From Planctomycetota bacterium (GTDB lineage: Bacteria > Planctomycetota > Planctomycetia > Pirellulales > UBA1268): DNA of 64,000 nt. Numbering within the stretch: position 1 is the first letter of the stretch; the number at the start of each line of letters is the position of its first letter. Made by a program: the position numbers and the translations under genes. A model generated the notes under the pieces. The model did not search any database and was not told the DNA's origin. It saw only the letters and a list, made by a program, of their open reading frames with translations. The stretch spans positions 62,001-126,000 of the forward strand of contig VGZO01000002.1 in NCBI GenBank assembly GCA_016872555.1, written 5' to 3'. Positions 1 to 64,000 of the stretch are shown piece by piece.

Positions 1-693
1 CTTCGGATCGAAGCCGCAGGGGGGATGATTGGCAAACGACCAGTCGACGTACCGCGCCAGGTAGAGGTCGAGGGCGCCGTCGCCGTCGACGTCGGCCCAG
101 CCGGCGCTCGAACTCCACCGCGCGTCTTCCCCCCCCGGCGCGGCCAAACGGGCGAACGTGCCGTCGCCGCGGTTGTGCCACCACTGAGGCACGCCATAGC
201 CGGTGACGAGCAGATCGGGGAAGCCGTCGTTGTCGTGGTCGCCGATCGCCACGCCGTGGCTGTAAAGATCGTCGGCCACCAGGCCGGCCGGTCGCGCGAC
301 CGCGCTGAACGACCGACCGGCCTGGTTGCGGAACAGACCGGTGGGGAGCCCCGTGATACGCTCGGCGGGGGCGAAGCCGCCCCCACCGGTGGCGACGAGG
401 TCGACCCACCCGTCGCGGTCGAAGTCGAACCAGCCCACGCCCCCACCGAGTGATTCGAGGATCGTCGAATGGTCCGCCTGGTCACCGTTGCGGTGCGTGA
501 ACGTGACCCCGAGGTCCGCGGCGCGGTCGACGAATCGCTCAGCCCCCGCGCTGCCGTCTTCCAGGGCGGCCGCCGGGCCCGCCCCCCCGCCCGGCGGCAT
601 TGGTGCCGGCCGCGTGCAGCCGAGGACCCCGACGAGTAGCAGCGGGAGACCGTGGCGGGCGAGCCACGCCGCCGTCCGCGACAGCTCACTCAT
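1..693 (-). CDS. CRTAC1-like FG-GAP/VCBS repeat lipoprotein (3' truncated by the window)
   Basis: The first 231 codons are visible; the gene runs off the left edge. The N-terminus carries a hydrophobic stretch ending in VGVLGC, a plausible but imperfect lipobox, so an exported lipid-anchored protein is likely. Three Asp-rich calcium-binding FG-GAP/VCBS motifs are readable: FDFDRDGWVDLV, IGDHDNDGFPDLLV and ADVDGDGALDLY. These belong to the CRTAC1/ASPIC-UnbV type of beta-propeller common in planctomycetes; the UnbV C-terminal domain would lie beyond the window. The ATG overlaps the TGA of the upstream TPR gene by 4 nt (ATGA), so the two are probably translated together. The exact ligand or substrate cannot be told. 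Confidence 0.85.
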   Translation of the reverse strand, partial: MSELSRTAAWLARHGLPLLLVGVLGCTRPAPMPPGGGAGPAAALEDGSAGAERFVDRAADLGVTFTHRNGDQADHSTILESLGGGVGWFDFDRDGWVDLVATGGGGFAPAERITGLPTGLFRNQAGRSFSAVARPAGLVADDLYSHGVAIGDHDNDGFPDLLVTGYGVPQWWHNRGDGTFARLAAPGGEDARWSSSAGWADVDGDGALDLYLARYVDWSFANHPPCGFDPK

Positions 694-1991
694 GGGGCGG
701 CCCCGTCACCGGTGGCTTCGATCCAGCGCCGCTGCTCGGCGGCACGACGTTCGTCGCCGACCGACTCATACCATTCGGCGAGCCGCTTCCGGGCCCGCTG
801 GTGGCGGGGATCGACCTGGACGGCGGTCTCGAGCCAACGGATTCCGTCAGGGCCGAAGCCGTTCTGGAGAAGGATCTCGCCGGCATCGGCGCGGAGATCG
901 GCGTCGTCGGGGCGCGTGCCGAGAAGCATCAGGGTGCTGCTCAGGCGGCGGCGACCATCCGCCAGCGTCCGTGCCCGGGCCTGGGCCTCGGCCGCCGCGG
1001 CTGCCGCGCCGACCCGTGACAGCCCGGCGGCATGGGCGAGATGGCAGCGTTCGTTGCGCGGATCGAGGGCGACCGCCTGCCCAGCCAGCGCGATCGCCCG
1101 TCGTGGTTCACCCTCCTCGAGCGCGATCTGGGCCAACTCGGCCAGCGCCACCGCGGCTTCCGGTGGGGTGAGGTCCAGCGTCAGCGCCTCGCGGATCAGC
1201 CGCTCCCCTCCGGCGACGTCACCGGCGCGGAGACGGCACTGGGCCAGGCCCACGAGCGCACTGCCGTCGTCCGGACGGGCGGCATGGACCGCGGCAAACT
1301 CGGCGGCGGCTGCCGGAAGCCGCGCCGCCTCCAATTCGAGGCGCGCGACGGCGCGGCGGAGATCGACCCGACCCGGGGCGAGCGCCAGCCCGCGCCGGTA
1401 GGCGTCGAGGGCCGCTCCGGCCTGCCCGAGGCGCTCTTCGAGCCGGCCGTGCAGGGCGTGGAGTTGGGGGTCGTCGTCGCGCCACCGCTCCCAATAGTCG
1501 AGGCAGCGGTCGGCATCGACGAACCGGAAGGCGTTGAGGAACCCCTCCGCCATCGCCGCATAGCACTCGGCGGCGAAGGCGTCGTCTCCCCCGTCACTGA
1601 TCAGCCTCCGCACGTCCGGCTCGACCTCGAGGATGTCGCCACACTGCGCCTCGGCGAGGAGTCGCTCCCGCGACACGCGCGACGGCTCGTGGCCGGCGGC
1701 CAGCGCGGTGCGAAACCATCCCTCGGCCTCGAGCAGGTCTCCGCGCCGGCGCAGCAAACGGCCCCGCTCGAACGCGCCGTCGGCGTCGGGCGCGCGGCCG
1801 CGGTCGAGCCGATCGCGGAACGCGAGGGCCAAATCGTAGTCGCCACCCGTTTCGGCGGCGTCGAGACGACGCGTTACGAGCGCGCGGTACCAGCGATCAC
1901 CGCGGGCGGCTACGAGCACGATCAGGGCGACGATCGCCAGCAGCGTCGCGACGCGCCACTCGCGGCCGGTCAGATGGCGGGCCGGTGGCAT
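690..1991 (-). CDS. Membrane-anchored TPR-repeat protein
   Basis: A 433-aa protein with one N-terminal membrane segment (about residues 14-29, VATLLAIVALIVLVAA) followed by helix-rich tetratricopeptide-like repeats over most of its length, for example GDYDLALAFRDRLDRG, LRRRGDLLEAEGWFRTALAAG and EEGEPRRAIALAGQAVALDP. TPR proteins are protein-protein scaffolds; here the scaffold would face the periplasm if the N-terminal segment is an anchor. It lies directly upstream of, and overlaps by 4 nt, the CRTAC1-like lipoprotein gene, a pairing often seen in planctomycetes. The partner is unknown. Confidence is high for the fold and low for a specific role. Confidence 0.85.
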   Translation of the reverse strand: MPPARHLTGREWRVATLLAIVALIVLVAARGDRWYRALVTRRLDAAETGGDYDLALAFRDRLDRGRAPDADGAFERGRLLRRRGDLLEAEGWFRTALAAGHEPSRVSRERLLAEAQCGDILEVEPDVRRLISDGGDDAFAAECYAAMAEGFLNAFRFVDADRCLDYWERWRDDDPQLHALHGRLEERLGQAGAALDAYRRGLALAPGRVDLRRAVARLELEAARLPAAAAEFAAVHAARPDDGSALVGLAQCRLRAGDVAGGERLIREALTLDLTPPEAAVALAELAQIALEEGEPRRAIALAGQAVALDPRNERCHLAHAAGLSRVGAAAAAAEAQARARTLADGRRRLSSTLMLLGTRPDDADLRADAGEILLQNGFGPDGIRWLETAVQVDPRHQRARKRLAEWYESVGDERRAAEQRRWIEATGDGAAP

Positions 1992-2019
1992 CGGACAGTG
2001 CCCCCCATGCCGACCGCGA

Positions 2020-2484
2020 TCATTCCTTGAGATCGAACGAGAACACGTTCTTCTTCGTGTCGCTCGTGACCTCGGCGGTCAAGCCGCTGCTCGCGGCACG
2101 GCCATACTTCTCCGGAATCTCCGACTTACCCTGCTCCTGCTTCTTGCCGGCCGCAGCGGCGGCCATCTTCGCCATGTCAGCCGGCGTGGGATTCGCAGGA
2201 GCACCCGCTGCCCCGCCACCCGAGACCTTGGTGATGCTCACCTTGTTGGCACCGCGGATGGCCTGGGCGATCGTGAACTTGCCCGACCCGTCGGTGGTTC
2301 CCATCACGGGAGCACCCTTTTCAGGCACGAACGTCACCGTGGCCCCCTCGACCGGCTTACCGGCGACCGACACCGTCCCGCTCACGCCCGAGGTTACCGG
2401 CCCCGATGGACCGCACCCGAAACCACCGAACACGATCAGACCGGCCACGACCCCCGACCAGCACACCATGTTCGAGCGGTTCAC
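2020..2484 (-). CDS. Small lipoprotein with carboxypeptidase-regulatory-like (Ig-type) domain
   Basis: A 154-aa exported protein. The start is read as GTG because a GGAG motif lies 6 nt upstream; an in-frame ATG five codons later is the alternative. The signal sequence ends in VFGGFGC, a lipobox-like site. The mature part begins with the family motif GVSGTVSVAGKPVEGATVTFVP and continues with a GTTDGSGKF turn, typical of the small carboxypeptidase regulatory-like fold that planctomycetes encode next to DUF1559 genes. The C-terminal third is Ala/Lys-rich and charged. It follows the DUF1559 gene on the same strand but is separated from it by a strong hairpin, so it may have its own promoter or receive read-through. 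Confidence 0.8.
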   Translation of the reverse strand: MNRSNMVCWSGVVAGLIVFGGFGCGPSGPVTSGVSGTVSVAGKPVEGATVTFVPEKGAPVMGTTDGSGKFTIAQAIRGANKVSITKVSGGGAAGAPANPTPADMAKMAAAAAGKKQEQGKSEIPEKYGRAASSGLTAEVTSDTKKNVFSFDLKE

Positions 2485-2504
2485 GACAGGCTCCGGGAAA
2501 GAGG

Positions 2505-2536
2505 GTTCCTCCGGCGGCCGGAGCCGCCGGAGGAAC
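2505..2536 (-). terminator. Strong hairpin after the DUF1559 gene
   Basis: A perfect 14-bp inverted repeat with a 4-nt CGGA loop: the left arm starts GTTCCTCCGGCGGC and its exact complement follows. It sits between the stop of the DUF1559 gene (2604) and the start of the lipoprotein gene (2484). There is no long U tract, so it may act as a weak or intrinsic terminator or as a 3'-end stabiliser. Confidence 0.65.
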
Positions 2537-2603
2537 GAGGATCATCCGATGGTCGCGACGGGCCGACCGGGGCCGGCCCACGATCCACGACCGGTGTTGC
2601 GGG

Positions 2604-3629
2604 TCAGAAACTGCTGTCGTTGAAGTTCTGACGATCGCGTCGGCCACCGAGGTACTGGTAGGTCTGGTGGTCGATGTTCTCCGCCACGAATCTCACCGAA
2701 CCGTCGCCCATCAGGAAACCGGCTCCGCCCGGGTGCCGCGAGCGGAAGCCCCACGAGTAGTTCCAGTTGCTCTTCGGCCAGCAGGCGGGGTTCTGCGCCC
2801 CGGCAGCCTGGGCCTCGGCCTGCGAGTTGTAGCAGGTGGTGAGGTTGTTGATCGGCACCACCGTCGACGCGTGGGCGTTGTTGAAGCCGTTCCAACTCCA
2901 CAGCCCCTCGACATGGTCGTGGCACTCGACGAGCACCTCGCCCACCATGATCGTCTTGCTGAGGCCGTCGGACACGTTGGCGAACGTGATCCCCTTCGGC
3001 GAGTAGGCGACGCGCGAGAACACGCCGGACACTTCGTTGAACGATCCGCCGTTGCCATGGTCGGCGTTGCCGTAGGGCTGCTCGCGGAACTGCTGCCACT
3101 GGTTGCAATTCCCGTCAGCGGAACCGGTCGACTGAGACCCGAGCGACCCGGTGTAGCTTCCCTCGGCCCAGCCGTACATGTCGGGCGGACCGGTGTCCGA
3201 CGGGCAGCGAGTGAATGGAAGCTGCGTGCTGCGGAGCTCCCTGCCGTCGATCAACTGCGTGCGGATGTCGGGATCATCGCCGGCACTGGGACCATTGCCC
3301 GCCAAGCCGAAATTGATCTTCGAGTACAGCGGCGCGAACTCGACGTAGGGCAGGATCTGCGAGTGCCACCCCAAGCCATCGGACCAGTTGGGGGCAGCGC
3401 CGGGCACTTCCGCAGCCTGCGGAAGCATCTGCTTCGAGTCGTGGTGGTTGTGGATCGCCAAGCCGTACTGCTTGAGGTTGTTGCTGCACTTGCTGCGCCG
3501 GGCGGCTTCGCGCGCCGCCTGAACGGCCGGAAGCAGCAGTCCGACGAGCGTGCCGATGATGGCGATCACCACCAGCAATTCGACGAGGGTGAAACCACGT
3601 CGCGGAGTTCGACGGTCAACATGGCTCAT
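2604..3629 (-). CDS. DUF1559 pseudo-pilin (prepilin-type N-terminus)
   Basis: A 341-aa protein. The start at 3629 is chosen because it has an AGAGGTG ribosome-binding site and puts the type IV prepilin cleavage motif [17 protein letters not shown] at residues 9-25; an upstream extension of the frame has no homologous look. After the hydrophobic helix comes the conserved AREAARRSKCSNNLKQ stretch. The C-terminus ends in the hallmark HPGGAGFLMGDGSVRFV segment. Planctomycetes carry dozens of these type II-secretion-like pseudopilins; their function is not established. A hairpin follows the stop. A second member lies at 25367-26434. Confidence 0.95.
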   Translation of the reverse strand: MSHVDRRTPRRGFTLVELLVVIAIIGTLVGLLLPAVQAAREAARRSKCSNNLKQYGLAIHNHHDSKQMLPQAAEVPGAAPNWSDGLGWHSQILPYVEFAPLYSKINFGLAGNGPSAGDDPDIRTQLIDGRELRSTQLPFTRCPSDTGPPDMYGWAEGSYTGSLGSQSTGSADGNCNQWQQFREQPYGNADHGNGGSFNEVSGVFSRVAYSPKGITFANVSDGLSKTIMVGEVLVECHDHVEGLWSWNGFNNAHASTVVPINNLTTCYNSQAEAQAAGAQNPACWPKSNWNYSWGFRSRHPGGAGFLMGDGSVRFVAENIDHQTYQYLGGRRDRQNFNDSSF

Positions 3630-3775
3630 GGAGCACCTCTGGATTCCCCGCAGGAGAAGAATAAATGACGCATCTGCCGAGAAACGAACGATTCGATGGA
3701 TGGACGGCCTGACCTGTCGCGCGCGACGTCGCACGCTCGTGCCATCGAGACCATCCCCCCCCACACGGGAAGAGT

Positions 3776-5299
3776 CTACCGACGGCCGCCGTCGGAATGC
3801 AAGGGATCGGCCACGGAAGCGGGCCGATTGAGCCAGACACGCAGCGGCGCCTCGGCCGGCCCCTTTTCGTCGGGGCGCCAGACGCCGGCGACGAGGTCGG
3901 GGCGTCCGTCCCGATCGACGTCGGCGACCGTGAACGAGGCGTGGTCGCAGCGGTCGAGGGCGATGGTGTGGGGGGCGAACTCGCCGCCGGGCCGCTGCTC
4001 GAGCCACAGCAGGGCCGCGAACGTGCCGGCGGGGCTGCCGGCGGCCCACGGATGCAGCGCGGACACGACGACGTCGAGATCGCCGTCACCGTCGAGATCG
4101 GCGGCTGACGCCTGCGATGCCGCTGGCATCCGGATCAGCTCGTGGCACGTGAATGCCCGCCCCCCTTCGTTGCGAAGCCAGCGGACACCGTGGTAGGGCT
4201 TGGCAATCCCGCTGTCCATCATGTCGCCGTTGGTGTGGAGGATGTCGAGGCGGCCGTCGGCATCGAGGTCGGCGATCTCGAAGCCGCTCGAGCCCCACGA
4301 GGGATCGGGGAAACGGTGGATCGTCGCGTGCTCCACGTCCCCGCCGTCGCGGCCCCAGTAAAAGTCGACCGTCTCGTGCTCCTGGGCGAACGCGGAGACG
4401 ATGTCATCGTGGCCGTCACCGTCGAGATCGGCGACACGCACCCCGAGCGCCCCGTGACGGGCGTCGAGGATCGTGGCTGCCCCTCCGTCCGCAGGCACCA
4501 TCCGCAGCGCCCCGGTCGCGCGCCAGCCGAACTCGGCGACGACGACCCCGCCGCCCGCGGGCCAGGGCTGCACCTCGACCACCCGCGACAGCCTTCCGAG
4601 CACAGTCTCCACGCCACCGCCGGCAGTCATCCGCAGCACGCGTCCCCGATCATGGTCGACGACGTTGAACGAGCCGAGATCGGCGAGCAGCCACCCTGCG
4701 GGATCGCTGCCCGACGACGTCGGCGTGAGCCGACAGGCGTGCGAGACACGCGTGACCGGCGTGCTCGAGACGGTGCCTTCGCCGCCCCCCGGCGCGACGT
4801 CGAGCGTCCAGCGGCTGACCTCTCCGGAGCGCATGTCGGAGGTGAACAGGACGCGTTCGTCCGGGCGCCACAGCACGTGGGCGATCACCGGCGACGGCCG
4901 TTCGCTGCCGGCGGCGAGCCGCAGCGGCTCGAACACCACGGGCGGTTCGGCCTCCACGCGGTCGGCCGCTCGGTCGATGCGCAGAGCCTCGGGTGCCGAG
5001 GCTTGGAAGAGGCGCACCGTCTCCGCTTCCGGGGGCCGTTTCAGGTCGCTGCGCAGCGACCGCTCGTAGAACACGAACCCCTGCCGCACCTCGCGGGGCC
5101 AGTCTTCCCGCGCAAAACTGGTCCCATCGGGCAGGGCATGGCAGTCACCACAGAACCGACGGACCGTGTCGGCGACCTCCGCCGACACGCCGCCGTCGGC
5201 GGCGGAGCCGATCGTGCCGGGCGGCGGCTCCGGAGTCGCCCGGCCGCACCCTGCGATCGCCAGCAGGCAGACGACGATGCCGCGCGCCCGACGTCTCAC
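3776..5299 (-). CDS. Lipoprotein with CXXCH haem motif and FG-GAP repeats
   Basis: A 507-aa protein. GTG at 5299 is taken as the start: it overlaps the msrA stop (GTGA) and is followed at once by a signal peptide with lipobox LAIAGC. A single cytochrome c motif, C50-G-D-C53-H54, comes right after the signal, then about 100 residues of linker. The rest is a beta-propeller with four clear FG-GAP motifs ([52 protein letters not shown]). Such single-haem plus propeller proteins suggest a periplasmic, membrane-tethered redox or binding role; no substrate is apparent. Genes for this combination are common in planctomycetes but uncharacterised. Confidence 0.85.
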
Positions 5300-5946
5300 C
5301 GCCCCTGTTCCTTGAGGAGGTCTTTGAAGAGCTTGCGCGTCTTGGCGACTTTCGGCGCCGCCTGGGCTTGGCAATAGCGATCGAACGTATTCTTGGCAAA
5401 GTAGTCCTGGTGGTAGTCCTCGGCCGGGTAGAAGGTCGACGCGGGCGTGACCTCGGTGACGATCCGACCGGGGAAGACCCGCGCCTGGTCGAGCCGCCGG
5501 ATCACCTCGACCGCGATCCGCTTCTGCTCGTCGTCGTGGAAAAAGATGCCGGACCGGTACTGCGGGCCGACGTCGGGGCCCTGCCGGTTGAGCGTCGTCG
5601 GGTCGTGCGTCGTGAAGAAGATCTCGAGCAGTTTCTCGAACGGCACCTGGGCGGGGTCGTAGGTGATCTCGACAGCCTCGGCGTGGCCGGTCATCCCGGT
5701 GCAGACCTGCTGGTAGGTCGGATTGGGAACCTTGCCGCCGATGTAGCCGCTCTCGACCGACTCGACCCCCTTGATCTCGGCGTACACCGCCTCGGTGCAC
5801 CAAAAGCACCCGCCGGCGAACGTCGCCTTGGCCCGCTTCGTCTCCCCGTCGGCCGCCATCATCACACCTCCCGTGAGCAGGAGTCCCCCGAGCACCGTGG
5901 CGACGCGGCCCGCGGCCCGCCATCCCTTCACGCCCCGCAGCGTCAT
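5296..5946 (-). CDS. msrA: Peptide methionine sulfoxide reductase A, exported
   Basis: A 216-aa enzyme that reduces methionine-S-sulfoxide in damaged proteins. The active-site motif GCFWCTEA is present with the nucleophilic Cys in GCFW, followed by the family blocks [20 protein letters not shown] and [21 protein letters not shown] 5946 has a strong GGAGGGG site; an ATG 33 nt upstream is less well placed. The N-terminal 30 residues contain a hydrophobic stretch ([17 protein letters not shown]) that reads as a signal peptide, so the enzyme probably works outside the cytoplasm. The stop overlaps the start of the CXXCH lipoprotein by 4 nt, implying co-translation with an envelope redox protein. 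Confidence 0.95.
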
Positions 5947-6093
5947 GCTCAACCCCTCCGGATGAAACCGTCCCGTCACGGCGCGGCACAGCGGCCGCCC
6001 GGATCCTGACCCTCCATCATAGCAGCGCCGTCCTCGTGCGCCGTGCCCACCAACCTCCGGCCGGGCCGCGGGGCAGGATACGGGGCGGATCCC

Positions 6094-6757
6094 TCAGGAC
6101 CCGGTCTTCGCCGGCGGCGGATCCGCCGAAGTGACGCCAATCCGAGATGGATCGATCAGGAACCGCAGTGGCTTGGCGGCCCAGGCGCCGGCATAGTCGA
6201 CGCCGATCCGCGCCGTCCGTTCCACCCACCGCCGGGGCACGTCGTCCCCGCGCTCGAGCCACAGCCCCGTGGCCGGGGCCACCGGACCGCCGTCGTGGCG
6301 ACGGTCGATGCCGAGGCCGCGCGTCACGCGCCCCGGCCCGCTCAACTCCCCCGCCCCACGGATCAGTACCGCGGCCGGGACGCCGGCGGGACCGGTGACG
6401 GCATTGAGCATCCAGTGCATGCCATAGCAGAGATAGACGTACCAGTGGCCCCCGGGACCGAACATCGTCGCGTTGCGACGGGTCGGGCCGCTACGGCCGT
6501 GGCAGGCCAGGTCGTGCGCCCCGAGGTAGGCCTCCGTCTCGTGGACCACGTGCCTCAGGACAGTGCCGTCGGCGGCGCGGACGGCGAGCCGGCAGCCGAG
6601 GAGATCTCGGGCGACGCGGTCGGCAGGGCGGAGGAAGAATCCCGCCGGCAGCGGCCGGATGGCGGCAGACCCTGGGAGCGGCCGGCCGAAGGTGGCAAGA
6701 TGGCTCCTCCCGCGGCCGGCGTCACCGGCGGCGGACGCGGCACCGGAGCACGAGCGG

Positions 6758-6771
<14 letters not shown>
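6094..6771 (-). CDS. 3-methyladenine DNA glycosylase (AAG/MPG family)
   Basis: A monofunctional DNA glycosylase that excises alkylated purines in base-excision repair. Family blocks are clear: [13 protein letters not shown], the catalytic-Glu motif [35 protein letters not shown], and [13 protein letters not shown]. The start is uncertain. The only reasonable ATG (6771) gives 225 aa with a roughly 45-residue N-terminal tail unlike the family and overlaps the divergent ychF start by 14 nt; the conserved part starts near GFFLRPADR (about 6655), where no ATG, GTG or TTG is in frame. A non-standard start or a lineage-specific tail are both possible. Confidence 0.85.
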
Positions 6772-7849
<1,078 letters not shown>

Positions 7850-7872
7850 CCGGCCGCCGGATGCGGCCGACG

Positions 7873-7907
7873 GCGACCCGGGAAACCCTCGGCGTTTCCC
7901 GCGGTCG
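7873..7907 (+). terminator. Bidirectional hairpin between ychF and the RND gene
   Basis: GCGACC/CGGGAAAC pairs with GTTTCCCG/CGGTCGC across a 7-nt loop, giving 14 bp of stem with one bulged base. It lies between two convergent genes, so it can serve both. There is no U tract. The right arm is also the start of a dispersed repeat (7894-7972). Confidence 0.55.
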
Positions 7908-7972
7908 CCCAAGTGGGCTCCCTGAGCCGGCCGGCCCGCGGCCGGTAGGGCCATGGAGGGCTTTGTCCACGG
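7894..7972. repeat. Dispersed intergenic repeat, copy 1
   Basis: This copy starts with GTTTCCCGCGGTCGCC (16 nt) and ends with GGCTTTGTCCACGG (14 nt). Both blocks recur exactly, in the same order, at 26951-27002. The middle keeps a similar TGGGCnCC element but has about 27 extra GC-rich bases here. The unit is non-coding and lies in a gap between convergent genes. Its class is unknown. Confidence 0.55.
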
Positions 7973-7976
7973 AAAG

Positions 7977-10900
7977 CTAGCGCACCGCCGGCTCGCGGAG
8001 ATGGTCCGGGAGCCACTCCTGCTCCGCCTCGTCGGGATCGACGGTGCTGGCCGTCGTCGCCCCGCCCAGATACTCCTCTTCGTGATCCTCGCGGGCGCTC
8101 GTGCCGAAGAAGGAGTACATCACCGGCACGAGGATCAACACGAGCAGCGTCGTCGTCGCCAGTCCGAACGCCAGGGCGGTCGCCATCGGGATCAGGAATT
8201 GGGCCTGGAAGCTGGTCTCGAACAGCAGTGGAAGCAGGCCGCCGATCGTCGTGATGCTGGTGAGGAACACCGGCCGGAACCTGACGCACCCCGCCTCGCG
8301 CAGCGCCTGCCGCAGGGGCTTCCCTTCGCGCACGCGGGCATTGATGAAGTCGATGAGCACGATCGAGTCGTTGACCACGACCCCCGACAGCGCCACCAAC
8401 CCGAACATGCTGAACAGCGTCAGCGGCATCCCCATCAGGGCGTGGCCGAACACCGCCCCGGCACAGCCGAACGGGATGATGGCGATGATCAGCAGCGGCT
8501 GGAAATAACTCTTGAACTCCATCGTCAGCAGGACGAACATCGCGAACAACGCGACCACGAACCCCACGAACAGACTGTCGAGCGATTCCTGCGTCTGCTC
8601 CTGCTCCCCTTCCCAGCGGACGCGGACCAGGGGGAACTCCTTGAGCAGGTCGGGCATCAGCCGGCGCTGCATGTCGCCGGTGATCTGCGAACTGGTGAGC
8701 GTGCTCTGGGCGACGTCGATGTCGGCGATCACCGAGATCGACCGTTTCTGCCCGAGGCGGTTGATCTCGTTGTAGCCGCGGACGATCGCCACGTCGGCCA
8801 GCTCGCTGACCGGCCGCTGCGTGCCGTCGGGACCGGTCACGCGCACTTCGTCGAGCGTGGCGAGGCTGCGCCGCTCGTCGCGGGGATAGCGGACCATCAG
8901 CTTCACCTCGTGGCGGCCGCGCTGGAGCCGCATCACTTCCTCGCCGTAATAGCTCGAGCGGATCGTGGCCGCGAGGTCGGCGAGCGACACGCCCATCGCT
9001 TCGGCCCGCGGCTTGACCCGCAGCTGGTATTCCCACTTCCCGGGGCGCGAGTCGTCGTCGATGTCGATCACCCCGGGATAACGGGCGAGCCAGTCCTTGC
9101 AGCGTTCGACGGCAGCCTCGAGCTGGCGGACGGCTTCCTCATCGGCAGGGGCGAGGAGCTTGAACTCGATCGCCTTGCCGCCGGGGCCGATGTTCTCGGT
9201 GCCGAACACCAGCTTGTCGATTCCCGGAAACTCGCCGGCCGCCTTCCGCCACTCGCTGATGAATTGCTCGCTGGTGACGTCGCGCAGCTCCGCCTCGACG
9301 AGCTCGACGTTCACTCCGGCGACGTGGCTTCCACCGGCACGGGCGTCGGGGCCCACCTCGCCCATCGCCACCACCTGCCCGACGGTGGTGTTGACCAGTT
9401 CGACGATCGACGACCCCGGCGGCGAGAATTTCCTGGCCGTCGCGAACGCGGCGCGCTCGAGCCGATCGGCCGCCTCCTCGGTGACGCTCGCGGGAGTGCC
9501 GTCGGGAAAACCGATCTGCGCCCGGAGCCGGTTGGCGTCGATCTTCGGAAACAATTGGAACGGCGTGATCCCGCTGCGCACGATTCCCACCGCCGTCAGC
9601 AACAGCCCCACGGCGGTGGCCAGAACCGCGAGGCGGTTGTCCAGGGCGACGTCGAGAAACGGAGCGTAGAGGTTTCTCACGAACCATTTCAGCCCGCGGT
9701 CGCACGAGCGCTGCAGCCACGAGACGGCCGGGAGGAGGAGCTTGAGCGGATAGAGCACGACACCGAGGATCCGGAACACGAGGTTGTCCTCGTGTGCCAG
9801 GTGGCCCGGTAGCACAAGCACCGACTCGGCGAGTGACATCAGCAGTGCCGTGATGAACGCGAACGGCATCACGGCGATGAACTTCCCCATCACGCCGGCG
9901 ACGAAGCACAGCGGCAGGAACGTGATCACGGTGGTGAGCACGCTGGAGATCACGCTCGGGATCACCTCGACCGTGCCGTCGATGGCCGCCGTCGTCAGGC
10001 TTTTCCCCATCCGCCGGTGGCGGTCGATGTTGTCGCTGACCACGACGGCGTCGTCGACGACGATACCGATCGCCATCAGAAAGGCGAACATCGACAGCAT
10101 GTTGAGCGTCTGGTCGGTCGTGTACATCAGCATCCCGGTCCCGAGCATCGAGAACGGGATCCCCATCGCCACCCAGAAGGCGATCTTGAGGTCGAGGAAC
10201 AGCGCCAGCATCACGAACACGATCAGGAGCCCCTGGCAGCCGTTCTCGATCAGCATCCGCAGGCGGTCGCGGACGTCGACCGACTGGTCGGACCAGACGG
10301 CCAGCTCGTATTCCGCGGGCAGCTTCGCCTGCGCCGCGTATTCCTTCACCGACGTGACCATGGCGAGGAGGTCCTCGCCGCTGCTGCGGTCGATCGAGAT
10401 CACCATCCCGGGCCGGCCGTTGATCCGGCTGGAGATCGCCACGTCGGCGAACTCGTCGCGCACCGTCCCCAGGTCGCCGACGGACAGCACGAGCCCGTCG
10501 GGAAGCGTCACGAGGGGCAGTTTCGCGATCTCCTCGCCGACGTAGCGCTTGTTCTTGCCGCGCAGCAGGATCTCGCCACTCCCACCGCGGATCGTGCCGG
10601 CGGGCAGCTCGACATTCTGCCGGCGGACGATCTCGGCCACCTTCTGGAGCGACAGCCCGTGTTTCCGCAGCGTGTCCTCCGAGATCTCGATGTCGATCTG
10701 GTAGTCCTTGGCACCGAGCAAATTCGCGGCCGACACCGCCGGCAGCCCGAGGAGATCGTCGCGCACGCTCTCGGCGACGTCGCGCAACTCCCCCTCCGAG
10801 ACGGCCACACCGTCGCCCGCGGGCGCGAGCACCCCGAGCTTGATCGCCGGAGTGCGCAGCGTCACCTGCTCGATCTTCGGATCCTCCGCGAGCTCGGGCA

Positions 10901-11258
10901 TGCTCGGGATCCGCTCGACCTCGGAGCGGATCTCACCGAGCACCTTCTGGACGTCGCGCACCGAATCCTGGAGCTCGAAGACGCAGTACCCCATCCCCTC
11001 CTGGGCGACGCTCGTGATCTTCTTGATACCCGTGACACTGCGGCACGACTCCTCGATCTTCTGGCAGATGCCCTCCTCGACCTCGTCGGGAGAGGCGCCC
11101 GGATAGGGGACGGTGACGAGGACGATCTCCAGATCGAACTCCGGAAACACCTCGCGCCGCATCGACGCGAAGCTCCACGCGCCGACCAGAAGCACGGCGA
11201 TGACCAGCGTGTTCATCGCCGGCATGTTGCGCACGGTCCAGGTGACGATCGAACGCAT
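7977..11258 (-). CDS. RND-family efflux permease (AcrB/MdtB-like)
   Basis: A 1093-aa inner-membrane proton antiporter. The N-terminus has the usual first helix followed by RREVFPEFDLEIVLVTVPYPGASPDEVE. The proton-relay Asp pair is seen in MAIGIVVDDAVVVSDNIDRHR, and a second-half counterpart in VVNDSIVLIDFINARVREG. Two large periplasmic loops and 12 helices in two repeats fit the family size. It is the last gene of a tetR-MFP-RND operon, 24 nt after the adaptor gene. No outer-membrane factor gene is nearby, so one must be supplied from elsewhere. The substrate cannot be deduced. Confidence 0.95.
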   Translation of the reverse strand: MRSIVTWTVRNMPAMNTLVIAVLLVGAWSFASMRREVFPEFDLEIVLVTVPYPGASPDEVEEGICQKIEESCRSVTGIKKITSVAQEGMGYCVFELQDSVRDVQKVLGEIRSEVERIPSMPELAEDPKIEQVTLRTPAIKLGVLAPAGDGVAVSEGELRDVAESVRDDLLGLPAVSAANLLGAKDYQIDIEISEDTLRKHGLSLQKVAEIVRRQNVELPAGTIRGGSGEILLRGKNKRYVGEEIAKLPLVTLPDGLVLSVGDLGTVRDEFADVAISSRINGRPGMVISIDRSSGEDLLAMVTSVKEYAAQAKLPAEYELAVWSDQSVDVRDRLRMLIENGCQGLLIVFVMLALFLDLKIAFWVAMGIPFSMLGTGMLMYTTDQTLNMLSMFAFLMAIGIVVDDAVVVSDNIDRHRRMGKSLTTAAIDGTVEVIPSVISSVLTTVITFLPLCFVAGVMGKFIAVMPFAFITALLMSLAESVLVLPGHLAHEDNLVFRILGVVLYPLKLLLPAVSWLQRSCDRGLKWFVRNLYAPFLDVALDNRLAVLATAVGLLLTAVGIVRSGITPFQLFPKIDANRLRAQIGFPDGTPASVTEEAADRLERAAFATARKFSPPGSSIVELVNTTVGQVVAMGEVGPDARAGGSHVAGVNVELVEAELRDVTSEQFISEWRKAAGEFPGIDKLVFGTENIGPGGKAIEFKLLAPADEEAVRQLEAAVERCKDWLARYPGVIDIDDDSRPGKWEYQLRVKPRAEAMGVSLADLAATIRSSYYGEEVMRLQRGRHEVKLMVRYPRDERRSLATLDEVRVTGPDGTQRPVSELADVAIVRGYNEINRLGQKRSISVIADIDVAQSTLTSSQITGDMQRRLMPDLLKEFPLVRVRWEGEQEQTQESLDSLFVGFVVALFAMFVLLTMEFKSYFQPLLIIAIIPFGCAGAVFGHALMGMPLTLFSMFGLVALSGVVVNDSIVLIDFINARVREGKPLRQALREAGCVRFRPVFLTSITTIGGLLPLLFETSFQAQFLIPMATALAFGLATTTLLVLILVPVMYSFFGTSAREDHEEEYLGGATTASTVDPDEAEQEWLPDHLREPAVR

Positions 11259-11282
11259 CGCTGGTCGCTCCGGAGCGGGGAG

Positions 11283-12719
11283 TCAGGAGGGGTCGGACGA
11301 ATCCGGCTCGGTGAACTCGGCTTCGGCCACGTCCATGCCGTCGCGGGGATTGGGAATCTGGCTGGTCACCACCCGATCGCCTGGCTGCAGGCCAGCGGTC
11401 GCGGCGTCGTAGATCACCTGCCCGTCGACCACCTGGATCGGCCGCGGCCGGACGACGGTCAGCCGGCCGTCGCGCATCAGCCAGACTTCGCCGGTCGGCC
11501 GCTGCGCCTCCTCGGGAATCGAAACCAGGGCACCGGTCGCGGGAACATGGACCCGGACCTGCACGAACATTCCCCGGAGCAGCGACCGCGGAGCGTCCGC
11601 GGGAAGGTTCGGCATCAACCCACCGTACGTGTCGAGTGATCGCACCGCGGTGGGATCGGCGACACGGACGCGGCACGGAAGTGTCCGCGTCTTCTCGTCG
11701 AGCCCGCGCCCCTCCTGCCGCGACAGCGTGCCCTGCCACCGGTACAGGCGATCCCCGAGCGCGTAGATCACCGATGCCGGCGTGTCGGGAAGGTCGTGGG
11801 AGCCCCCGGCCTGCGGTACGCCGCCCCAGATCCGCGCCACCTCCCCCATCTCGAGGCTCGTCTTCACCTCGGCCGCTGAAGTGTCCTCGAGGGTCACCAC
11901 GGGCGTCCCCTTGACGACGAACGAGTCCTGCTCGACACGGTCATCGGCGATGATGCCGTCGACCGGGGCCATGACGACGGTCCGCTCGAGGTCGAGCCTG
12001 GCCCGTTCGAGCATCGTCGCCGCGAGGCGCTGCCCCTCTTCGAGCCGACTGCGGCGTTTGGCGAGCACCCGCTTCTGCCCGTCGAGCGTGACCAGCGAGC
12101 CCGAGGCGGTCAGCTCGTCACGAACGGCACGGTCGTATTCCGCCTCGGTGACGATCCGACCGGCCTTGAGCCCGTCGAGACGGGCGACCTCGCGACGGGC
12201 GAGATCGACCTGGCGGCGGGCGAGATCGGCCGAGGTGGCGTTTTGGGCGAGCTCTTCGTCGATCTCCTCGAGCGAATGCCCGGCCTGCTTGAGCTCGCGC
12301 TGGAGACGATCGACCTCCAGTTCGTAGTCGCGCGGATCGATGCGGAACAGGATGGTCCCCTTGCTGACGACGTGGCCCGCACGGCAGTCGTCGGCCTTCT
12401 CGACCACGCGACCTCCGACCTCGGCGGCAAGCGTCACCTCGCGGAGGGGGACGACGACACCGTCGGCGACGATGTCGACCCCTTCGCTGCGGGCCTGCAC
12501 GGCGACTGTCCGCACGGGGACCGCCTGGGGCGGCCCGGTGTCGACGCGCAGCGGCGGCGGTTGGGTGCCGAGGTACTGGAAGGCACCGATCCCGGCGGCC
12601 AGGATGGCCAGCGGTGTCAGCCAGCCGATCACCTGCCTGACGAAGCTGTCACGGCGCGGTGCCGCGACCTCCGCCGAGCCAGCAGACGGGGAATGGCGTG
12701 TCAAGTCCATCGTGATCAA
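11283..12719 (-). CDS. RND efflux periplasmic adaptor (HlyD/MFP family)
   Basis: A 478-aa adaptor that links the inner-membrane pump to an outer-membrane channel. It has an N-terminal membrane anchor (WLTPLAILAAGIGAFQYLG), the lipoyl half-motif VVPLREVTLAAEVGGRVVEK, a long alpha-hairpin predicted between about residues 135 and 235, and the returning lipoyl half VVMAPVDGIIADDRVEQDSFVVKG, followed by beta-barrel and membrane-proximal domains. ATG 12719 overlaps the tetR stop by 4 nt. It is co-transcribed with tetR upstream and the RND permease downstream. Confidence 0.95.
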   Translation of the reverse strand: MITMDLTRHSPSAGSAEVAAPRRDSFVRQVIGWLTPLAILAAGIGAFQYLGTQPPPLRVDTGPPQAVPVRTVAVQARSEGVDIVADGVVVPLREVTLAAEVGGRVVEKADDCRAGHVVSKGTILFRIDPRDYELEVDRLQRELKQAGHSLEEIDEELAQNATSADLARRQVDLARREVARLDGLKAGRIVTEAEYDRAVRDELTASGSLVTLDGQKRVLAKRRSRLEEGQRLAATMLERARLDLERTVVMAPVDGIIADDRVEQDSFVVKGTPVVTLEDTSAAEVKTSLEMGEVARIWGGVPQAGGSHDLPDTPASVIYALGDRLYRWQGTLSRQEGRGLDEKTRTLPCRVRVADPTAVRSLDTYGGLMPNLPADAPRSLLRGMFVQVRVHVPATGALVSIPEEAQRPTGEVWLMRDGRLTVVRPRPIQVVDGQVIYDAATAGLQPGDRVVTSQIPNPRDGMDVAEAEFTEPDSSDPS

Positions 12720-13465
12720 TCTCGCGGGGACGTACGGGGGGCCGCCGTTCGCGCCCGGGCGGGCGCCGGCGGCACGAGCGGCGGGGCGACGCCGAGCGCG
12801 GCGAGGGCCTGCCGCGTGACGTGGTCGGCCAGATCGGGGAGGGCGTGGAGCGTGGCCAGCTCGTCGGCGGGGACGAGCATCCCCACGACGCCGCCGGCGG
12901 CCCGGTACAGGAAACAGTGGCCGATGATCCCCAGGGCGACGCGCCGCAACTGCGGCGCCGGCAGATGGCCGCCGGCGAGCTCGTCGAGGATCGTCACCAA
13001 CTGGCCATAGTGGGGACGGATGTAGTCCTCGACCAGCTCGCGGCAGGCTTCGGTGGGCTGAAGGACCTCGCGGAGCAGCAGCCGCACCTCCCAGGGGGGC
13101 TCGGAAAACCCGAGCATCCGCTCGAGCATGTTGGCGACGAAGTCGTGGAGCTTGCGCTCGGGCGGCGTCGCGGGCGGCCAGACGGGCAGCGGCATCTGCC
13201 GCGACCGCTGGCGGTGCGCGTGCTTGACGCTCTCGACGTAGAGGCGCCGCTTGTCGCCGAAGTAGTAGTTCACCGCGGCGACGTTGACGTCGGCGGCGGC
13301 ACAGATGTCGCGGACCGTCGCCGCCTCGTACCCGCGGTCAGCGAATTCGCGCCCCGCCGCCGAAAGGATCCGGTCCCGAGGGTCGTCAGCCGGCGGCACC
13401 GCTCCGGTGCCACTCGGCTCCACCCCCGCCTCAACGACTGTGGTTTGACCCCGAATCCCCGGCAT
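12716..13465 (-). CDS. TetR-family transcriptional regulator of the efflux operon
   Basis: A 249-aa repressor. The HTH domain covers about residues 30-75: RDRILSAAGREFADRGYEAA, then VRDICAAADVNVAAVNYYFG, with the recognition-helix ending NYYFGDKRRLY typical of the family. The C-terminal ligand domain resembles the CecR/DUF1956 type. ATG 13465 is preferred; an upstream GTG at 13492 would place the start inside the operator palindrome. The stop overlaps the adaptor start. A near-perfect palindrome with a TACACT -10 element lies just upstream, so autorepression of the whole efflux operon is likely. Confidence 0.93.
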   Translation of the reverse strand: MPGIRGQTTVVEAGVEPSGTGAVPPADDPRDRILSAAGREFADRGYEAATVRDICAAADVNVAAVNYYFGDKRRLYVESVKHAHRQRSRQMPLPVWPPATPPERKLHDFVANMLERMLGFSEPPWEVRLLLREVLQPTEACRELVEDYIRPHYGQLVTILDELAGGHLPAPQLRRVALGIIGHCFLYRAAGGVVGMLVPADELATLHALPDLADHVTRQALAALGVAPPLVPPAPARARTAAPRTSPRD

Positions 13466-13480
13466 ACGGACCCCGACGCC

Positions 13481-13510
13481 TGCTTCAAACACCCGTTTGA
13501 AGCAAGTGTA
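13481..13510 (-). promoter_or_regulatory. TetR operator over the efflux-operon promoter
   Basis: Two 10-bp arms, TGCTTCAAAC and GTTTGAAGCA, are exact inverted repeats around a 4-nt spacer (13481-13504). Immediately upstream on the minus strand is a TACACT -10 hexamer (13505-13510), so transcription should begin inside the palindrome. No convincing -35 was seen. The layout is a textbook repressor site and fits autoregulation by the adjacent TetR gene; binding itself is inferred. Confidence 0.75.
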
Positions 13511-13558
13511 TCCCCGCCGGACGCTCGTGGGAGAGAGGAAAAACCAACGTCGTCCCGC

Positions 13559-16500
13559 CTACTCGGCGGTGACGACGATTTCGCCGTTCATCGCCCGCCA
13601 ATGGCCGGGAAACGTGCACAAAAACGGGTACCTTCCCGGCTCCGCCGGCACGCGAAACGAGATCCTCTCCCGGTCGTTGGGGGGGACGACGTCAGTGTAG
13701 GCGACGATGGCGTCGGTCTTCGGCACGTATTGCCGGGCGACCGCGTCGGGGTCGGTGACGAGCCTGTCGACGGCCGCCCCGACGCGCTCGATGCTGCCGG
13801 GGCGGACGAGCGCCCAGTTGTGGGGCACGCTGTCGGGATTGACGAGCGACACCGCCAGAACCTCGCCAGGCCGGGCGTGCAGCGAGCGCGGCACGAACGA
13901 CAGGTTCGGTCCGACCTGGATCTCGATCTCGCGGGCTCCCTCGATCGACCCGCGAAACGGGTTGCGCTCGCGGGCGAGCTGACGCCCGAGATCGACCGCC
14001 AGCGGATGGGCGGGCACCGGCGTTGTGCGTGCGCCGATCCCCGGGGCGACGAACGAAGCATCGAGCCGGTTGGCCGTGAGGAACAGGTCGTGGAGCAGCC
14101 CAGGCGCGCTCTCGACGGCGAGATGGAGCTGGCTCACCGGGCGGATATCGGGGATCTCGAGAAACAGCCCGCGGCCGTCGGCGGTCGGCAGCGCCGTGCG
14201 GATCGGGAGATGGTCGTGCCCCACCATCCCGTCGTGGCGCGGCGAGTACTCCGCCGAGCCGTAGCCGCCGCTGTAGCGGTAGTTCCAGGCCTGGGCGAAG
14301 TGGCGCGCCGGGTCCGACGCCACGGCGGGATCGAGCGGCGCGGCGAAGCGGAGCAGCACGCCGTTGTCATGGAGATGGAAGCCGACCGGCATCTGCACGA
14401 CGGAGCCGTCGGCGTGGCCGGTGAAGCGCACGCGCTGCAGGCAGCCGACGTCGGGAGTGTAGGTGCCCCACCCCGCCATCCCGCAGACATACACCGCCCC
14501 GTCGCGGGTGGAGAACCGGGCGCGGTGCGAACCCGAACGAAACTCGACCGGCAGCGGCACGGCCGCGCCCTGCCACTGGTCGCCGACCCGGTCGCGGAGG
14601 ATCGCCAGCGCCGTGCCGGCGCCGAACGACGTGTGGAACAGGGCCCCGCCGATGGGGCCAAGCGCGCCGTCGGGAATCCAGGCCTGGCCGCCGGCCGAGT
14701 TGTCGAGGCCGCGCGGCAGGTAGAGGAGCGGCGGATCGACGCGCGTGCCCCCGGCCGGACCGTTGGCGCCGAAATGGAGGGACCCCCGGGCATCGGGCGG
14801 CACCGCGGCGACCATCGTCGCCGGCACCCAGTCACCCTCGCTCGACGACGCCGTCGCGGTTCCGTCGGGATAGACGCCGACGCCGTCGGGATTGCGCAGG
14901 CCGGTGGCCAGCACCTCGGAGCTCCGGCCGTCGGCGGCGATCCGCACCAGCCCCTCGACACTCGACGCGGTGAGGAATCGCCCGGCAGCATCGCGCACCA
15001 GGCCACAGACGTAGTCGTGGCCACCGGCGGAGCAGCGGTAGGCGCGCGAGAAGCATTCGTAGCGATCGGTCTCGCCGTCGCCGTCGACATCGACGAGCCG
15101 CGTGATCTGGTCGCGGCCGAGGACGTGCGGCACGCCATCGACGACGACCATGCCCAGCGGCTGGTGCAGCCCGGCGGCGATCCGGCGCCAGCGGAGGGAG
15201 GCGAGCGCGTCGTCGACGCCGTCGACGCGCCACACGTCGCCGTGCATCGTGCACACGACCAGCGCCCCGGCGGCGACCACGTCGACGTCGCCGCAGTAGA
15301 AGGCGGCGTTCCACGGATTGGCCTCCGGAAACGACAGCGTGTCGACCGCCCACGGCCGCCCCGCGCCGCTTTGCCCCGCAGTGACCAGCTCCTCGGGCCA
15401 CTGGGGACCTCCGCCGGCGAGAAGGGCCTCGCGCGGGTGCCCGGCGACCGGGCCGGCGAGACGGGAGAACGTGCCGTCCCCGGCATCTTCGGCGACGTCG
15501 AGCCAGGGCACGCCATCGACCGAATAGAGGAACCCCACCCGGTCCCCCTGGCGGCAGAAGCCCTGGTACCGGGTCTCCCCCTGCGGCGGTTCCTGGGAGG
15601 ACAGCTCCACGCGCGGGCCGGCCGGAACCATCCCGCCGAGAAACCCGTGCCGTTCGTCGGAATAACGGACGAAGCCACCGGACCAGGCGGCGCGCCAGGT
15701 GAGCGTGTCGGGATCGAAGCAGGCCGACAGACCGGCCGAGAGGCGCACGCAGACGGCCCGCGGGATCGACAGCCCGAAGCCCTGGAGAACCCCCGCCTGG
15801 AGCGACCCCGGCACGACCTCGTTCCAGCGGTTGCTGCGCCACGTGTCATCCGACTGGTTGCCCCAGTGGCCCAGCGCCCCGCCATCGAGGCCGGGAAACG
15901 CCGGCAGGAGCGTGGGCCGCGGGCACAGCGCGCGGAAGTACCGCGCCTCCTTGGCGTAGTAGTCGTAGACCCGGTCGCGATTGACCGGATGCGACCACGC
16001 GGCGAAGGCGCCGCTATCGAGCGGCTCGCGCGGCGGCGCGAAGGGCGCCGGCTTGGTCGGATGGGCGGCGGCGATCGCACCCGCCACCGCGGCCGCCGGG
16101 AGGCGCTGGTGGCGGCCGAGGTCGGCGAGGAACGCGACCAGGTCGGCGCGGTCGCCGTCGCCGAGTGCCGCGACGACCTCGGCGGGCATCAGGCTGCCGA
16201 CGTCGACGCACGACTCGATCGCGTCGCGCGGCAGCTCCGTCACCGCCCCGGTCTGGACGTCGCGGATCACCAACAGGGCGTCGGTCTCGCGCTCGACCGT
16301 GCCGCGCCGGCTCGTGCCGTCGGCCAGCACCAGCGCCACGGCACGGTACCGCGGCTCGACCACGCGCTGCGGCTCGAGGAGCGACTCGGCGATCTGCTCG
16401 ACGGAGCGCTCGGCGCCGACCGTGCCGAGCGTCGGCCCGATCCGCCCGCCGTGGCCGGCCACTTCATGGCACGACAGGCAGGCCAGTTCCGCGCGGGCGA

Positions 16501-17536
16501 AGATCGCCGCACCGCGGCCGGGATCCCCCTGCAGCCGGGCCGCCGCCGCCAGCGCCGCAGCCGCCGGCGTGACGGCGGCCGCGTCGGCCTCCGGCGGCCG
16601 CTGCCACGTCGTCGGCACGGGGCGCTTGGCACCGGCATCGCCGTCGATCCGCCGGGCCACGTACGCGAGCCCAGCGAGGTTGTCGCGGAGCCGATCCTCG
16701 GCATCCTCCTGCGTGTGGTTGAGGATCCCGATCGGACCCCGGTACCCGCTCTCGACCACCGTGCGGAGGAGGTCGACGTCGAGGTCTCCCTGGCCGATCG
16801 GGGCGATCTTCAGTCCGCGTGTCTCGCCGTCGGTGAACGTGCCGTTGAGGTTCAGGCAGTCGAGGTGCGGGAGCATCGCGGCGAGGAGCTCGCGCCAGCG
16901 GCCGACGTGCGCGTGGCCATGGTGCTGGTTGTAGACGAGGCCGACATTGTCGATCCCCTGCGCCGACAGGGCGCGGATGATCGCGATCTGGTTCTCCGGC
17001 TCGCCGAACCAGGCGCCGTGGTTGTAGAGCCCGACCCGGCACCCGATCCGGGCCGCCGCGCGGGCCAGCGGCTCGATCCGCGCCGCCTCGGCCGCGACCC
17101 GCGCCGCCTGCTCCTCGACCGACGCCGTCGGCCCGCCACCGCCGGTCACCCACAGGCTGGTGCGGAGGCCGACGCGCTCGAGGACGCCGAGGATCGTCCG
17201 CGCCTCGTCGTCGAGGGCACCGGGAAACCACCACCCCACCAGCTCGATGCCGGCCCCCTTGACGGCGCGCATCTCCTCCTCGAACTGCGGCACGTGCCGG
17301 GCGCGCCAGTCGTAGGCGTAGCGGCCGATCCCGAGCCGGCCGAGCAGCGCGACGCGCTCGGCCGGTGTCCGCTCCTGGTCGTCGAAGGGGACGATGCACC
17401 AGGCGGCGAGGCGCTGGGGCGCGAAGAGCTCCCGTGCCGACACCGGGTCGGCGGCGGACGCCGCGCCCGCCATGACGATGGCGACGAGCGTCGCCCAGGC
17501 TGCCGCGGCCCCCCGCCGCCACTCGCGCGCGTTCAT
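13559..17536 (-). CDS. Exported TIM-barrel / cytochrome c / beta-propeller / cupredoxin protein
   Basis: A 1325-aa protein whose start (17536) is set by a signal peptide (WATLVAIVMAGAASA). Domains in order: a sugar-phosphate-isomerase-like TIM barrel (about 45-310, with LYNHGAWFG and GILNHTQEDAEDRL); a cytochrome c domain with C353-L-S-C356-H357 and downstream GPTLG; a DUF6797-like segment (about 490-580, with HWGNQSDDTWRSNRWNEV); a PVC-type propeller (about 580-1170, RNPDGVGVYPDG); and a C-terminal cupredoxin. The copper ligands H1239, C1307, H1312 and M1316 fit a type I site (CTFPGHWRAM). It should be periplasmic and electron-transferring. The substrate is unknown, perhaps a sugar or polyol. 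The gene stands alone. Confidence 0.88.
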   Translation of the reverse strand: MNAREWRRGAAAAWATLVAIVMAGAASAADPVSARELFAPQRLAAWCIVPFDDQERTPAERVALLGRLGIGRYAYDWRARHVPQFEEEMRAVKGAGIELVGWWFPGALDDEARTILGVLERVGLRTSLWVTGGGGPTASVEEQAARVAAEAARIEPLARAAARIGCRVGLYNHGAWFGEPENQIAIIRALSAQGIDNVGLVYNQHHGHAHVGRWRELLAAMLPHLDCLNLNGTFTDGETRGLKIAPIGQGDLDVDLLRTVVESGYRGPIGILNHTQEDAEDRLRDNLAGLAYVARRIDGDAGAKRPVPTTWQRPPEADAAAVTPAAAALAAAARLQGDPGRGAAIFARAELACLSCHEVAGHGGRIGPTLGTVGAERSVEQIAESLLEPQRVVEPRYRAVALVLADGTSRRGTVERETDALLVIRDVQTGAVTELPRDAIESCVDVGSLMPAEVVAALGDGDRADLVAFLADLGRHQRLPAAAVAGAIAAAHPTKPAPFAPPREPLDSGAFAAWSHPVNRDRVYDYYAKEARYFRALCPRPTLLPAFPGLDGGALGHWGNQSDDTWRSNRWNEVVPGSLQAGVLQGFGLSIPRAVCVRLSAGLSACFDPDTLTWRAAWSGGFVRYSDERHGFLGGMVPAGPRVELSSQEPPQGETRYQGFCRQGDRVGFLYSVDGVPWLDVAEDAGDGTFSRLAGPVAGHPREALLAGGGPQWPEELVTAGQSGAGRPWAVDTLSFPEANPWNAAFYCGDVDVVAAGALVVCTMHGDVWRVDGVDDALASLRWRRIAAGLHQPLGMVVVDGVPHVLGRDQITRLVDVDGDGETDRYECFSRAYRCSAGGHDYVCGLVRDAAGRFLTASSVEGLVRIAADGRSSEVLATGLRNPDGVGVYPDGTATASSSEGDWVPATMVAAVPPDARGSLHFGANGPAGGTRVDPPLLYLPRGLDNSAGGQAWIPDGALGPIGGALFHTSFGAGTALAILRDRVGDQWQGAAVPLPVEFRSGSHRARFSTRDGAVYVCGMAGWGTYTPDVGCLQRVRFTGHADGSVVQMPVGFHLHDNGVLLRFAAPLDPAVASDPARHFAQAWNYRYSGGYGSAEYSPRHDGMVGHDHLPIRTALPTADGRGLFLEIPDIRPVSQLHLAVESAPGLLHDLFLTANRLDASFVAPGIGARTTPVPAHPLAVDLGRQLARERNPFRGSIEGAREIEIQVGPNLSFVPRSLHARPGEVLAVSLVNPDSVPHNWALVRPGSIERVGAAVDRLVTDPDAVARQYVPKTDAIVAYTDVVPPNDRERISFRVPAEPGRYPFLCTFPGHWRAMNGEIVVTAE

Positions 17537-17632
17537 CGGCACGGTTTCCGCCTCCCCTCGACAGCCACGGCACGGATCGGCCGCGTCGTGCCGGATGCTA
17601 CCATGGCGGCACGCCACGCCCGCGTGCCGGCT

Positions 17633-18925
17633 TCAGCGCCGGCCCAGGTCGGCGTCGACCGCCTCGGCGGCGGTGCGCCCGCCGGCCAGGGCCCCGTTGA
17701 TCGACGCGCTGGTCACATGGTCGCCGCAGATGAACAGCCCGGCGGCGAGCCGCGGCCCGGTCGGCCGCGCCAGGCGTGCGGCGGGGGATTCGTCGGGCAG
17801 CGCGTGACCGACACGCAGCGTCGCCAGCGCCCGCCACTGCTCGACGCGCCGTCCGAACCAGCCGCGGGCCTGGCGGACCACGGCGGCGGCGGCACTGGCG
17901 TCGTCGCCGGACCAGTCGGGGCGCACGGAGGCGTAGACCAGCGCCGCACCGGCGGGGGCGTACCCGACGGCGACGTCGGAGGGCACGGTGAGATTGTCGA
18001 TCGGCTCGGCACGGTCGGCGCTGACGACCAGCGTCGGTTCCCCGAGGGGCGAATTCTCGGCGGCGAACGCCACCAGCCGCGCTTCCTTGTCGGCCCGTGG
18101 CTTCGCCATCGCGGGGATCAGTCCGACGGGAAGCAGCCGCGCGGCGGAGCGACCGTCCGTGGCGACGACGACCGCCCGCGCGGCGAGGATGCGGCCATCG
18201 GCGAGCCGGACACGGCCGGCTTCGACCATATCCACGGGTGTGCCCACCTCGACGGCGTCGGCCGGAAGGCCGGCGGCGAGCTGGCGCGGGATCGCGGCCA
18301 TGCCGCCGGCCGGCAGGCAGGCGCTGCCCAGCGCGAACATCGCGAACGTGAAGGCGAAGATCGGTTCGGCCGTCTCCAGGCCGCGCTCGAGAAACACGCC
18401 GCCGAAGAACGGCTCGAAAAACCGCGCCACGAAGCGCTCCGAGAAACCGCGCGCCTCGAGGGCTTCGCGCGTGGTGCGCTCGGCCGCCGTCACCGGCGCG
18501 ATGGGATCGAGCGTCCCGGCGGCGAACCGCGCGAGGACTTCGCTCCGCAACCGCGCGACGCGCAGGGCGTCGGCCAACCCGACCGTCCCGGAGAGGAGCG
18601 AACCGACCGCCGTCAGCGGCCGCCGCCACGGATCGGCGACGCGCCGCAGCCGGCCGCCGCCGGCCACCAATGCCCCCGGATGGAAGCGGCCGAGCTTCAG
18701 CGCACCCTGATCGAGTTGGCGTCGCCCCTCGGGGTAGGCGTCGAGGTAGACCTGGAAGCCGCGGTCGATGCGAAAGCCGTCGACGGTGTCGGTGGCGACC
18801 CGACCTCCGACGGCCGCGGCCGCCTCGAGGAGGCGCACGTTCCGCCCCCGGCGGACGAGCTCTCGGGCACAGGCCAGTCCGGCGAGCCCTCCACCGACGA
18901 CGATGCAGTCGATCGCTTCCGCCAT
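17633..18925 (-). CDS. FAD-dependent amine/phytoene oxidoreductase-like protein
   Basis: A 430-aa flavoprotein. ATG 18925 is chosen because the Rossmann motif CIVVGGGLAGLACARELVRRG then starts near residue 6; a longer frame adds 59 unrelated residues. The dinucleotide site continues with LLEAAAAVGGRV, and the C-terminal FAD motif is LFICGDHVTSASINGALAGG. The family covers protoporphyrinogen oxidase, phytoene desaturase and monoamine oxidase-like enzymes. The middle part (FFGGVFLERGLE) resembles the subgroup often annotated as NAD(P)/FAD-dependent oxidoreductase. It follows the aldehyde dehydrogenase gene by 38 nt on the same strand, so the two may act on linked intermediates. The substrate is not known. 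Confidence 0.85.
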   Translation of the reverse strand: MAEAIDCIVVGGGLAGLACARELVRRGRNVRLLEAAAAVGGRVATDTVDGFRIDRGFQVYLDAYPEGRRQLDQGALKLGRFHPGALVAGGGRLRRVADPWRRPLTAVGSLLSGTVGLADALRVARLRSEVLARFAAGTLDPIAPVTAAERTTREALEARGFSERFVARFFEPFFGGVFLERGLETAEPIFAFTFAMFALGSACLPAGGMAAIPRQLAAGLPADAVEVGTPVDMVEAGRVRLADGRILAARAVVVATDGRSAARLLPVGLIPAMAKPRADKEARLVAFAAENSPLGEPTLVVSADRAEPIDNLTVPSDVAVGYAPAGAALVYASVRPDWSGDDASAAAAVVRQARGWFGRRVEQWRALATLRVGHALPDESPAARLARPTGPRLAAGLFICGDHVTSASINGALAGGRTAAEAVDADLGRR

Positions 18926-18963
18926 CCGTGTGCGTCGTTCCCGCGCCGGCTCGCCGCGAGTCC

Positions 18964-20457
18964 TCAAAGCGGACGGACGACCGACTGGCTCCGCCAGTAA
19001 TCGAACAGCGTCTCGATGGAGAGCACGCCGCCCCCCAGCCCGCTCTTGTTCACGCCACCGTACGGCACCCCGCGCGGGAAGACGTTGTGGGCGTTGATCC
19101 AACTGTTGCCGGCGACCATCGACTCGGCGACCCGCGCCGCCCGGCCGAGGTCACCGGTCCAGACGCTGTTGGCGAGGCCGTAGTCGGTGTCGTTGGCCAT
19201 CGCGATCGCCTCGTCCTCGCTGGAAAAACTCGCCACGTAGGCGACCGGTCCGAAGATCTCCTCGCGGGCGGCCACGTTGTCGAGCGTGCCGGCGAGCAGT
19301 GCCGGCTTGACGTAGAACCCCTGCCGCCCCGACACGTCGGCCGCGCCTCCGGCGAGCACCTGCTTCGCCCCCTGCTTGACTCCCTTCTCCAGGTACGAGA
19401 GCACCCGGGCCCGCTGCTTGGCATTGACGACCGGCCCCATCTGCGACGTGCCGTCCATCTGGTAGCCGACGCGGACCTGCTCCAAGCGCCGGCAGCACTC
19501 GTCGAGGAACCGCTCGTGGATCGAGCGGTGGACGATCCACCGTGTCGCGTCGCAGCACACCTGACCGGTGTGGAACGTGATCGCGCCGACGAGTTTCTCA
19601 GCCGTCGCCGCGACGTCGACATCGTCGAACACGACCGCCGCCCCCTTGCCCCCCAGTTCGAGCTTGACCGGCACGAGATTCCGACCGCAGGCCTCGGCAA
19701 CCATCCGCCCGACCTCGGGCGACCCGGTGAAGCTCATCCGCCGGATCCCAGGATGGGCCGACAGGGCGGCGCCCGTCACCTGACCGGAGCCGGGGATGAC
19801 GTTGATGACGCCGTCGGGGATGCCCACCTCGCGCGCCAGGCGCCCGAGGTAGATCGTCGACAGTGGTGTGTCCTCGGCCGGCTTGATGACCACGGTGTTG
19901 CCGGCGGCGAGCGCCGGCGAGATCCCCCAGCCGACGAGCAGGAAGGGGAAGTTCCAGGGGAAGATGAAGCCGCACGGCCCCCACGGGTGCCGCACCGTCC
20001 AGGCTTCGTGGCCGGCGACGGCCAGCACGTTGCGCCGCTGGACGTGGCACGCCATGTCGGTGAAGTAGCGGAGCGTGTCGACGAAGTTCTGGATGTCGCC
20101 CAGGGCCTGGGAATGGATCTTGCCGGCGTCGAGCGATTCGAGCTGGCCAAGGATCGGCTTGTGCTTCTCGACGGCGTCGGCGAGCCGGTGGAGCAGCGCC
20201 CCGCGTTCGCCGGGAGACAGCGTCGCCCAGCCACTGCGGCGAAACGCGTCGGCCGCGGCGTGGACGGCCCGGTCGACGTCGGCAGCGGAGAGGATGTGGA
20301 ACTCGGCCAGCGGCTCCCCCGAGCCGGGGTCGAGGGTCGCCATCGTCTCGCCGGTCGAGCCCTTCACCTCCTTGCCGCCGACGATCCCGCACAACGGCGC
20401 GGAAGCGAGGAACCGTTCGACTTCGGGAAGCAATCGCGGCGCGGCAGCGGTGGCCAT
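18964..20457 (-). CDS. NAD(P)+-dependent aldehyde dehydrogenase
   Basis: A 497-aa ALDH-superfamily enzyme that oxidises an aldehyde to the acid. Start 20457 has a GGAGAT site; upstream codons in the frame are not family-like. Motifs: GFIFPWNFPFLLVGWGISPAL and KPAEDTPLS (cofactor), FTGSPEVGR, the general-base block LELGGKGAAVVFDD, the nucleophile block TGQVCCDATRW, and EEIFGPVAYV with YGLANSVWT. It most resembles the betaine/indole-3-acetaldehyde-type classical ALDHs. It is flanked by two FAD oxidoreductases on the same strand, which suggests an amine or alcohol to aldehyde to acid route, but that is inference. Confidence 0.95.
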   Translation of the reverse strand: MATAAAPRLLPEVERFLASAPLCGIVGGKEVKGSTGETMATLDPGSGEPLAEFHILSAADVDRAVHAAADAFRRSGWATLSPGERGALLHRLADAVEKHKPILGQLESLDAGKIHSQALGDIQNFVDTLRYFTDMACHVQRRNVLAVAGHEAWTVRHPWGPCGFIFPWNFPFLLVGWGISPALAAGNTVVIKPAEDTPLSTIYLGRLAREVGIPDGVINVIPGSGQVTGAALSAHPGIRRMSFTGSPEVGRMVAEACGRNLVPVKLELGGKGAAVVFDDVDVAATAEKLVGAITFHTGQVCCDATRWIVHRSIHERFLDECCRRLEQVRVGYQMDGTSQMGPVVNAKQRARVLSYLEKGVKQGAKQVLAGGAADVSGRQGFYVKPALLAGTLDNVAAREEIFGPVAYVASFSSEDEAIAMANDTDYGLANSVWTGDLGRAARVAESMVAGNSWINAHNVFPRGVPYGGVNKSGLGGGVLSIETLFDYWRSQSVVRPL

Positions 20458-20560
20458 GACGGATCTCCGGCGGGCTGACGGGATCGAGGAGCCGCCCATA
20501 TTGACCGCTCGCCCGCGGAGACTGCAAGCAACCCCGTCCGTCGGGGCGACCAGGCCGGGC

Positions 20561-21625
20561 TCAGCCCGCGGCGAGGGCCCGCAGCAGCCAGCGTGCCGCG
20601 GCCATGCCGCTCGACGCCGCACCCTCCACCTTCGGGCCGGCGAAGGCGTCGCCGCAGCAGACGACCGGCGGGGCCGCCGAAACCGCCACCAGCGGCGTCG
20701 GCAGGATCGTGGTCGGCAAGGCGAACTTCCAACGCTGCAGCGACCGCGACACGATCGCCGTGGCGGGGTCACCGTCGAGCCACGGCCGCACGAGCCCCAC
20801 CAGCTCGTCGGCGACGGCGTCGGGGTCGGCGTCGAACCTCGCCCTGCTCCAATCCCCGGAGGCGTGCACGGTCAACGCCGGGACTGGCGAGACCCCCTTT
20901 TGGAAGTTGTCGGCGAGCCAGCTCACCGGTCCGGCGGCGAACTGGATCGCGCCCGGGGAGGGCACGAGGCTCGCCGAGCGGAGCTCGAGCATCAAGGCGA
21001 AGCACGGGTCGTAGGCGACCGTCCCCAGCGCGGCGAGCGCCTGCGGGTCGCCCTCCGCCACGAGCCCGCCGGCAGCGAACAGGTCGAGCGCCTGGGGCAC
21101 CGGTGCCGTGACGACCAGCGCCGCAGACGACAGCGTCTCGACGACGCCATCCTGCTCGACCGACAGGACGACGCGGTCGCCATTCCGCGCCGCGGCGACG
21201 GCGCGGACCCCGGTGCAGACCGTTGTCTCTGCCATCTCGGCCACCAGCCACTTGGGCAGATCGGTCATGCCGGAGGTGCCGCGCCAGCGAGAATGTCCAT
21301 CGGCCGCCGCCTCGGGCGGATCACCGACCGACGCGGCACGGTTGAAACCGTCGCACCATACTTCCGCGCGCCCGGCGGCATGAGCCGCGGAGGCGATCGC
21401 CCCGAACGCCCGACCACGGATCGTGAAAAACTGTGCTCCGTGGTCGCAGATCGCGCGGCCGACGCGCCTGGTCGCCATCCGGCCGCCGACACCACGTGAT
21501 TTCTCCACGATCATCACCGACCGGCCCGCTGCGGCGAGCTCGCGGGCGACACACAAACCCGCGATCCCGGCACCGACGACGACCACGTCGGGCGGTCCAC
21601 CGGTGGATCGGCTGCCGTCGCTCAC
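20561..21625 (-). CDS. Renalase-like FAD-dependent oxidoreductase
   Basis: A 354-aa flavoprotein starting at a GTG that overlaps the stop of the upstream membrane-protein gene (GTGA). The N-terminal dinucleotide motif VVVVGAGIAGLCVARELAAAG is followed by EKSRGVGGRMATRRVG and DHGAQFFTIRG, diagnostic of the renalase group of NAD(P)H-oxidising flavoproteins. The C-terminus has the FAD contact VVCCGDAFAGPKVEGAASSG. Bacterial renalases oxidise isomeric beta-NAD(P)H side products; whether this member does so is not shown. It precedes the aldehyde dehydrogenase gene on the same strand by about 100 nt. Confidence 0.85.
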   Translation of the reverse strand: MSDGSRSTGGPPDVVVVGAGIAGLCVARELAAAGRSVMIVEKSRGVGGRMATRRVGRAICDHGAQFFTIRGRAFGAIASAAHAAGRAEVWCDGFNRAASVGDPPEAAADGHSRWRGTSGMTDLPKWLVAEMAETTVCTGVRAVAAARNGDRVVLSVEQDGVVETLSSAALVVTAPVPQALDLFAAGGLVAEGDPQALAALGTVAYDPCFALMLELRSASLVPSPGAIQFAAGPVSWLADNFQKGVSPVPALTVHASGDWSRARFDADPDAVADELVGLVRPWLDGDPATAIVSRSLQRWKFALPTTILPTPLVAVSAAPPVVCCGDAFAGPKVEGAASSGMAAARWLLRALAAG

Positions 21626-22194
21626 GCGTCGGCCCCACCGACCGACGCAGCTCCCGCCCGATCACCTGCCGAGGCCGCCCGCCACGCGGCGACGAGGATC
21701 AGGGCGAACGGCACCCACCACGCCAGATCGTTGGTGAGGATGTTCCAGCCGAAGGCGAGGGGAAATCGACCAGAGAGGAGAGCACCCGCGAAACCGATCG
21801 GCCCGAGCACCTTGCCGAGCAGGCCGACGAGGACGACCGGCCAGTGCCGCAGCGGGTCGGTCGCAGCGCAGAGATAACCGATTCCGTACACGCCGACGAT
21901 CATCCCGATGCACTGCCAGAGTTCGGGATAATTCGGCACTTCCATGCCGACGGCCCGGAACGACCACTGGGGTGCGAGGATCGCCAGCGCCCCCCAGGCG
22001 AGGTTGTAGAATCCGGCGGCGGCAAGAACCCATCTCATCCAGGGGGCGGCGGCGACGGGCTGGCGGTCGGCCGACGCCAGCCGCGGACGTCCGCGGATCA
22101 TCACGTCGGTGAACACGCCGCTGGTCAGGCCGGTGGCGGCCATCGCGGCAGTCGCTGCCTCTCCCGCATTCCGCTCGACCGTGACCTGTCTCAT
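21622..22194 (-). CDS. Four-helix membrane protein of unknown function
   Basis: A 190-aa protein (start 22194, no strong ribosome site; longer in-frame starts are possible). Four hydrophobic segments are visible: WVLAAAGFYNLAWGALAIL, WQCIGMIVGVYGIGYLC, VVLVGLLGKVLGPIGFAGALL and LAWWVPFALILVAAW. The order of conserved Asn/Trp/Gly residues recalls small DoxX-like or oxidoreductase-associated membrane proteins, but no family can be named safely. Its stop overlaps the start of the renalase-like gene by 4 nt, so the two are probably co-translated and may form a membrane-linked redox unit. Confidence 0.7.
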   Translation of the reverse strand: MRQVTVERNAGEAATAAMAATGLTSGVFTDVMIRGRPRLASADRQPVAAAPWMRWVLAAAGFYNLAWGALAILAPQWSFRAVGMEVPNYPELWQCIGMIVGVYGIGYLCAATDPLRHWPVVLVGLLGKVLGPIGFAGALLSGRFPLAFGWNILTNDLAWWVPFALILVAAWRAASAGDRAGAASVGGADA

Positions 22195-22357
22195 CTCGCA
22201 CCCGTTTTCGAGGCTCTGGCACCGTCGGATCCCGGCGTCTCCATCTCCACTCCTCTTGTGAACCGCACGTCCGCCGGGGAGGTAACTGCCCCCCACCCCG
22301 TGACGGCGGGGCTGCGACGGGACCGCCCCCGTGGATCGCACGGCTGCCGTGACCGGC

Positions 22358-23164
22358 TCATTCACCGGGGAAAAGCAGCCTCATCGGCTCGGTGGTGCAC
22401 GGCATCCGGCAGCCGACGAGCACCTCGCCGGCCGCACATCCGGCCATCACGCCGGCCGTCTCGGCCATCGCCCGCACGCGGGGAAACACATGTGCCTTCT
22501 GCGCCGGGAATTGCGACTCGTAACAGCCGATCGCGCGGAGTTTCGTCTCCAGATGCCCGGCGATGTCGACGACGATCGGCCACTGCCCCGGGGGCGCCTC
22601 GGGGATGCCGGCGAAGAGGAAGTAGCCGAGCAACTGCGGTACGGTGTGGACCGGCAGGCCGGGAAACAAATCGTCCCACTTGGTCAGCCGCGAGTAGAAC
22701 ACGGCTGCCTCGGTGAGCGCGACCGCCTCGGCATGGTCGGGCGACGCCAGAGGCGTCTTGGCCGCGATCCCCAGCACCAGCCCCGGCCGATGGCGGCGGA
22801 AGACCGTGGCCAGCGCGACGCGGGCCTCGAAGCAATCGAACAACCGTCGATTGGGGAAGCCGAGGTGCTCACGGTGGACGGCGCCCAGCACCCGGGCCGC
22901 CGCCGCCGCCTCGGCGAGGCGCTGCTCGGGGCCGCTCGACCGCGGGGTCGGCTCGCCGTCGGTGAAGTCGACAATGCCCACCGAGAAACCCTGCGCGGCC
23001 AACAGCGCGAGCGTGCCGCCGCAGCCGATCTCGACGTCGTCGGGATGGGCGCCGACCGCGATCACGTCGAGTTGCCTCGGCGCGCCGCCGGCAGCGAAGC
23101 CGTCGCTCCACCGCCACGCCCTGCGCGCCGGCCCCGTCTCGTCGCTCGAGCGGGGCGCTGTCAC
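22358..23164 (-). CDS. PIG-L/LmbE-family deacetylase (BshB1-like)
   Basis: A 268-aa zinc hydrolase. GTG 23164 overlaps the TGA of the upstream methyltransferase gene (GTGA). The zinc motif AVGAHPDDVEIGCGGTLALL (His-Pro-Asp-Asp) lies near residue 30, with FTDGEPT, HLGFPNRRLFDC and the third-ligand region LASPDHAEA further on. This order matches bacillithiol-type N-acetylglucosaminyl-malate deacetylases and related de-N-acetylases of sugar conjugates. No other bacillithiol gene is in the window, so the substrate is uncertain. Coupling to a CbiE/CbiT-type gene is unusual and may be a shared-transcript accident. Confidence 0.88.
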   Translation of the reverse strand: MTAPRSSDETGPARRAWRWSDGFAAGGAPRQLDVIAVGAHPDDVEIGCGGTLALLAAQGFSVGIVDFTDGEPTPRSSGPEQRLAEAAAAARVLGAVHREHLGFPNRRLFDCFEARVALATVFRRHRPGLVLGIAAKTPLASPDHAEAVALTEAAVFYSRLTKWDDLFPGLPVHTVPQLLGYFLFAGIPEAPPGQWPIVVDIAGHLETKLRAIGCYESQFPAQKAHVFPRVRAMAETAGVMAGCAAGEVLVGCRMPCTTEPMRLLFPGE

Positions 23165-24399
23165 GGCTTGGTGGCGGCGATGAGGAAGGTGGGATTGAGC
23201 GACTCGAACCGGATCCGGTCGAGCTGCTCGACGCCGCGGGCGATCGTCACCAGCCAGTAGGCCGCGTCGCCGCTGCGGGCGCGGAGCAGCGCGTGGACGG
23301 TTGCCAGATTCTCGATGCTCTGGCAGGCGGTGACGAGGCGCCCCCCGGCGCGGAGCCGCTTCCACGCCTCCTCGACGAGCATCGTCACGTCGCGGCCGCT
23401 GCCGCCGACGTAGATCGCGTCCGGGTCGGGGAGGTCGGCCCAAGCCTCGGGAGCCCGCCCGAGGATCGGCGTGAGGTTGCCGATCCGGAAACGCTCGGCG
23501 TTGGAGCCGATCAGGCGATGGTCGTCGGGATCCATCTCGATGGCGAACACCCGGCCCGACGCGGCGATCCGCGCCGCCTCCAGACCGACCGATCCACTCC
23601 CCGCGCCGACATCCCAGACGACGCTGTCGGGGCGGAGCGACAGTTCCGCCAGCGCCAGCGAGCGGACTTCCGCCGGCGTCAGCAGCCCCCGCTTGGGGCG
23701 TGACTGGAGAAAGCTTTCGTCGCGGTTGCCGAACAGCCGCTCGCCGACCTGCCCCGGCTTGTCGGTGACCGTGGCCTTGCGGACCAGGATCATCACGTTG
23801 AGCGGCCCGAACGCGTCGGCGGCGATGTCGGCGAGGCTTCCCTGCGTGACGCGTTCGTCGGGGCTGCCGAGATTCTCGCAGACGTACGCCTGGAACGAGT
23901 CGATGCCGTCGTCGAGCAGCGTTCGGGCGACGGCCGGTGGCGGCCACTGGTCGCTGGTGAACAAGCCGACCGTGTCGGCGCCGCGGATCCGGTCGAGGAC
24001 GCGCTCGATCGACTGCCCGGAGAGGTTGGCGAGAAACGCCTCCTCCCAGCTTTCCTTCACGCGCGCGAACGCCAACTGCATGCTGCTGACGTGCGGCACG
24101 ACCTCGAACCGCTCCTTGCCGAGCCGGCCGCAGACGTAGCGCGCGGTGCCATAAAACAGCGGGTCGCCCGACGCGAGCACGACGAGATCGGCGTCGGTGG
24201 TGCACTCGATCCGCTCGACGAGATCCTCGAGCCCGGCGACCGTCTCGAGCCGGTCGGCGACCGCCTCGGGGAGGAGCGACCGGCACGACTCCGGGCCGAC
24301 CAACCGCTTCGCGCCCTCGACGAGGCGACGGGCATGCGCGGTGACGCCTTCGAGGCCGTCGTCGCCGATACCGACGATGTGGACCCTGCCCGTCGCCAC
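23161..24399 (-). CDS. cobL: CobL-type precorrin-6Y C5,15-methyltransferase (CbiE-CbiT fusion)
   Basis: A 412-aa fusion. The N-terminal half (about 1-200) is a tetrapyrrole methylase with IVGIGDDGLEGVTAHARRLV and LASGDPLFYGTARYVCGRLG; the C-terminal half (about 225-412) is a CbiT-like SAM methyltransferase/decarboxylase with VWDVGAGSGSVGLEAARIA and AIEMDPDDHRLIGSNAERF. GTG 24399 has a GGAGG site close upstream. In aerobic cobalamin synthesis CobL methylates C5 and C15 and decarboxylates precorrin-6. No other cob gene is seen in the window. The gene may be an orphan or part of a scattered pathway. It overlaps the PIG-L gene by 4 nt. Confidence 0.9.
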   Translation of the reverse strand: MATGRVHIVGIGDDGLEGVTAHARRLVEGAKRLVGPESCRSLLPEAVADRLETVAGLEDLVERIECTTDADLVVLASGDPLFYGTARYVCGRLGKERFEVVPHVSSMQLAFARVKESWEEAFLANLSGQSIERVLDRIRGADTVGLFTSDQWPPPAVARTLLDDGIDSFQAYVCENLGSPDERVTQGSLADIAADAFGPLNVMILVRKATVTDKPGQVGERLFGNRDESFLQSRPKRGLLTPAEVRSLALAELSLRPDSVVWDVGAGSGSVGLEAARIAASGRVFAIEMDPDDHRLIGSNAERFRIGNLTPILGRAPEAWADLPDPDAIYVGGSGRDVTMLVEEAWKRLRAGGRLVTACQSIENLATVHALLRARSGDAAYWLVTIARGVEQLDRIRFESLNPTFLIAATKP

Positions 24400-24555
24400 C
24401 CATCCTCCCCTGCCTGTCGGCCAACGCAGCTTCTCGGGCCCGCTGACGCCTCCGGCGACCGCGGCTGAAGCTCCCCAGCGCCGGTCACCGCGTCCGGCGG
24501 CGAGTCCCTCGGCGGGATCGCAGCAGCGCCGCGGGCATCCTGCACCCGGGGGCGG

Positions 24556-24888
24556 TCAGGCCTGGAATGAACTGCCGCAGCCGCACGACTTCTTCGCGTT
24601 CGGGTTGTTGAACGTGAACCCGCGCTTGTCGATCGACTCGTGGAAATCGAGCGTCGTGCCGTCGAGGTACAGGTCGCTCTTCTTGTCGACGACGACCGCG
24701 ACGCCGTGCTGGTCCGACTTGGAGTCGAGTTTCGGGTCCCACGCCTTGTCGAAGCCGAGCGAGTACTGGAATCCGCTGCAGCCGCCGCCGGCCACGCCGA
24801 CGCGGAGCACCGTGTCGGGCTCCATCTTCTGGTCGAGCATGATCTTCTTGACTTCGCTGGCGGCCTTTTCCGTGAGCATCACCGACAT
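24556..24888 (-). CDS. A-type iron-sulfur carrier (IscA/ErpA/HesB family)
   Basis: A 110-aa protein that accepts and delivers Fe-S clusters. It begins MLTEKAASEVKKIM and carries the three ligand cysteines: one in RVGVAGGGCSGFQYSL and two in the C-terminal CGCGSSF. The NPNAKKSCGCG ending is the family signature. Length is standard. A cysteine desulfurase gene lies 2.5 kb away on the same strand (27431-28633) but not in the same operon. A good sigma-70-like promoter is found 69 nt upstream, so the gene is likely transcribed on its own. Confidence 0.95.
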   Translation of the reverse strand: MSVMLTEKAASEVKKIMLDQKMEPDTVLRVGVAGGGCSGFQYSLGFDKAWDPKLDSKSDQHGVAVVVDKKSDLYLDGTTLDFHESIDKRGFTFNNPNAKKSCGCGSSFQA

Positions 24889-24956
24889 CGTGCTGGCTCC
24901 TCTGGCAACGGGCGTACAGGAACGGAAAGGAAGCGATCTCCGACGGGCAACTTCGA

Positions 24957-24986
24957 ACTATAGTCGCCAACGCGCGGAGGTGGCAA
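24957..24986 (-). promoter_or_regulatory. Sigma-70-like promoter of the A-type carrier gene
   Basis: On the minus strand TTGCCA (24986-24981) and TATAGT (24962-24957) are separated by 18 nt, giving a start site about 75 nt before the ATG at 24888. It is the best -35/-10 pair found in this gap. Activity is inferred from sequence only. Confidence 0.5.
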
Positions 24987-25155
24987 TTCTGCCGTCGCTG
25001 CGGCACCTTTTGCGGGGAACCGGGCTGTTGTCGACCCGGGAGCCGGTCCTCGCCCCGGACTCCGGGGTGGTGTCTCCGACGCGGTCTCGCGGGGCTCACG
25101 GTTGACGGCGTCCATCGTCCCGGGTGGTCGCCGCCGTCGCATGGCGGCCGAACGC

Positions 25156-25184
25156 TTGTCCCGATCGCCGCAACCATCTATCAT
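25156..25184 (+). promoter_or_regulatory. Sigma-70-like promoter upstream of the second DUF1559 gene
   Basis: TTGTCC (25156-25161) and TATCAT (25179-25184) are 17 nt apart. The -10 sits inside a short inverted repeat, CATCT-n6-AGATG. The leader to the ATG at 25367 would be about 175 nt and holds no gene. The rest of the 24889-25366 gap shows nothing else clear. Confidence 0.5.
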
Positions 25185-25366
25185 CAGATGTGGGGATTGG
25201 GGAACGTTTCGGGACACGCGCGGCACGTCGGCGAGTTCGTGGCCGCTAATCCGCCCCGCTGATCCATTCATCCATCTCGTTCGAGTTGGTGCGCTCGTCT
25301 GTCCAGGGCCGTTTCATGCTCGTCCTTTTTTCTTTTCATCCATGTTCGAGTCCAGGAGGCTCTCCC

Positions 25367-26434
25367 ATGAAAACCCACAAACGCGACGGGTTCACGCTCG
25401 TCGAATTGCTGGTGGTCATCGCGATCATCGGCACGCTCGTTGGCCTTCTCCTGCCTGCCGTCCAAGCGGCGCGTGAGTCGGCCCGGCGCTCGCAGTGCTC
25501 CAACAACCTGAAGCAGCAAGGGCTCGCGTTCCAAAACCACCACGACGCCCTCCAGGCGTTCCCCAACGGCGGCGCGGGAACGTCGTGGTGGGCCACGCCC
25601 TACAGCCAAGAGACGTGGGGGCATTCGCAATGGGTGCGCCTCCTTCCTTACATGGAGGAAGGGGCGATGTACGGGCGGCTCAGGTTCAACGCCAGGGGCT
25701 CGACTCCGGTCGGGTTCAGCTCCGGCTGGGACGGCAATTCCGCCGTCTGGCAGGACAAGCGGATCAAGATGCTGATCTGCCCGTCGTCGTCGCTGCAGCG
25801 CAACCCCGCGTGGAACAACTTCGTCAGTTCGTACTACGGCATCGCGGGTGCCACCCCGATGCAGTTCGGCCCGCAGACCAACGGTCGGTTCCAGAGCACC
25901 GAGGGCATGGCCTTCAACGACGACAACGCCTGGGGCATCACTTCCGGGCGCGGGATGGTGCCGAACTACGGGAACGGAACCGCGGGCGTCTCCGGCGATG
26001 CGTGCGGCCCACAGATTCTCGGGATCAACATGGCGCGGTGCTCCGACGGCACGTCGAAGACGCTGCTCGTCGGCGAGATGAGTGAACTGGTCTTCGACGC
26101 GACCGGCGCGAATGGCCAGGACCGTCGCCCGTCGCGAAATTGGGGTTGGCACATGGGCGGCTTGTCGGGCTGGCGTGATTGGGCTCCGCACACCAACAAC
26201 GTCACCCTTCGCTACACGCCCAACGCACGGGTGCTGAATCAGCAGGGCGTCGACGACTGGACTGGGTGGGCCGATGCCTCGCCGGCCAATCCCCCGCTGA
26301 CCTCGGCCCACCCCGGTGGCGTGATGACACTCCGTGTCGATGGGTCGGTCCAATTCCTCTCCGACAATGTCGACATGGAGACGATGACGCTCCTCGCCAT
26401 CCGCGACGACCGCCTGAACTTCAGCGCCGACTGA
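25367..26434 (+). CDS. DUF1559 pseudo-pilin (second copy)
   Basis: A 355-aa protein. ATG 25367 has an AGGAGG site and sets the prepilin motif [17 protein letters not shown] at residues 7-23; 27 upstream in-frame codons are discarded. The N-terminal helix and the block [20 protein letters not shown] are almost identical in sequence to the copy at 2604-3629, while the middle differs and the C-terminus ends [20 protein letters not shown]. It is a type II-like pseudopilin of unknown role, followed by a 59-aa lipoprotein, as DUF1559 genes often are. A 16-bp hairpin follows the stop. Confidence 0.95.
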
Positions 26435-26479
26435 GCGAGCGGACCGCCAGGAAAGCCCGTGGTCAAAACTGATTCGAGA

Positions 26480-26516
26480 CGCCCCTTCCCCGGGTGAACA
26501 ACCCGGGGAAGGGGCG
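26480..26516 (+). terminator. Strong hairpin after the DUF1559 gene
   Basis: GCCCCTTCCCCGGGT and its exact complement ACCCGGGGAAGGGGC flank a 5-nt GAACA loop; one more C-G pair closes the base (16 bp). It is 45 nt after the stop and before the small lipoprotein gene, as at the other DUF1559 locus. No U tract follows. Confidence 0.7.
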
Positions 26517-26645
26517 ACATCGTCGCCTGCAGCGATGAGCACTCGCCAATCCTCGCTCCGCGGGGTGGGTCCTCGCGACGCGTGCCGGTTCGCGTATCCG
26601 GGTCTCGAGCTCCTCCGGTTTCCGCATCCACTGTTTGGAGAATCG

Positions 26646-26825
26646 ATGATGATCCGCTCGTCTGGGTCGATCGCTCTGCTCGGCATCGTCGTGCTCGGTT
26701 TGGCCGGTTGTGGCGGTCCCACACCACCTTCGAAGGAGGCCCAAGAGCAAAAGCTCAAGGAAACCGAGTCGTCGATGGACAAGGGCATGGACGCGATGAA
26801 GGGGATGAAAAACATCAAGCGCTGA
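26646..26825 (+). CDS. 59-aa lipoprotein
   Basis: A short secreted protein with a canonical signal and lipobox (LLGIVVLGLAGC) and a charged mature part of about 35 residues, rich in Lys, Glu and Met and ending in DAMKGMKNIKR. ATG 26646 has a GGAG site; a second ATG follows directly. Small lipoproteins of this kind, with the same GCGG start to the mature part, commonly follow DUF1559 genes in planctomycetes. No function is known. Confidence 0.75.
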   Translation: MMIRSSGSIALLGIVVLGLAGCGGPTPPSKEAQEQKLKETESSMDKGMDAMKGMKNIKR

Positions 26826-26950
26826 CGCGCTGGCCTTGCGAAAAGGCCGTTGCCAACTGCATGCCAGGCGAAACCAGTGACCCCGCCGAGCGTTTTTCGA
26901 CATGCTCAGGTGGTCATGGTCGGGCCGATGGCGACCAGGCAATGCCCGGG

Positions 26951-27002
26951 GTTTCCCGCGGTCGCCTGAATGGGCACCGTCCTCGGCTGGCTTTGTCCAC
27001 GG
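26951..27002. repeat. Dispersed intergenic repeat, copy 2
   Basis: This copy carries the same two exact blocks (16 nt and 14 nt, same order) as 7894-7972, with a shorter middle. It lies 45 nt before the DUF433 gene. GGCGACC, just upstream (26929-26935 region), can pair with GGTCGCC inside the first block, so a hairpin is also possible here as in copy 1. Confidence 0.55.
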
Positions 27003-27046
27003 CCAGTGAGTCCGTGACGAAAATCTTCACGATCGGATTCGCGCCC

Positions 27047-27370
27047 ATGTCGACCGGCCCCCTCTACCCGCATGTCACCATCGATGCGAACTGCAGGGCG
27101 ATCATCGCTGGCACGCGCTATACGGTGGAGCACCTCGCGGCGGAGCAGTACTACCTCGGCTGGTCAGCCGAGGAAATCCTGCGCCAGCATCCCGACCTCC
27201 GGCCCGCCGAGGTCTACGCGGCGCTCGCGTTTTTTCACGACCATCACGACTCGATTCTGGCCGCGATCGAGTCGGGCCGCTCCCGAGCCGACATGGCCCG
27301 GGGGCCGGAGTCGATCTCCCGCGATGAATTGTTGAATCGGTGCCGCGTCGCCCTCTTGCAGGACCGCTGA
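27047..27370 (+). CDS. DUF433 protein (antitoxin-like), apparently without a toxin partner
   Basis: A 107-aa protein with the DUF433 fold: VTIDANCRAIIAGTRYTVEHL, then YYLGWSAEEILRQHPDLRPAEVYAALAFFHDHH. The helical pattern is the small winged-helix-like module found in VapB-like antitoxins, which normally precedes a DUF5615 PIN-like toxin gene. Here the next gene is on the other strand and 60 nt away, so no toxin is visible. ATG 27047 is chosen by homology; there is no strong ribosome site. The C-terminal tail (ADMARGPESISRDELLNRC) is charged. A dispersed repeat lies in its leader. Confidence 0.8.
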   Translation: MSTGPLYPHVTIDANCRAIIAGTRYTVEHLAAEQYYLGWSAEEILRQHPDLRPAEVYAALAFFHDHHDSILAAIESGRSRADMARGPESISRDELLNRCRVALLQDR

Positions 27371-27390
27371 AAGGTGGCCCTTGCCACCTT
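27371..27390 (+). terminator. Short hairpin after the DUF433 gene
   Basis: AAGGTGGC and GCCACCTT pair across a CCTT loop (8 bp), starting at the base after the stop codon. It also lies 40 nt beyond the stop of the convergent cysteine desulfurase gene and could serve both. Confidence 0.5.
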
Positions 27391-27430
27391 GACGGACGTG
27401 CACGTGCCTGCCGCCTGCCGCAAGACCCGC

Positions 27431-28633
27431 TCACGCCGCCCCCCAGGTCCGGAGCCGCTCGACGCCCGCGGCGATGCGCTCCACCGCCCCGTCGATCTCG
27501 GCCGCGGTCGTGAACCGCGACAGGCCGAAACGCAGGCTCGCGCGGGCACGATCGTCGTCGAGCCCGAGGGCGAGCAGGACATGGCTCGGCCGCGGGCTCT
27601 CCGACGAGCACGCGGCCCCTGAGCTGACGGCGAGGCCGTCGGCGGCGAGCGTCGCCAGGAGCGAATGGCCGTCAATCCCGGGCAGGCAGACGTTGAGATT
27701 GTTGACCAGGCGGACGGCCGGATCCGCCAGGGCCGGGCCATTGAGTCCGATGCCGTCGATCCTTCGCGCGAGGTGCTCCCAGAGGCGGTCGCGCAGGGCG
27801 CGCATCCGGGCGGCGTCGGTCGCCATCTCGGCCGTCGCCAGCCGCGCCGCTTCCGCCAGGCCGACGATCCCCGGCACGTCGTGCGTGCCGCTGCGCATCC
27901 CCCGCTCCTGGCCGCCACCGTGGACGAGCGGCTCGATCCGCACCGGCTTGCCACGGCGGCGCACGAACAGCGCACCGGCCCCTTTGGGCCCGTGGAACTT
28001 GTGCGCCGAGAAGCTCGCCAGATCGCAGCCCAACTCGTCGACGGCGACCGGCATCCGCCCCAGCGCCTGCGCGCCGTCGACGTGGAGGACCGCCGGATGG
28101 GCGGCGAGCACTGCCGCGATCGCGGGGATGTCTTGGATGACGCCGATCTCGTTGTTCGCCAGGAGGACGCTGACGAGGAACGTGTCGGGCCGCAGCGCGG
28201 CGCGGAGGGCATCCGGATCGGCGCGCCCCGGGATCCCCATCGCGTCCTGGCGTGCCACCGCCAGGCGCGTCACAGCGACGCCGTAGCGTTCGAGGTGGGC
28301 GCACGTGTCGAGGACCGCCGAGTGCTCGGTGGCGAGCGTGACGACGTGGCCCGCCGACGGGCTGCCGAGCCGCAGCCACGTGCCGAGGATCGCGAGGTTC
28401 ACGCTCTCCGTCGCCCCCGACGTGAACACCACCTCGCGCCCCGCGGCGCCGATCGCCGCCGCCACCGTTTCCCGGGCCGCCTCGACGGCGTCGCGGGCCT
28501 CGCGCCCCGGCTCGTGGGTCCCGCTGCCGGCGTTGCCGTAGCGGTCGGTGAGCCAGGGGAGCATCGCCTCGAGCACGCGCGGGTCGAGCCGCGTGGTCGC
28601 GTGGTTGTCGAGGTAGATCGCGCGCGGTTCCAT
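27431..28633 (-). CDS. Cysteine desulfurase (NifS/IscS family)
   Basis: A 400-aa PLP enzyme that takes sulfur from cysteine for Fe-S clusters and thiolation. Start 28633 gives the usual opening IYLDNHATTRLDPRVLEAML; the frame extends further without homology. Motifs: TSGATESVNLAILG, ATEHSAVL, the PLP-lysine block SFSAHKFHGPKGAGALF, SGTHDVPGIVGLA and the persulfide-Cys loop SSGAACSSESPRPSHVL. The long active-site loop places it in the NifS/IscS group I type. It is followed in the same direction by no Fe-S scaffold gene; the A-type carrier at 24556-24888 is nearby but separate. Confidence 0.96.
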   Translation of the reverse strand: MEPRAIYLDNHATTRLDPRVLEAMLPWLTDRYGNAGSGTHEPGREARDAVEAARETVAAAIGAAGREVVFTSGATESVNLAILGTWLRLGSPSAGHVVTLATEHSAVLDTCAHLERYGVAVTRLAVARQDAMGIPGRADPDALRAALRPDTFLVSVLLANNEIGVIQDIPAIAAVLAAHPAVLHVDGAQALGRMPVAVDELGCDLASFSAHKFHGPKGAGALFVRRRGKPVRIEPLVHGGGQERGMRSGTHDVPGIVGLAEAARLATAEMATDAARMRALRDRLWEHLARRIDGIGLNGPALADPAVRLVNNLNVCLPGIDGHSLLATLAADGLAVSSGAACSSESPRPSHVLLALGLDDDRARASLRFGLSRFTTAAEIDGAVERIAAGVERLRTWGAA

Positions 28634-28646
28634 CGCCGCGGTCGGC

Positions 28647-29276
28647 TCAGGCGAGCCGGCCCTCCCGGAGGGCGTCGAGGGCGATCTGCGACCAGGTCTC
28701 GAACCGGTCGCGGTCGGCGAGGAGGGCGTCGAGCGTGGCGAAGCCGCAGTCCACCAGGCCGCTCTCCCGCGGCGCGACGTCGGGGCGCTCGAGGTCGAGG
28801 ACGTGGACGATCCCGAGGTGGACGGTCCCCACGGGGGTGGCGTCATCGTTGATCAGGCCGACGATCCGCGCGGTGAATGCCGCGCCGATCACCACCTCCT
28901 CGGCGAGCTCGCGGCGCATCCCGGCGTCGTACGAGACGTCGTCGCCGTGGGCCCCGTCGACGCTCGAGATGTGGCCGCCGATACCGACGGAGCGCTTCGC
29001 CCGGAGGCGCGCCTCCCCCTGCCCGCCGCCGCGCGTGTAGGCGAAGTAGCGCGGCAGGCCGTCGGGCCCGCGCGCGGCGAGCACGCAGTAGGGAATCAGT
29101 TGCTTGAACGACGGGTCCTCCTCGACCGCCGCGCGCGGTCGCCACGACGTGTGCCGCGGGTCGAGGAGCAGCGGCAGGTAGGCGGCGACGTCGGCCTGAA
29201 ACCCCTGGAACATCCCGGCCCGTTCGAGGACCGTGCGCGGGACGACCAGCACGTCTTCCTGAGGCACACCGCTCAT
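28647..29276 (-). CDS. NUDIX-like (phosphoesterase) protein
   Basis: A 209-aa protein. ATG 29276 gives the start MSGVPQEDVLVVPRTVLE; an ATG 33 nt upstream is possible. A modified NUDIX box is visible, GGHISSVDGAHGDDV followed by MRRELAEEVVIG, in which the REL-EE core is kept but the spacing from the first Gly is longer than standard. An upstream YCVLAARGPDGLPRYFAYTRGGGQGEARL segment is typical of the planctomycetal 'phosphoesterase' annotation. The substrate is unknown. It lies between queA and the cysteine desulfurase gene on the same strand. Confidence 0.75.
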   Translation of the reverse strand: MSGVPQEDVLVVPRTVLERAGMFQGFQADVAAYLPLLLDPRHTSWRPRAAVEEDPSFKQLIPYCVLAARGPDGLPRYFAYTRGGGQGEARLRAKRSVGIGGHISSVDGAHGDDVSYDAGMRRELAEEVVIGAAFTARIVGLINDDATPVGTVHLGIVHVLDLERPDVAPRESGLVDCGFATLDALLADRDRFETWSQIALDALREGRLA

Positions 29277-29352
29277 GGGGGCTTCCCGAGGGGACTGTTC
29301 CGTGGCCATCGCGGCCGCCGCCGAGAGGATACCCGCTGCGGCGCCACGGCGC

Positions 29353-30438
29353 TCACTCGATGAGCATCGCGTCGCCGTAGCTGAGAAACCGGTAGCGCTC
29401 CGCGAGCGCCGCCTCGTAGGCCCGGCGGACCAGATCGCGCCCGGCGAGCGCCGCGACGAGGACCATCAGCGTCGTGCGCGGGAGGTGGAAATTGGTGAGC
29501 AGGCAGTCGACGGCCCGGAAGCGGTAGCCGGGGGTGACGTACAGCTCGGTCGCGCCTTCCCAGGGGGCGAGCGTGCCCCCGCGCGCCGCCGTCTCGAGCG
29601 TGCGCAGGGCCGTCGTGCCGATCGCCACCACGCGCCCGCCGGCGGCGCGCGTCGCCGCGACGGCCGCCACCGTCTCCGCCGGGCACGCGCACCACTCGGC
29701 GTGCATCGGATGGTCGGCGATCCGCTCGGTGGCGATCGGCCGGAACGTCCCCAGGCCGACATGGAGCGTGACCGCCGCCCGGCCGATCCCGCGCGCCGCC
29801 AGCGCGGCGAGCAGGCCGGGGGTGAAGTGGAGGCCGGCCGTCGGCGCGGCCGCCGAGCCCGCGGTCCGGGCGAACACCGTCTGGTAGCGGTCACGGTCGG
29901 CGGCCACCGCCTCGCCGTGGCGGATGTACCCCGGCAGCGGCACGCGGCCGAACCGCTCGAGGATGTCGAACGCCGTCCCCGGCGCGTCGGCTCGCACGAG
30001 CCATGCTCCGCCGGCGCCGCGGCCGACCAGCTCCAGCGTCAACGTGCCCGCGCCGTCGGCAGCGTCGACGACGACACGCTCGCCGGGGGCCGGCCGGCCG
30101 CGCGAACGGGCGACGATCTCCCAGGCGTCGCCGGCGCGGGTCGCGCGGAGGAACAGCCCCTCCCACTTCCCGCCGGTGCGGGCCCGGCGCCCGACGAGCC
30201 GCGCGGGTACGACCTTCGTCTCGTTGACGACGACGAGGTCGCCGGGGCGGAGGATCGCGGGGAGATCGCGGACGTGTCGATGATCGAGCGCCCCGGTCGC
30301 CCGGTTCACGACGAGCAGCCGGGCCGCCGTCCGGTCGGCGAGCGGCTCCTGCGCGATCAGCTCGTCCGGGAGCCCGTAGTCGTAGTCGGCGGTCCATTCG
30401 CCCGGGGTCGGGTCGGCCGTCGGCATGGCGTCGCTCAT
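29353..30438 (-). CDS. queA: S-adenosylmethionine:tRNA ribosyltransferase-isomerase
   Basis: A 361-aa enzyme that transfers ribose from SAM to 7-aminomethyl-7-deazaguanine in tRNA, giving epoxyqueuosine. The protein starts near residue 18 with DYDYGLPDELIAQEPLADR and keeps DLVVVNETKVVPARL, the block HFTPGLLAALAARG, TLHVGLGTFRPI and FHLPRTTLMVLVAAL with the C-terminal RYRFLSYGDAMLI. Start 30438 is the nearest ATG; an ATG four codons later is an alternative. The beta-lactamase-like gene ends 5 nt upstream of it, so the two are in one transcript. Confidence 0.97.
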   Translation of the reverse strand: MSDAMPTADPTPGEWTADYDYGLPDELIAQEPLADRTAARLLVVNRATGALDHRHVRDLPAILRPGDLVVVNETKVVPARLVGRRARTGGKWEGLFLRATRAGDAWEIVARSRGRPAPGERVVVDAADGAGTLTLELVGRGAGGAWLVRADAPGTAFDILERFGRVPLPGYIRHGEAVAADRDRYQTVFARTAGSAAAPTAGLHFTPGLLAALAARGIGRAAVTLHVGLGTFRPIATERIADHPMHAEWCACPAETVAAVAATRAAGGRVVAIGTTALRTLETAARGGTLAPWEGATELYVTPGYRFRAVDCLLTNFHLPRTTLMVLVAALAGRDLVRRAYEAALAERYRFLSYGDAMLIE

Positions 30439-30443
30439 CGGCG

Positions 30444-31523
30444 TCAACCGGCGGCGACGAGCGCTGCCGCCTCGTCGCGCGGGTGGGGCGTCACGGCCCG
30501 GGCCGGCAGCGACGTGAGCACGACACACACCCGGCCGGTCGTCGGGTCGGCCCAGGCGATCGTCCCGGTCGATCCGGTGTGGCCGAACGTCTCCGCGGAG
30601 CAGCCCGGGCTGCCGGCGGCGCTGCCGATGTCGAACCCGAGGCCGCGCGGTCGGATCCCGGGGGGGTTGTGGTTGCGGATCATCTGCCGCTCGACGTCGG
30701 GAGCGCACAGCCGGCCGTTGGCGGCGAGAAACTCGGCGAGAAACGTGCCCACGTCGGCGGCCGACGCCTGCACGCCCCCCCACGGCGCTCCCAGCGCCCG
30801 CCACCAGGGGCTGTTCCAATCCCAGTCGCGCGCCGCCGGATCGCCGCCTCCCGCCTCGGGCGCGGCATGCTCGGTCTGCACCGGCACGACCTCGGCGGCG
30901 GTGAACCGCCCCATCCCGAGCGCCGAGCGCGTCATCCCCAGCGGCTCGAACACCGCCCGGGCGACGAACGCCCGAAAGTCCTCGCCGGTGATCCGCTCGG
31001 CGATCCGCGCGGCCAGGAGGATCCCCATGCTCGAGTAGCGATAGCGCTCGCCGGGGGCGAAGGCCAGCGGCGTCCGCGCCGCCCGGGCGGCGAACTCGGC
31101 GAGCGGAGCGTGGTCGCGGCGCAGGGCATCATTGTCGGGGAGCTGGTCGGGGAGTCCCGAGACGTGGGTCAGCAGGTGGCCCAGCGTGATCCGCTCGCGG
31201 CCCCCGTCGGCGACGTCGGGGAGGAAGCGGTGCACCGGATCGTCGAGCCGGGCGGCCCCGCGCGCGACGAGCGTCATCACCGCTGCGGCGCTGATCGGCT
31301 TGGCGATCGACCCGAGGAGGAACGACGCGTCGGCGGCGACGCCGAAGGGATGCGTCGCGGCGCCGTCGGGGCCCGCGACGTGGAGCACGGCCCCCCGCAC
31401 GAGGCCGGTGGTCACTGCGCCGGCCAGGCCGGCGGCGGCGCGGTCGATCGCGGCCGCGGCGGGCCCGGCGGCGAGGCCCCCGACGACGCCGAGCCCCGTG
31501 CCGATCGCCGTTCGCCGATCCAT
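30444..31523 (-). CDS. Serine beta-lactamase-like hydrolase (class C/esterase type), exported
   Basis: A 359-aa protein. ATG 31523 is preferred over one three codons earlier because a GGAGG site lies 9 nt before it. The start MDRRTAIGTGLGVVGGLAAG looks like a twin-arginine or ordinary signal peptide. The SxxK motif is GSIAKP, the Tyr motif is YSSM and the third is GHTGSTG, as in class C beta-lactamases, D-aminopeptidases and esterases. The context (divergent from a DPP IV-type peptidase) suggests envelope amide or ester hydrolysis, but no substrate can be named. Confidence 0.9.
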   Translation of the reverse strand: MDRRTAIGTGLGVVGGLAAGPAAAAIDRAAAGLAGAVTTGLVRGAVLHVAGPDGAATHPFGVAADASFLLGSIAKPISAAAVMTLVARGAARLDDPVHRFLPDVADGGRERITLGHLLTHVSGLPDQLPDNDALRRDHAPLAEFAARAARTPLAFAPGERYRYSSMGILLAARIAERITGEDFRAFVARAVFEPLGMTRSALGMGRFTAAEVVPVQTEHAAPEAGGGDPAARDWDWNSPWWRALGAPWGGVQASAADVGTFLAEFLAANGRLCAPDVERQMIRNHNPPGIRPRGLGFDIGSAAGSPGCSAETFGHTGSTGTIAWADPTTGRVCVVLTSLPARAVTPHPRDEAAALVAAG

Positions 31524-31581
31524 CCGTGCCATCCTCCAGGTCTCCTCGCCGGCCCGCTTTCGGGGCCGCGCCGCGCGGTGC

Positions 31582-31587
31582 TACATT
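31582..31587 (+). promoter_or_regulatory. TACATT -10-like hexamer just before the DPP IV-type gene
   Basis: TACATT ends 6 nt before the ATG at 31594, which has no ribosome site. If used as a -10 element, transcription would begin at or beside the ATG (leaderless). No -35 was found. Confidence 0.35.
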
Positions 31588-31593
31588 CCTGGC

Positions 31594-33867
31594 ATGTTCG
31601 CCACCATCATCAGTATCGCACGCCGCGGCCTGCCGTACCTCGTGGGGATGGTCGCCTGCGCGGCCGTCCCGGCAGCCGACCTGTCGCTCGAGCGGATCAT
31701 GGGGAGCCCGGCGCTCTCCGGGCCCGTTCCCCGTGGCCTCAAGCTCGCGCCGGACGGCCGGCTCGCGACGCTCCTCCGTCCCCGCGCCGCCGACCGCGAA
31801 CGCTACGACCTGTGGGCGATCGACACGACGACCGGCGCCGAGCGGATGCTCGTCGACTCGACGGCCCTCGGCAGCGGCGCCGAGGTCTCCGAAGAAGAGA
31901 AGATGCGGCGCGAGCGGGCCCGGCTCGGCGGCACGCGCGGCGTCGTCGACTACGCTTGGAGCGCCGACGGCAGCCAGGTCCTCGTGCCCCTCGACGGCGA
32001 TCTGTATGTCGTCACCGCGGCCGACGGCGCCGTCACGCGGCTCACCGCGACGGCGGCCACCGAGCTCGACGCCCGGATCGCCCCCGGCGGCCGCGCCGTG
32101 TCGTTCGTGCGCGACCACAACCTTTTTCTCCACGACCTCGCCAGCGGCACCGAGCGCGCCCTGACGACCGACGGCGGCGGCGCGGTGACGTGGGGCGTCG
32201 CCGAGTTCGTCGCCCAGGAGGAGATGGACCGCAGCGACGGCGTCTGGTGGAGCCCCGACGGCACGCGCCTCGTGGCCACCCGGGTCGACGAGGCAGACGT
32301 GGCGCTGGTCACACGCGCGGCGATCGGCGCCGACGGCACGCGCGTCCACACCCAGCGCTACCCGCGAGCCGGCACGGCCAACGCCCGCGTGGAGTTGTTC
32401 GTGTTCTCTTCCGGCGCCCCCGCCGGCACGGCGCCGGTGCCCCTCGATCTCGGCGCCGACCCCGACGTCTACGTGGCCCGGGTCGCCTGGGCCGCCGACG
32501 GCCGCTCGATCCTCGTCCAGCGCCAGTCGCGCGACCAGCAGCGGCTCGAGCTCGTCCGCTTCGACCCCGCCACCGGCCAGGGCACCGCCGTCGACGGCGA
32601 GACCCACGGCACGTGGATCAACCTCGGCGACGAGCTCCGCCCGCTGGCCGACGGCCGCGTGCTTCTCTCCAGCGAGCGCGACGGCTTCCGCCACGTGTGG
32701 CTCGTCGGCGGCGTGGCCGCCGAGCAGGTGACGCGCGGCGCCTGGGCCCTCGACAAGATCGTCGGCTTCGACGCGGCCGCGGGGCGCGTGTTCTTCATCG
32801 GCTGGACCGACACGCCCCTCGAGCGCCATCTGTACGCCGTCGACCTCCCGCGCGACGGCCGCCCGGCGACGCCGCCCCGGCGGCTCACCGAGCCGGGAGG
32901 CTGGCACGACGCGGCGCTCGACCGGTCCGCCACCCGCGCGCTGGTCACGCGTTCCACGCCCACGCAGCCGCCGCAGACCTACCTCGCCGACGCGGCCGGG
33001 AAACGGCTCCGCTGGATCGAGGAAAACCGCCCCGAGGGTGATCATCCCTACGCGCCGTTCATGGCCGGCCACGTCGCGCCGGAGTTCGGCACGCTCGTCA
33101 CGCCCGACGGGACGACGCTCCATTTCTCCCATCTCCGGCCACGGTTGGCCGCCGGCGAGAGGGCGCCGGCGCTGGTGATCGTGTACGGCGGCCCCGGCGT
33201 CGGCCCGCTCGCGGCACGGCGCTGGGGGAGCCTGACGGCGCAGTACTTCGTGCGCCGCGGCTGGCACGTGTTCTCGCTCGACAATCGCGGCACGAGCGGC
33301 CGCGGCAAGGCGTTCGAGGATCCGATCCACCGCAACCTCGGCGCGATCGAAGTCGCCGACCAAATGCTCGGCCATTCCTGGCTCGCGGCCCGCGACGACG
33401 TCGACCCACGGCGGCTCGCGGTCCAGGGGTGGAGCTATGGCGGCTACATGGTCCTCCGCTTGCTCGCCGCCCACCCGCGGGCGTTCGTCGCCGGCGTCGC
33501 CGGCGCCCCGGTGACCGCGTGGGATCTCTACGACACCCACTACACCGAGCGCTACCTCGGCAACCCGGCGCTCGACCGCGCGCCGTTCGACCGCGCCGAC
33601 GTCGTCCCTGTCGCCAACCGGATCACCGACCCGCTCCTCCTCGTCCACGGCATGGCCGACGACAACGTCGTCTTCGACAACAGCGCCGCCCTCGCCGCGC
33701 GGCTGCAGCGGACCGGCCGGCTGTTCGAGATGATGGTCTACCCCGGCCAGACGCACCGGATCGCCGGCCCCGAACTGGGCGTCCACCTGTGGCGCTCGAT
33801 CGAGGACTTCCTCGACCGCCGCGCCGGGGCCGCCCACACCGTGACCCCCCCCGGAGCCGACCGATGA
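31594..33867 (+). CDS. S9B dipeptidyl-peptidase IV-like serine peptidase, exported
   Basis: A 757-aa protein with a signal peptide (YLVGMVACAAVPAAD), an N-terminal DPP IV beta-propeller (about 30-470, blocks WSADGSQVLVPLDGDLYVV and WWSPDGTRLVATRVDE) and a C-terminal alpha/beta hydrolase. The catalytic Ser is S614 in VQGWSYGGYMVL, the Asp lies in LVHGMADDNVVF and the His is H721 in GQTHRI. The enzyme should cut X-Pro or X-Ala dipeptides in the periplasm. Start 31594 lacks a ribosome site; a TACATT hexamer just upstream suggests a leaderless transcript. A 127-nt gap separates it from a PQQ-like gene on the same strand. Confidence 0.93.
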   Translation: MFATIISIARRGLPYLVGMVACAAVPAADLSLERIMGSPALSGPVPRGLKLAPDGRLATLLRPRAADRERYDLWAIDTTTGAERMLVDSTALGSGAEVSEEEKMRRERARLGGTRGVVDYAWSADGSQVLVPLDGDLYVVTAADGAVTRLTATAATELDARIAPGGRAVSFVRDHNLFLHDLASGTERALTTDGGGAVTWGVAEFVAQEEMDRSDGVWWSPDGTRLVATRVDEADVALVTRAAIGADGTRVHTQRYPRAGTANARVELFVFSSGAPAGTAPVPLDLGADPDVYVARVAWAADGRSILVQRQSRDQQRLELVRFDPATGQGTAVDGETHGTWINLGDELRPLADGRVLLSSERDGFRHVWLVGGVAAEQVTRGAWALDKIVGFDAAAGRVFFIGWTDTPLERHLYAVDLPRDGRPATPPRRLTEPGGWHDAALDRSATRALVTRSTPTQPPQTYLADAAGKRLRWIEENRPEGDHPYAPFMAGHVAPEFGTLVTPDGTTLHFSHLRPRLAAGERAPALVIVYGGPGVGPLAARRWGSLTAQYFVRRGWHVFSLDNRGTSGRGKAFEDPIHRNLGAIEVADQMLGHSWLAARDDVDPRRLAVQGWSYGGYMVLRLLAAHPRAFVAGVAGAPVTAWDLYDTHYTERYLGNPALDRAPFDRADVVPVANRITDPLLLVHGMADDNVVFDNSAALAARLQRTGRLFEMMVYPGQTHRIAGPELGVHLWRSIEDFLDRRAGAAHTVTPPGADR

Positions 33868-33994
33868 TCCACCGCCGCCGCCGCGGGAAGCTCGTCTGCA
33901 TCGGCCGCTGACGGCGGCTGGTATCCTGCGGAGGAGGACCGACGAACCTGCGCGGCACGCCGCCGCGCTCGGGCGGTCGTGGGAGCAACGTCGG

Positions 33995-35296
33995 ATGCAA
34001 CGCTCGTTCGCCTGGGCGGCGGTGGCCCTGTTCGTCGCCGGACCGACGGCCCGGGGAGACGACTGGCCCCAGTGGCGCGGCCCGCAGCGCGACGGGGTGT
34101 GGCGCGAGACCGGCACCGTCGAGGACTTCGCGGCGCCGCGCCTCGAGCCGGCGTGGCGGGCCCCGATCGGCCCCGGCTATTCCGGCCCGGTGGTCGCCGG
34201 GGGGCGGGTGTTCGTCACCGACAGGCAGACGAAGCCGGCCCAGGTGGAGCGCGTGCTGGCCTTCGCCGCCGACACCGGCAAGGCGCTGTGGACCCACGAA
34301 TACCCCTGCGTCTACCGCAACATCGGCTACGAGGCCGGCCCCCGGGCGAGCGTCACGGTCGAAGGGGAGCGCGTCTGGGCCCTGGGGGCGATGGGCCATC
34401 TCCACTGCCTCGCCGCCGCCGACGGCCGCGTCGAGTGGCAGCGCGACCTCGGCACCGACTACGCCGTCGAGATGCCGATCTGGGGGATCGCCGGCGCGCC
34501 GCTGGTCGACGGCGAGCGCCTCATCATCCATCTCGGCGGCAGCGACGGCGCGTGCGTCGTGGCGCTCGACAAGTCCACCGGCCGCGAGCTCTGGCGGGCG
34601 CTGGCCGACCGGGGCCAGTACACGGCGCCGATCATCGTCACGCAGGCGGGGCGGCGCGTGCTCGTCGTCTGGACCGGCGACAGCGTGGCCGGGCTCGCGC
34701 CGGAGAGCGGCGCCGTCCTTTGGCAGGTCCCGTTCAAGCCGCGCAACATGCCGATCGGCGTCGCCACGCCGGTGGTCTCAGGAGACCGGCTGTTCCTCAC
34801 CAGCTTCTACGACGGGTCGATGATGCTCCGGCTCGGGCAGGACGCCCCCACCGCCACCGTCCTCTGGCACCGCGTCGGCGCCAGCGAGCGCCAGACCGAC
34901 GCGCTCCACTCGATCATCGGCACGCCGCTGTTCCTCGGCGGCCACGTCTACGGCGTCGACAGCTACGGCGAGCTGCGCTGCCTCGACGCCGCCACAGGCG
35001 ACCGGGTGTGGGAGGACCTGACGGCGACCCCCAAGGCGCGCTGGAGCACGATCCACATCGTCCAGCGTGGCGACGGCGACGCGGTGTGGATGTTCAACGA
35101 GCGCGGCGAGTTGATCGTCGCGCGGCTCACGCCCGCGGGCTGCAAAGAGACGAGCCGGACGGCGATCCTCGAGCCGACGACCGACCAGCTGCCGCAGCGC
35201 GGCGGCGTCTGCTGGTCGCACCCGGCGTTCGCCGGCCGCCGCGTCTACGCGCGCAACGACAAGGAGCTGGTGTGCGTGAACCTGGCGGCGCCGTGA
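33995..35296 (+). CDS. PQQ-like beta-propeller protein, exported
   Basis: A 433-aa protein with a signal peptide (FAWAAVALFVAGPTARG) and repeated blades such as LAFAADTGKALWTHEYPC, HCLAAADGRVEWQRDLG and LAPESGAVLWQVPF. The mature start DDWPQWRGPQRDGVW is the recurrent opening of planctomycetal outer-membrane-assembly or quinoprotein-like propellers. No dehydrogenase active-site residues were checked, so binding rather than catalysis may be its job. ATG 33995 has a GGGAG site. Its TGA overlaps the rsmH GTG (GTGA), an odd pairing of an envelope protein with an rRNA enzyme that is probably transcriptional only. Confidence 0.88.
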   Translation: MQRSFAWAAVALFVAGPTARGDDWPQWRGPQRDGVWRETGTVEDFAAPRLEPAWRAPIGPGYSGPVVAGGRVFVTDRQTKPAQVERVLAFAADTGKALWTHEYPCVYRNIGYEAGPRASVTVEGERVWALGAMGHLHCLAAADGRVEWQRDLGTDYAVEMPIWGIAGAPLVDGERLIIHLGGSDGACVVALDKSTGRELWRALADRGQYTAPIIVTQAGRRVLVVWTGDSVAGLAPESGAVLWQVPFKPRNMPIGVATPVVSGDRLFLTSFYDGSMMLRLGQDAPTATVLWHRVGASERQTDALHSIIGTPLFLGGHVYGVDSYGELRCLDAATGDRVWEDLTATPKARWSTIHIVQRGDGDAVWMFNERGELIVARLTPAGCKETSRTAILEPTTDQLPQRGGVCWSHPAFAGRRVYARNDKELVCVNLAAP

Positions 35297-36228
35297 ACGA
35301 CGCCGCACCGGCCGACGGCACCGCCCCCGACCCCCCCCCGCCGCGGCGTGCCGCGACCGTCCACACCCCCGTCCTCGCCGCCGAGGCGCTCGGCCTGCTG
35401 GCGCTCGAGCCGGGGATGACCGTCGTCGACGGCACGCTCGGCGGCGGTGGCCACACGCGGCTCCTCCTCGATGCGGTCGGCCCGACGGGGCGCGTGATCG
35501 CCTGCGACCTCGACCACGGCGCGATCGAGCGCGCGGCGGCGGAGTTCGCCGGCCGGCCGGTGCGCCTCGCCCACGCCAACTTCCGCGACATCCCCGAGGT
35601 GCTCGACGCGGTGGGGATCGACACCGTCGACGCCGTCCTCCTCGACATCGGCCTGTCGAGCGACCAGCTCGCCGACCACGAGCGCGGGTTCTCGTTCGAC
35701 GCCGACGGGCCGCTCGACCTCCGCTTCGACGTCTCCGAGGGGGAGCCGGCGTGGCGGCTGGTCGCCCGGCTGCGCCCGGAGACGCTCGCCGACATCCTCC
35801 ACCGCTTCGGCGAGGAGCGCTACGGGAAGCGGATCGCCCGCCGGATCGCCACCGTCCGCGAGAAGGAGCCGATCCGTACCGCCCGGCAATTCGCGCGCGT
35901 GGTGGCGTTGGCCGTGCCACCGCAGCATCCGCCGGCGCGGATCCATCCGGCGACGCGATCGTTTCAGGCGCTGCGGATCGCCGTCAACGAGGAGCTCAAG
36001 AGCCTGTCGATCGCGCTATCGCGGATCCCCGGCCGCCTCCGCCCCGGTGGGCGCCTGGCGGTGATTTCGTTTCATTCCCTCGAGGACCGGCTGGTGAAGC
36101 AGGCGTTTCTCAATGCCCAGACCTGGGAGCGCCTGACGCGCTCACCGGTCGAGGCGGGGCCGGAGGAAGTGGCCCGCAATCCGCGGGGCCGGTCGGCGAA
36201 GCTGCGCGCGGCGCGGCGGCAAGGATGA
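35293..36228 (+). CDS. rsmH: 16S rRNA (cytosine-1402-N4)-methyltransferase RsmH (MraW)
   Basis: A 311-aa SAM methyltransferase of the small ribosomal subunit. Motifs: HTPVLAAEALGLL, the SAM loop VVDGTLGGGGHTRLLLD, LDIGLSSDQLADHERGFSF, DGPLDLRFD, and ISFHSLEDRLVKQAFL. GTG 35293 is used because it overlaps the preceding stop by 4 nt and precedes the conserved region by about 25 Pro-rich residues. The usual dcw neighbours (mraZ, ftsL, mur genes) are absent, consistent with the dispersed cell-division genes of planctomycetes. Two hairpins follow. Confidence 0.97.
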   Translation: MNDAAPADGTAPDPPPPRRAATVHTPVLAAEALGLLALEPGMTVVDGTLGGGGHTRLLLDAVGPTGRVIACDLDHGAIERAAAEFAGRPVRLAHANFRDIPEVLDAVGIDTVDAVLLDIGLSSDQLADHERGFSFDADGPLDLRFDVSEGEPAWRLVARLRPETLADILHRFGEERYGKRIARRIATVREKEPIRTARQFARVVALAVPPQHPPARIHPATRSFQALRIAVNEELKSLSIALSRIPGRLRPGGRLAVISFHSLEDRLVKQAFLNAQTWERLTRSPVEAGPEEVARNPRGRSAKLRAARRQG

Positions 36229-36318
36229 CGCGATCGGGTCTTCCGGCGGTTCGACGGGCCACCGCGCCGGGGAGCCTCCGCTCGGGCTCGACAGAGGGGG
36301 GGCGCCCCTCGCGCCTTT

Positions 36319-36365
36319 GCCCTCGCATCGACCCGCAGCACGGGGCGACGGGCCGATGCGAGGGC
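36319..36365 (+). terminator. Long-loop hairpin after rsmH
   Basis: GCCCTCGCATCG and its exact complement CGATGCGAGGGC are 23 nt apart. It is a 12-bp stem 90 nt beyond the stop. The 36229-36604 gap holds no gene; a second inverted repeat lies 56 nt further. Confidence 0.5.
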
Positions 36366-36420
36366 GACGGCGGAGGGGCTTCGCGGGTCCCGTGATCGGA
36401 ATGCAACCATGACGCCGTCC

Positions 36421-36457
36421 GGTTTTCGTCACTCGCCGTGCAGGTGAGCCGAAAACC
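36421..36457. repeat. Inverted repeat (GGTTTTCG...CGAAAACC) in the rsmH-LysM gap
   Basis: GGTTTTCG-TCAC pairs with GTGA-GC-CGAAAACC across an 11-nt loop, with two unpaired bases on the right arm. It could be a second terminator or a regulatory site ahead of the LysM gene, which begins 148 nt downstream. No repeat of the motif was seen elsewhere in the window. Confidence 0.4.
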
Positions 36458-36604
36458 CCCCTGTTCCCGCGGCCGGATCGGTCTGGCCGCGACGCACGCC
36501 ATCGGGGATAGTCTGCCCGGCCATGGCCGCCCCGCGGGTGCGGCAGCGCGTCGATGCCGTTCAGTCCGTCGATTCCTCCACGATCAGCCCCGTCGGTGGC
36601 TCCC

Positions 36605-37306
36605 ATGAACCGCGAGAAGCAGATCCTCCTCGGCTTCCTCGGGCTGCTGTGCGGCGGCTTCGTGGCGATCCTCGGCGCGAAGCTGTTCATCCCGCGCCCT
36701 CCGGCGGGCGCCGGTCCCGATATCGACGCGCCGTCGCGGGTCGCCGAGCCACAGCTCGTCGTCGAACCGCCGGCGCTCGACGCTCCCGACGACCGCCCCC
36801 TTCCGGCCGCCACTCCGGACGATCCGCCGCCCGCGTTCGACCGTTATGCCGGCCGCAGCGCCTTCGCCACACGCGACGACGAGGTCACCCGCGCGGCGTT
36901 TGTCGATGACCCGCCCGGCGGCGACCAGACGGAACCGCCTTCGGCGGACTCACCGGACGTGCCTCCGGCGGACGTAGCAGCGGTCACACGTGTATCAACA
37001 ACGCCGACAAATCCGCTCGCCGATGTCGACATTGCAGTCGCTCCCGAGCCGCACGCCAAGCCCGATGCTGTTCGCGACTCCCACGTGACGGCGCCTGGCG
37101 ACTCTTGGTGGGCGATCGCCGAGCGCGCCTATGGCGATGGCCGCTACTACAAGGCGCTCTACGCCTGGAATCGCCAGGTCGATCCGGGTGTGTCGCTCGT
37201 GCCGGGGACGCGTCTGGAGATCCCGCCGGTCGGCCGGCTCGAGGGAGCCTGGCCGCGGCTCGTGCCCGCGCCGGCCGCGGTCGGAGACCAGCGCGGCGCG
37301 GATTGA
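36605..37306 (+). CDS. LysM-domain membrane protein
   Basis: A 233-aa protein with an N-terminal membrane segment (ILLGFLGLLCGGFVAILGAKLF), a Pro/Asp/Ala-rich linker of about 120 residues and a C-terminal LysM-like domain of about 50 residues (VTAPGDSWWAIAERAYGDGR, then YKALYAWNRQVDPG, ending LVPGTRLEIPP). LysM domains bind GlcNAc-containing glycans, so it may contact peptidoglycan. The start is taken at MNREKQI because it leaves the membrane segment near the N-terminus. It precedes the S9 peptidase gene by 31 nt on the same strand. Confidence 0.88.
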   Translation: MNREKQILLGFLGLLCGGFVAILGAKLFIPRPPAGAGPDIDAPSRVAEPQLVVEPPALDAPDDRPLPAATPDDPPPAFDRYAGRSAFATRDDEVTRAAFVDDPPGGDQTEPPSADSPDVPPADVAAVTRVSTTPTNPLADVDIAVAPEPHAKPDAVRDSHVTAPGDSWWAIAERAYGDGRYYKALYAWNRQVDPGVSLVPGTRLEIPPVGRLEGAWPRLVPAPAAVGDQRGAD

Positions 37307-37325
37307 CCGCGGCACCCCTGCCGAC

Positions 37326-37331
37326 CACACT
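37326..37331 (+). promoter_or_regulatory. CACACT -10-like hexamer before the VHL-S9 gene
   Basis: CACACT ends 6 nt before the ATG at 37338, in the same relative place as TACATT ahead of the DPP IV-type gene, and again no ribosome site is seen. The start would be leaderless. It lies 19 nt after the LysM stop, so read-through from LysM is equally possible. Confidence 0.25.
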
Positions 37332-37337
37332 GCCGGG

Positions 37338-39773
<2,436 letters not shown>

Positions 39774-39790
39774 GTGTCAGCCCAAGGCCG

Positions 39791-40675
39791 TCACTTCCCG
39801 CCGAACTTGTAGGCGGTGTTGCGCGGGTCGAAGTCGGCGTCTGTGAAGCCGTTGTTGATCTTCACGTTCATGTAGGTGTATTCCTCCATGAGCAACGGCT
39901 GGCCCCCCGCCTCCGTCGGCCAGTCGTAGGCCTCGTAGCGGATCGGGATCTGCAGTTCGTCGTCGATGAACACCCGGGCCAGATGGAAGCGGAAGTTCTT
40001 CCGCGGCACCGGGTGCGTGACCTGGATGCAGGTGCAGACGCGGCCGTTGACCTTCGCCCCGGGGAAGAAGTTGACCTCGCATTCGGCGAACTGCTTGTCG
40101 TATTCAGCGACCTCGAGGAGCCGCTTGGTGAGGTTCTCGACGCCCAGTTCGGTGACCGGATAGCGCTGGCCCGACATCGCCAGCATGCTCTGCGGCTTGA
40201 GCGACACCGTGCCGACCATCGCCTTCACGCCGCTGCCGGCATGGGCAAGCATGTTGCCGTCGTTGCGGCCGTCGACGTAGATCACCTCCTGGCCCTTCAC
40301 CGAGTCGGGGCCGAGGAAATAGAGGTAGACGCTGAACGGGGCGCGGCGGATCTTGGCGAACATGTACTCGTGTTCGCCGAGCTTGCGGTCGATCCGCTCG
40401 CGCTTGACGACCGTTGCCGAGTAGTCCTGGATCCCGGCCTCGATGCCGGCCAAGCCCTTGCGGGCGACCTCGACGGCCGCGTCGAGCGGATGGGGGCCGG
40501 CCGGCGCGGGAACGGCATCGGGCGCACCGATGTTGCCCTCCGGCAGCCCCCCCTGGGGAAGCAGGCCAGGGCCGAGCGCCTGCTGTGCCCGGGCAGGCAA
40601 GGCCAGCACCGCGAGCACGAGGCACCCCCGTGCGGCGCCGAATACCAAACCCGCGAGCCCGCGCTGCGAAGCCAT
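39791..40675 (-). CDS. DUF1571 exported protein
   Basis: A 294-aa protein with a signal peptide (GCLVLAVLALPARAQ) and the DUF1571 core: GIQDYSATVVKRERIDRKLG, MFAKIRRAPFSVYLYFLG, GQEVIYVDGRNDGNMLAHAGSG, then VTHPVPRKNFRFHLARVFID and PIRYEAYDWP. The fold resembles outer-membrane-lipoprotein-sorting proteins of the LolA/DUF1571 type, but no function has been shown. Start 40675 is the ATG nearest the signal; 45 upstream in-frame codons are not family-like. It converges with the VHL-S9 gene, 17 nt apart. Confidence 0.9.
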   Translation of the reverse strand: MASQRGLAGLVFGAARGCLVLAVLALPARAQQALGPGLLPQGGLPEGNIGAPDAVPAPAGPHPLDAAVEVARKGLAGIEAGIQDYSATVVKRERIDRKLGEHEYMFAKIRRAPFSVYLYFLGPDSVKGQEVIYVDGRNDGNMLAHAGSGVKAMVGTVSLKPQSMLAMSGQRYPVTELGVENLTKRLLEVAEYDKQFAECEVNFFPGAKVNGRVCTCIQVTHPVPRKNFRFHLARVFIDDELQIPIRYEAYDWPTEAGGQPLLMEEYTYMNVKINNGFTDADFDPRNTAYKFGGK

Positions 40676-41150
40676 CACGTTCACCCTCCGTGGATCGATC
40701 GAACCGGCGTCGCGCCAGCCATCCCTGGCAAGCGCTCCCTGGCAGTCTTCGGCGCTCGGCGAGAGGAGCCTGCTCCCGCCGCGTCGTCCGTGTGCGTCAG
40801 CGGGTTTCATCGCCGTCGCCGCCCACGGGCATGAACCACTCCCAACGCGGCGTCAGGGTCGCCCCGCCAACGCCGCCGATCCTGCTGGCTGCGGGGAGTG
40901 TAGCGGTCGTAGGGGCCTGAAACCATGGCGATTTCGGCCGCCAAGAGCCTGCTTCCGTGACTGGTGGCAACGCTCGGCAACCGGGAACACCACCAGCGTT
41001 TTTCACGGGCGACCGGCTGGAACGACACCTTCCGTCCGGCGGCCGGCGACGTTCCACGGCGACTTTTTCCGCCACCGACCCGGGTGGCCCCTTGCCCTCT
41101 CCCCGGCCCACGAGCATGCTCCACGGATCCCTCCCCTTCCCCCCGCCGCC
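40676..41150. other. 475-bp gap between divergent genes; no gene seen
   Basis: This region separates the DUF1571 gene (minus) from the MBL-fold gene (plus) and should hold both promoters. No conserved open frame, tRNA or long inverted repeat was recognised. The frames that cross it carry no family motif. No convincing -35/-10 pair was identified. The last 30 bases before the ATG are C-rich and have no ribosome-binding site. Confidence 0.5.
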
Positions 41151-41828
41151 ATGGCCACGGTCAGCTCCCTCACCCCCGCCCCCTCCGTCGCGGTCGTCCG
41201 CGTCGAGTCGGCTCCGTTCGCCGAACACGCCTACGTCGTCCATCGCCCGGACCGCAGCGACTGCGTCGTCGTCGATCCCGGCTTCGAGACCGGCGACTTG
41301 ATCGAGGCGATCGTCGAGCGCGGCCTGACCCCGGCCGCGATCCTCCTCACCCACGGCCACTCCGACCACATCGCCGGCTGCCACGCCGTCCGCCGGCACT
41401 GGCCCGGGGTGCCGATCCTCGTCGGCCGCGACGACGCCGACAAACTCGTCGACGCGGTCGCCAACCTGTCGGCCGCGTTCGGCGTGGCGATCACGGCCCC
41501 CCCCGCCGACAGGCTGCTCGACGACGGCGACCAGCTCGACTTCGCCGGCCTTCCGCTCACCGTGATCGCCCTCCCCGGCCACTCCCGCGGCCACGTCATT
41601 TTCGTCCTCGCCGGCCACCCGATCGTGGTCCTCGGGGGCGACGTGCTGTTTCACGAGGGGATCGGCAGGACCGACTTCCCCGATGGCGATTTCACCAGCC
41701 TCGCCACCGGCATCCGCTCGCGCCTCTACGCGTTCGGCCCGGACACGGTCGTCCTCCCCGGCCATGGGCCGCCGACCACGATCGGCCACGAACGGATCCA
41801 CAACCCGTTCGTCCCCGCCGTCGATTGA
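41151..41828 (+). CDS. MBL-fold (glyoxalase II-like) metallohydrolase
   Basis: A 225-aa zinc hydrolase. Metal motifs: THGHSDHIAGCHAVRRHW (HxHxDH), the third His in LPGHSRGH, the bridging Asp in LGGDVLFHEGIGRTDFP, and LPGHGPPTTIGHER at the end. This is the order of the small GloB-like and persulfide dioxygenase-like MBL proteins, and the GRTDFPDGD block is typical of them. The ATG lacks a ribosome site. It precedes the acyltransferase gene by 32 nt. Natural substrate not known. Confidence 0.92.
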   Translation: MATVSSLTPAPSVAVVRVESAPFAEHAYVVHRPDRSDCVVVDPGFETGDLIEAIVERGLTPAAILLTHGHSDHIAGCHAVRRHWPGVPILVGRDDADKLVDAVANLSAAFGVAITAPPADRLLDDGDQLDFAGLPLTVIALPGHSRGHVIFVLAGHPIVVLGGDVLFHEGIGRTDFPDGDFTSLATGIRSRLYAFGPDTVVLPGHGPPTTIGHERIHNPFVPAVD

Positions 41829-41860
41829 CCGACGAACCCGACCGCACGGACAATTGCCGT

Positions 41861-42544
41861 ATGCTCTCCCCCGCCGACATCACCGCGCCAGCGCCGCCAC
41901 CGCAGGCCGACACCGCGCGCGGGGCCCGATCGCCGCTGTGCCGCGGAGCCGGGCTGATGCTGGCCGCCCTCGCCCGGCTCCTGTCGGGAGCCAGCGTCCG
42001 CTGGATCTCCAGCCAGCCCGACACCTGCCAGCGCGTCTACTTCGCCAACCACACCAGCCACCTCGACGCCCTGGTGGTCTGGGCATCGCTGCCGCAGCCG
42101 GTGCGCGAGTTGACGCGCCCCGTCGCGGCCAAGGATTACTGGTCGCGCGGTGTCGTCCGCCGCTGGCTGGCGGAGGAGGTGTTCGACGCGCTGCTCATCG
42201 ACCGCACTGACATCAAGGTCCACCAAAGCCCGGTCGACTTGATGCTCCGCGAAATCGGCACCACGAGGTCGCTGATCGTGTTTCCCGAGGGGAGCCGGAG
42301 CGTCACCGGCGAGGTCGGTGAGTTCAAGAGCGGGCTGTACTACCTCGCCAAGAAGCGCCCCGACATCGAGCTCGTCCCCGTCCACATCGACAACCTCAAC
42401 CGCGTCCTGCCCCGCGGCGAGTTCCTCCCCGTGCCGCTCCTCTCCTGCATCAGTTTCGGTCCGCCGCTCTGGCTCGAGCGCGACGAGGCCAAGGCGGAGT
42501 TCCTCGCCCGCGCCCGCCGTGCGGTCCTGGCGCTGAAGGAGTAG
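41861..42544 (+). CDS. 1-acyl-sn-glycerol-3-phosphate acyltransferase (PlsC-like)
   Basis: A 227-aa acyltransferase. Motif I is NHTSHLDALVVW (HX4D), motif III is VFPEGSRSVTGEVGEFKSG, and motif IV sits at VPVHIDNLNRVLP. The first 25 residues are Pro/Ala-rich and likely not catalytic. It has no clear membrane helix except a short hydrophobic part before motif I (GAGLMLAALARLLSG). Together with the downstream CdsA-like gene (3 nt gap) it would perform the second acylation and then CDP-activation in phospholipid synthesis. No ribosome site is seen at the ATG. Confidence 0.93.
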   Translation: MLSPADITAPAPPPQADTARGARSPLCRGAGLMLAALARLLSGASVRWISSQPDTCQRVYFANHTSHLDALVVWASLPQPVRELTRPVAAKDYWSRGVVRRWLAEEVFDALLIDRTDIKVHQSPVDLMLREIGTTRSLIVFPEGSRSVTGEVGEFKSGLYYLAKKRPDIELVPVHIDNLNRVLPRGEFLPVPLLSCISFGPPLWLERDEAKAEFLARARRAVLALKE

Positions 42545-42547
42545 CGG

Positions 42548-43519
42548 GTGAACGACCTGCGCACGGCCGTCCTCGTCACCGGGGTGCTCGGCCTGCTGGC
42601 GGTGGCCACGGCCGTCGGACAGTTCCTCGCCCGGCGGACCGACCGTGGGCTCGACCAGGCCGCGATCCGCGCCTTCAACCAGCGGCTCCGCGGCTGGTGG
42701 ATCATGAGCGGGCTGCTCGCCGCCGCCTGCTGGCTGGGGGTGACGGCCACCGTCACGCTGTTCGGCCTGCTGTCGTTCTGGGCGCTGCGCGAATTCATCA
42801 CGCTCACGCCGACGCGCCGCGGCGACCACCGGGCGCTGTTCTGGGTGTTCGTGCTGTTCACCCCGGTGCACTACGTCCTCGTGGCCTACAACCGCTACGA
42901 CGTGTTCAGCGTCTTCCTGCCGGTCTACGCGACGCTGTTCGTGATGGCCCGGGTCGCCTTCACCGGCGACTACACGCGGTTCCTCGAGCGGACGGCGAAG
43001 ATCCAGGCCGGGCTGGTGGTCTGCGTGTACTGCGTCTCGTTCGCCCCCGCGCTCCTCCAGATCAAGACGGCGGGCTCGCCGCCGACGGGCAATTTCCCCC
43101 TCCTGTTCTTCCTCGTCCTCCTCGTGCAATTCGCAGACGCCTCGCAGCGGGTGTGGAGCCGGCTGCTCGGTCGCCACCTCGTCGCCGCGGACGTCAGCTC
43201 CGTCCGCACCTGGGAAGGGCTCGTCGGCAGCGCCACCTGCACCGCGGCGCTGGGGGCGGCGCTGTGGTGGTTTGCCCCGCCGTACGGCCCCTGGCAGGCG
43301 GCCCTGGCGGGGCTCGTGATCGCCCTGCTCGGCTTCGCCGGAGGGATGACGATGGCCGCGATCAAACGCGACCGCGGCGTCTCGGACCATGGCACGCTCG
43401 TCGTCGGCCACGGCGGCGTCCTCGACCGGATCGACTCGCTGTGCTTCGCCGCGCCGGTCTTCTACCACCTCACGTTGGCGCTGGCCGGCCCTGCGGCGCT
43501 GGGCAACGCCGGCGTCTGA
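42548..43519 (+). CDS. Phosphatidate cytidylyltransferase (CdsA-like)
   Basis: A 323-aa integral membrane protein starting at GTG. The CDP-diacylglycerol synthase signature is present near the C-terminus as IKRDRGVSDHGTLVVGHGGVLDRIDS, given here as the two blocks IKRDRGVSDHG and GHGGVLDRIDS. About eight hydrophobic segments are seen (LVTGVLGLLAVATAVG, IMSGLLAAACWLGVTATVTL and others). The usual CdsA role is CTP plus phosphatidate to CDP-diacylglycerol. Its 3' end overlaps the convergent HExxH peptidase gene by 58 nt. It is operonic with the PlsC-like gene. Confidence 0.93.
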   Translation: MNDLRTAVLVTGVLGLLAVATAVGQFLARRTDRGLDQAAIRAFNQRLRGWWIMSGLLAAACWLGVTATVTLFGLLSFWALREFITLTPTRRGDHRALFWVFVLFTPVHYVLVAYNRYDVFSVFLPVYATLFVMARVAFTGDYTRFLERTAKIQAGLVVCVYCVSFAPALLQIKTAGSPPTGNFPLLFFLVLLVQFADASQRVWSRLLGRHLVAADVSSVRTWEGLVGSATCTAALGAALWWFAPPYGPWQAALAGLVIALLGFAGGMTMAAIKRDRGVSDHGTLVVGHGGVLDRIDSLCFAAPVFYHLTLALAGPAALGNAGV

Positions 43520-44463
43520 CCGACGGCGGCGGGAAGCTCCGACGGATCCCCGCTGCCGGCATGGCGGGCCTGGAGCGCGTAGATCGAACGCCGTCCGGGA
43601 AGCGCGGCGACCGCAGCCGGTGCCGGCGTCGGATCGGGGCTCTGGCCACGGGCCCGCGCCGCCCAGTCTCCGGCGACCGGAGGCGCGGCGGCAGCGATGC
43701 TCGCCGTCGGCGGTGCCGGGCAGCCCTCCCGGACCCAGTCGAGCCACAACCCCTGGAGCCGCGGCACGTCGGGCAGCCCGTAGTGGCGCCCCAGCGCACC
43801 CGACCAATCCTCGCCGGCCAGACCGTCGCCCACGAAGGCGACGAACCGCCGCCGTCCGCCGCGCTCGATGAGGAACCTGGCCAGCGAATAGCCCTGGGCG
43901 TAGAGCGGAAGCACGTCGGCCGGGTATTCGCGCATCGCGAACATCTGCGGGAAGGCGATGCCACGCTGCGTCGTGAGGAACTCGATCAGCAGCCGGTGCT
44001 GGCGGGCGCGCTCGACGGGGTGCTCGACGGTGGTGCAGGCCCCCTCGTCGGCCCAGCGCGGCAGGGGGCGGCGAAAATGCGTGGCGAAGATCGTGTGGGT
44101 GATCTCGTGGGGGAGCACAGAGTCGAGGATCCGCTGCTCGCTCCCCTGGATCGTCATCGTCCAGCCGAACACCTCGCCGGCGTCGAACACGAAGCTCGTC
44201 GCCCCACCGGCACCGAGGTTCGGCGCGACCTGGGCACGGATCGGGCACGGCCGGCTCCACCGCGGCAGGGGTGCGCCGAGCCATTCGATCGCCAGGTCGT
44301 GGCGGTACTGCTCGGCGGCGTCGCCGATCCGGCGGGCCTGATCGGGAGTCGGGGCGTCGACGATGAAATTCGCGGTCCGGTACCCGGCTCCCTCCGCCCC
44401 GGTGGCGGCGGCGAGAGCGACCAGTGCCGCCAGCCATCCGTGCCCGCACACTCGACGCACCAT
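43462..44463 (-). CDS. HExxH zinc metallopeptidase-like protein, exported
   Basis: A 333-aa protein. The start at 44463 has GGAGG 11 nt upstream; a GTG 12 nt earlier is an alternative. A signal peptide (HGWLAALVALAAATGAEGAG) precedes the zinc motif VLPHEITHTIFATHF, with a third-ligand-like Glu in RWADEGACTTVEHP downstream, so it resembles peptidase MA-type gluzincins. The C-terminal 80 residues are Ala/Pro-rich and low in complexity. It follows the giant-protein operon by 160 nt on the same strand, and its end overlaps cdsA by 58 nt. The target is unknown; processing of the giant proteins is a speculative option. Confidence 0.8.
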   Translation of the reverse strand: MVRRVCGHGWLAALVALAAATGAEGAGYRTANFIVDAPTPDQARRIGDAAEQYRHDLAIEWLGAPLPRWSRPCPIRAQVAPNLGAGGATSFVFDAGEVFGWTMTIQGSEQRILDSVLPHEITHTIFATHFRRPLPRWADEGACTTVEHPVERARQHRLLIEFLTTQRGIAFPQMFAMREYPADVLPLYAQGYSLARFLIERGGRRRFVAFVGDGLAGEDWSGALGRHYGLPDVPRLQGLWLDWVREGCPAPPTASIAAAAPPVAGDWAARARGQSPDPTPAPAAVAALPGRRSIYALQARHAGSGDPSELPAAVGQTPALPSAAGPASANVRW

Positions 44464-44622
44464 GTCCGTCGTCACCTCCGTGTGAACCGGTCCGCCGCAG
44501 CCGTGACCCTCGGGCCACGATCCCGCCGCGGCGAACCGCGAACCGCGTCGTCACACGGGGTGCCGCGGCCCACGAGCGCGGGGACACTAGCGGAGGGGCG
44601 CGGAGCGGTGCCAGACCGCTTT

Positions 44623-47600
44623 TCAGGCCGATTCGGCCGGAAAGAAGCGGCGCCACACGACGCGCAGGATGCCGCACGCCACGACCGCGGCGGCCGACAC
44701 CAGGGCCCGTGCCGGGGCCGTCGTGTCGGTGCCGCGCACGAGGCGGAACACGAGCGGGGCGCCGTTCCCCGGACCGACCACTGCGGCACCGACGGCGAAC
44801 GCATCGGCGCCAGTCGTCCCGACGGAGGCGGTGTCGAAACCGCGCAGCGACGGCGGGGACCGTCGCGCCGTGAGGAGATCACCGAGGCGCGTGGCCTCCG
44901 CGGGCGAGACGGCGGCGATCGCCCGTGTGAAGTCGGCCGCCAACCGTTCGAGCGCCAAGGCGCGTTCGCCGGCCAGTGCGTCGACCGGCACGATCGCCGC
45001 GGGGGGGGCGACGCGCAGCGCCGTCGCGCGCGGCACCATGATCGTCCACAGGTTCGCTGCGGCGGGCAGGCCGTCGATGCCCGGCGCGTCGAGCGCGGTG
45101 AGGTCGCCGCCGTCGATCCCGGCCCCCAGCTCGCCGGCAAAAACCACTTCCAGGGAGCGCGGCCAGCGGACGTCGAACAGCCTGATCTCCCAGCGCAGCG
45201 CTTGGGCGCTGCCGACCGGCACCGGATCGGACACCGAACGACCGTCGACGAACACCTTGTAGGGGCGACACCCGCCGGGCAAGGAAAGCCTGAGGATCGG
45301 ATCGAGGGCGACGACGTCGAGCCGGGCCACGCCCCAGCCGCGCCCCCGGGCATCGACCGCCAGCACGGTATCGACCAGCTCGAGCCGCGGCCCGCTCGGC
45401 GCCGCGGGAGCCGCCGGCGGTGTCGGACCGGGGACCGGCGCGGCCGGTTCGTCGCCGCGCCGGGGGACGGCGACCAGACGGTAGCCGGTCGGCGGCGCGT
45501 CGGGCGGCAGCTCGAAGACCCCCGCCGCTGCCGCCTCGGCGCCGGCGACCTCGGCGGCCATCCCGTCGACCGCCGACCACGTCACGACCAGCGGGCCGCT
45601 CCCCTCGAGCAACGCCTGGAGGGTGGGCAGGTCGCCCTCGGCCGGGAGCGGCGCGGCGACGAACGCTTCGACGTCGAGGCGCAGCCGTCCCGCCCGCGGG
45701 CGTTGGAGGACGACCGTCCAGGTGCCGCGTCCGTCCGCCCCCTTTCCCGCCACGAGGCGCACGTCGAGAGCCTGACGCGTCCCCTCGGCCCCCGTCTCGT
45801 CGGTGAGCGTGACGTTGCCGAGCTGGACGTCGCCCCGGGCACGGAGCGGGATCGCGACCACGGCGCCGTCGGCCTCGATCCGTGCCTGCAGCGTCATGTC
45901 GATCCGGCCCGCATTGAGCGCGAGGCGCAGCTGCTGCGTCCCCCGTGTGACCGGCGGTGCGCGGGTGACGAGCACGCGCCCCGCGCCGGTCAACCCAGCG
46001 GCGGCGGGCAGCCCGTCGAGCGGCGGGGCGGAGGCGTCCGCGGCCCCACGGTCGACGCGCCACGACAACTCCGCGCCACTGGCGACCGGACGCGCGCCGG
46101 GCACCGGGCCGGAGGAGAGCAGCGCGGCCCGCAGGCCGGTGGCGGGTGTGAGGCGGACGGTACGCTCGTCGGCCCGCGGCGCCTCGAGCCACACCTCGGG
46201 CAGCGGGTGGACACCCGTCGGCTCGTCGAGCGGCAGGGTCCAGGCCAACCCGAACCGGAACGGCCCCGGCTCGGGTCGCGCGCGGACGACGCGGAACCGC
46301 CCCTGCGCCAGCGCCTCGAGCGCGATCGCAGGATCGTCGACGCGCTCGGGCACGAGGCGCGGATCGGCGTTGAGCACGACCGCCGGGACGAGGTCGTCGC
46401 CCATCTCGATCTCGAACCGCGACTCGACTCGGCACGCCGTCGGCCCCCAGACGATGTCGTTGCGGCTCCGCGCCGCGCGCGGCACCGGATCGACGACGAC
46501 CGCCGGCGGCGCCACGACGAGAGCCACCCGGTCGGCACCCGCGACGTCGTAGGCTCCCAGCGCCCCTTCCGACCACGCCGTGTCGCGCGGCGCCGCGGCG
46601 AACGGCCCCCCGGGACGCGCCATCTCGACCAGCGGGCCGCGCGACAGCTGGCCGGGGCCGACGGTGGCGACGGCGCGCGGGGCGGCTGGAAACGCCGCCA
46701 TCTCCACGGTGACGGCGCCGCGGTCGATCCGCTCGGGGATCACGCTCCATTCCACCCGGTGTCGCCCCGCTTCCGTGATCGGGACCCATGCCTCGCCACG
46801 GTCGCTCCCCAACAACGGCACCCGGCGCCCGTCGACGAGGACGGCTCCCTCGGCGGGCACCGTGCCGGGCGCCCGGGGGACCACGAGGCTCGACCCGGGA
46901 TCGGCGTCGATCTCGACGCGTACCCCCCAGGCCGCAGCCTGCGGACCGGGAATCGTCAGCTCGACGCCGAGGACGCGGGGGCGCGCACCCGACCCGACCG
47001 CCCCGAGCCGGTCGAAGAGCGACTCCGGAACCAGCGCCGTCGGCACGCCCCCGACCGGGGTCACGATCACGTTCAAGCCGGTCGCGTCGTCGCCGTCGGC
47101 ACGCCCGGCGACGAGAGCGAGGGCGACCAGCGCCGCAGCGCGGGCATCACGGCGCCACCGTCGCGAAGCCAGGCTCGCCAGGAATGCCGCCGCCATCCCC
47201 CACCAAACCGCGCGGGCGACGACGTGCCACGGCGCCGGAACCCACAGCGCCGCCAGCCCCGCCACCAACGGCCCCAGCGTCAGCACCCCCGGTCGCCACG
47301 CCGCGGCTGCCAGCAGGCAGCCGGTGAGCAGCGTGCCGGCGAGAAACGCGATCCGCTCGAGATCTTCGCTGGCGATCAGGCCGACGCGGTCGTCGGCCGG
47401 CGGCCCGGGAAGCGGCACGAACACCCGCTCCCGGCACCCCGCGACGAGGCCACCGGCGCCACTGGCGGATTCCTCGGGCGGCACCGCGCCGGCCGACGGC
47501 ACGTCGAACCCGAACAGGCGGCGGCACCAATCCAGGCCGGGTGCACCGACCTCACGATGGCGCCGCGGACCTGACAGCAGGTCGACACCGGGGGGCAGCC

Positions 47601-50403
47601 ACACGCGCCACGCGCGCTCGAGCACCGGCAGGTCGACGGTCGCCCCCGCCGACGAGACGAACCAGCCGGCAGCAGCCTCGTCGGCGGCGATCGACCGGAC
47701 GGTGAGCGCGACATGGCGTTGATCGACGGGGAGGTCGAGCGACAGTTCGCCCACCGCGCCGTCGCGGTCGGTGACGACACGCCGACCGTCGATGAGGATC
47801 GCCTGGAGACGGTTGCCGGGAGGAAGCTGGAGCGTGAGCGAAGGCCGGCCATGGTTCTCGATCGCGAACCGCGATTCGACCTCCGTCAGGCCCGAACGGT
47901 GGCACCAGCAGTCGACGGTCTGGCTCCACACCCAGGCCCCGGAGTCGCGCTCGCCCCCGCCGCCGTCGGGCACCAGTTCCAGGGCCGGCCCCTCGGCGGC
48001 CGCGGCCGTGACCGCGTCGCCGTCGAAGCCGAACTCGGCGACGATCGCGTCGGCATCACCGGGGCGCGTCGGCGCGGGGGGCAGTTCCGTGAGCCGCCGG
48101 TTGACGACGGTGGGGCGCCGCCGGCCGGCAGTCCGCACCACCACCTCGCCGGCGAATGCGACCGCACCCTCGACCCGCGCCAGCGGCACCGCCGTGACCC
48201 CGGCGAGGGCCACCGAGCGGGCCGCCCGGATCGTCACCGTCTCGCGCGCCGGTGGCACGAGGTCGATCAGCCAACTCGACTCGCCACCCCGCCGCCCCGG
48301 CAGGTCGACCGGACGGGCGACGACGCTCCCCGACCCGGGGCGCAGCAGGGTCCACTCGGCGAACTCCTCGATCGGCTCCGAGAAATGGACGACGAGCGAG
48401 TCGAGTGCGGCTTCCCCCGGCTGGCACTCGAAGACGTAGGTCTCGGCGACGCGGTCGTCGCGGACGGTCATCCCCACCCGGCAGTGGACGGTGACCGGCG
48501 GACGGCGCCGGACGAGCCGGACCTCCGCGGCCGGCAGGGCCGATCCGGCGGGAAGCCACGACCGGACCGGTTCGCTTCCCAACAACGCCGCGACGCGCGA
48601 CACCGGCGGCGGCAGCGCCGCCGGGGCGGGCTCGATGTCGAGCATCGCGTCGGTCGGCGGTCGAAGTACCAGCGCCGCCTGCCCCTCGCCCTCGCCATCG
48701 AGGGCCACCATCTCCAGGTCGCGGACCGCCAGCGCGCCGCCGACGTCGAGGCCGGTATGGTGGCCGGTGATCCGCAGCGCCAGCGGTCGCGCGGGGGTGG
48801 CGGCTGCGGCGAGACCGACGCGGAGCCGGCTGCCGGCGGCGTCGGCGCTGACACGCCACTCGATCGCCTCGTCGGGGGGGGCGTTCGGGCGGCTCGCGAC
48901 GACGTCCCCCGGCCGGCCGCCCGGCACTCCCTGCTCGACGGCATCGATGATCCAGCCGGGCCCGATCCGGCCCGTGAGGACGAAGGCCTCGCCGCGGGGC
49001 ACACGCACGTCGCAGATCGCGACCCCGATCACCCGCGCCGCGGCGATGTCGACCGTCGTCGCCCGGGCGATGTCGAGCAGTGGCCCGCGCGGCTCGACGG
49101 TGACCGTGACGCGCGCCTCGGGGCCCTGGGCCGACAGATGCACCAGCGCCCCGTCGGTCCCCGGTTCGGTGTCGCTCAGCGCGGGCCAGGCGGCGGCCGC
49201 GGTGGGGGCAACGGGGATCGCCTCGTCGGCCTCCAAGCCGGTCAGGGCCAGCGCGGGATCGACGCGCAGCGTCATGCCCCCACCGCGCCATTCGTCGGCG
49301 CCGGCGAGGAACCAGGGGAGAGCGACGGTGTCCGCGCCTGTCGGGGCGATGCCGACGATCGCCAACGGCATCCGTGTCCCCGCCAGGGCCGCCGGCAGCG
49401 ACACCTCCACTGCTCCCTCGCGCCCGGTCCACGGCAGCACCCGACCCCGCTCCGCTCCGGCGGCGACGGAGGCGGAGATCAGCGTCACGCCGTGATCGAT
49501 CCGGACTGCCACGACGCCGTCGATCCAGTCGGAAACCGGTTCGAGCACCGTCCGCACCGTGACGGCGCCCGGCCCGACGTCGTACGTCGTCCACGACCGG
49601 AGGCCGACCGGTTCGGAGCCGGCTGCCGCGAAACGCACCGCCAGGGCTGCGACCGGGCCGACCACCGCCCGCCACGTGCGCCCGGGGGGCGCGGCGCCGG
49701 GGACGACGTCGGCCACCGGCTCGGCGGGGATCGCTTCCCATACCACGCCGCCGCCGACGGGGCGGCGCCCTTCCGGGACCTCGATCTCGACCACGGTCGC
49801 CAACGCAGGGGCCACCGGCAGATCGACGACCACCGGCGCCGAGCCCGGGGCAGCCACCGGCCGGGAGGGATCCCCTTCCCAGTCGCAGCGGTAGGTGCCT
49901 GGCCCGGCGATCCGCAGAGCCGTGGCGCCGTCGGCCAGCGCGTGGATCAGGGCCGGGCCGGTGCCTTCGGCCGTTTCCCGGGCGGCGCGGCGGACCGCGA
50001 ACCGGCCGAGTGCCACGTCGGCCGGCGGGGCGGTCGGGCCGTCGGGATAGGACAGCACGAGGGTCCCCAGCGGACGACCGGTGGCATCGAACCGGCAGGT
50101 GATCCGTCCGGCGTCGGCCAGCGGCCGCGGCGCGTCGGTGGCGCCGCCGGCAGACGGGGCGGCCAGCGCCGCCGCGACGAGGCGGTCGAACTCGGCGACC
50201 GGCAGCGGCACCCGCCGCTCGGTTCCGAGATCGGCGTCGCCGAGCCGGCCGGCCGGGACGTGGACGCGCGTGAATCGCAGCGGTTGCGGCTCCGGCTCGG
50301 CGCCGACGGCGACCATCGTCGCCAGCCCCAGCGTCGCCAGCCCCAACGCTGCCAGCAGGCAACCGACCCGGCCGGTGGGTCCGGTGCTGATGGCTCCGCT
50401 CAT
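44623..50403 (-). CDS. Giant beta-rich exported membrane protein (1926 aa), operon partner B
   Basis: A protein with no family I recognise. It begins with a signal peptide (LLAALGLATLGLATMVAVGA). Residues about 30-1000 are beta-rich and Pro/Ala/Val-rich; residues about 1015-1105 hold several membrane helices (FLAGTLLTGCLLAAAAW, MAAAFLASLASRRW); a second beta-rich half follows and the last 30 residues are a membrane anchor (ALVSAAAVVACGIL). Two similar blocks occur near 860 (LTLQLPPGNRLQAILIDGRR) and 1705 (LRLSLPGGCRPYKVFVDGRS), suggesting internal duplication. ATG 50403 overlaps the stop of partner A (ATGA). The reading frame extends beyond the start without support. Confidence 0.75.
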   Translation of the reverse strand: MSGAISTGPTGRVGCLLAALGLATLGLATMVAVGAEPEPQPLRFTRVHVPAGRLGDADLGTERRVPLPVAEFDRLVAAALAAPSAGGATDAPRPLADAGRITCRFDATGRPLGTLVLSYPDGPTAPPADVALGRFAVRRAARETAEGTGPALIHALADGATALRIAGPGTYRCDWEGDPSRPVAAPGSAPVVVDLPVAPALATVVEIEVPEGRRPVGGGVVWEAIPAEPVADVVPGAAPPGRTWRAVVGPVAALAVRFAAAGSEPVGLRSWTTYDVGPGAVTVRTVLEPVSDWIDGVVAVRIDHGVTLISASVAAGAERGRVLPWTGREGAVEVSLPAALAGTRMPLAIVGIAPTGADTVALPWFLAGADEWRGGGMTLRVDPALALTGLEADEAIPVAPTAAAAWPALSDTEPGTDGALVHLSAQGPEARVTVTVEPRGPLLDIARATTVDIAAARVIGVAICDVRVPRGEAFVLTGRIGPGWIIDAVEQGVPGGRPGDVVASRPNAPPDEAIEWRVSADAAGSRLRVGLAAAATPARPLALRITGHHTGLDVGGALAVRDLEMVALDGEGEGQAALVLRPPTDAMLDIEPAPAALPPPVSRVAALLGSEPVRSWLPAGSALPAAEVRLVRRRPPVTVHCRVGMTVRDDRVAETYVFECQPGEAALDSLVVHFSEPIEEFAEWTLLRPGSGSVVARPVDLPGRRGGESSWLIDLVPPARETVTIRAARSVALAGVTAVPLARVEGAVAFAGEVVVRTAGRRRPTVVNRRLTELPPAPTRPGDADAIVAEFGFDGDAVTAAAAEGPALELVPDGGGGERDSGAWVWSQTVDCWCHRSGLTEVESRFAIENHGRPSLTLQLPPGNRLQAILIDGRRVVTDRDGAVGELSLDLPVDQRHVALTVRSIAADEAAAGWFVSSAGATVDLPVLERAWRVWLPPGVDLLSGPRRHREVGAPGLDWCRRLFGFDVPSAGAVPPEESASGAGGLVAGCRERVFVPLPGPPADDRVGLIASEDLERIAFLAGTLLTGCLLAAAAWRPGVLTLGPLVAGLAALWVPAPWHVVARAVWWGMAAAFLASLASRRWRRDARAAALVALALVAGRADGDDATGLNVIVTPVGGVPTALVPESLFDRLGAVGSGARPRVLGVELTIPGPQAAAWGVRVEIDADPGSSLVVPRAPGTVPAEGAVLVDGRRVPLLGSDRGEAWVPITEAGRHRVEWSVIPERIDRGAVTVEMAAFPAAPRAVATVGPGQLSRGPLVEMARPGGPFAAAPRDTAWSEGALGAYDVAGADRVALVVAPPAVVVDPVPRAARSRNDIVWGPTACRVESRFEIEMGDDLVPAVVLNADPRLVPERVDDPAIALEALAQGRFRVVRARPEPGPFRFGLAWTLPLDEPTGVHPLPEVWLEAPRADERTVRLTPATGLRAALLSSGPVPGARPVASGAELSWRVDRGAADASAPPLDGLPAAAGLTGAGRVLVTRAPPVTRGTQQLRLALNAGRIDMTLQARIEADGAVVAIPLRARGDVQLGNVTLTDETGAEGTRQALDVRLVAGKGADGRGTWTVVLQRPRAGRLRLDVEAFVAAPLPAEGDLPTLQALLEGSGPLVVTWSAVDGMAAEVAGAEAAAAGVFELPPDAPPTGYRLVAVPRRGDEPAAPVPGPTPPAAPAAPSGPRLELVDTVLAVDARGRGWGVARLDVVALDPILRLSLPGGCRPYKVFVDGRSVSDPVPVGSAQALRWEIRLFDVRWPRSLEVVFAGELGAGIDGGDLTALDAPGIDGLPAAANLWTIMVPRATALRVAPPAAIVPVDALAGERALALERLAADFTRAIAAVSPAEATRLGDLLTARRSPPSLRGFDTASVGTTGADAFAVGAAVVGPGNGAPLVFRLVRGTDTTAPARALVSAAAVVACGILRVVWRRFFPAESA

Positions 50404-53400
50404 GGCAGCGCCCGTCCTGCCGCCGTCGGCGGCTCGGTGGGAAGCGCGGGGCGGGCACCGTCGGCGAGAACGACGAGGCGCGTTGACGACTGCGGCGAGA
50501 CGATCAAAGACGGCCGCGGCGCCACGACACGCGGCGCGGTGACCGTGCTCCACCTCCGCAGCGCGCCGGCCAGTGCCGCCAGCAGGGCGCCGGGAATCGC
50601 CGCCTGGGCGACCAGCGGAGCGAGCTCGGGGCGGAACGCCGCGGCCGCCAGCAGCGCCGTGATCACGCCGACGACGACCGCGGGCTGCCGCGCGGTGCGG
50701 ACATGGACGGCCAGCAGGCCGAGCGCGAGCATCGTGCCCGAGGACACCGCGACGAGCAACCACGTCGGCACCAGCCAGACCCGCGCCTCGGGCAGCGGCC
50801 CGACGGCCGACCAGACGGCACGGCGCTCGGCAAGCGGCGGGTCGAGGTCGGTGACCGCAGAACCGGCATCCACGGCGGGGGCGCGATCGGCCGCCAGGCG
50901 GCGGTTGGTCTCCAGCCACCGGGCCAACGCCTCGCGCGACACGACCGGGCGCCGTTCGAACCAGCCCCCACTCCACGTCCACCGCTGCTGGCTGGTCCAG
51001 CGCCGCGGCGGCACGACGACGTGCTCGTCGGAGAGGAGGCGCAGCTCCCAGTAGGAACGGCGCTGGACGACGCCGGTGGCGGGGAGGGGTGCCTCGAGAG
51101 CCAACGGGCCGATCCAGCCGGCGAGGTGCAACCACGCCGGACCGACGGCGTCGCGGTTGCTGCGACACTCGATCGCCACGACCCACGCGCCGCGCCCCCC
51201 CGCGTCGTTCCCGTCGAAGGGCAACTCGACCGTCAGCCGGCCGTCCGGACGGACCACGGTCGGTACGGGGCGGCCGTCGACGCGGACGTCGATGCTGGCG
51301 GCCCGCGTCCCGTCGGCGCGCCACGCCTCGGGGATCGCCAGCTCGAAGCGGCGTGCCGAACTGCTGACGGTATACGTGCACAGGTCCTCGCGCGCGTCGG
51401 GGAGCACGCGTGTCTCGAACCACGCCCCCTCGACGACGGTGTCGCCGCTCGACGTCCCCTGCCGAGCCGACACGGCCAACGGCACGGTGGCCTGCGGCCG
51501 GGCGCTGGTCCAGGCCCGAGCCGCGCTCGACGGCAGCGTGTCGCGCTCCCAACCGGCGGCACGGACGTCGACCGCCAGCGCGCCCTCGACGACGAGCCCG
51601 AGCGACTGGCGCGTGATCCTGCCCTCGGCGGGGAGCACCAGCGGCACGTCGAGCGCCGCCGTCGCGTCGGCGGGCACGGCGGGCATCGGCAGTTCGTAGC
51701 GGATCGTCAGCTCCCCCGAGCCGAGCAGCGGCTGGGGAAGCAGGGCGCGGAGGTTGACGATCCCGGTCCCGTCGGTCGACGGCGGCGTCTCCATACGCGT
51801 CCCGCTCCGCCCCGTGGTCGGGACCGGGAACGGGTTGAGCGGTTGCCCGCTCTGGCGCAGTTCCAGCGCGCCGGAGACCACCACCGCCTCGGGCACGGTC
51901 AGGTCGATCGACTCGAGGGCGACATGGGCGACGGTGTAGCGGATCGTCTCGTCGACGACCGCCACGTCGCTGGTCAACGAGATCGTGGTCGCGACCGCCG
52001 CCTCGATGCGTTGCGAGAGGTAACGGCGGTCGGCGACGAACGTCCCGTCGGTGCCGTCGAGCCGGTAGGTGAGGACCGAGCGCTCGGCGGCATCGCGCGG
52101 CGCCGTCGGGGAGGCCTGCCGCACCAGGCCGCGGATCGCGGCACCGTCGGGCACGATCTCGATGTCACTGGCCGCCGACACCGTGACGCTCGCCGGGGCG
52201 ACAAGGTCGGCCTCGGGAACCGGGATCGTCCAGGCGAGCCGGCGTTCCTCGCGATCGACGGCCCGCCCGCAGCGGACATCGATCGTGGCATCGCCGGCCA
52301 GCGGCTGCAGGAAGGGCACGAACAGGACCCCGTCCTCGACGCGGATCGCCGCCGTGTCCACGAGGCCTGCCGGCGCGACGTCGTCGATCGCCCACTCGTC
52401 GAGCCGTAGCGCGAGACGGTTGATCGGCGCGCCGCGCACCGACAGACGGATCCGCGCCTCGAGGCCGATCCGCCCCGGATCGACGGCGTAGCGGTACTCG
52501 GGCTCGACGACCACCCGGCTGCCGCGGGCCCGGACGTGGATCGGCAGCGACGCCGGCTGGGTGTCGTAGGCGAACGCGGCCGACAGCCCGGGGCGCCGGG
52601 CCGCTGCCGGAGGATCGACGCGCCGGGCGCGCCCGGCGTCATCCCACTCCAGTTGCCAATCCCCCTCGACGGCGAGGCTCACGCGCCCGTGCTGGCGCCA
52701 GGGAAGGACCTGTTCGACCACGAAACCGAGCGGTTCCAGGACGCGCGCCTCCGGGTCGATCGACCGTTCGGCGTCGAACTCGACGACGGCCCGGCCGTCG
52801 GCGGACGGGGAGATGTCGACGGTGAGCCGCTCGACCGGCAACTCGCCGGCGGGTGCCGGCGCGACGGTCTCGCGCCGCGCGATCGTCCCACCGCGCACAC
52901 CGCGGGCCGTCGCGCCGGGCGGGAGCGTGACCGTCACCTGGGAGAGGTCGGCGGGGAGGTTGCGCAGCGCGAGCAGCGTCTGCCAGGCGGCGATCCGGCC
53001 GTCGATCCGCACCAAGCTCTCCACCGACGCCTCCGGCGCGGCGCCGGCGGTGGCCTGCGCGGTGCCGCGCGGTCCGATGCGGACCTGCGTCGGACCGACG
53101 AGCCCGACACAGGTGACCACACTGCCCCCGTCGGGAACGCTTTCGACGCGTGGCTCGACGCCCGCCGGGGTCAGCGTCACCAGTGGATCCCGTTGGGCCG
53201 AGCGGAGCACCAGCGCCGTCGCCGTCGCGGCCGGCATCCGCACCCACAGCGAGAGCTCGTCGCCTGCCGTCTCGAGCGGCAACCGCCCCCTGCCGGCGAC
53301 ACGGTGGCGCCCGTCGGCGGGCCCCTGCAGCCAGCAGCGGTAGCCCGGCGGGCCGTCGCCGCCGCGCCCGCCGACCGACTCCGCATCGATGACGACGGTG

Positions 53401-53999
53401 CCATCCCCCTCGTGCGTCGGTGGACCGTCGAGGATCAGTCCGGCCAGGTCGAGCGGGACGCTGCACCAGCCGGCGCGCGTCTGCCGGAGCGTGGCGTCGA
53501 AGGCAGCGCGGCAGTCGCGGCCACCGCCGGCGCCGGGCAGGTCGAGCGTCAGCGTCAGCGACTGGAGCAGCGCGGGGGGGGGTTGGCCGACGCCAGGGAG
53601 CCCCTGCCGGAGGCGGAGCATTTCCATGAAGTCGGCGTAGCCGAATCCCGGAACGGGCACGAGCCGACCGCGGTCGTCCTCGAGGTAGAAGATGTCGGGT
53701 GCGGTGGGCAGGAGCGGCACTCCCTGGCCACGCCCCGGCGCGGCCGCAGCCGTGGGGTCGGCGGAGGGAGACGGTACCGGGCCGGCGCTTCCCTCCAGGG
53801 ATCCAGACGCGGGGCTGCCGGAACCGGCCGCTGGTTCCTGGCCGGGGATGGCGGGGATCCCCGCGACGCACGCGAGAAACACCGCGACACATGCCGGCGC
53901 GAGGCGCCGCACGCGGCTCGGATGCGGCTGCCGCGCGGACCACGAACCCGGGCGACCGCGGACGGCGCTCGAGCGGCGGTGATCGGGGCACAACATCAT
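50400..53999 (-). CDS. Large beta-rich exported membrane protein (1199 aa), operon partner A
   Basis: A 1199-aa protein without a recognised family. ATG 53999 (or 53996) has a GGAG site 9 nt upstream. A signal peptide (LAPACVAVFLACVAGIPAIPG) is followed by a Ser/Pro/Ala-rich stretch and a conserved-looking block FYLEDDRGRLVPVPGFGYADFMEM. The body is beta-rich (LPPGATARGVRGG resembles the LPPG blocks of partner B). About three membrane helices lie near residues 1075-1150 (LVPTWLLVAVSSGTMLALGL, VVVGVITALLAAAAF). Both proteins should be anchored in the inner membrane with large periplasmic domains. No catalytic motif was found. Confidence 0.75.
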   Translation of the reverse strand: MMLCPDHRRSSAVRGRPGSWSARQPHPSRVRRLAPACVAVFLACVAGIPAIPGQEPAAGSGSPASGSLEGSAGPVPSPSADPTAAAAPGRGQGVPLLPTAPDIFYLEDDRGRLVPVPGFGYADFMEMLRLRQGLPGVGQPPPALLQSLTLTLDLPGAGGGRDCRAAFDATLRQTRAGWCSVPLDLAGLILDGPPTHEGDGTVVIDAESVGGRGGDGPPGYRCWLQGPADGRHRVAGRGRLPLETAGDELSLWVRMPAATATALVLRSAQRDPLVTLTPAGVEPRVESVPDGGSVVTCVGLVGPTQVRIGPRGTAQATAGAAPEASVESLVRIDGRIAAWQTLLALRNLPADLSQVTVTLPPGATARGVRGGTIARRETVAPAPAGELPVERLTVDISPSADGRAVVEFDAERSIDPEARVLEPLGFVVEQVLPWRQHGRVSLAVEGDWQLEWDDAGRARRVDPPAAARRPGLSAAFAYDTQPASLPIHVRARGSRVVVEPEYRYAVDPGRIGLEARIRLSVRGAPINRLALRLDEWAIDDVAPAGLVDTAAIRVEDGVLFVPFLQPLAGDATIDVRCGRAVDREERRLAWTIPVPEADLVAPASVTVSAASDIEIVPDGAAIRGLVRQASPTAPRDAAERSVLTYRLDGTDGTFVADRRYLSQRIEAAVATTISLTSDVAVVDETIRYTVAHVALESIDLTVPEAVVVSGALELRQSGQPLNPFPVPTTGRSGTRMETPPSTDGTGIVNLRALLPQPLLGSGELTIRYELPMPAVPADATAALDVPLVLPAEGRITRQSLGLVVEGALAVDVRAAGWERDTLPSSAARAWTSARPQATVPLAVSARQGTSSGDTVVEGAWFETRVLPDAREDLCTYTVSSSARRFELAIPEAWRADGTRAASIDVRVDGRPVPTVVRPDGRLTVELPFDGNDAGGRGAWVVAIECRSNRDAVGPAWLHLAGWIGPLALEAPLPATGVVQRRSYWELRLLSDEHVVVPPRRWTSQQRWTWSGGWFERRPVVSREALARWLETNRRLAADRAPAVDAGSAVTDLDPPLAERRAVWSAVGPLPEARVWLVPTWLLVAVSSGTMLALGLLAVHVRTARQPAVVVGVITALLAAAAFRPELAPLVAQAAIPGALLAALAGALRRWSTVTAPRVVAPRPSLIVSPQSSTRLVVLADGARPALPTEPPTAAGRALP

Positions 54000-54143
54000 C
54001 CGCGCGGGCTCCCGATCTCGTCGGTTCCCTCTGTCGAGGCTCGATCCGGGGACTCGAGACCCCCGCCGGCACAGCGGATGCCGGCCCCCTCGCACGGGGT
54101 GAGTTCGAGCGCGATTCCGTGTTCAAAACTAGCCTGCCGGCAA

Positions 54144-54204
54144 AGGTGACGCACCCTCCCCTGCCTTCGCGGGCCTCAGGGTCCCGCCGGCACGATCGTC
54201 ACCT
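54144..54204 (-). terminator. Nested inverted repeat between the IMPase gene and the giant-protein operon
   Basis: AGGTGACG pairs with CGTCACCT, and ACCCT with AGGGT inside. The structure is interrupted by unpaired bases, so it is weaker than the DUF1559 hairpins. It lies 32 nt beyond the stop of the IMPase gene and about 145 nt before the operon start. Confidence 0.35.
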
Positions 54205-54235
54205 GCGTTGCGACCGGTGTTCCAGCGGCCCGGGA

Positions 54236-55021
54236 TCACCGCTCTCGCGCGAGCGCCACGGCGATCGCCTCGGCGAGCGGGCGCGACGCGGCGGCGATGA
54301 AGGCGGGGCGCTGGAGGGACACCCGGGAGCCGTACGACGGCCCGATCGGTAGCACCACGCCGCCGGCTTCGGCCACGAGGAGCAGTCCGGCGGCGACGTC
54401 CCAGGGGGCGATGCGGCGGATCCAAAAGGCATCGCAGCGGCCGCAGGCGACGAACGCGAGGTTGAGCGCGGTCGACCCGGTTCGCCGCATCCCCTGGAAC
54501 ACCGGCAGGACGGCGAGGAAATCGGCGACCGCCGGCTCGTCGGGGTCGACGTTGGGAGGAAAACCGACCGTCGCCAGGGCGTCGGCGGCGGAGGTCGTGC
54601 CGGAGGTCCGGATCGGCGTGCCGTCGAGCCACGCGCCGGCACCCGAACGGGCGGTGAAGCATTCGTCACGCAGCGGATCGTAGATCGTGCCGACGAGGAT
54701 CTCGTCGCCGCGCGCCAGTGCCACCGACACGCAGTAGGCGGGGAAGCCGTGGACGTAGTTCGTCGTGCCGTCGAGCGGATCGACGTACCAGCACGGGGCG
54801 TCGGCACCGCCGCCGACGTGGCCCCCTTCCTCGCCGATGAACCCGTGATCGGGAAACGCGCCGAGGAGGATCCCGCGAATCTCTTCTTGTGCCGCGAGAT
54901 CGGCCTCGGTCACCAAGTCGCGCGGCCCCTTCGCAGAGACGCCGAACCGGCCGACCCACTCCCGCAGCACCCGGCCCCCGGCACGCGCGGCAGCCTCGCA
55001 GACCTCCAGTTCATCGGGCAT
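54236..55021 (-). CDS. Inositol monophosphatase family phosphatase
   Basis: A 261-aa Mg2+/Li+-dependent phosphatase of the SuhB/IMPase/CysQ family. Motifs: DLVTEADLAAQEEI, FIGEEGG, the metal block WYVDPLDGTTNYVHGFP, and the C-terminal WDVAAGLLLVAEAGGVV. Start 55021 has a GGAGAG site 7 nt upstream; a frame extension of seven codons is ignored. A TACACT -10-like hexamer lies at 55062-55057 on the minus strand, 36 nt upstream of the start. Substrate class cannot be told (inositol-1-P, fructose-1,6-bisP, PAP or histidinol-P). Confidence 0.95.
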   Translation of the reverse strand: MPDELEVCEAAARAGGRVLREWVGRFGVSAKGPRDLVTEADLAAQEEIRGILLGAFPDHGFIGEEGGHVGGGADAPCWYVDPLDGTTNYVHGFPAYCVSVALARGDEILVGTIYDPLRDECFTARSGAGAWLDGTPIRTSGTTSAADALATVGFPPNVDPDEPAVADFLAVLPVFQGMRRTGSTALNLAFVACGRCDAFWIRRIAPWDVAAGLLLVAEAGGVVLPIGPSYGSRVSLQRPAFIAAASRPLAEAIAVALARER

Positions 55022-55186
55022 GCGGGCTCTCCGGTGCGGCACAGGATCGAACCCGAAGTGTAGCCGCGGTGTCGGGGTGGACGCCGGGGAAACGCCGCGC
55101 CGCTGTAGCCGGGCGGTACACTACCGACGCGGCGATCGTTCGCCCCGGAGGGGATCGCGTCGCTCCTCCTTCCCTGGAGCAGGCGA

Positions 55187-55900
55187 GTGAATCCGACCAC
55201 GGTGCGACCGACATGGTCGGTGGGTGAACACCGCCTCAGCGGCACCCGCGACGGCACGACTGCAGCACTCGATCCGGCATGCCCCGCGGACGGCCTGGCC
55301 GTCGGGCCCTCCGGCGGTGCGGCATGCCGCCTCCTCGCCGTCGATCTCGGGGCCGCTCCGGCGCTGATCGACCACTGGGTGCGCGGCGACGACGTCGTCG
55401 CGGTGTACGAACCGGCCGACGCCCGCCGGTTGCGGACGACGGCGATGTGGCGTTGGCTGGAGAGCGGTGTCGCGGCCCCGGCCGGGATCGCCGCCTGGAT
55501 GGTGGTGGTGTCGGCGCAGACGGCGCTGCTCGACAGCGATCCGCGGATCGCGGTCGACAGCCGGATCCCGGGGAACTGCGTGCGCTGGGCGGCGTCCACG
55601 GCCGCTCCGCCGCGGTGGCGCGTCGGCGCCGATCCGGTGGCGAATGCCGCGCTGGTCCGCGGCCCGGACCAGCGCTCCGTGTTGATCGCCGTCCATCCCG
55701 CCGATCGCCGGTCGTTCACCGTCGGCATCGCACCCGACCGGGTGACGGTGCGCTGCGGGCTGTTTTCCGGCCGCGTCGAGAAGGGGGTTCTGCTCCGCGG
55801 ACGCGTGCTGGCCGCCGTCGGCCCGACCGCCGGCGACGATGCCTGGGCAGTCCGCCTCCTCGACCACCTCGACGCCGAGCCACCACCGCTCACAGCCTGA
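55187..55900 (+). CDS. Conserved-looking protein of unknown function upstream of the YhaO/YhaN pair
   Basis: A 237-aa protein starting at GTG. A TACACT -10-like hexamer lies 65 nt upstream (55117-55122). No family is recognised. The core has alternating hydrophobic and charged blocks: VVAVYEPADARRLRTTAMWR, then WMVVVSAQTALLDSDPRIAV, RSVLIAVHPADRR and GLFSGRVEKGVLLRGRVLAAVG. It is Ala/Arg/Asp-rich, likely cytoplasmic, with no signal or membrane helix. It precedes the YhaO-like gene by 188 nt on the same strand, with an own TACATT element between, so co-transcription is uncertain. Confidence 0.6.
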   Translation: MNPTTVRPTWSVGEHRLSGTRDGTTAALDPACPADGLAVGPSGGAACRLLAVDLGAAPALIDHWVRGDDVVAVYEPADARRLRTTAMWRWLESGVAAPAGIAAWMVVVSAQTALLDSDPRIAVDSRIPGNCVRWAASTAAPPRWRVGADPVANAALVRGPDQRSVLIAVHPADRRSFTVGIAPDRVTVRCGLFSGRVEKGVLLRGRVLAAVGPTAGDDAWAVRLLDHLDAEPPPLTA

Positions 55901-56088
55901 TCCGGCTGGCGTTTTCCCGGCGATTGCGGCGCGGTTTTTGCGCTGGAGTCGGAAAGCCGGCGGGGGGTACATTGCCCACCGAGTTTTCCCCGCTTGCCAC
56001 GGATCGGCGACGGCTGGCTTGGTTGCTGGCCGGTCGGGGTCCTGGCGCCCGCCGTCGCCCGACGGCGGACCGGCATGGAGGCCTGCCC

Positions 56089-57333
56089 GTGGCCGATCTC
56101 GTGTTCGCGTTCGACGCGGCGCTCGACCGACCGATTCCCGAGCCGGAAGCGGCCCCCGCCGGCGTCCGGGCGGCGCTGGCCGACGCCCCGCGGGAGGCAT
56201 TCGCCGCCGCGGTGGCCACCGCACGCGAGACGCACGCTGCGGCACTGGTGCTCCTGGGAAACACGCTCGATCCGCTCCGCGCCAGCCCGGCGCAGGCGGC
56301 CTCCGTGCGCCACGCCATCGCCGGCCTGACGGCCGACGGCTGCCGTACGGTGTGGATGGTCGACGAGCCGTCCGCCTGCACGGCGCTGGCCCGGGCGCTG
56401 GGCGAGCCGGCCGGGTTGACGCTCGTGTCGCCGCTGTCGCCGCTTCGCCTCGACGTCCACGGCGTCGCGGTGGACCTCGTCTGCCTCCCCGCCGAGTCGC
56501 GGGGAATCGCCGCCCCGGCGCGAGTCGCACCCTCGTTCGCGTCGGAACATGCCTCGCTCCTTCCCGCCCAGCACCGGATCGTCGTCGGCTGGGACGAATC
56601 GTGGGCCGGCAGCCAGGTGGCGCACGCCGTCGCCTCCCCGATTTCCACCGCCGGCGCCGGCAGCTACGCGACCAGCTTCGTGTGGGGATCGCGCCGGCCG
56701 CAGCCGATCGCCGCCGGCGTCCTCCAGCTTCCGGCCCTCCAAGCCCGTGGACCGCGCGAGGCGGGGCCGGGGAGTTGCGGCGTGCTCGGGTTCACCGGCA
56801 TCGCGGCGCTCGCCGACGGCACCTCCGCGGGTGCCGCGACGGCCGGGCGCGGTGCTGCCGCCATCGGCTGGCGCGAGGTCCCCACGCACCGCGTCGTGTG
56901 GCGCGCCCTCTCGGTGGCCTCGACGGTCGGCGGCGACGAGGAACTGGCGGCCGTCATCCAGGCGGCGTTCGACGCCCTCGTCGTCGACCCGCGTGGGCCG
57001 CTGCAGGTGGTCCGCGTCAACGTCGAGTGCGGCACGAGCGTCTCGCGGCGCGTCCGCGTCGCCGAACTGGTGGCGGAGACGATGGCGCGGCTGCGGCTGC
57101 CCGACGAGGCCGCGGCGCGGATCTGGTGCCACGACTTGGGCCCCGACCCGCTCGAACCGATGACGATCCTCGCCCGTGGGCCCTCCGGCCACGGGCACGT
57201 CGGCGGCGGCGGCGCGACCGACGCCTTCGCGGCGGCCCTGGCGACGCTGGTCGCCGCGCGCGAGGCGGCCTCCCCCTCCACTCTCCACCGCGAGGCCGGG
57301 TGGATGGCGCTGGAATTGATGGGATCGACCTGA
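56089..57333 (+). CDS. YhaO/SbcD-like protein that has lost the metallophosphoesterase ligands
   Basis: A 414-aa protein. GTG 56089 has a GGAGG site 7 nt upstream. The layout matches SbcD/YhaO phosphoesterases seen next to YhaN-type ATPases in planctomycetes: an opening FAFDAALDRPIPEP in place of a DxH block, LVLLGNTLDPLRASP in place of GDxxD, and SFVWGSRRPQPIAAGVLQLP in place of GxHxxQ, with a following GPGSCGVLGFTG. The canonical Asp, His and Asn ligands are not where expected, so it may be a catalytically dead partner. The downstream ATPase gene starts 21 nt later, so the two are one operon. Confidence 0.7.
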   Translation: MADLVFAFDAALDRPIPEPEAAPAGVRAALADAPREAFAAAVATARETHAAALVLLGNTLDPLRASPAQAASVRHAIAGLTADGCRTVWMVDEPSACTALARALGEPAGLTLVSPLSPLRLDVHGVAVDLVCLPAESRGIAAPARVAPSFASEHASLLPAQHRIVVGWDESWAGSQVAHAVASPISTAGAGSYATSFVWGSRRPQPIAAGVLQLPALQARGPREAGPGSCGVLGFTGIAALADGTSAGAATAGRGAAAIGWREVPTHRVVWRALSVASTVGGDEELAAVIQAAFDALVVDPRGPLQVVRVNVECGTSVSRRVRVAELVAETMARLRLPDEAAARIWCHDLGPDPLEPMTILARGPSGHGHVGGGGATDAFAAALATLVAAREAASPSTLHREAGWMALELMGST

Positions 57334-57354
57334 CGTGGTGAAAGGGAGCGGGCG

Positions 57355-60300
57355 ATGATCATCGAACGGATCGAAGTCGAGCGCTTCGGCGGCATCGCCG
57401 ACGTCACGATCGACCACCTCGGCCCCGGCGTCGAGGTCCTCCACGGCACGAACGAAACCGGCAAGACGTCGCTCCTCGAATTCGTGCGCGCCGTCCTGTT
57501 CGGGTTCGCCGGCTCGTTCCGCCGCGGTGTGCTCGACCCCGCGCGCGCCTGCGGCGGCCGGCTCACCGTGCGTGGCGGTCTCGACGATCGGCGGATCGTG
57601 ATCGAACGGCACCACGCCCCCGGCCGCGCCGTCGACGCCGACGATCTGCGTGTCGTCACCGCCGATGCCGCCGCCACGCCGCTGTTCCTCCGCGACGAGG
57701 TCGGCGACATCGACGAGGGGACGTTCACCGCGGTCCTCGCGTTCGGCCTCGACGAGCTCCACGAACTGCGGACCCTCGACGCCGACGGCTGCGGCAGCCG
57801 TCTCTACGAACTGGCCAGCGGTCTCGACCGCGCCGCGGTGACCGTCGCCCTCGGCAATCTCCGCGACGCCGTCTCCCGCCTCGACTCGTCCGATCCCGAG
57901 GTCTCGCCACTGGAGGCCCTTCGCCGGCAGCGCGCCGGCGCGGTCGCCCGGCTGGCGGCGATGAACGCGCCCGCGGTCGCCGCCGGAGCGCTGGCCGCCG
58001 ACCTCGCACGGGTCGACGCCTCGATCGCCGCGCTGACCGAGGCCCGGCAGGCCGCGGAGCTCCACGAGGCCGAGATCCGCGCCGCGCTCCCCCTCGAGCC
58101 GCTGTGGCGGACCCGGGTCGAGACCTCCCGGCGCCTGACGGCGATCGAATCCGACTGGTTGGTCCACGCCGACCTCGACGCCTGGCAGCTCGCCCGCCAG
58201 CACCGCGACGGCGTCGAGCGGATCGTCCGGGCACGGAAACGGGCCCGCTCACGCGCCGCCCGGGCGCTGAAGGCCCTCGAAGCGGATGCCGCGATCTGGA
58301 AGCGTCGCACGGCCGTGAAGGCGCTGTGCGACGAGGAGCCGCGGCTGGAGCGCGCGCTCGCCGAGGCGGCGCGGGCAGAGGCCGCTGCCCGCCAGGTGGC
58401 GCGGCGGTTCGGCGAGCAGCTCGGCGCGTCCGGACTGGCCCGCCTCGCCGCGACCCAGGCCGCGGCCGATCCGGTGCTGCCGGCGGGCCTCGTCGGCTCG
58501 TTCAAGCCGCTCCGCTCACGTGGCGCCGCGCTCGCCGCGGCCCTCCGCGAGGTCAAGTCCGCCCGGCAAACGCTCGCGGCGGCCCGGCGCGACGCCGAGG
58601 GGTCGAAGGCCGCCCTCCACGGCGCCACGCAGTCGATCGAGGGGCTGTCGATCGCCGCCGCGATCGAGGAGGCCGCCGGACGCGCGACCCTGCTCCGCAA
58701 CCGCATCGCCGTCGGCGACCAGGTCGGCGACCTCGACCGCTCGCTTGTCCGCCTCGAGGGGGAGCTGGTCACGCAGGTCGACGGGCAGTTGCTTCCGGTG
58801 CCGTGGCTCGTCGGCCTCGGCACGGTGTTCGTGCTCGGGACCACGATGCTGCTCTCCGGGCTGCTGCTCCCCGGCGACGTCACCGGTTCGATGGCCTACG
58901 CACTGGCCGCACTCGGCCTCGCCGGCACGGGCGTGGCCTCGGTCGCGACCTGGTCGCTCGACCGCGCCGCGGCCAACCGCCTCGATGCCGTCCGCCAGCA
59001 GCGCGAGATGGTCCGCCGCCAGCGTGCCGATGCGGCCACGCAGTGCGGCGTTCTCGACAAACGGATCGACGGGCTCCGGCTCGAGCCGGTCCGGCCCGGT
59101 GCCGAGCGCGGCGACTGGCTGCGGCGCCACGCGGCCGCGGCGGCCGCCGAGGTCGAGCGGCTCGAGGCGATCGCGGCCCGTGAGGGGGCGATCCACGTCC
59201 TCGCCGACCGGGTCGCCTCGGCCCGCCAGGAATTGGCCGCGGCCCGGCGCCGCGCGGCAGTGGCCCGGTCGCGCTGGCAGCAGAGCCTGCAGAAGCGCGG
59301 CTTGCCCGACGACCTCTCCCCCGGCGACGTCCGCCGGCTCGCCGACCACCGCCGTACGCTGCTCACCCTCGACGACGAGCGCCGCGCCGCCCGCGACGAG
59401 GCCCGGGCCCGGGCCGAGGAGATGACGGCGATCGGCCAGCGGATCGAGCAATTCCTCGTCGACTGCGACATGCTCGTGGAAGGCACGGCGCTGGAGCAGC
59501 TCCGGACCCTCCGCGAGCGCCTCGACCGCGAGGCGGGTGGTCAACGGCGCCGGGCGCTGCTGACGAAGCGGCTCAAGCGCTCCCGGCACCGTCACCGCGA
59601 CGGTCTCCGCCGCCTCGCGCTGGCCGAGCGCCGCGTCCGCGACGTGCTGGCGCGGTGGAACGTCGACACCGCCGACGCATTCGTGGCGCTCGTCGATCGA
59701 CGCCCCGCGGCCGAGGCCGCCCGCAAGGACGCGCTGGCCGCCGATGCTGCCTGGCAGGAGGCCCGGCGCCGCTACCAAGGGAGGCTCGACGTCGATCGGC
59801 TGCTCACCGATGCCCAGCGGGTGGCGCTCGACGACGTCGTCGTCGCCGCCGAGGCGGCCACCGCACAAGCGACGGCCGCGGTCGCCCGGGCGCGTGACGA
59901 GCGTGCGGCCGCCGCGGCGCGGGTCGAGGCCGCCGGCCGCGATCACTGCACCGAGGGATTGCAGCGCGAAATCGCGCAGCTCGACCGCGACATCGATCAC
60001 CAGCTGCGCCGGCGCACGCTGCTGGAGGCTGCCCGGGGCCTGCTCGAGGAGACCCGCGACGGGTTCGCCCGCGATCACCAGCCGGCGGTCCTGCGCGAGG
60101 CGTCGCGCTGGCTGGAGCGGCTCACCGAGGGGCGCTACGCGTCGGTCACGACCTCGATCCACGAAGCCCGGCTCGAGATCCACGACGGGGCCCACGCGGT
60201 GTGGAGCCCGGATCGGCTCAGCCGCGGCACGCGCGAGCAGGTGTTCCTCGCCCTCCGGCTGGCGCTGGTCAAGGATCTCGAGCGCCGCGGTGTCCACCTG

Positions 60301-60846
60301 CCGGTCGTGTTCGACGACGCCCTCGTCAATTTCGACGACCAGCGCGCCCACGCGGCGGCCCGGGTGCTCGCCGAGTTCGCCGCCGAGCGGCCGGGCCGGC
60401 AATTCCTCGTCCTCACCTGCCATGCCCACGTGGCGACGATCTTCGCCGCCGTCGGTGCCCACGTCCGGTCGCTGTCCGATCCGCGGATGGCATGGGACCT
60501 CCCCGCACCACGCCCCGTCCCACCCGTGCCGGTGCCCGCAGCGGTGGTGGAGGGAGAGCGGGCGACGACACGCCGTGTCGTGGTCAACGCGCTCCCGTCG
60601 CCACCGGTGCCGCTGACACGCTCGGCTCCGCCCGGAGGCAACCCCTGGGTCCCACGCGGGATCGCGCTCCCGCGGCCGACGCAGGCGACCGTCGGGCTGG
60701 CGACTATGGCACCCGCCAGCGGCGGTTGGCCGGTGAGGCTGCAACTCCACGCCCCGCACGCGACGGTGGCGGGCGATCGCACCGGCCCCGTCCTGGCAGA
60801 CGACAAGCCGGCCCGGCGTCGGGCACGAACGACCAAGCCCGCCTGA
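57355..60846 (+). CDS. YhaN-like SMC/Rad50-type ATPase with a central membrane segment
   Basis: A 1163-aa ATPase. Walker A is HGTNETGKTSLLEF (about residues 34-47); the ABC signature is DRLSRGTREQVFLALRLALV and Walker B is VVFDDALVNFDDQ (about 983-995). Long Arg/Ala/Glu-rich coiled coils occupy about 180-470 and 545-940. Two membrane helices lie at about 480-540 (LVGLGTVFVLGTTMLLSGLL, AYALAALGLAGTGVASVA), as in the Bacillus YhaN group. The last 110 residues are Pro-rich. With the upstream YhaO-like gene it should form a membrane-associated SbcC/D-like complex, probably in DNA end processing. Confidence 0.92.
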   Translation: MIIERIEVERFGGIADVTIDHLGPGVEVLHGTNETGKTSLLEFVRAVLFGFAGSFRRGVLDPARACGGRLTVRGGLDDRRIVIERHHAPGRAVDADDLRVVTADAAATPLFLRDEVGDIDEGTFTAVLAFGLDELHELRTLDADGCGSRLYELASGLDRAAVTVALGNLRDAVSRLDSSDPEVSPLEALRRQRAGAVARLAAMNAPAVAAGALAADLARVDASIAALTEARQAAELHEAEIRAALPLEPLWRTRVETSRRLTAIESDWLVHADLDAWQLARQHRDGVERIVRARKRARSRAARALKALEADAAIWKRRTAVKALCDEEPRLERALAEAARAEAAARQVARRFGEQLGASGLARLAATQAAADPVLPAGLVGSFKPLRSRGAALAAALREVKSARQTLAAARRDAEGSKAALHGATQSIEGLSIAAAIEEAAGRATLLRNRIAVGDQVGDLDRSLVRLEGELVTQVDGQLLPVPWLVGLGTVFVLGTTMLLSGLLLPGDVTGSMAYALAALGLAGTGVASVATWSLDRAAANRLDAVRQQREMVRRQRADAATQCGVLDKRIDGLRLEPVRPGAERGDWLRRHAAAAAAEVERLEAIAAREGAIHVLADRVASARQELAAARRRAAVARSRWQQSLQKRGLPDDLSPGDVRRLADHRRTLLTLDDERRAARDEARARAEEMTAIGQRIEQFLVDCDMLVEGTALEQLRTLRERLDREAGGQRRRALLTKRLKRSRHRHRDGLRRLALAERRVRDVLARWNVDTADAFVALVDRRPAAEAARKDALAADAAWQEARRRYQGRLDVDRLLTDAQRVALDDVVVAAEAATAQATAAVARARDERAAAAARVEAAGRDHCTEGLQREIAQLDRDIDHQLRRRTLLEAARGLLEETRDGFARDHQPAVLREASRWLERLTEGRYASVTTSIHEARLEIHDGAHAVWSPDRLSRGTREQVFLALRLALVKDLERRGVHLPVVFDDALVNFDDQRAHAAARVLAEFAAERPGRQFLVLTCHAHVATIFAAVGAHVRSLSDPRMAWDLPAPRPVPPVPVPAAVVEGERATTRRVVVNALPSPPVPLTRSAPPGGNPWVPRGIALPRPTQATVGLATMAPASGGWPVRLQLHAPHATVAGDRTGPVLADDKPARRRARTTKPA

Positions 60847-60888
60847 ACGGTCACCATCGTCGCCGGGCACGGGCCCCGACGAACAGCG

Positions 60889-61401
60889 TCAGGTCGTGGC
60901 GTCGGACTCGATCAATCCCTCGCGCAGATCGCGGTGGTAGCGCTGCCGCATTCCCGCCAGGAGCAGGCCGAGGTAGGCGTTGGCTCCCAGCGACATGAAC
61001 AGCGTCAGCCAGCTGCCGATGAGCAGCGGCCACGAGTGCGACGCGGTGCGGGGCACCGCCCCGTCGACGGCCGCAGTGGCGACACCGCCCGCCAGTGACG
61101 CAGCGGTCAGCGATGCCGTCGGCCGGCGTGCGGCGTCGGCAACCGCCCGCTCGACGTTCGGCGGCCAGGCGTCCGCGACGTAGATCCGCACCCGGCGCAC
61201 GTCGCGCATCTCGCCCCCCAGTTCGCTGGTCAGCGGGTGCGGCAACCCGTGCCGGACCAGGTCGGGCTCGACACGGAGCAGGTATTCGGAACCGCCCCCC
61301 TCGGCAGGCACGTAGGCCGACTCGATGGCGGGCGCCACCGTCGGCACGCCGAAGACCGCGAGGACCGCCATCACCACAGGCAGCCGAGCCATCCGTCCCA
61401 T
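60889..61401 (-). CDS. Small membrane-anchored protein of unknown function
   Basis: A 170-aa protein, start 61401 (GGGG site upstream; a second ATG follows after three codons). It has a signal-like N-terminus (LPVVMAVLAVFGVPTVAPAI), a soluble middle with YVPAEGGGSEYLLRVEPDLV and RRVRIYVADAWPP, and one C-terminal membrane helix (WLTLFMSLGANAYLGLLLAG) followed by a charged tail. No family is recognised. It converges with the YhaN gene, 42 nt apart, and follows the AI-2E-type transporter gene in the same direction by 100 nt. Confidence 0.65.
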   Translation of the reverse strand: MGRMARLPVVMAVLAVFGVPTVAPAIESAYVPAEGGGSEYLLRVEPDLVRHGLPHPLTSELGGEMRDVRRVRIYVADAWPPNVERAVADAARRPTASLTAASLAGGVATAAVDGAVPRTASHSWPLLIGSWLTLFMSLGANAYLGLLLAGMRQRYHRDLREGLIESDATT

Positions 61402-61501
61402 CGTCGCCCCCTTCCCTGCCAAGCGCCGCCCGGCGTCGCCGCCCGCGTGCGGCATTCGTGCCGAGGTCCGGGATCCGGCGGCCCGCTGGGCGCCGCCCCG
61501 G

Positions 61502-62620
61502 TCAGGAGGATTTCACCCTCTCCACCGCGGTTTGTGCAACCGCGGTTCGGACGCGGTTTTCGCCCCCCGGGCCCGCGCTATCGCCGGGAGTGTCGCGGGA
61601 CAAGGTGTCCAGTTCCACCTGGAGCATCGTCAGGGCCGCCTGAAGGAAGGCGACGGCGATCGGCCCGACGAAGATCCCGATCGGCCCCAGGGCGCCGACC
61701 CCCCCGAGGACGCTCAGCAGGGCGAGGAGCGGATGGAGCTTGGACTGCCCGTGGAGGACGATCGGCTTGATGAGGTTGTCGATCGTCGACACCACCAACA
61801 GGCCCCACAACGCCAGGCCGACGGCGGCCCACGTGTGCTTGACGAAGAACAGCAGGTACAAGCTCGCCGTCCCCCACACGCTCGCCGCCCCGACGAACGG
61901 CACCAGGGCGCCGAAGAACGTGAGCAGCGTGAGGAGGAACACCCCCTTCAAACCGGCGACGTAGAAGCCGATCCCCGCCAGGATCGCCTGGACGATCGCG
62001 GCCAGGAGGGTCGAGCTGACCACCGCCCGGCTGACCTCCTCGAACTCCTCGAGGAGCTGCCACTGGTAATGGGCGTCGAGGGGGATCAACCGGGTGACGG
62101 CCGCCAGCATCCGGCGTCCGTCGGCGAGGAAGTAGAAGAAGCTGAAGATCGTCACCACCAGTCCGATGATCAGCTTCACCATCTTCACCGGAGCGCCGGC
62201 GGCGATCGGCCCGATCCAATCCTCGGCGAGCCGACGGAGCTCGCCATTGACCTCCTCCGAGGTGACATGCAGGCCGGTGGCGTCGTTGACCGACGCGATC
62301 AGGCCGTCGAGGACCGCCTGGTCGAGCTTCGGTCCACCGGGGCTCTTGAGCATCGTCACCGCGTCGCCACCGGCGCGGACGACGAGGAGCACCAGCGGCA
62401 CGAACACCAGCACCAGCACGAACACGGTCGTCGCCACGGCCGCCACCCAATCGCTGCAGGTGAACCGGTCGCGGAGCCAGCGGTGGAGCGGCCCGAAGAT
62501 CACCACCAGCATCGCCGCCAGCAGCAGCGGCAGGAGAAAGCTCGACATCACCCGCAGCGACAGCAGCCCGAACACGGCGACGAGGCCGAGGATCACTGCC
62601 AGGGAGATGATGCGCGCCAT
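61502..62620 (-). CDS. AI-2E family transporter (YdiK/TqsA-type)
   Basis: A 372-aa membrane protein of the AI-2 exporter superfamily. The pattern is typical: an N-terminal pair of helices (AVILGLVAVFGLLSL, FLLPLLLAAMLVVIF), a soluble insert of about 80 residues, then six more helices with the family blocks GVFLLTLLTFFGALVPFVG and the conserved ending VLGGVGALGPIGIFVGPI. Start 62620 follows a GAGG site. The C-terminal 35 residues are polar. Members transport autoinducer-2 or, in others, sodium/proton; no partner gene indicates which. An Arg-rich 23-codon upstream extension of the frame is dismissed. Confidence 0.92.
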   Translation of the reverse strand: MARIISLAVILGLVAVFGLLSLRVMSSFLLPLLLAAMLVVIFGPLHRWLRDRFTCSDWVAAVATTVFVLVLVFVPLVLLVVRAGGDAVTMLKSPGGPKLDQAVLDGLIASVNDATGLHVTSEEVNGELRRLAEDWIGPIAAGAPVKMVKLIIGLVVTIFSFFYFLADGRRMLAAVTRLIPLDAHYQWQLLEEFEEVSRAVVSSTLLAAIVQAILAGIGFYVAGLKGVFLLTLLTFFGALVPFVGAASVWGTASLYLLFFVKHTWAAVGLALWGLLVVSTIDNLIKPIVLHGQSKLHPLLALLSVLGGVGALGPIGIFVGPIAVAFLQAALTMLQVELDTLSRDTPGDSAGPGGENRVRTAVAQTAVERVKSS

Positions 62621-62811
62621 CGGGGAACCGCCTCTGCCGAGCAGCCGTGTCACGGGTCGTTGCCCGTCGATTCTACGGTCCGTCGCCACGCCGCGCCGAC
62701 CGCCGTCGGCATGGCGGCCGCGAACCGGGGCGGCTATCCTTGCCCGCTCCGCCTCGCCTTCCCCGAGCCGGTCGCGCGCCGCATCCGCCCACGACCTCCT
62801 GGTTGCCCACC

Positions 62812-64000
62812 ATGGCCACGCCGGACGTCTCGCTCGTCGTCCCGGTGCGCAACGAAGAGGGGAACATCGCCCCGCTGGTGGCGGAGATCCGGACGGCGCT
62901 CGACGGTGCCGGGCTCGCCTGGGAAGCCTGGATCGTCGACGACGGCTCGAGCGACGGATCGTGGGGGGAGATCACCGCCGCCGGCGCGGCCGACCCGCGC
63001 GTCGCCGGGATCCGCCAGCCTGCTGGCCTGGGCAAGTCGGCGGCGCTCGCCGCCGGCTTCTCCCGCTGCCGGGCGGAGCGGGTCGTGATGCTCGACGGCG
63101 ACGGCCAGGACGACCCCGCCGAGATCCCCCGACTCCTGGCACGGCTCGACGCCGGCGCCGATCTGGTCAACGGCTGGAAGCACCCGCGGCTCGACCCCTG
63201 GCACAAGACCCTGCCGTCGCGCGTCTTCAACCTCCTCGTCGGCGCGGTCACCGGCCTGTGGCTCCACGATCACAACTGCGGCCTCAAAGCGATGCATTCG
63301 GCGGTGGCCCACGGGCTGCCGCTCGACGAACCCGACATGCACCGGTTCATCGCCGCGTTCGCGGCGGCGGCCGGGCACCGGGTCGTCGAGGAGCCGGTCC
63401 ACCACCGGCCGCGGCTGCGTGGACACTCGAAATACGGCGTCCGTCGCTTCTTCACCGGCTTGGTCGACCTGCTCCGGGTCGCCGGCCGGATCCGCGGCCG
63501 CGGGCTGCTGGTGGCCCCGTCGCCCCCTCCATCCGCTCCGGCGGCGACGCGCCACGCCGTGGCCGCGGTGCTGGTGACGGTGGCCCTGGGGGGTGCGGCG
63601 GGACGGATCGGTGCGGTGTCGAGCGTCGATCGCTGGGGGCTCGAGAAGCGTCTCGTGGCCGAGGCCGTCGCCAAGGCCAAAGCCGATGGCGAAGCGGCCG
63701 ACCCGGCCGCGATCCGCAGCCGGATCGAGCGCGAGAAGCGGCTCGTGCGCCCGTTCCTGTCCGCCAACGATCGGAGCCGCTGGCTGACGGTACGGGCTCT
63801 GGTCGAGCAGGGGACGTTCGCGATCGACGGGCTCGTCGGTGAGCCGGGATGGGACACGATCGACGCCGTCGCCCATGACGACGGCAGCGGCCGTCTCCGC
63901 CTGTACTCGAGCAAGCCGCCGCTGCTCGGTCTGCTCGCCACCGTGCCGTATTGGATCCTCACGCGCCTCACCGGCTGGACGCTCGGCGACCACCCGTTCG
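62812..64000 (+). CDS. GT2 glycosyltransferase fused to a GT-C-like membrane region (3' truncated)
   Basis: The frame is open from ATG 62812 to the window edge: 396 codons with no stop. Residues 1-225 are a GT-A GT2 domain of the dolichol-phosphate mannosyltransferase type: VPVRNEEGNI, IVDDGSSDGSW, MLDGDGQDDP (DxD) and HDHNCGLKAM. After a Pro-rich linker comes a membrane helix (AVAAVLVTVALGG, about 247-260). From about 305 on, NDRSRWLTVRALVEQGTFAI, then GWDTIDAVA and YSSKPPLLGLLATVPYWIL, resemble the first luminal loop and helix of planctomycetal GT-C/PMT-like membrane proteins. A TATCCT -10-like hexamer lies about 75 nt upstream. Confidence 0.85.
   Translation, partial: MATPDVSLVVPVRNEEGNIAPLVAEIRTALDGAGLAWEAWIVDDGSSDGSWGEITAAGAADPRVAGIRQPAGLGKSAALAAGFSRCRAERVVMLDGDGQDDPAEIPRLLARLDAGADLVNGWKHPRLDPWHKTLPSRVFNLLVGAVTGLWLHDHNCGLKAMHSAVAHGLPLDEPDMHRFIAAFAAAAGHRVVEEPVHHRPRLRGHSKYGVRRFFTGLVDLLRVAGRIRGRGLLVAPSPPPSAPAATRHAVAAVLVTVALGGAAGRIGAVSSVDRWGLEKRLVAEAVAKAKADGEAADPAAIRSRIEREKRLVRPFLSANDRSRWLTVRALVEQGTFAIDGLVGEPGWDTIDAVAHDDGSGRLRLYSSKPPLLGLLATVPYWILTRLTGWTLGDHPF

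Follow-up and report, generated by a model that had tools for sequence, protein, structure and literature searches.

The stretch of DNA analyzed here (hereafter the window) is 64,000 nucleotides long and corresponds to positions 62001-126000 of C2, a 156,513-base contig of its own genome (G000, 162 contigs). At its right-hand edge, the forward strand carries an open reading frame that runs from an ATG at 62812 for 396 codons (62812-63999) without a stop, and a sequence-only reading had proposed that this frame joins a GT2 glycosyltransferase to a GT-C-like membrane protein. The stop-free frame was confirmed, and extension past the window in G000 showed that it ends at C2:127031; a stop or a frameshift between the GT2 and the membrane domain, which the reading had named as grounds against a fusion, was not found there. 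The whole gene occupies G000:C2:124812-127031 including the stop codon, of which 62812-64000 lies in the window and 1,031 bases lie beyond it, and the frame comprises 739 codons from the ATG and 806 codons from stop to stop. Its start codon corresponds to that of most relatives (MxxPDVSLV), and the third-position GC content is 0.83-0.97 along the whole fused gene. In a comparison with a 98%-identical relative on JAGWVR010000040.1, the dN/dS was 0.155 for the GT2 part and 0.086 for the membrane part; the linker gave 0.52-0.57 (the value of 0.52 represents two changes only), compared with 0.09-0.18 in the domains. Both domains of the fusion are under purifying selection. A chance open frame in GC-rich DNA was ruled out by the third-position GC, the dN/dS values, and the presence of the same long frame in many related genomes. 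By eye, a permease-like protein is encoded upstream on the other strand (61502-62689) and a pseudouridine-synthase-like frame lies downstream; neither gives a hint of an acceptor. A 1,163-codon frame at 57355-60846 on the forward strand, also assessed by eye, has a beginning like that of SMC/RecN-type ATPases (LHGTNETGKTSLLEFVRAVLFG) and long charged stretches.

The GT2 domain spans residues 1-225 (62812-63486, forward strand). Residues 7-126 matched Pfam PF00535 with an E value of 4.1e-22 and 79.3 bits against a cut-off of 23.3. The best match was Salmonella ArnC (residues 5-222, E 1.5e-33, approximately 30% identity), followed by cyanobacterial GtrB and the dolichol-phosphate-mannose synthase 5mlz. 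We also used an AlphaFold2 model built from 59 aligned sequences for the protein of locus L043, which is 98% identical to that of the window; its mean pLDDT was 90.8 and its pTM was 0.78. The top Foldseek ranks for this fused model were ArnC, GtrB, and Dpm, all on the GT2 part, and VIA-align, applied as a second look at the chains returned by Foldseek, gave Z scores of 23-26 between the predicted GT2 part and DPMS, ArnC, and GtrB. The ArnC match and the GT-A fold support the proposal that the N-terminal part is a GT2 of the polyprenyl-phosphate-sugar-synthase (ArnC/GtrB/Dpm) type. The first NCBIfam match was the ArnC model, far below its equivalog cut-off, so the sugar cannot be named from it. 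Residues 95-99, DGDGQ (63094-63108, forward strand), form a putative metal/donor motif, a role suggested by the family. D95, G96, D97, G98, and Q99 are invariant in 48 fused proteins and align with DADLQ of ArnC, a DxD-type metal site. Separate GT2 relatives mostly have DADLQ where the fusion has DGDGQ, but the separate GT2 of the G004 type (L084) already has DGDGQ, so this change is not linked to the fusion. In one record (L077 4001-4679, which probably represents the gene of G033:C535), the GT2 is split over two frames around residues 112-115 with the junction intact, probably through misassembly or because the copy is broken.

The GT-C domain starts at residue 248 (63553-64000 on the forward strand, residues 248-396 in the window) and continues to residue 739 beyond it; its first helix lies at about 63556-63615. 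A simple hydropathy scan showed a run of hydrophobic stretches, and membrane helices downstream of the GT2 were thus found, whose absence had been named as a further ground for doubt. In VIA-align, residues 249-720 of the model matched chicken ALG12 with a Z score of 24.9 (334 residues aligned, 4.0 Å), residues 249-722 matched AglB with a Z score of 22.3, and residues 249-724 matched ArnT with a Z score of 21.1; OST and Pmt chains came next. Residues 249-724 are predicted to be a GT-C fold with an outer loop after helix 1. The idea of a GT-C-like membrane part is therefore borne out by the predicted structure, whereas no Pfam family supports it: the window protein matched none of the Pfam GT-C families, and among the relatives no GT-C part scored over a Pfam cut-off, the best being GT87 in one relative (E 1.4e-4, 22.1 versus 25 bits) and PMT_2 (0.0017). 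A profile built from sequences of this part matched no GT-C protein among the solved structures, and the best named NCBIfam profile was LA3751_2_3_fam, far below its cut-off. As no Pfam cut-off was reached, membership in GT-C rests on the predicted fold together with conserved motifs.

Two of these motifs lie in outer loops. Residues 319-321, N-D-R of SANDRSRW (317-324), are encoded at 63766-63774 (forward strand) in the loop after helix 1, and N-D-R, including the acidic residue D320 of this first outer loop, is invariant in the 48 fused proteins. Asp320 (codon 63769-63771) is proposed to be the catalytic acid by analogy, because it occupies the loop that follows helix 1, as in known GT-C enzymes. 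A second conserved outer-loop motif, YSSKPP (residues 365-370; 63904-63921, forward strand), is invariant in the fused set. Across the class, NDRSR was present in 99 of 107 GT-C rows and SKPx[LIFV] in 102, and NYGG was likewise conserved (104/107). Of 198 genomes sampled in the class, 193 had the GT-C group itself, and this conservation suggests, with low confidence, that a common component of the envelope is involved and not a variable capsule.

The two domains are joined by a variable linker, residues 226-247 (63487-63552, forward strand), which was modeled with low confidence (pLDDT below 50 at residues 234-240) and sits at the position that a two-helix membrane anchor occupies in separate GT2s. 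Two hydrophobic helices follow the catalytic domain in 17 of 18 separate GT2s, and one in L097. The fused protein passes from residue ~229 to GT-C helix 1 at ~249 without this pair; the fusion therefore removed approximately 100 codons and changed how the GT2 is anchored, the GT-C helices probably now holding it at the membrane in place of its own two helices. Since the C-terminal pair that characterizes ArnC and GtrB in the narrow sense is missing, the fused GT2 was not filed as ArnC or GtrB proper. The wider synthase type needs no such pair, as there are eukaryotic Dpm1 forms without helices.

We then compared genomes of the family to which the window belongs (f1, 72 genomes), in which the junction was covered in 65 and not covered in seven. 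A single open frame ran across both domains in 60 of the 65 informative genomes (in a few, the gene is truncated by a contig end or has a stop or frameshift at another place), and the domains were apart in five; the same fusion, which the sequence-only reading had suggested looking for in relatives, was thus found. Among named records there were 47 fused genes that include the stop codon, 46 complete and one (L086) cut at the start, mostly from planctomycete metagenome-assembled genomes. In other families of the order, GT2 and GT-C genes adjoin on one strand, with a 4-base overlap in seven cases, and this adjacency reaches further families of the class. That the two enzymes are normally separate therefore holds in the order and the class. 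In a screen of the phylum, both domains were matched, among the matches listed, in the own genome only, and most matches outside the class were to the GT2 only.

Some loci departed from this pattern. In four f1 genomes of the genus g4 (G006, G256, G259, and G261; L171, L172, L173, and L174), GT2 and GT-C genes lie head to head, and their GT-C proteins fall outside the f1 clade, which suggests that the fusion was replaced by a transferred pair. These genomes use an unlike separate pair, so the function can be fulfilled without the fusion. The apparently separate gene of L089 within the fused clade is explained by its contig, which starts inside the gene. An independent fusion in family f22 had been suspected from frames of 650-700 codons and was rejected: the extra length of the GT-C protein (L122 2280-4280 and L123-L126) is a C-terminal extension of approximately 200 residues without a Pfam match, and no GT2 lay within the stretch covered. 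The best GT2 match in f22 is elsewhere in the genome, far from the GT-C gene.

A two-domain tree placed 30 fused rows in one clade (support 96/94) with G004 of f1 as its sister. In G004, GT2 and GT-C are separate genes whose frames overlap, and the helix pair of the GT2 is still present. A larger tree of the GT-C alone also grouped G004 with the fused rows (SH-aLRT 100), the branching order among them not being resolved. The simplest reading of these trees is a single fusion after the split of the lineage of G004. The fused gene would have arisen once from two adjacent genes on the same strand, in an ancestor shared by most members of this uncultured family of Pirellulales type.

A third gene accompanies the pair in several relatives. 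In eight separate loci of Pirellulales outside f1 (L093, L096, L097, L098, L102, L103, L105, and L109), the order is PF03706-GT2-GT-C, for example at 2963-3985, 3998-4999, and 4999-6525 of L093. The PF03706 (LPG_synthase_TM) type was assigned by Pfam in the three proteins tested and by similarity in the rest; for one protein of these loci, the best NCBIfam match was the flippase/synthetase MprF, well below the cut-off. A profile of the eight proteins found matches in 29 of 31 sampled genomes from other families of the order, which served as its positive control. Of this sample, 22 genomes were also searched for GT-C, and 16 of the 22 had both on one contig, a few kilobases apart. The operon type also occurs in further loci of the class. 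By the same profile, no operon-type PF03706 was found in any of the 72 f1 genomes, including the unfused G004, and no match to GtrA was found in the own genome; the flippase-like partner of f1 may have diverged past recognition. The only PF03706 protein found in the own genome (G000:C7:50505-51359; L187 4739-6010) adjoins an exosortase (EpsH) gene. PF03706 proteins of some kind occur in most f1 genomes, and this C7 protein has relatives in most of the f1 genomes that were sampled, as well as in three other genomes at approximately 40% identity. We do not assign it as the flippase of the fusion, since its neighbor is the exosortase gene, its similarity to the operon type is not close, and its relatives in two other families (genomes G048 and G054) lie near another GT2.

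We consider it probable (about 0.75) that this is a genuine, conserved fusion with one origin that carries two consecutive enzymes, a predicted polyprenyl-phosphate-sugar synthase and a predicted GT-C transferase. The cytoplasmic GT2 domain would use a nucleotide-sugar to glycosylate a polyprenyl phosphate, probably undecaprenyl phosphate, the polyprenyl-phosphate-sugar would then cross the membrane via another protein, and the GT-C domain, with the Asp320 loop facing the periplasm, would pass the sugar on from this lipid to an acceptor in the envelope. We infer both activities, the topology, and the role of Asp320 as the catalytic residue; to our knowledge, no activity is known for any close relative of the fused protein. 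The GT2 and GT-C domains are predicted to lie on opposite faces of the membrane, and hence the donor lipid must still cross it. The fusion is a strong hint that both steps are partners, and by itself it is no proof that one domain uses the product of the other.

A looser relationship is conceivable, in which anchoring or equal dosage was the main benefit of joining the domains, with the GT2 product entering a general polyprenyl-phosphate-sugar pool that also serves other enzymes and the GT-C being open to other donors. The fusion did take the place of the membrane anchor of the GT2, and the distant GT2 of f22 and the divergent pair in the four g4 genomes indicate that physical union is not required; however, the genes are neighbors in most of the order and class, often with a 4-base overlap, as expected of a dedicated pair, and we regard this explanation as rather unlikely. 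The fused protein might also be self-sufficient, making its lipid-linked sugar, moving it across the membrane, and using it. Such a protein would account for the undetectable PF03706 partner throughout f1, but G004 lacks this partner without being fused, which uncouples the loss from the fusion, and the own genome has a different PF03706 protein. We consider self-sufficiency improbable.

We give equally little weight to an arrangement in which one domain is inactive and kept as a scaffold or regulator. The DGDGQ of the fused family in place of DADLQ would be its main attraction, yet L084 has it as a separate protein; D95, D97, Q99, NDR, and SKPP are invariant in the 48 fused proteins; and selection is purifying on both domains. 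Finally, although the titled fused records come from metagenome-assembled genomes, an artifact of assembly or sequencing that joined two genes is extremely unlikely, given that about 60 f1 genomes share the fusion with a coherent phylogeny and that the junction involves the loss of approximately 100 codons rather than just a lost stop.

GT-C enzymes are hard to recognize (PMC5836110). Nor is it easy to deduce from sequence which lipid-linked sugar a given GT-C enzyme uses; in a natural fusion, one synthase and one transferase are linked as a pair. The fusion is thereby a functional lead for a GT-C group that is nearly ubiquitous in the class sample and has no Pfam family at cut-off. One polypeptide with both active sites, predicted on opposite membrane faces, makes a joint study possible and provides a well-delimited system in which to address lipid passage across the membrane.

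The GT2 half resembles ArnC, GtrB, and archaeal Dpm in its GT-A fold, in its identity to ArnC over residues 5-222, and in its metal and donor motifs, but ArnC and GtrB have a C-terminal helix pair, whereas the fusion is anchored by its GT-C domain. The other half shares with ArnT, ALG12, AglB, and Pmt the fold, the conserved Asp after helix 1, and an SKPP-type motif; it differs from them in sequence (10-15% identity, no Pfam GT-C cut-off reached) and in the added N-terminal GT2. In the established scheme of three-component (Gtr-type) glycosylation, a GT-A synthase, a flippase, and a GT-C enzyme act together (PMC11127046, PMC11754754), and the Bacillus subtilis operons YkcC/YkcB, CsbB/YfhO, and YkoT/YkoS are such systems (PMC5836110). 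The fusion contains the same two enzyme types, a synthase and a GT-C, and its separate relatives form PF03706-GT2-GT-C sets; it differs in that two components are one protein, with no GtrA in its own genome and the PF03706 of the ancestral set undetected in f1. We found no report of a GT2-GT-C fusion in the open-access papers searched, which does not imply that it is rare across other phyla. Both halves and the pathway are of already known kinds, and a synthase fused to the membrane enzyme of a neighboring gene is known from mycobacterial Ppm1 (Rv2051c/BCG_2070c), in which a polyprenyl-phosphate sugar synthase is joined to a membrane enzyme that is encoded by an adjacent gene in relatives (PMC3850990). 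The partner in Ppm1 is the lipoprotein N-acyltransferase Lnt, which is not a user of the sugar lipid, whereas the partner in the present fusion is a GT-C.
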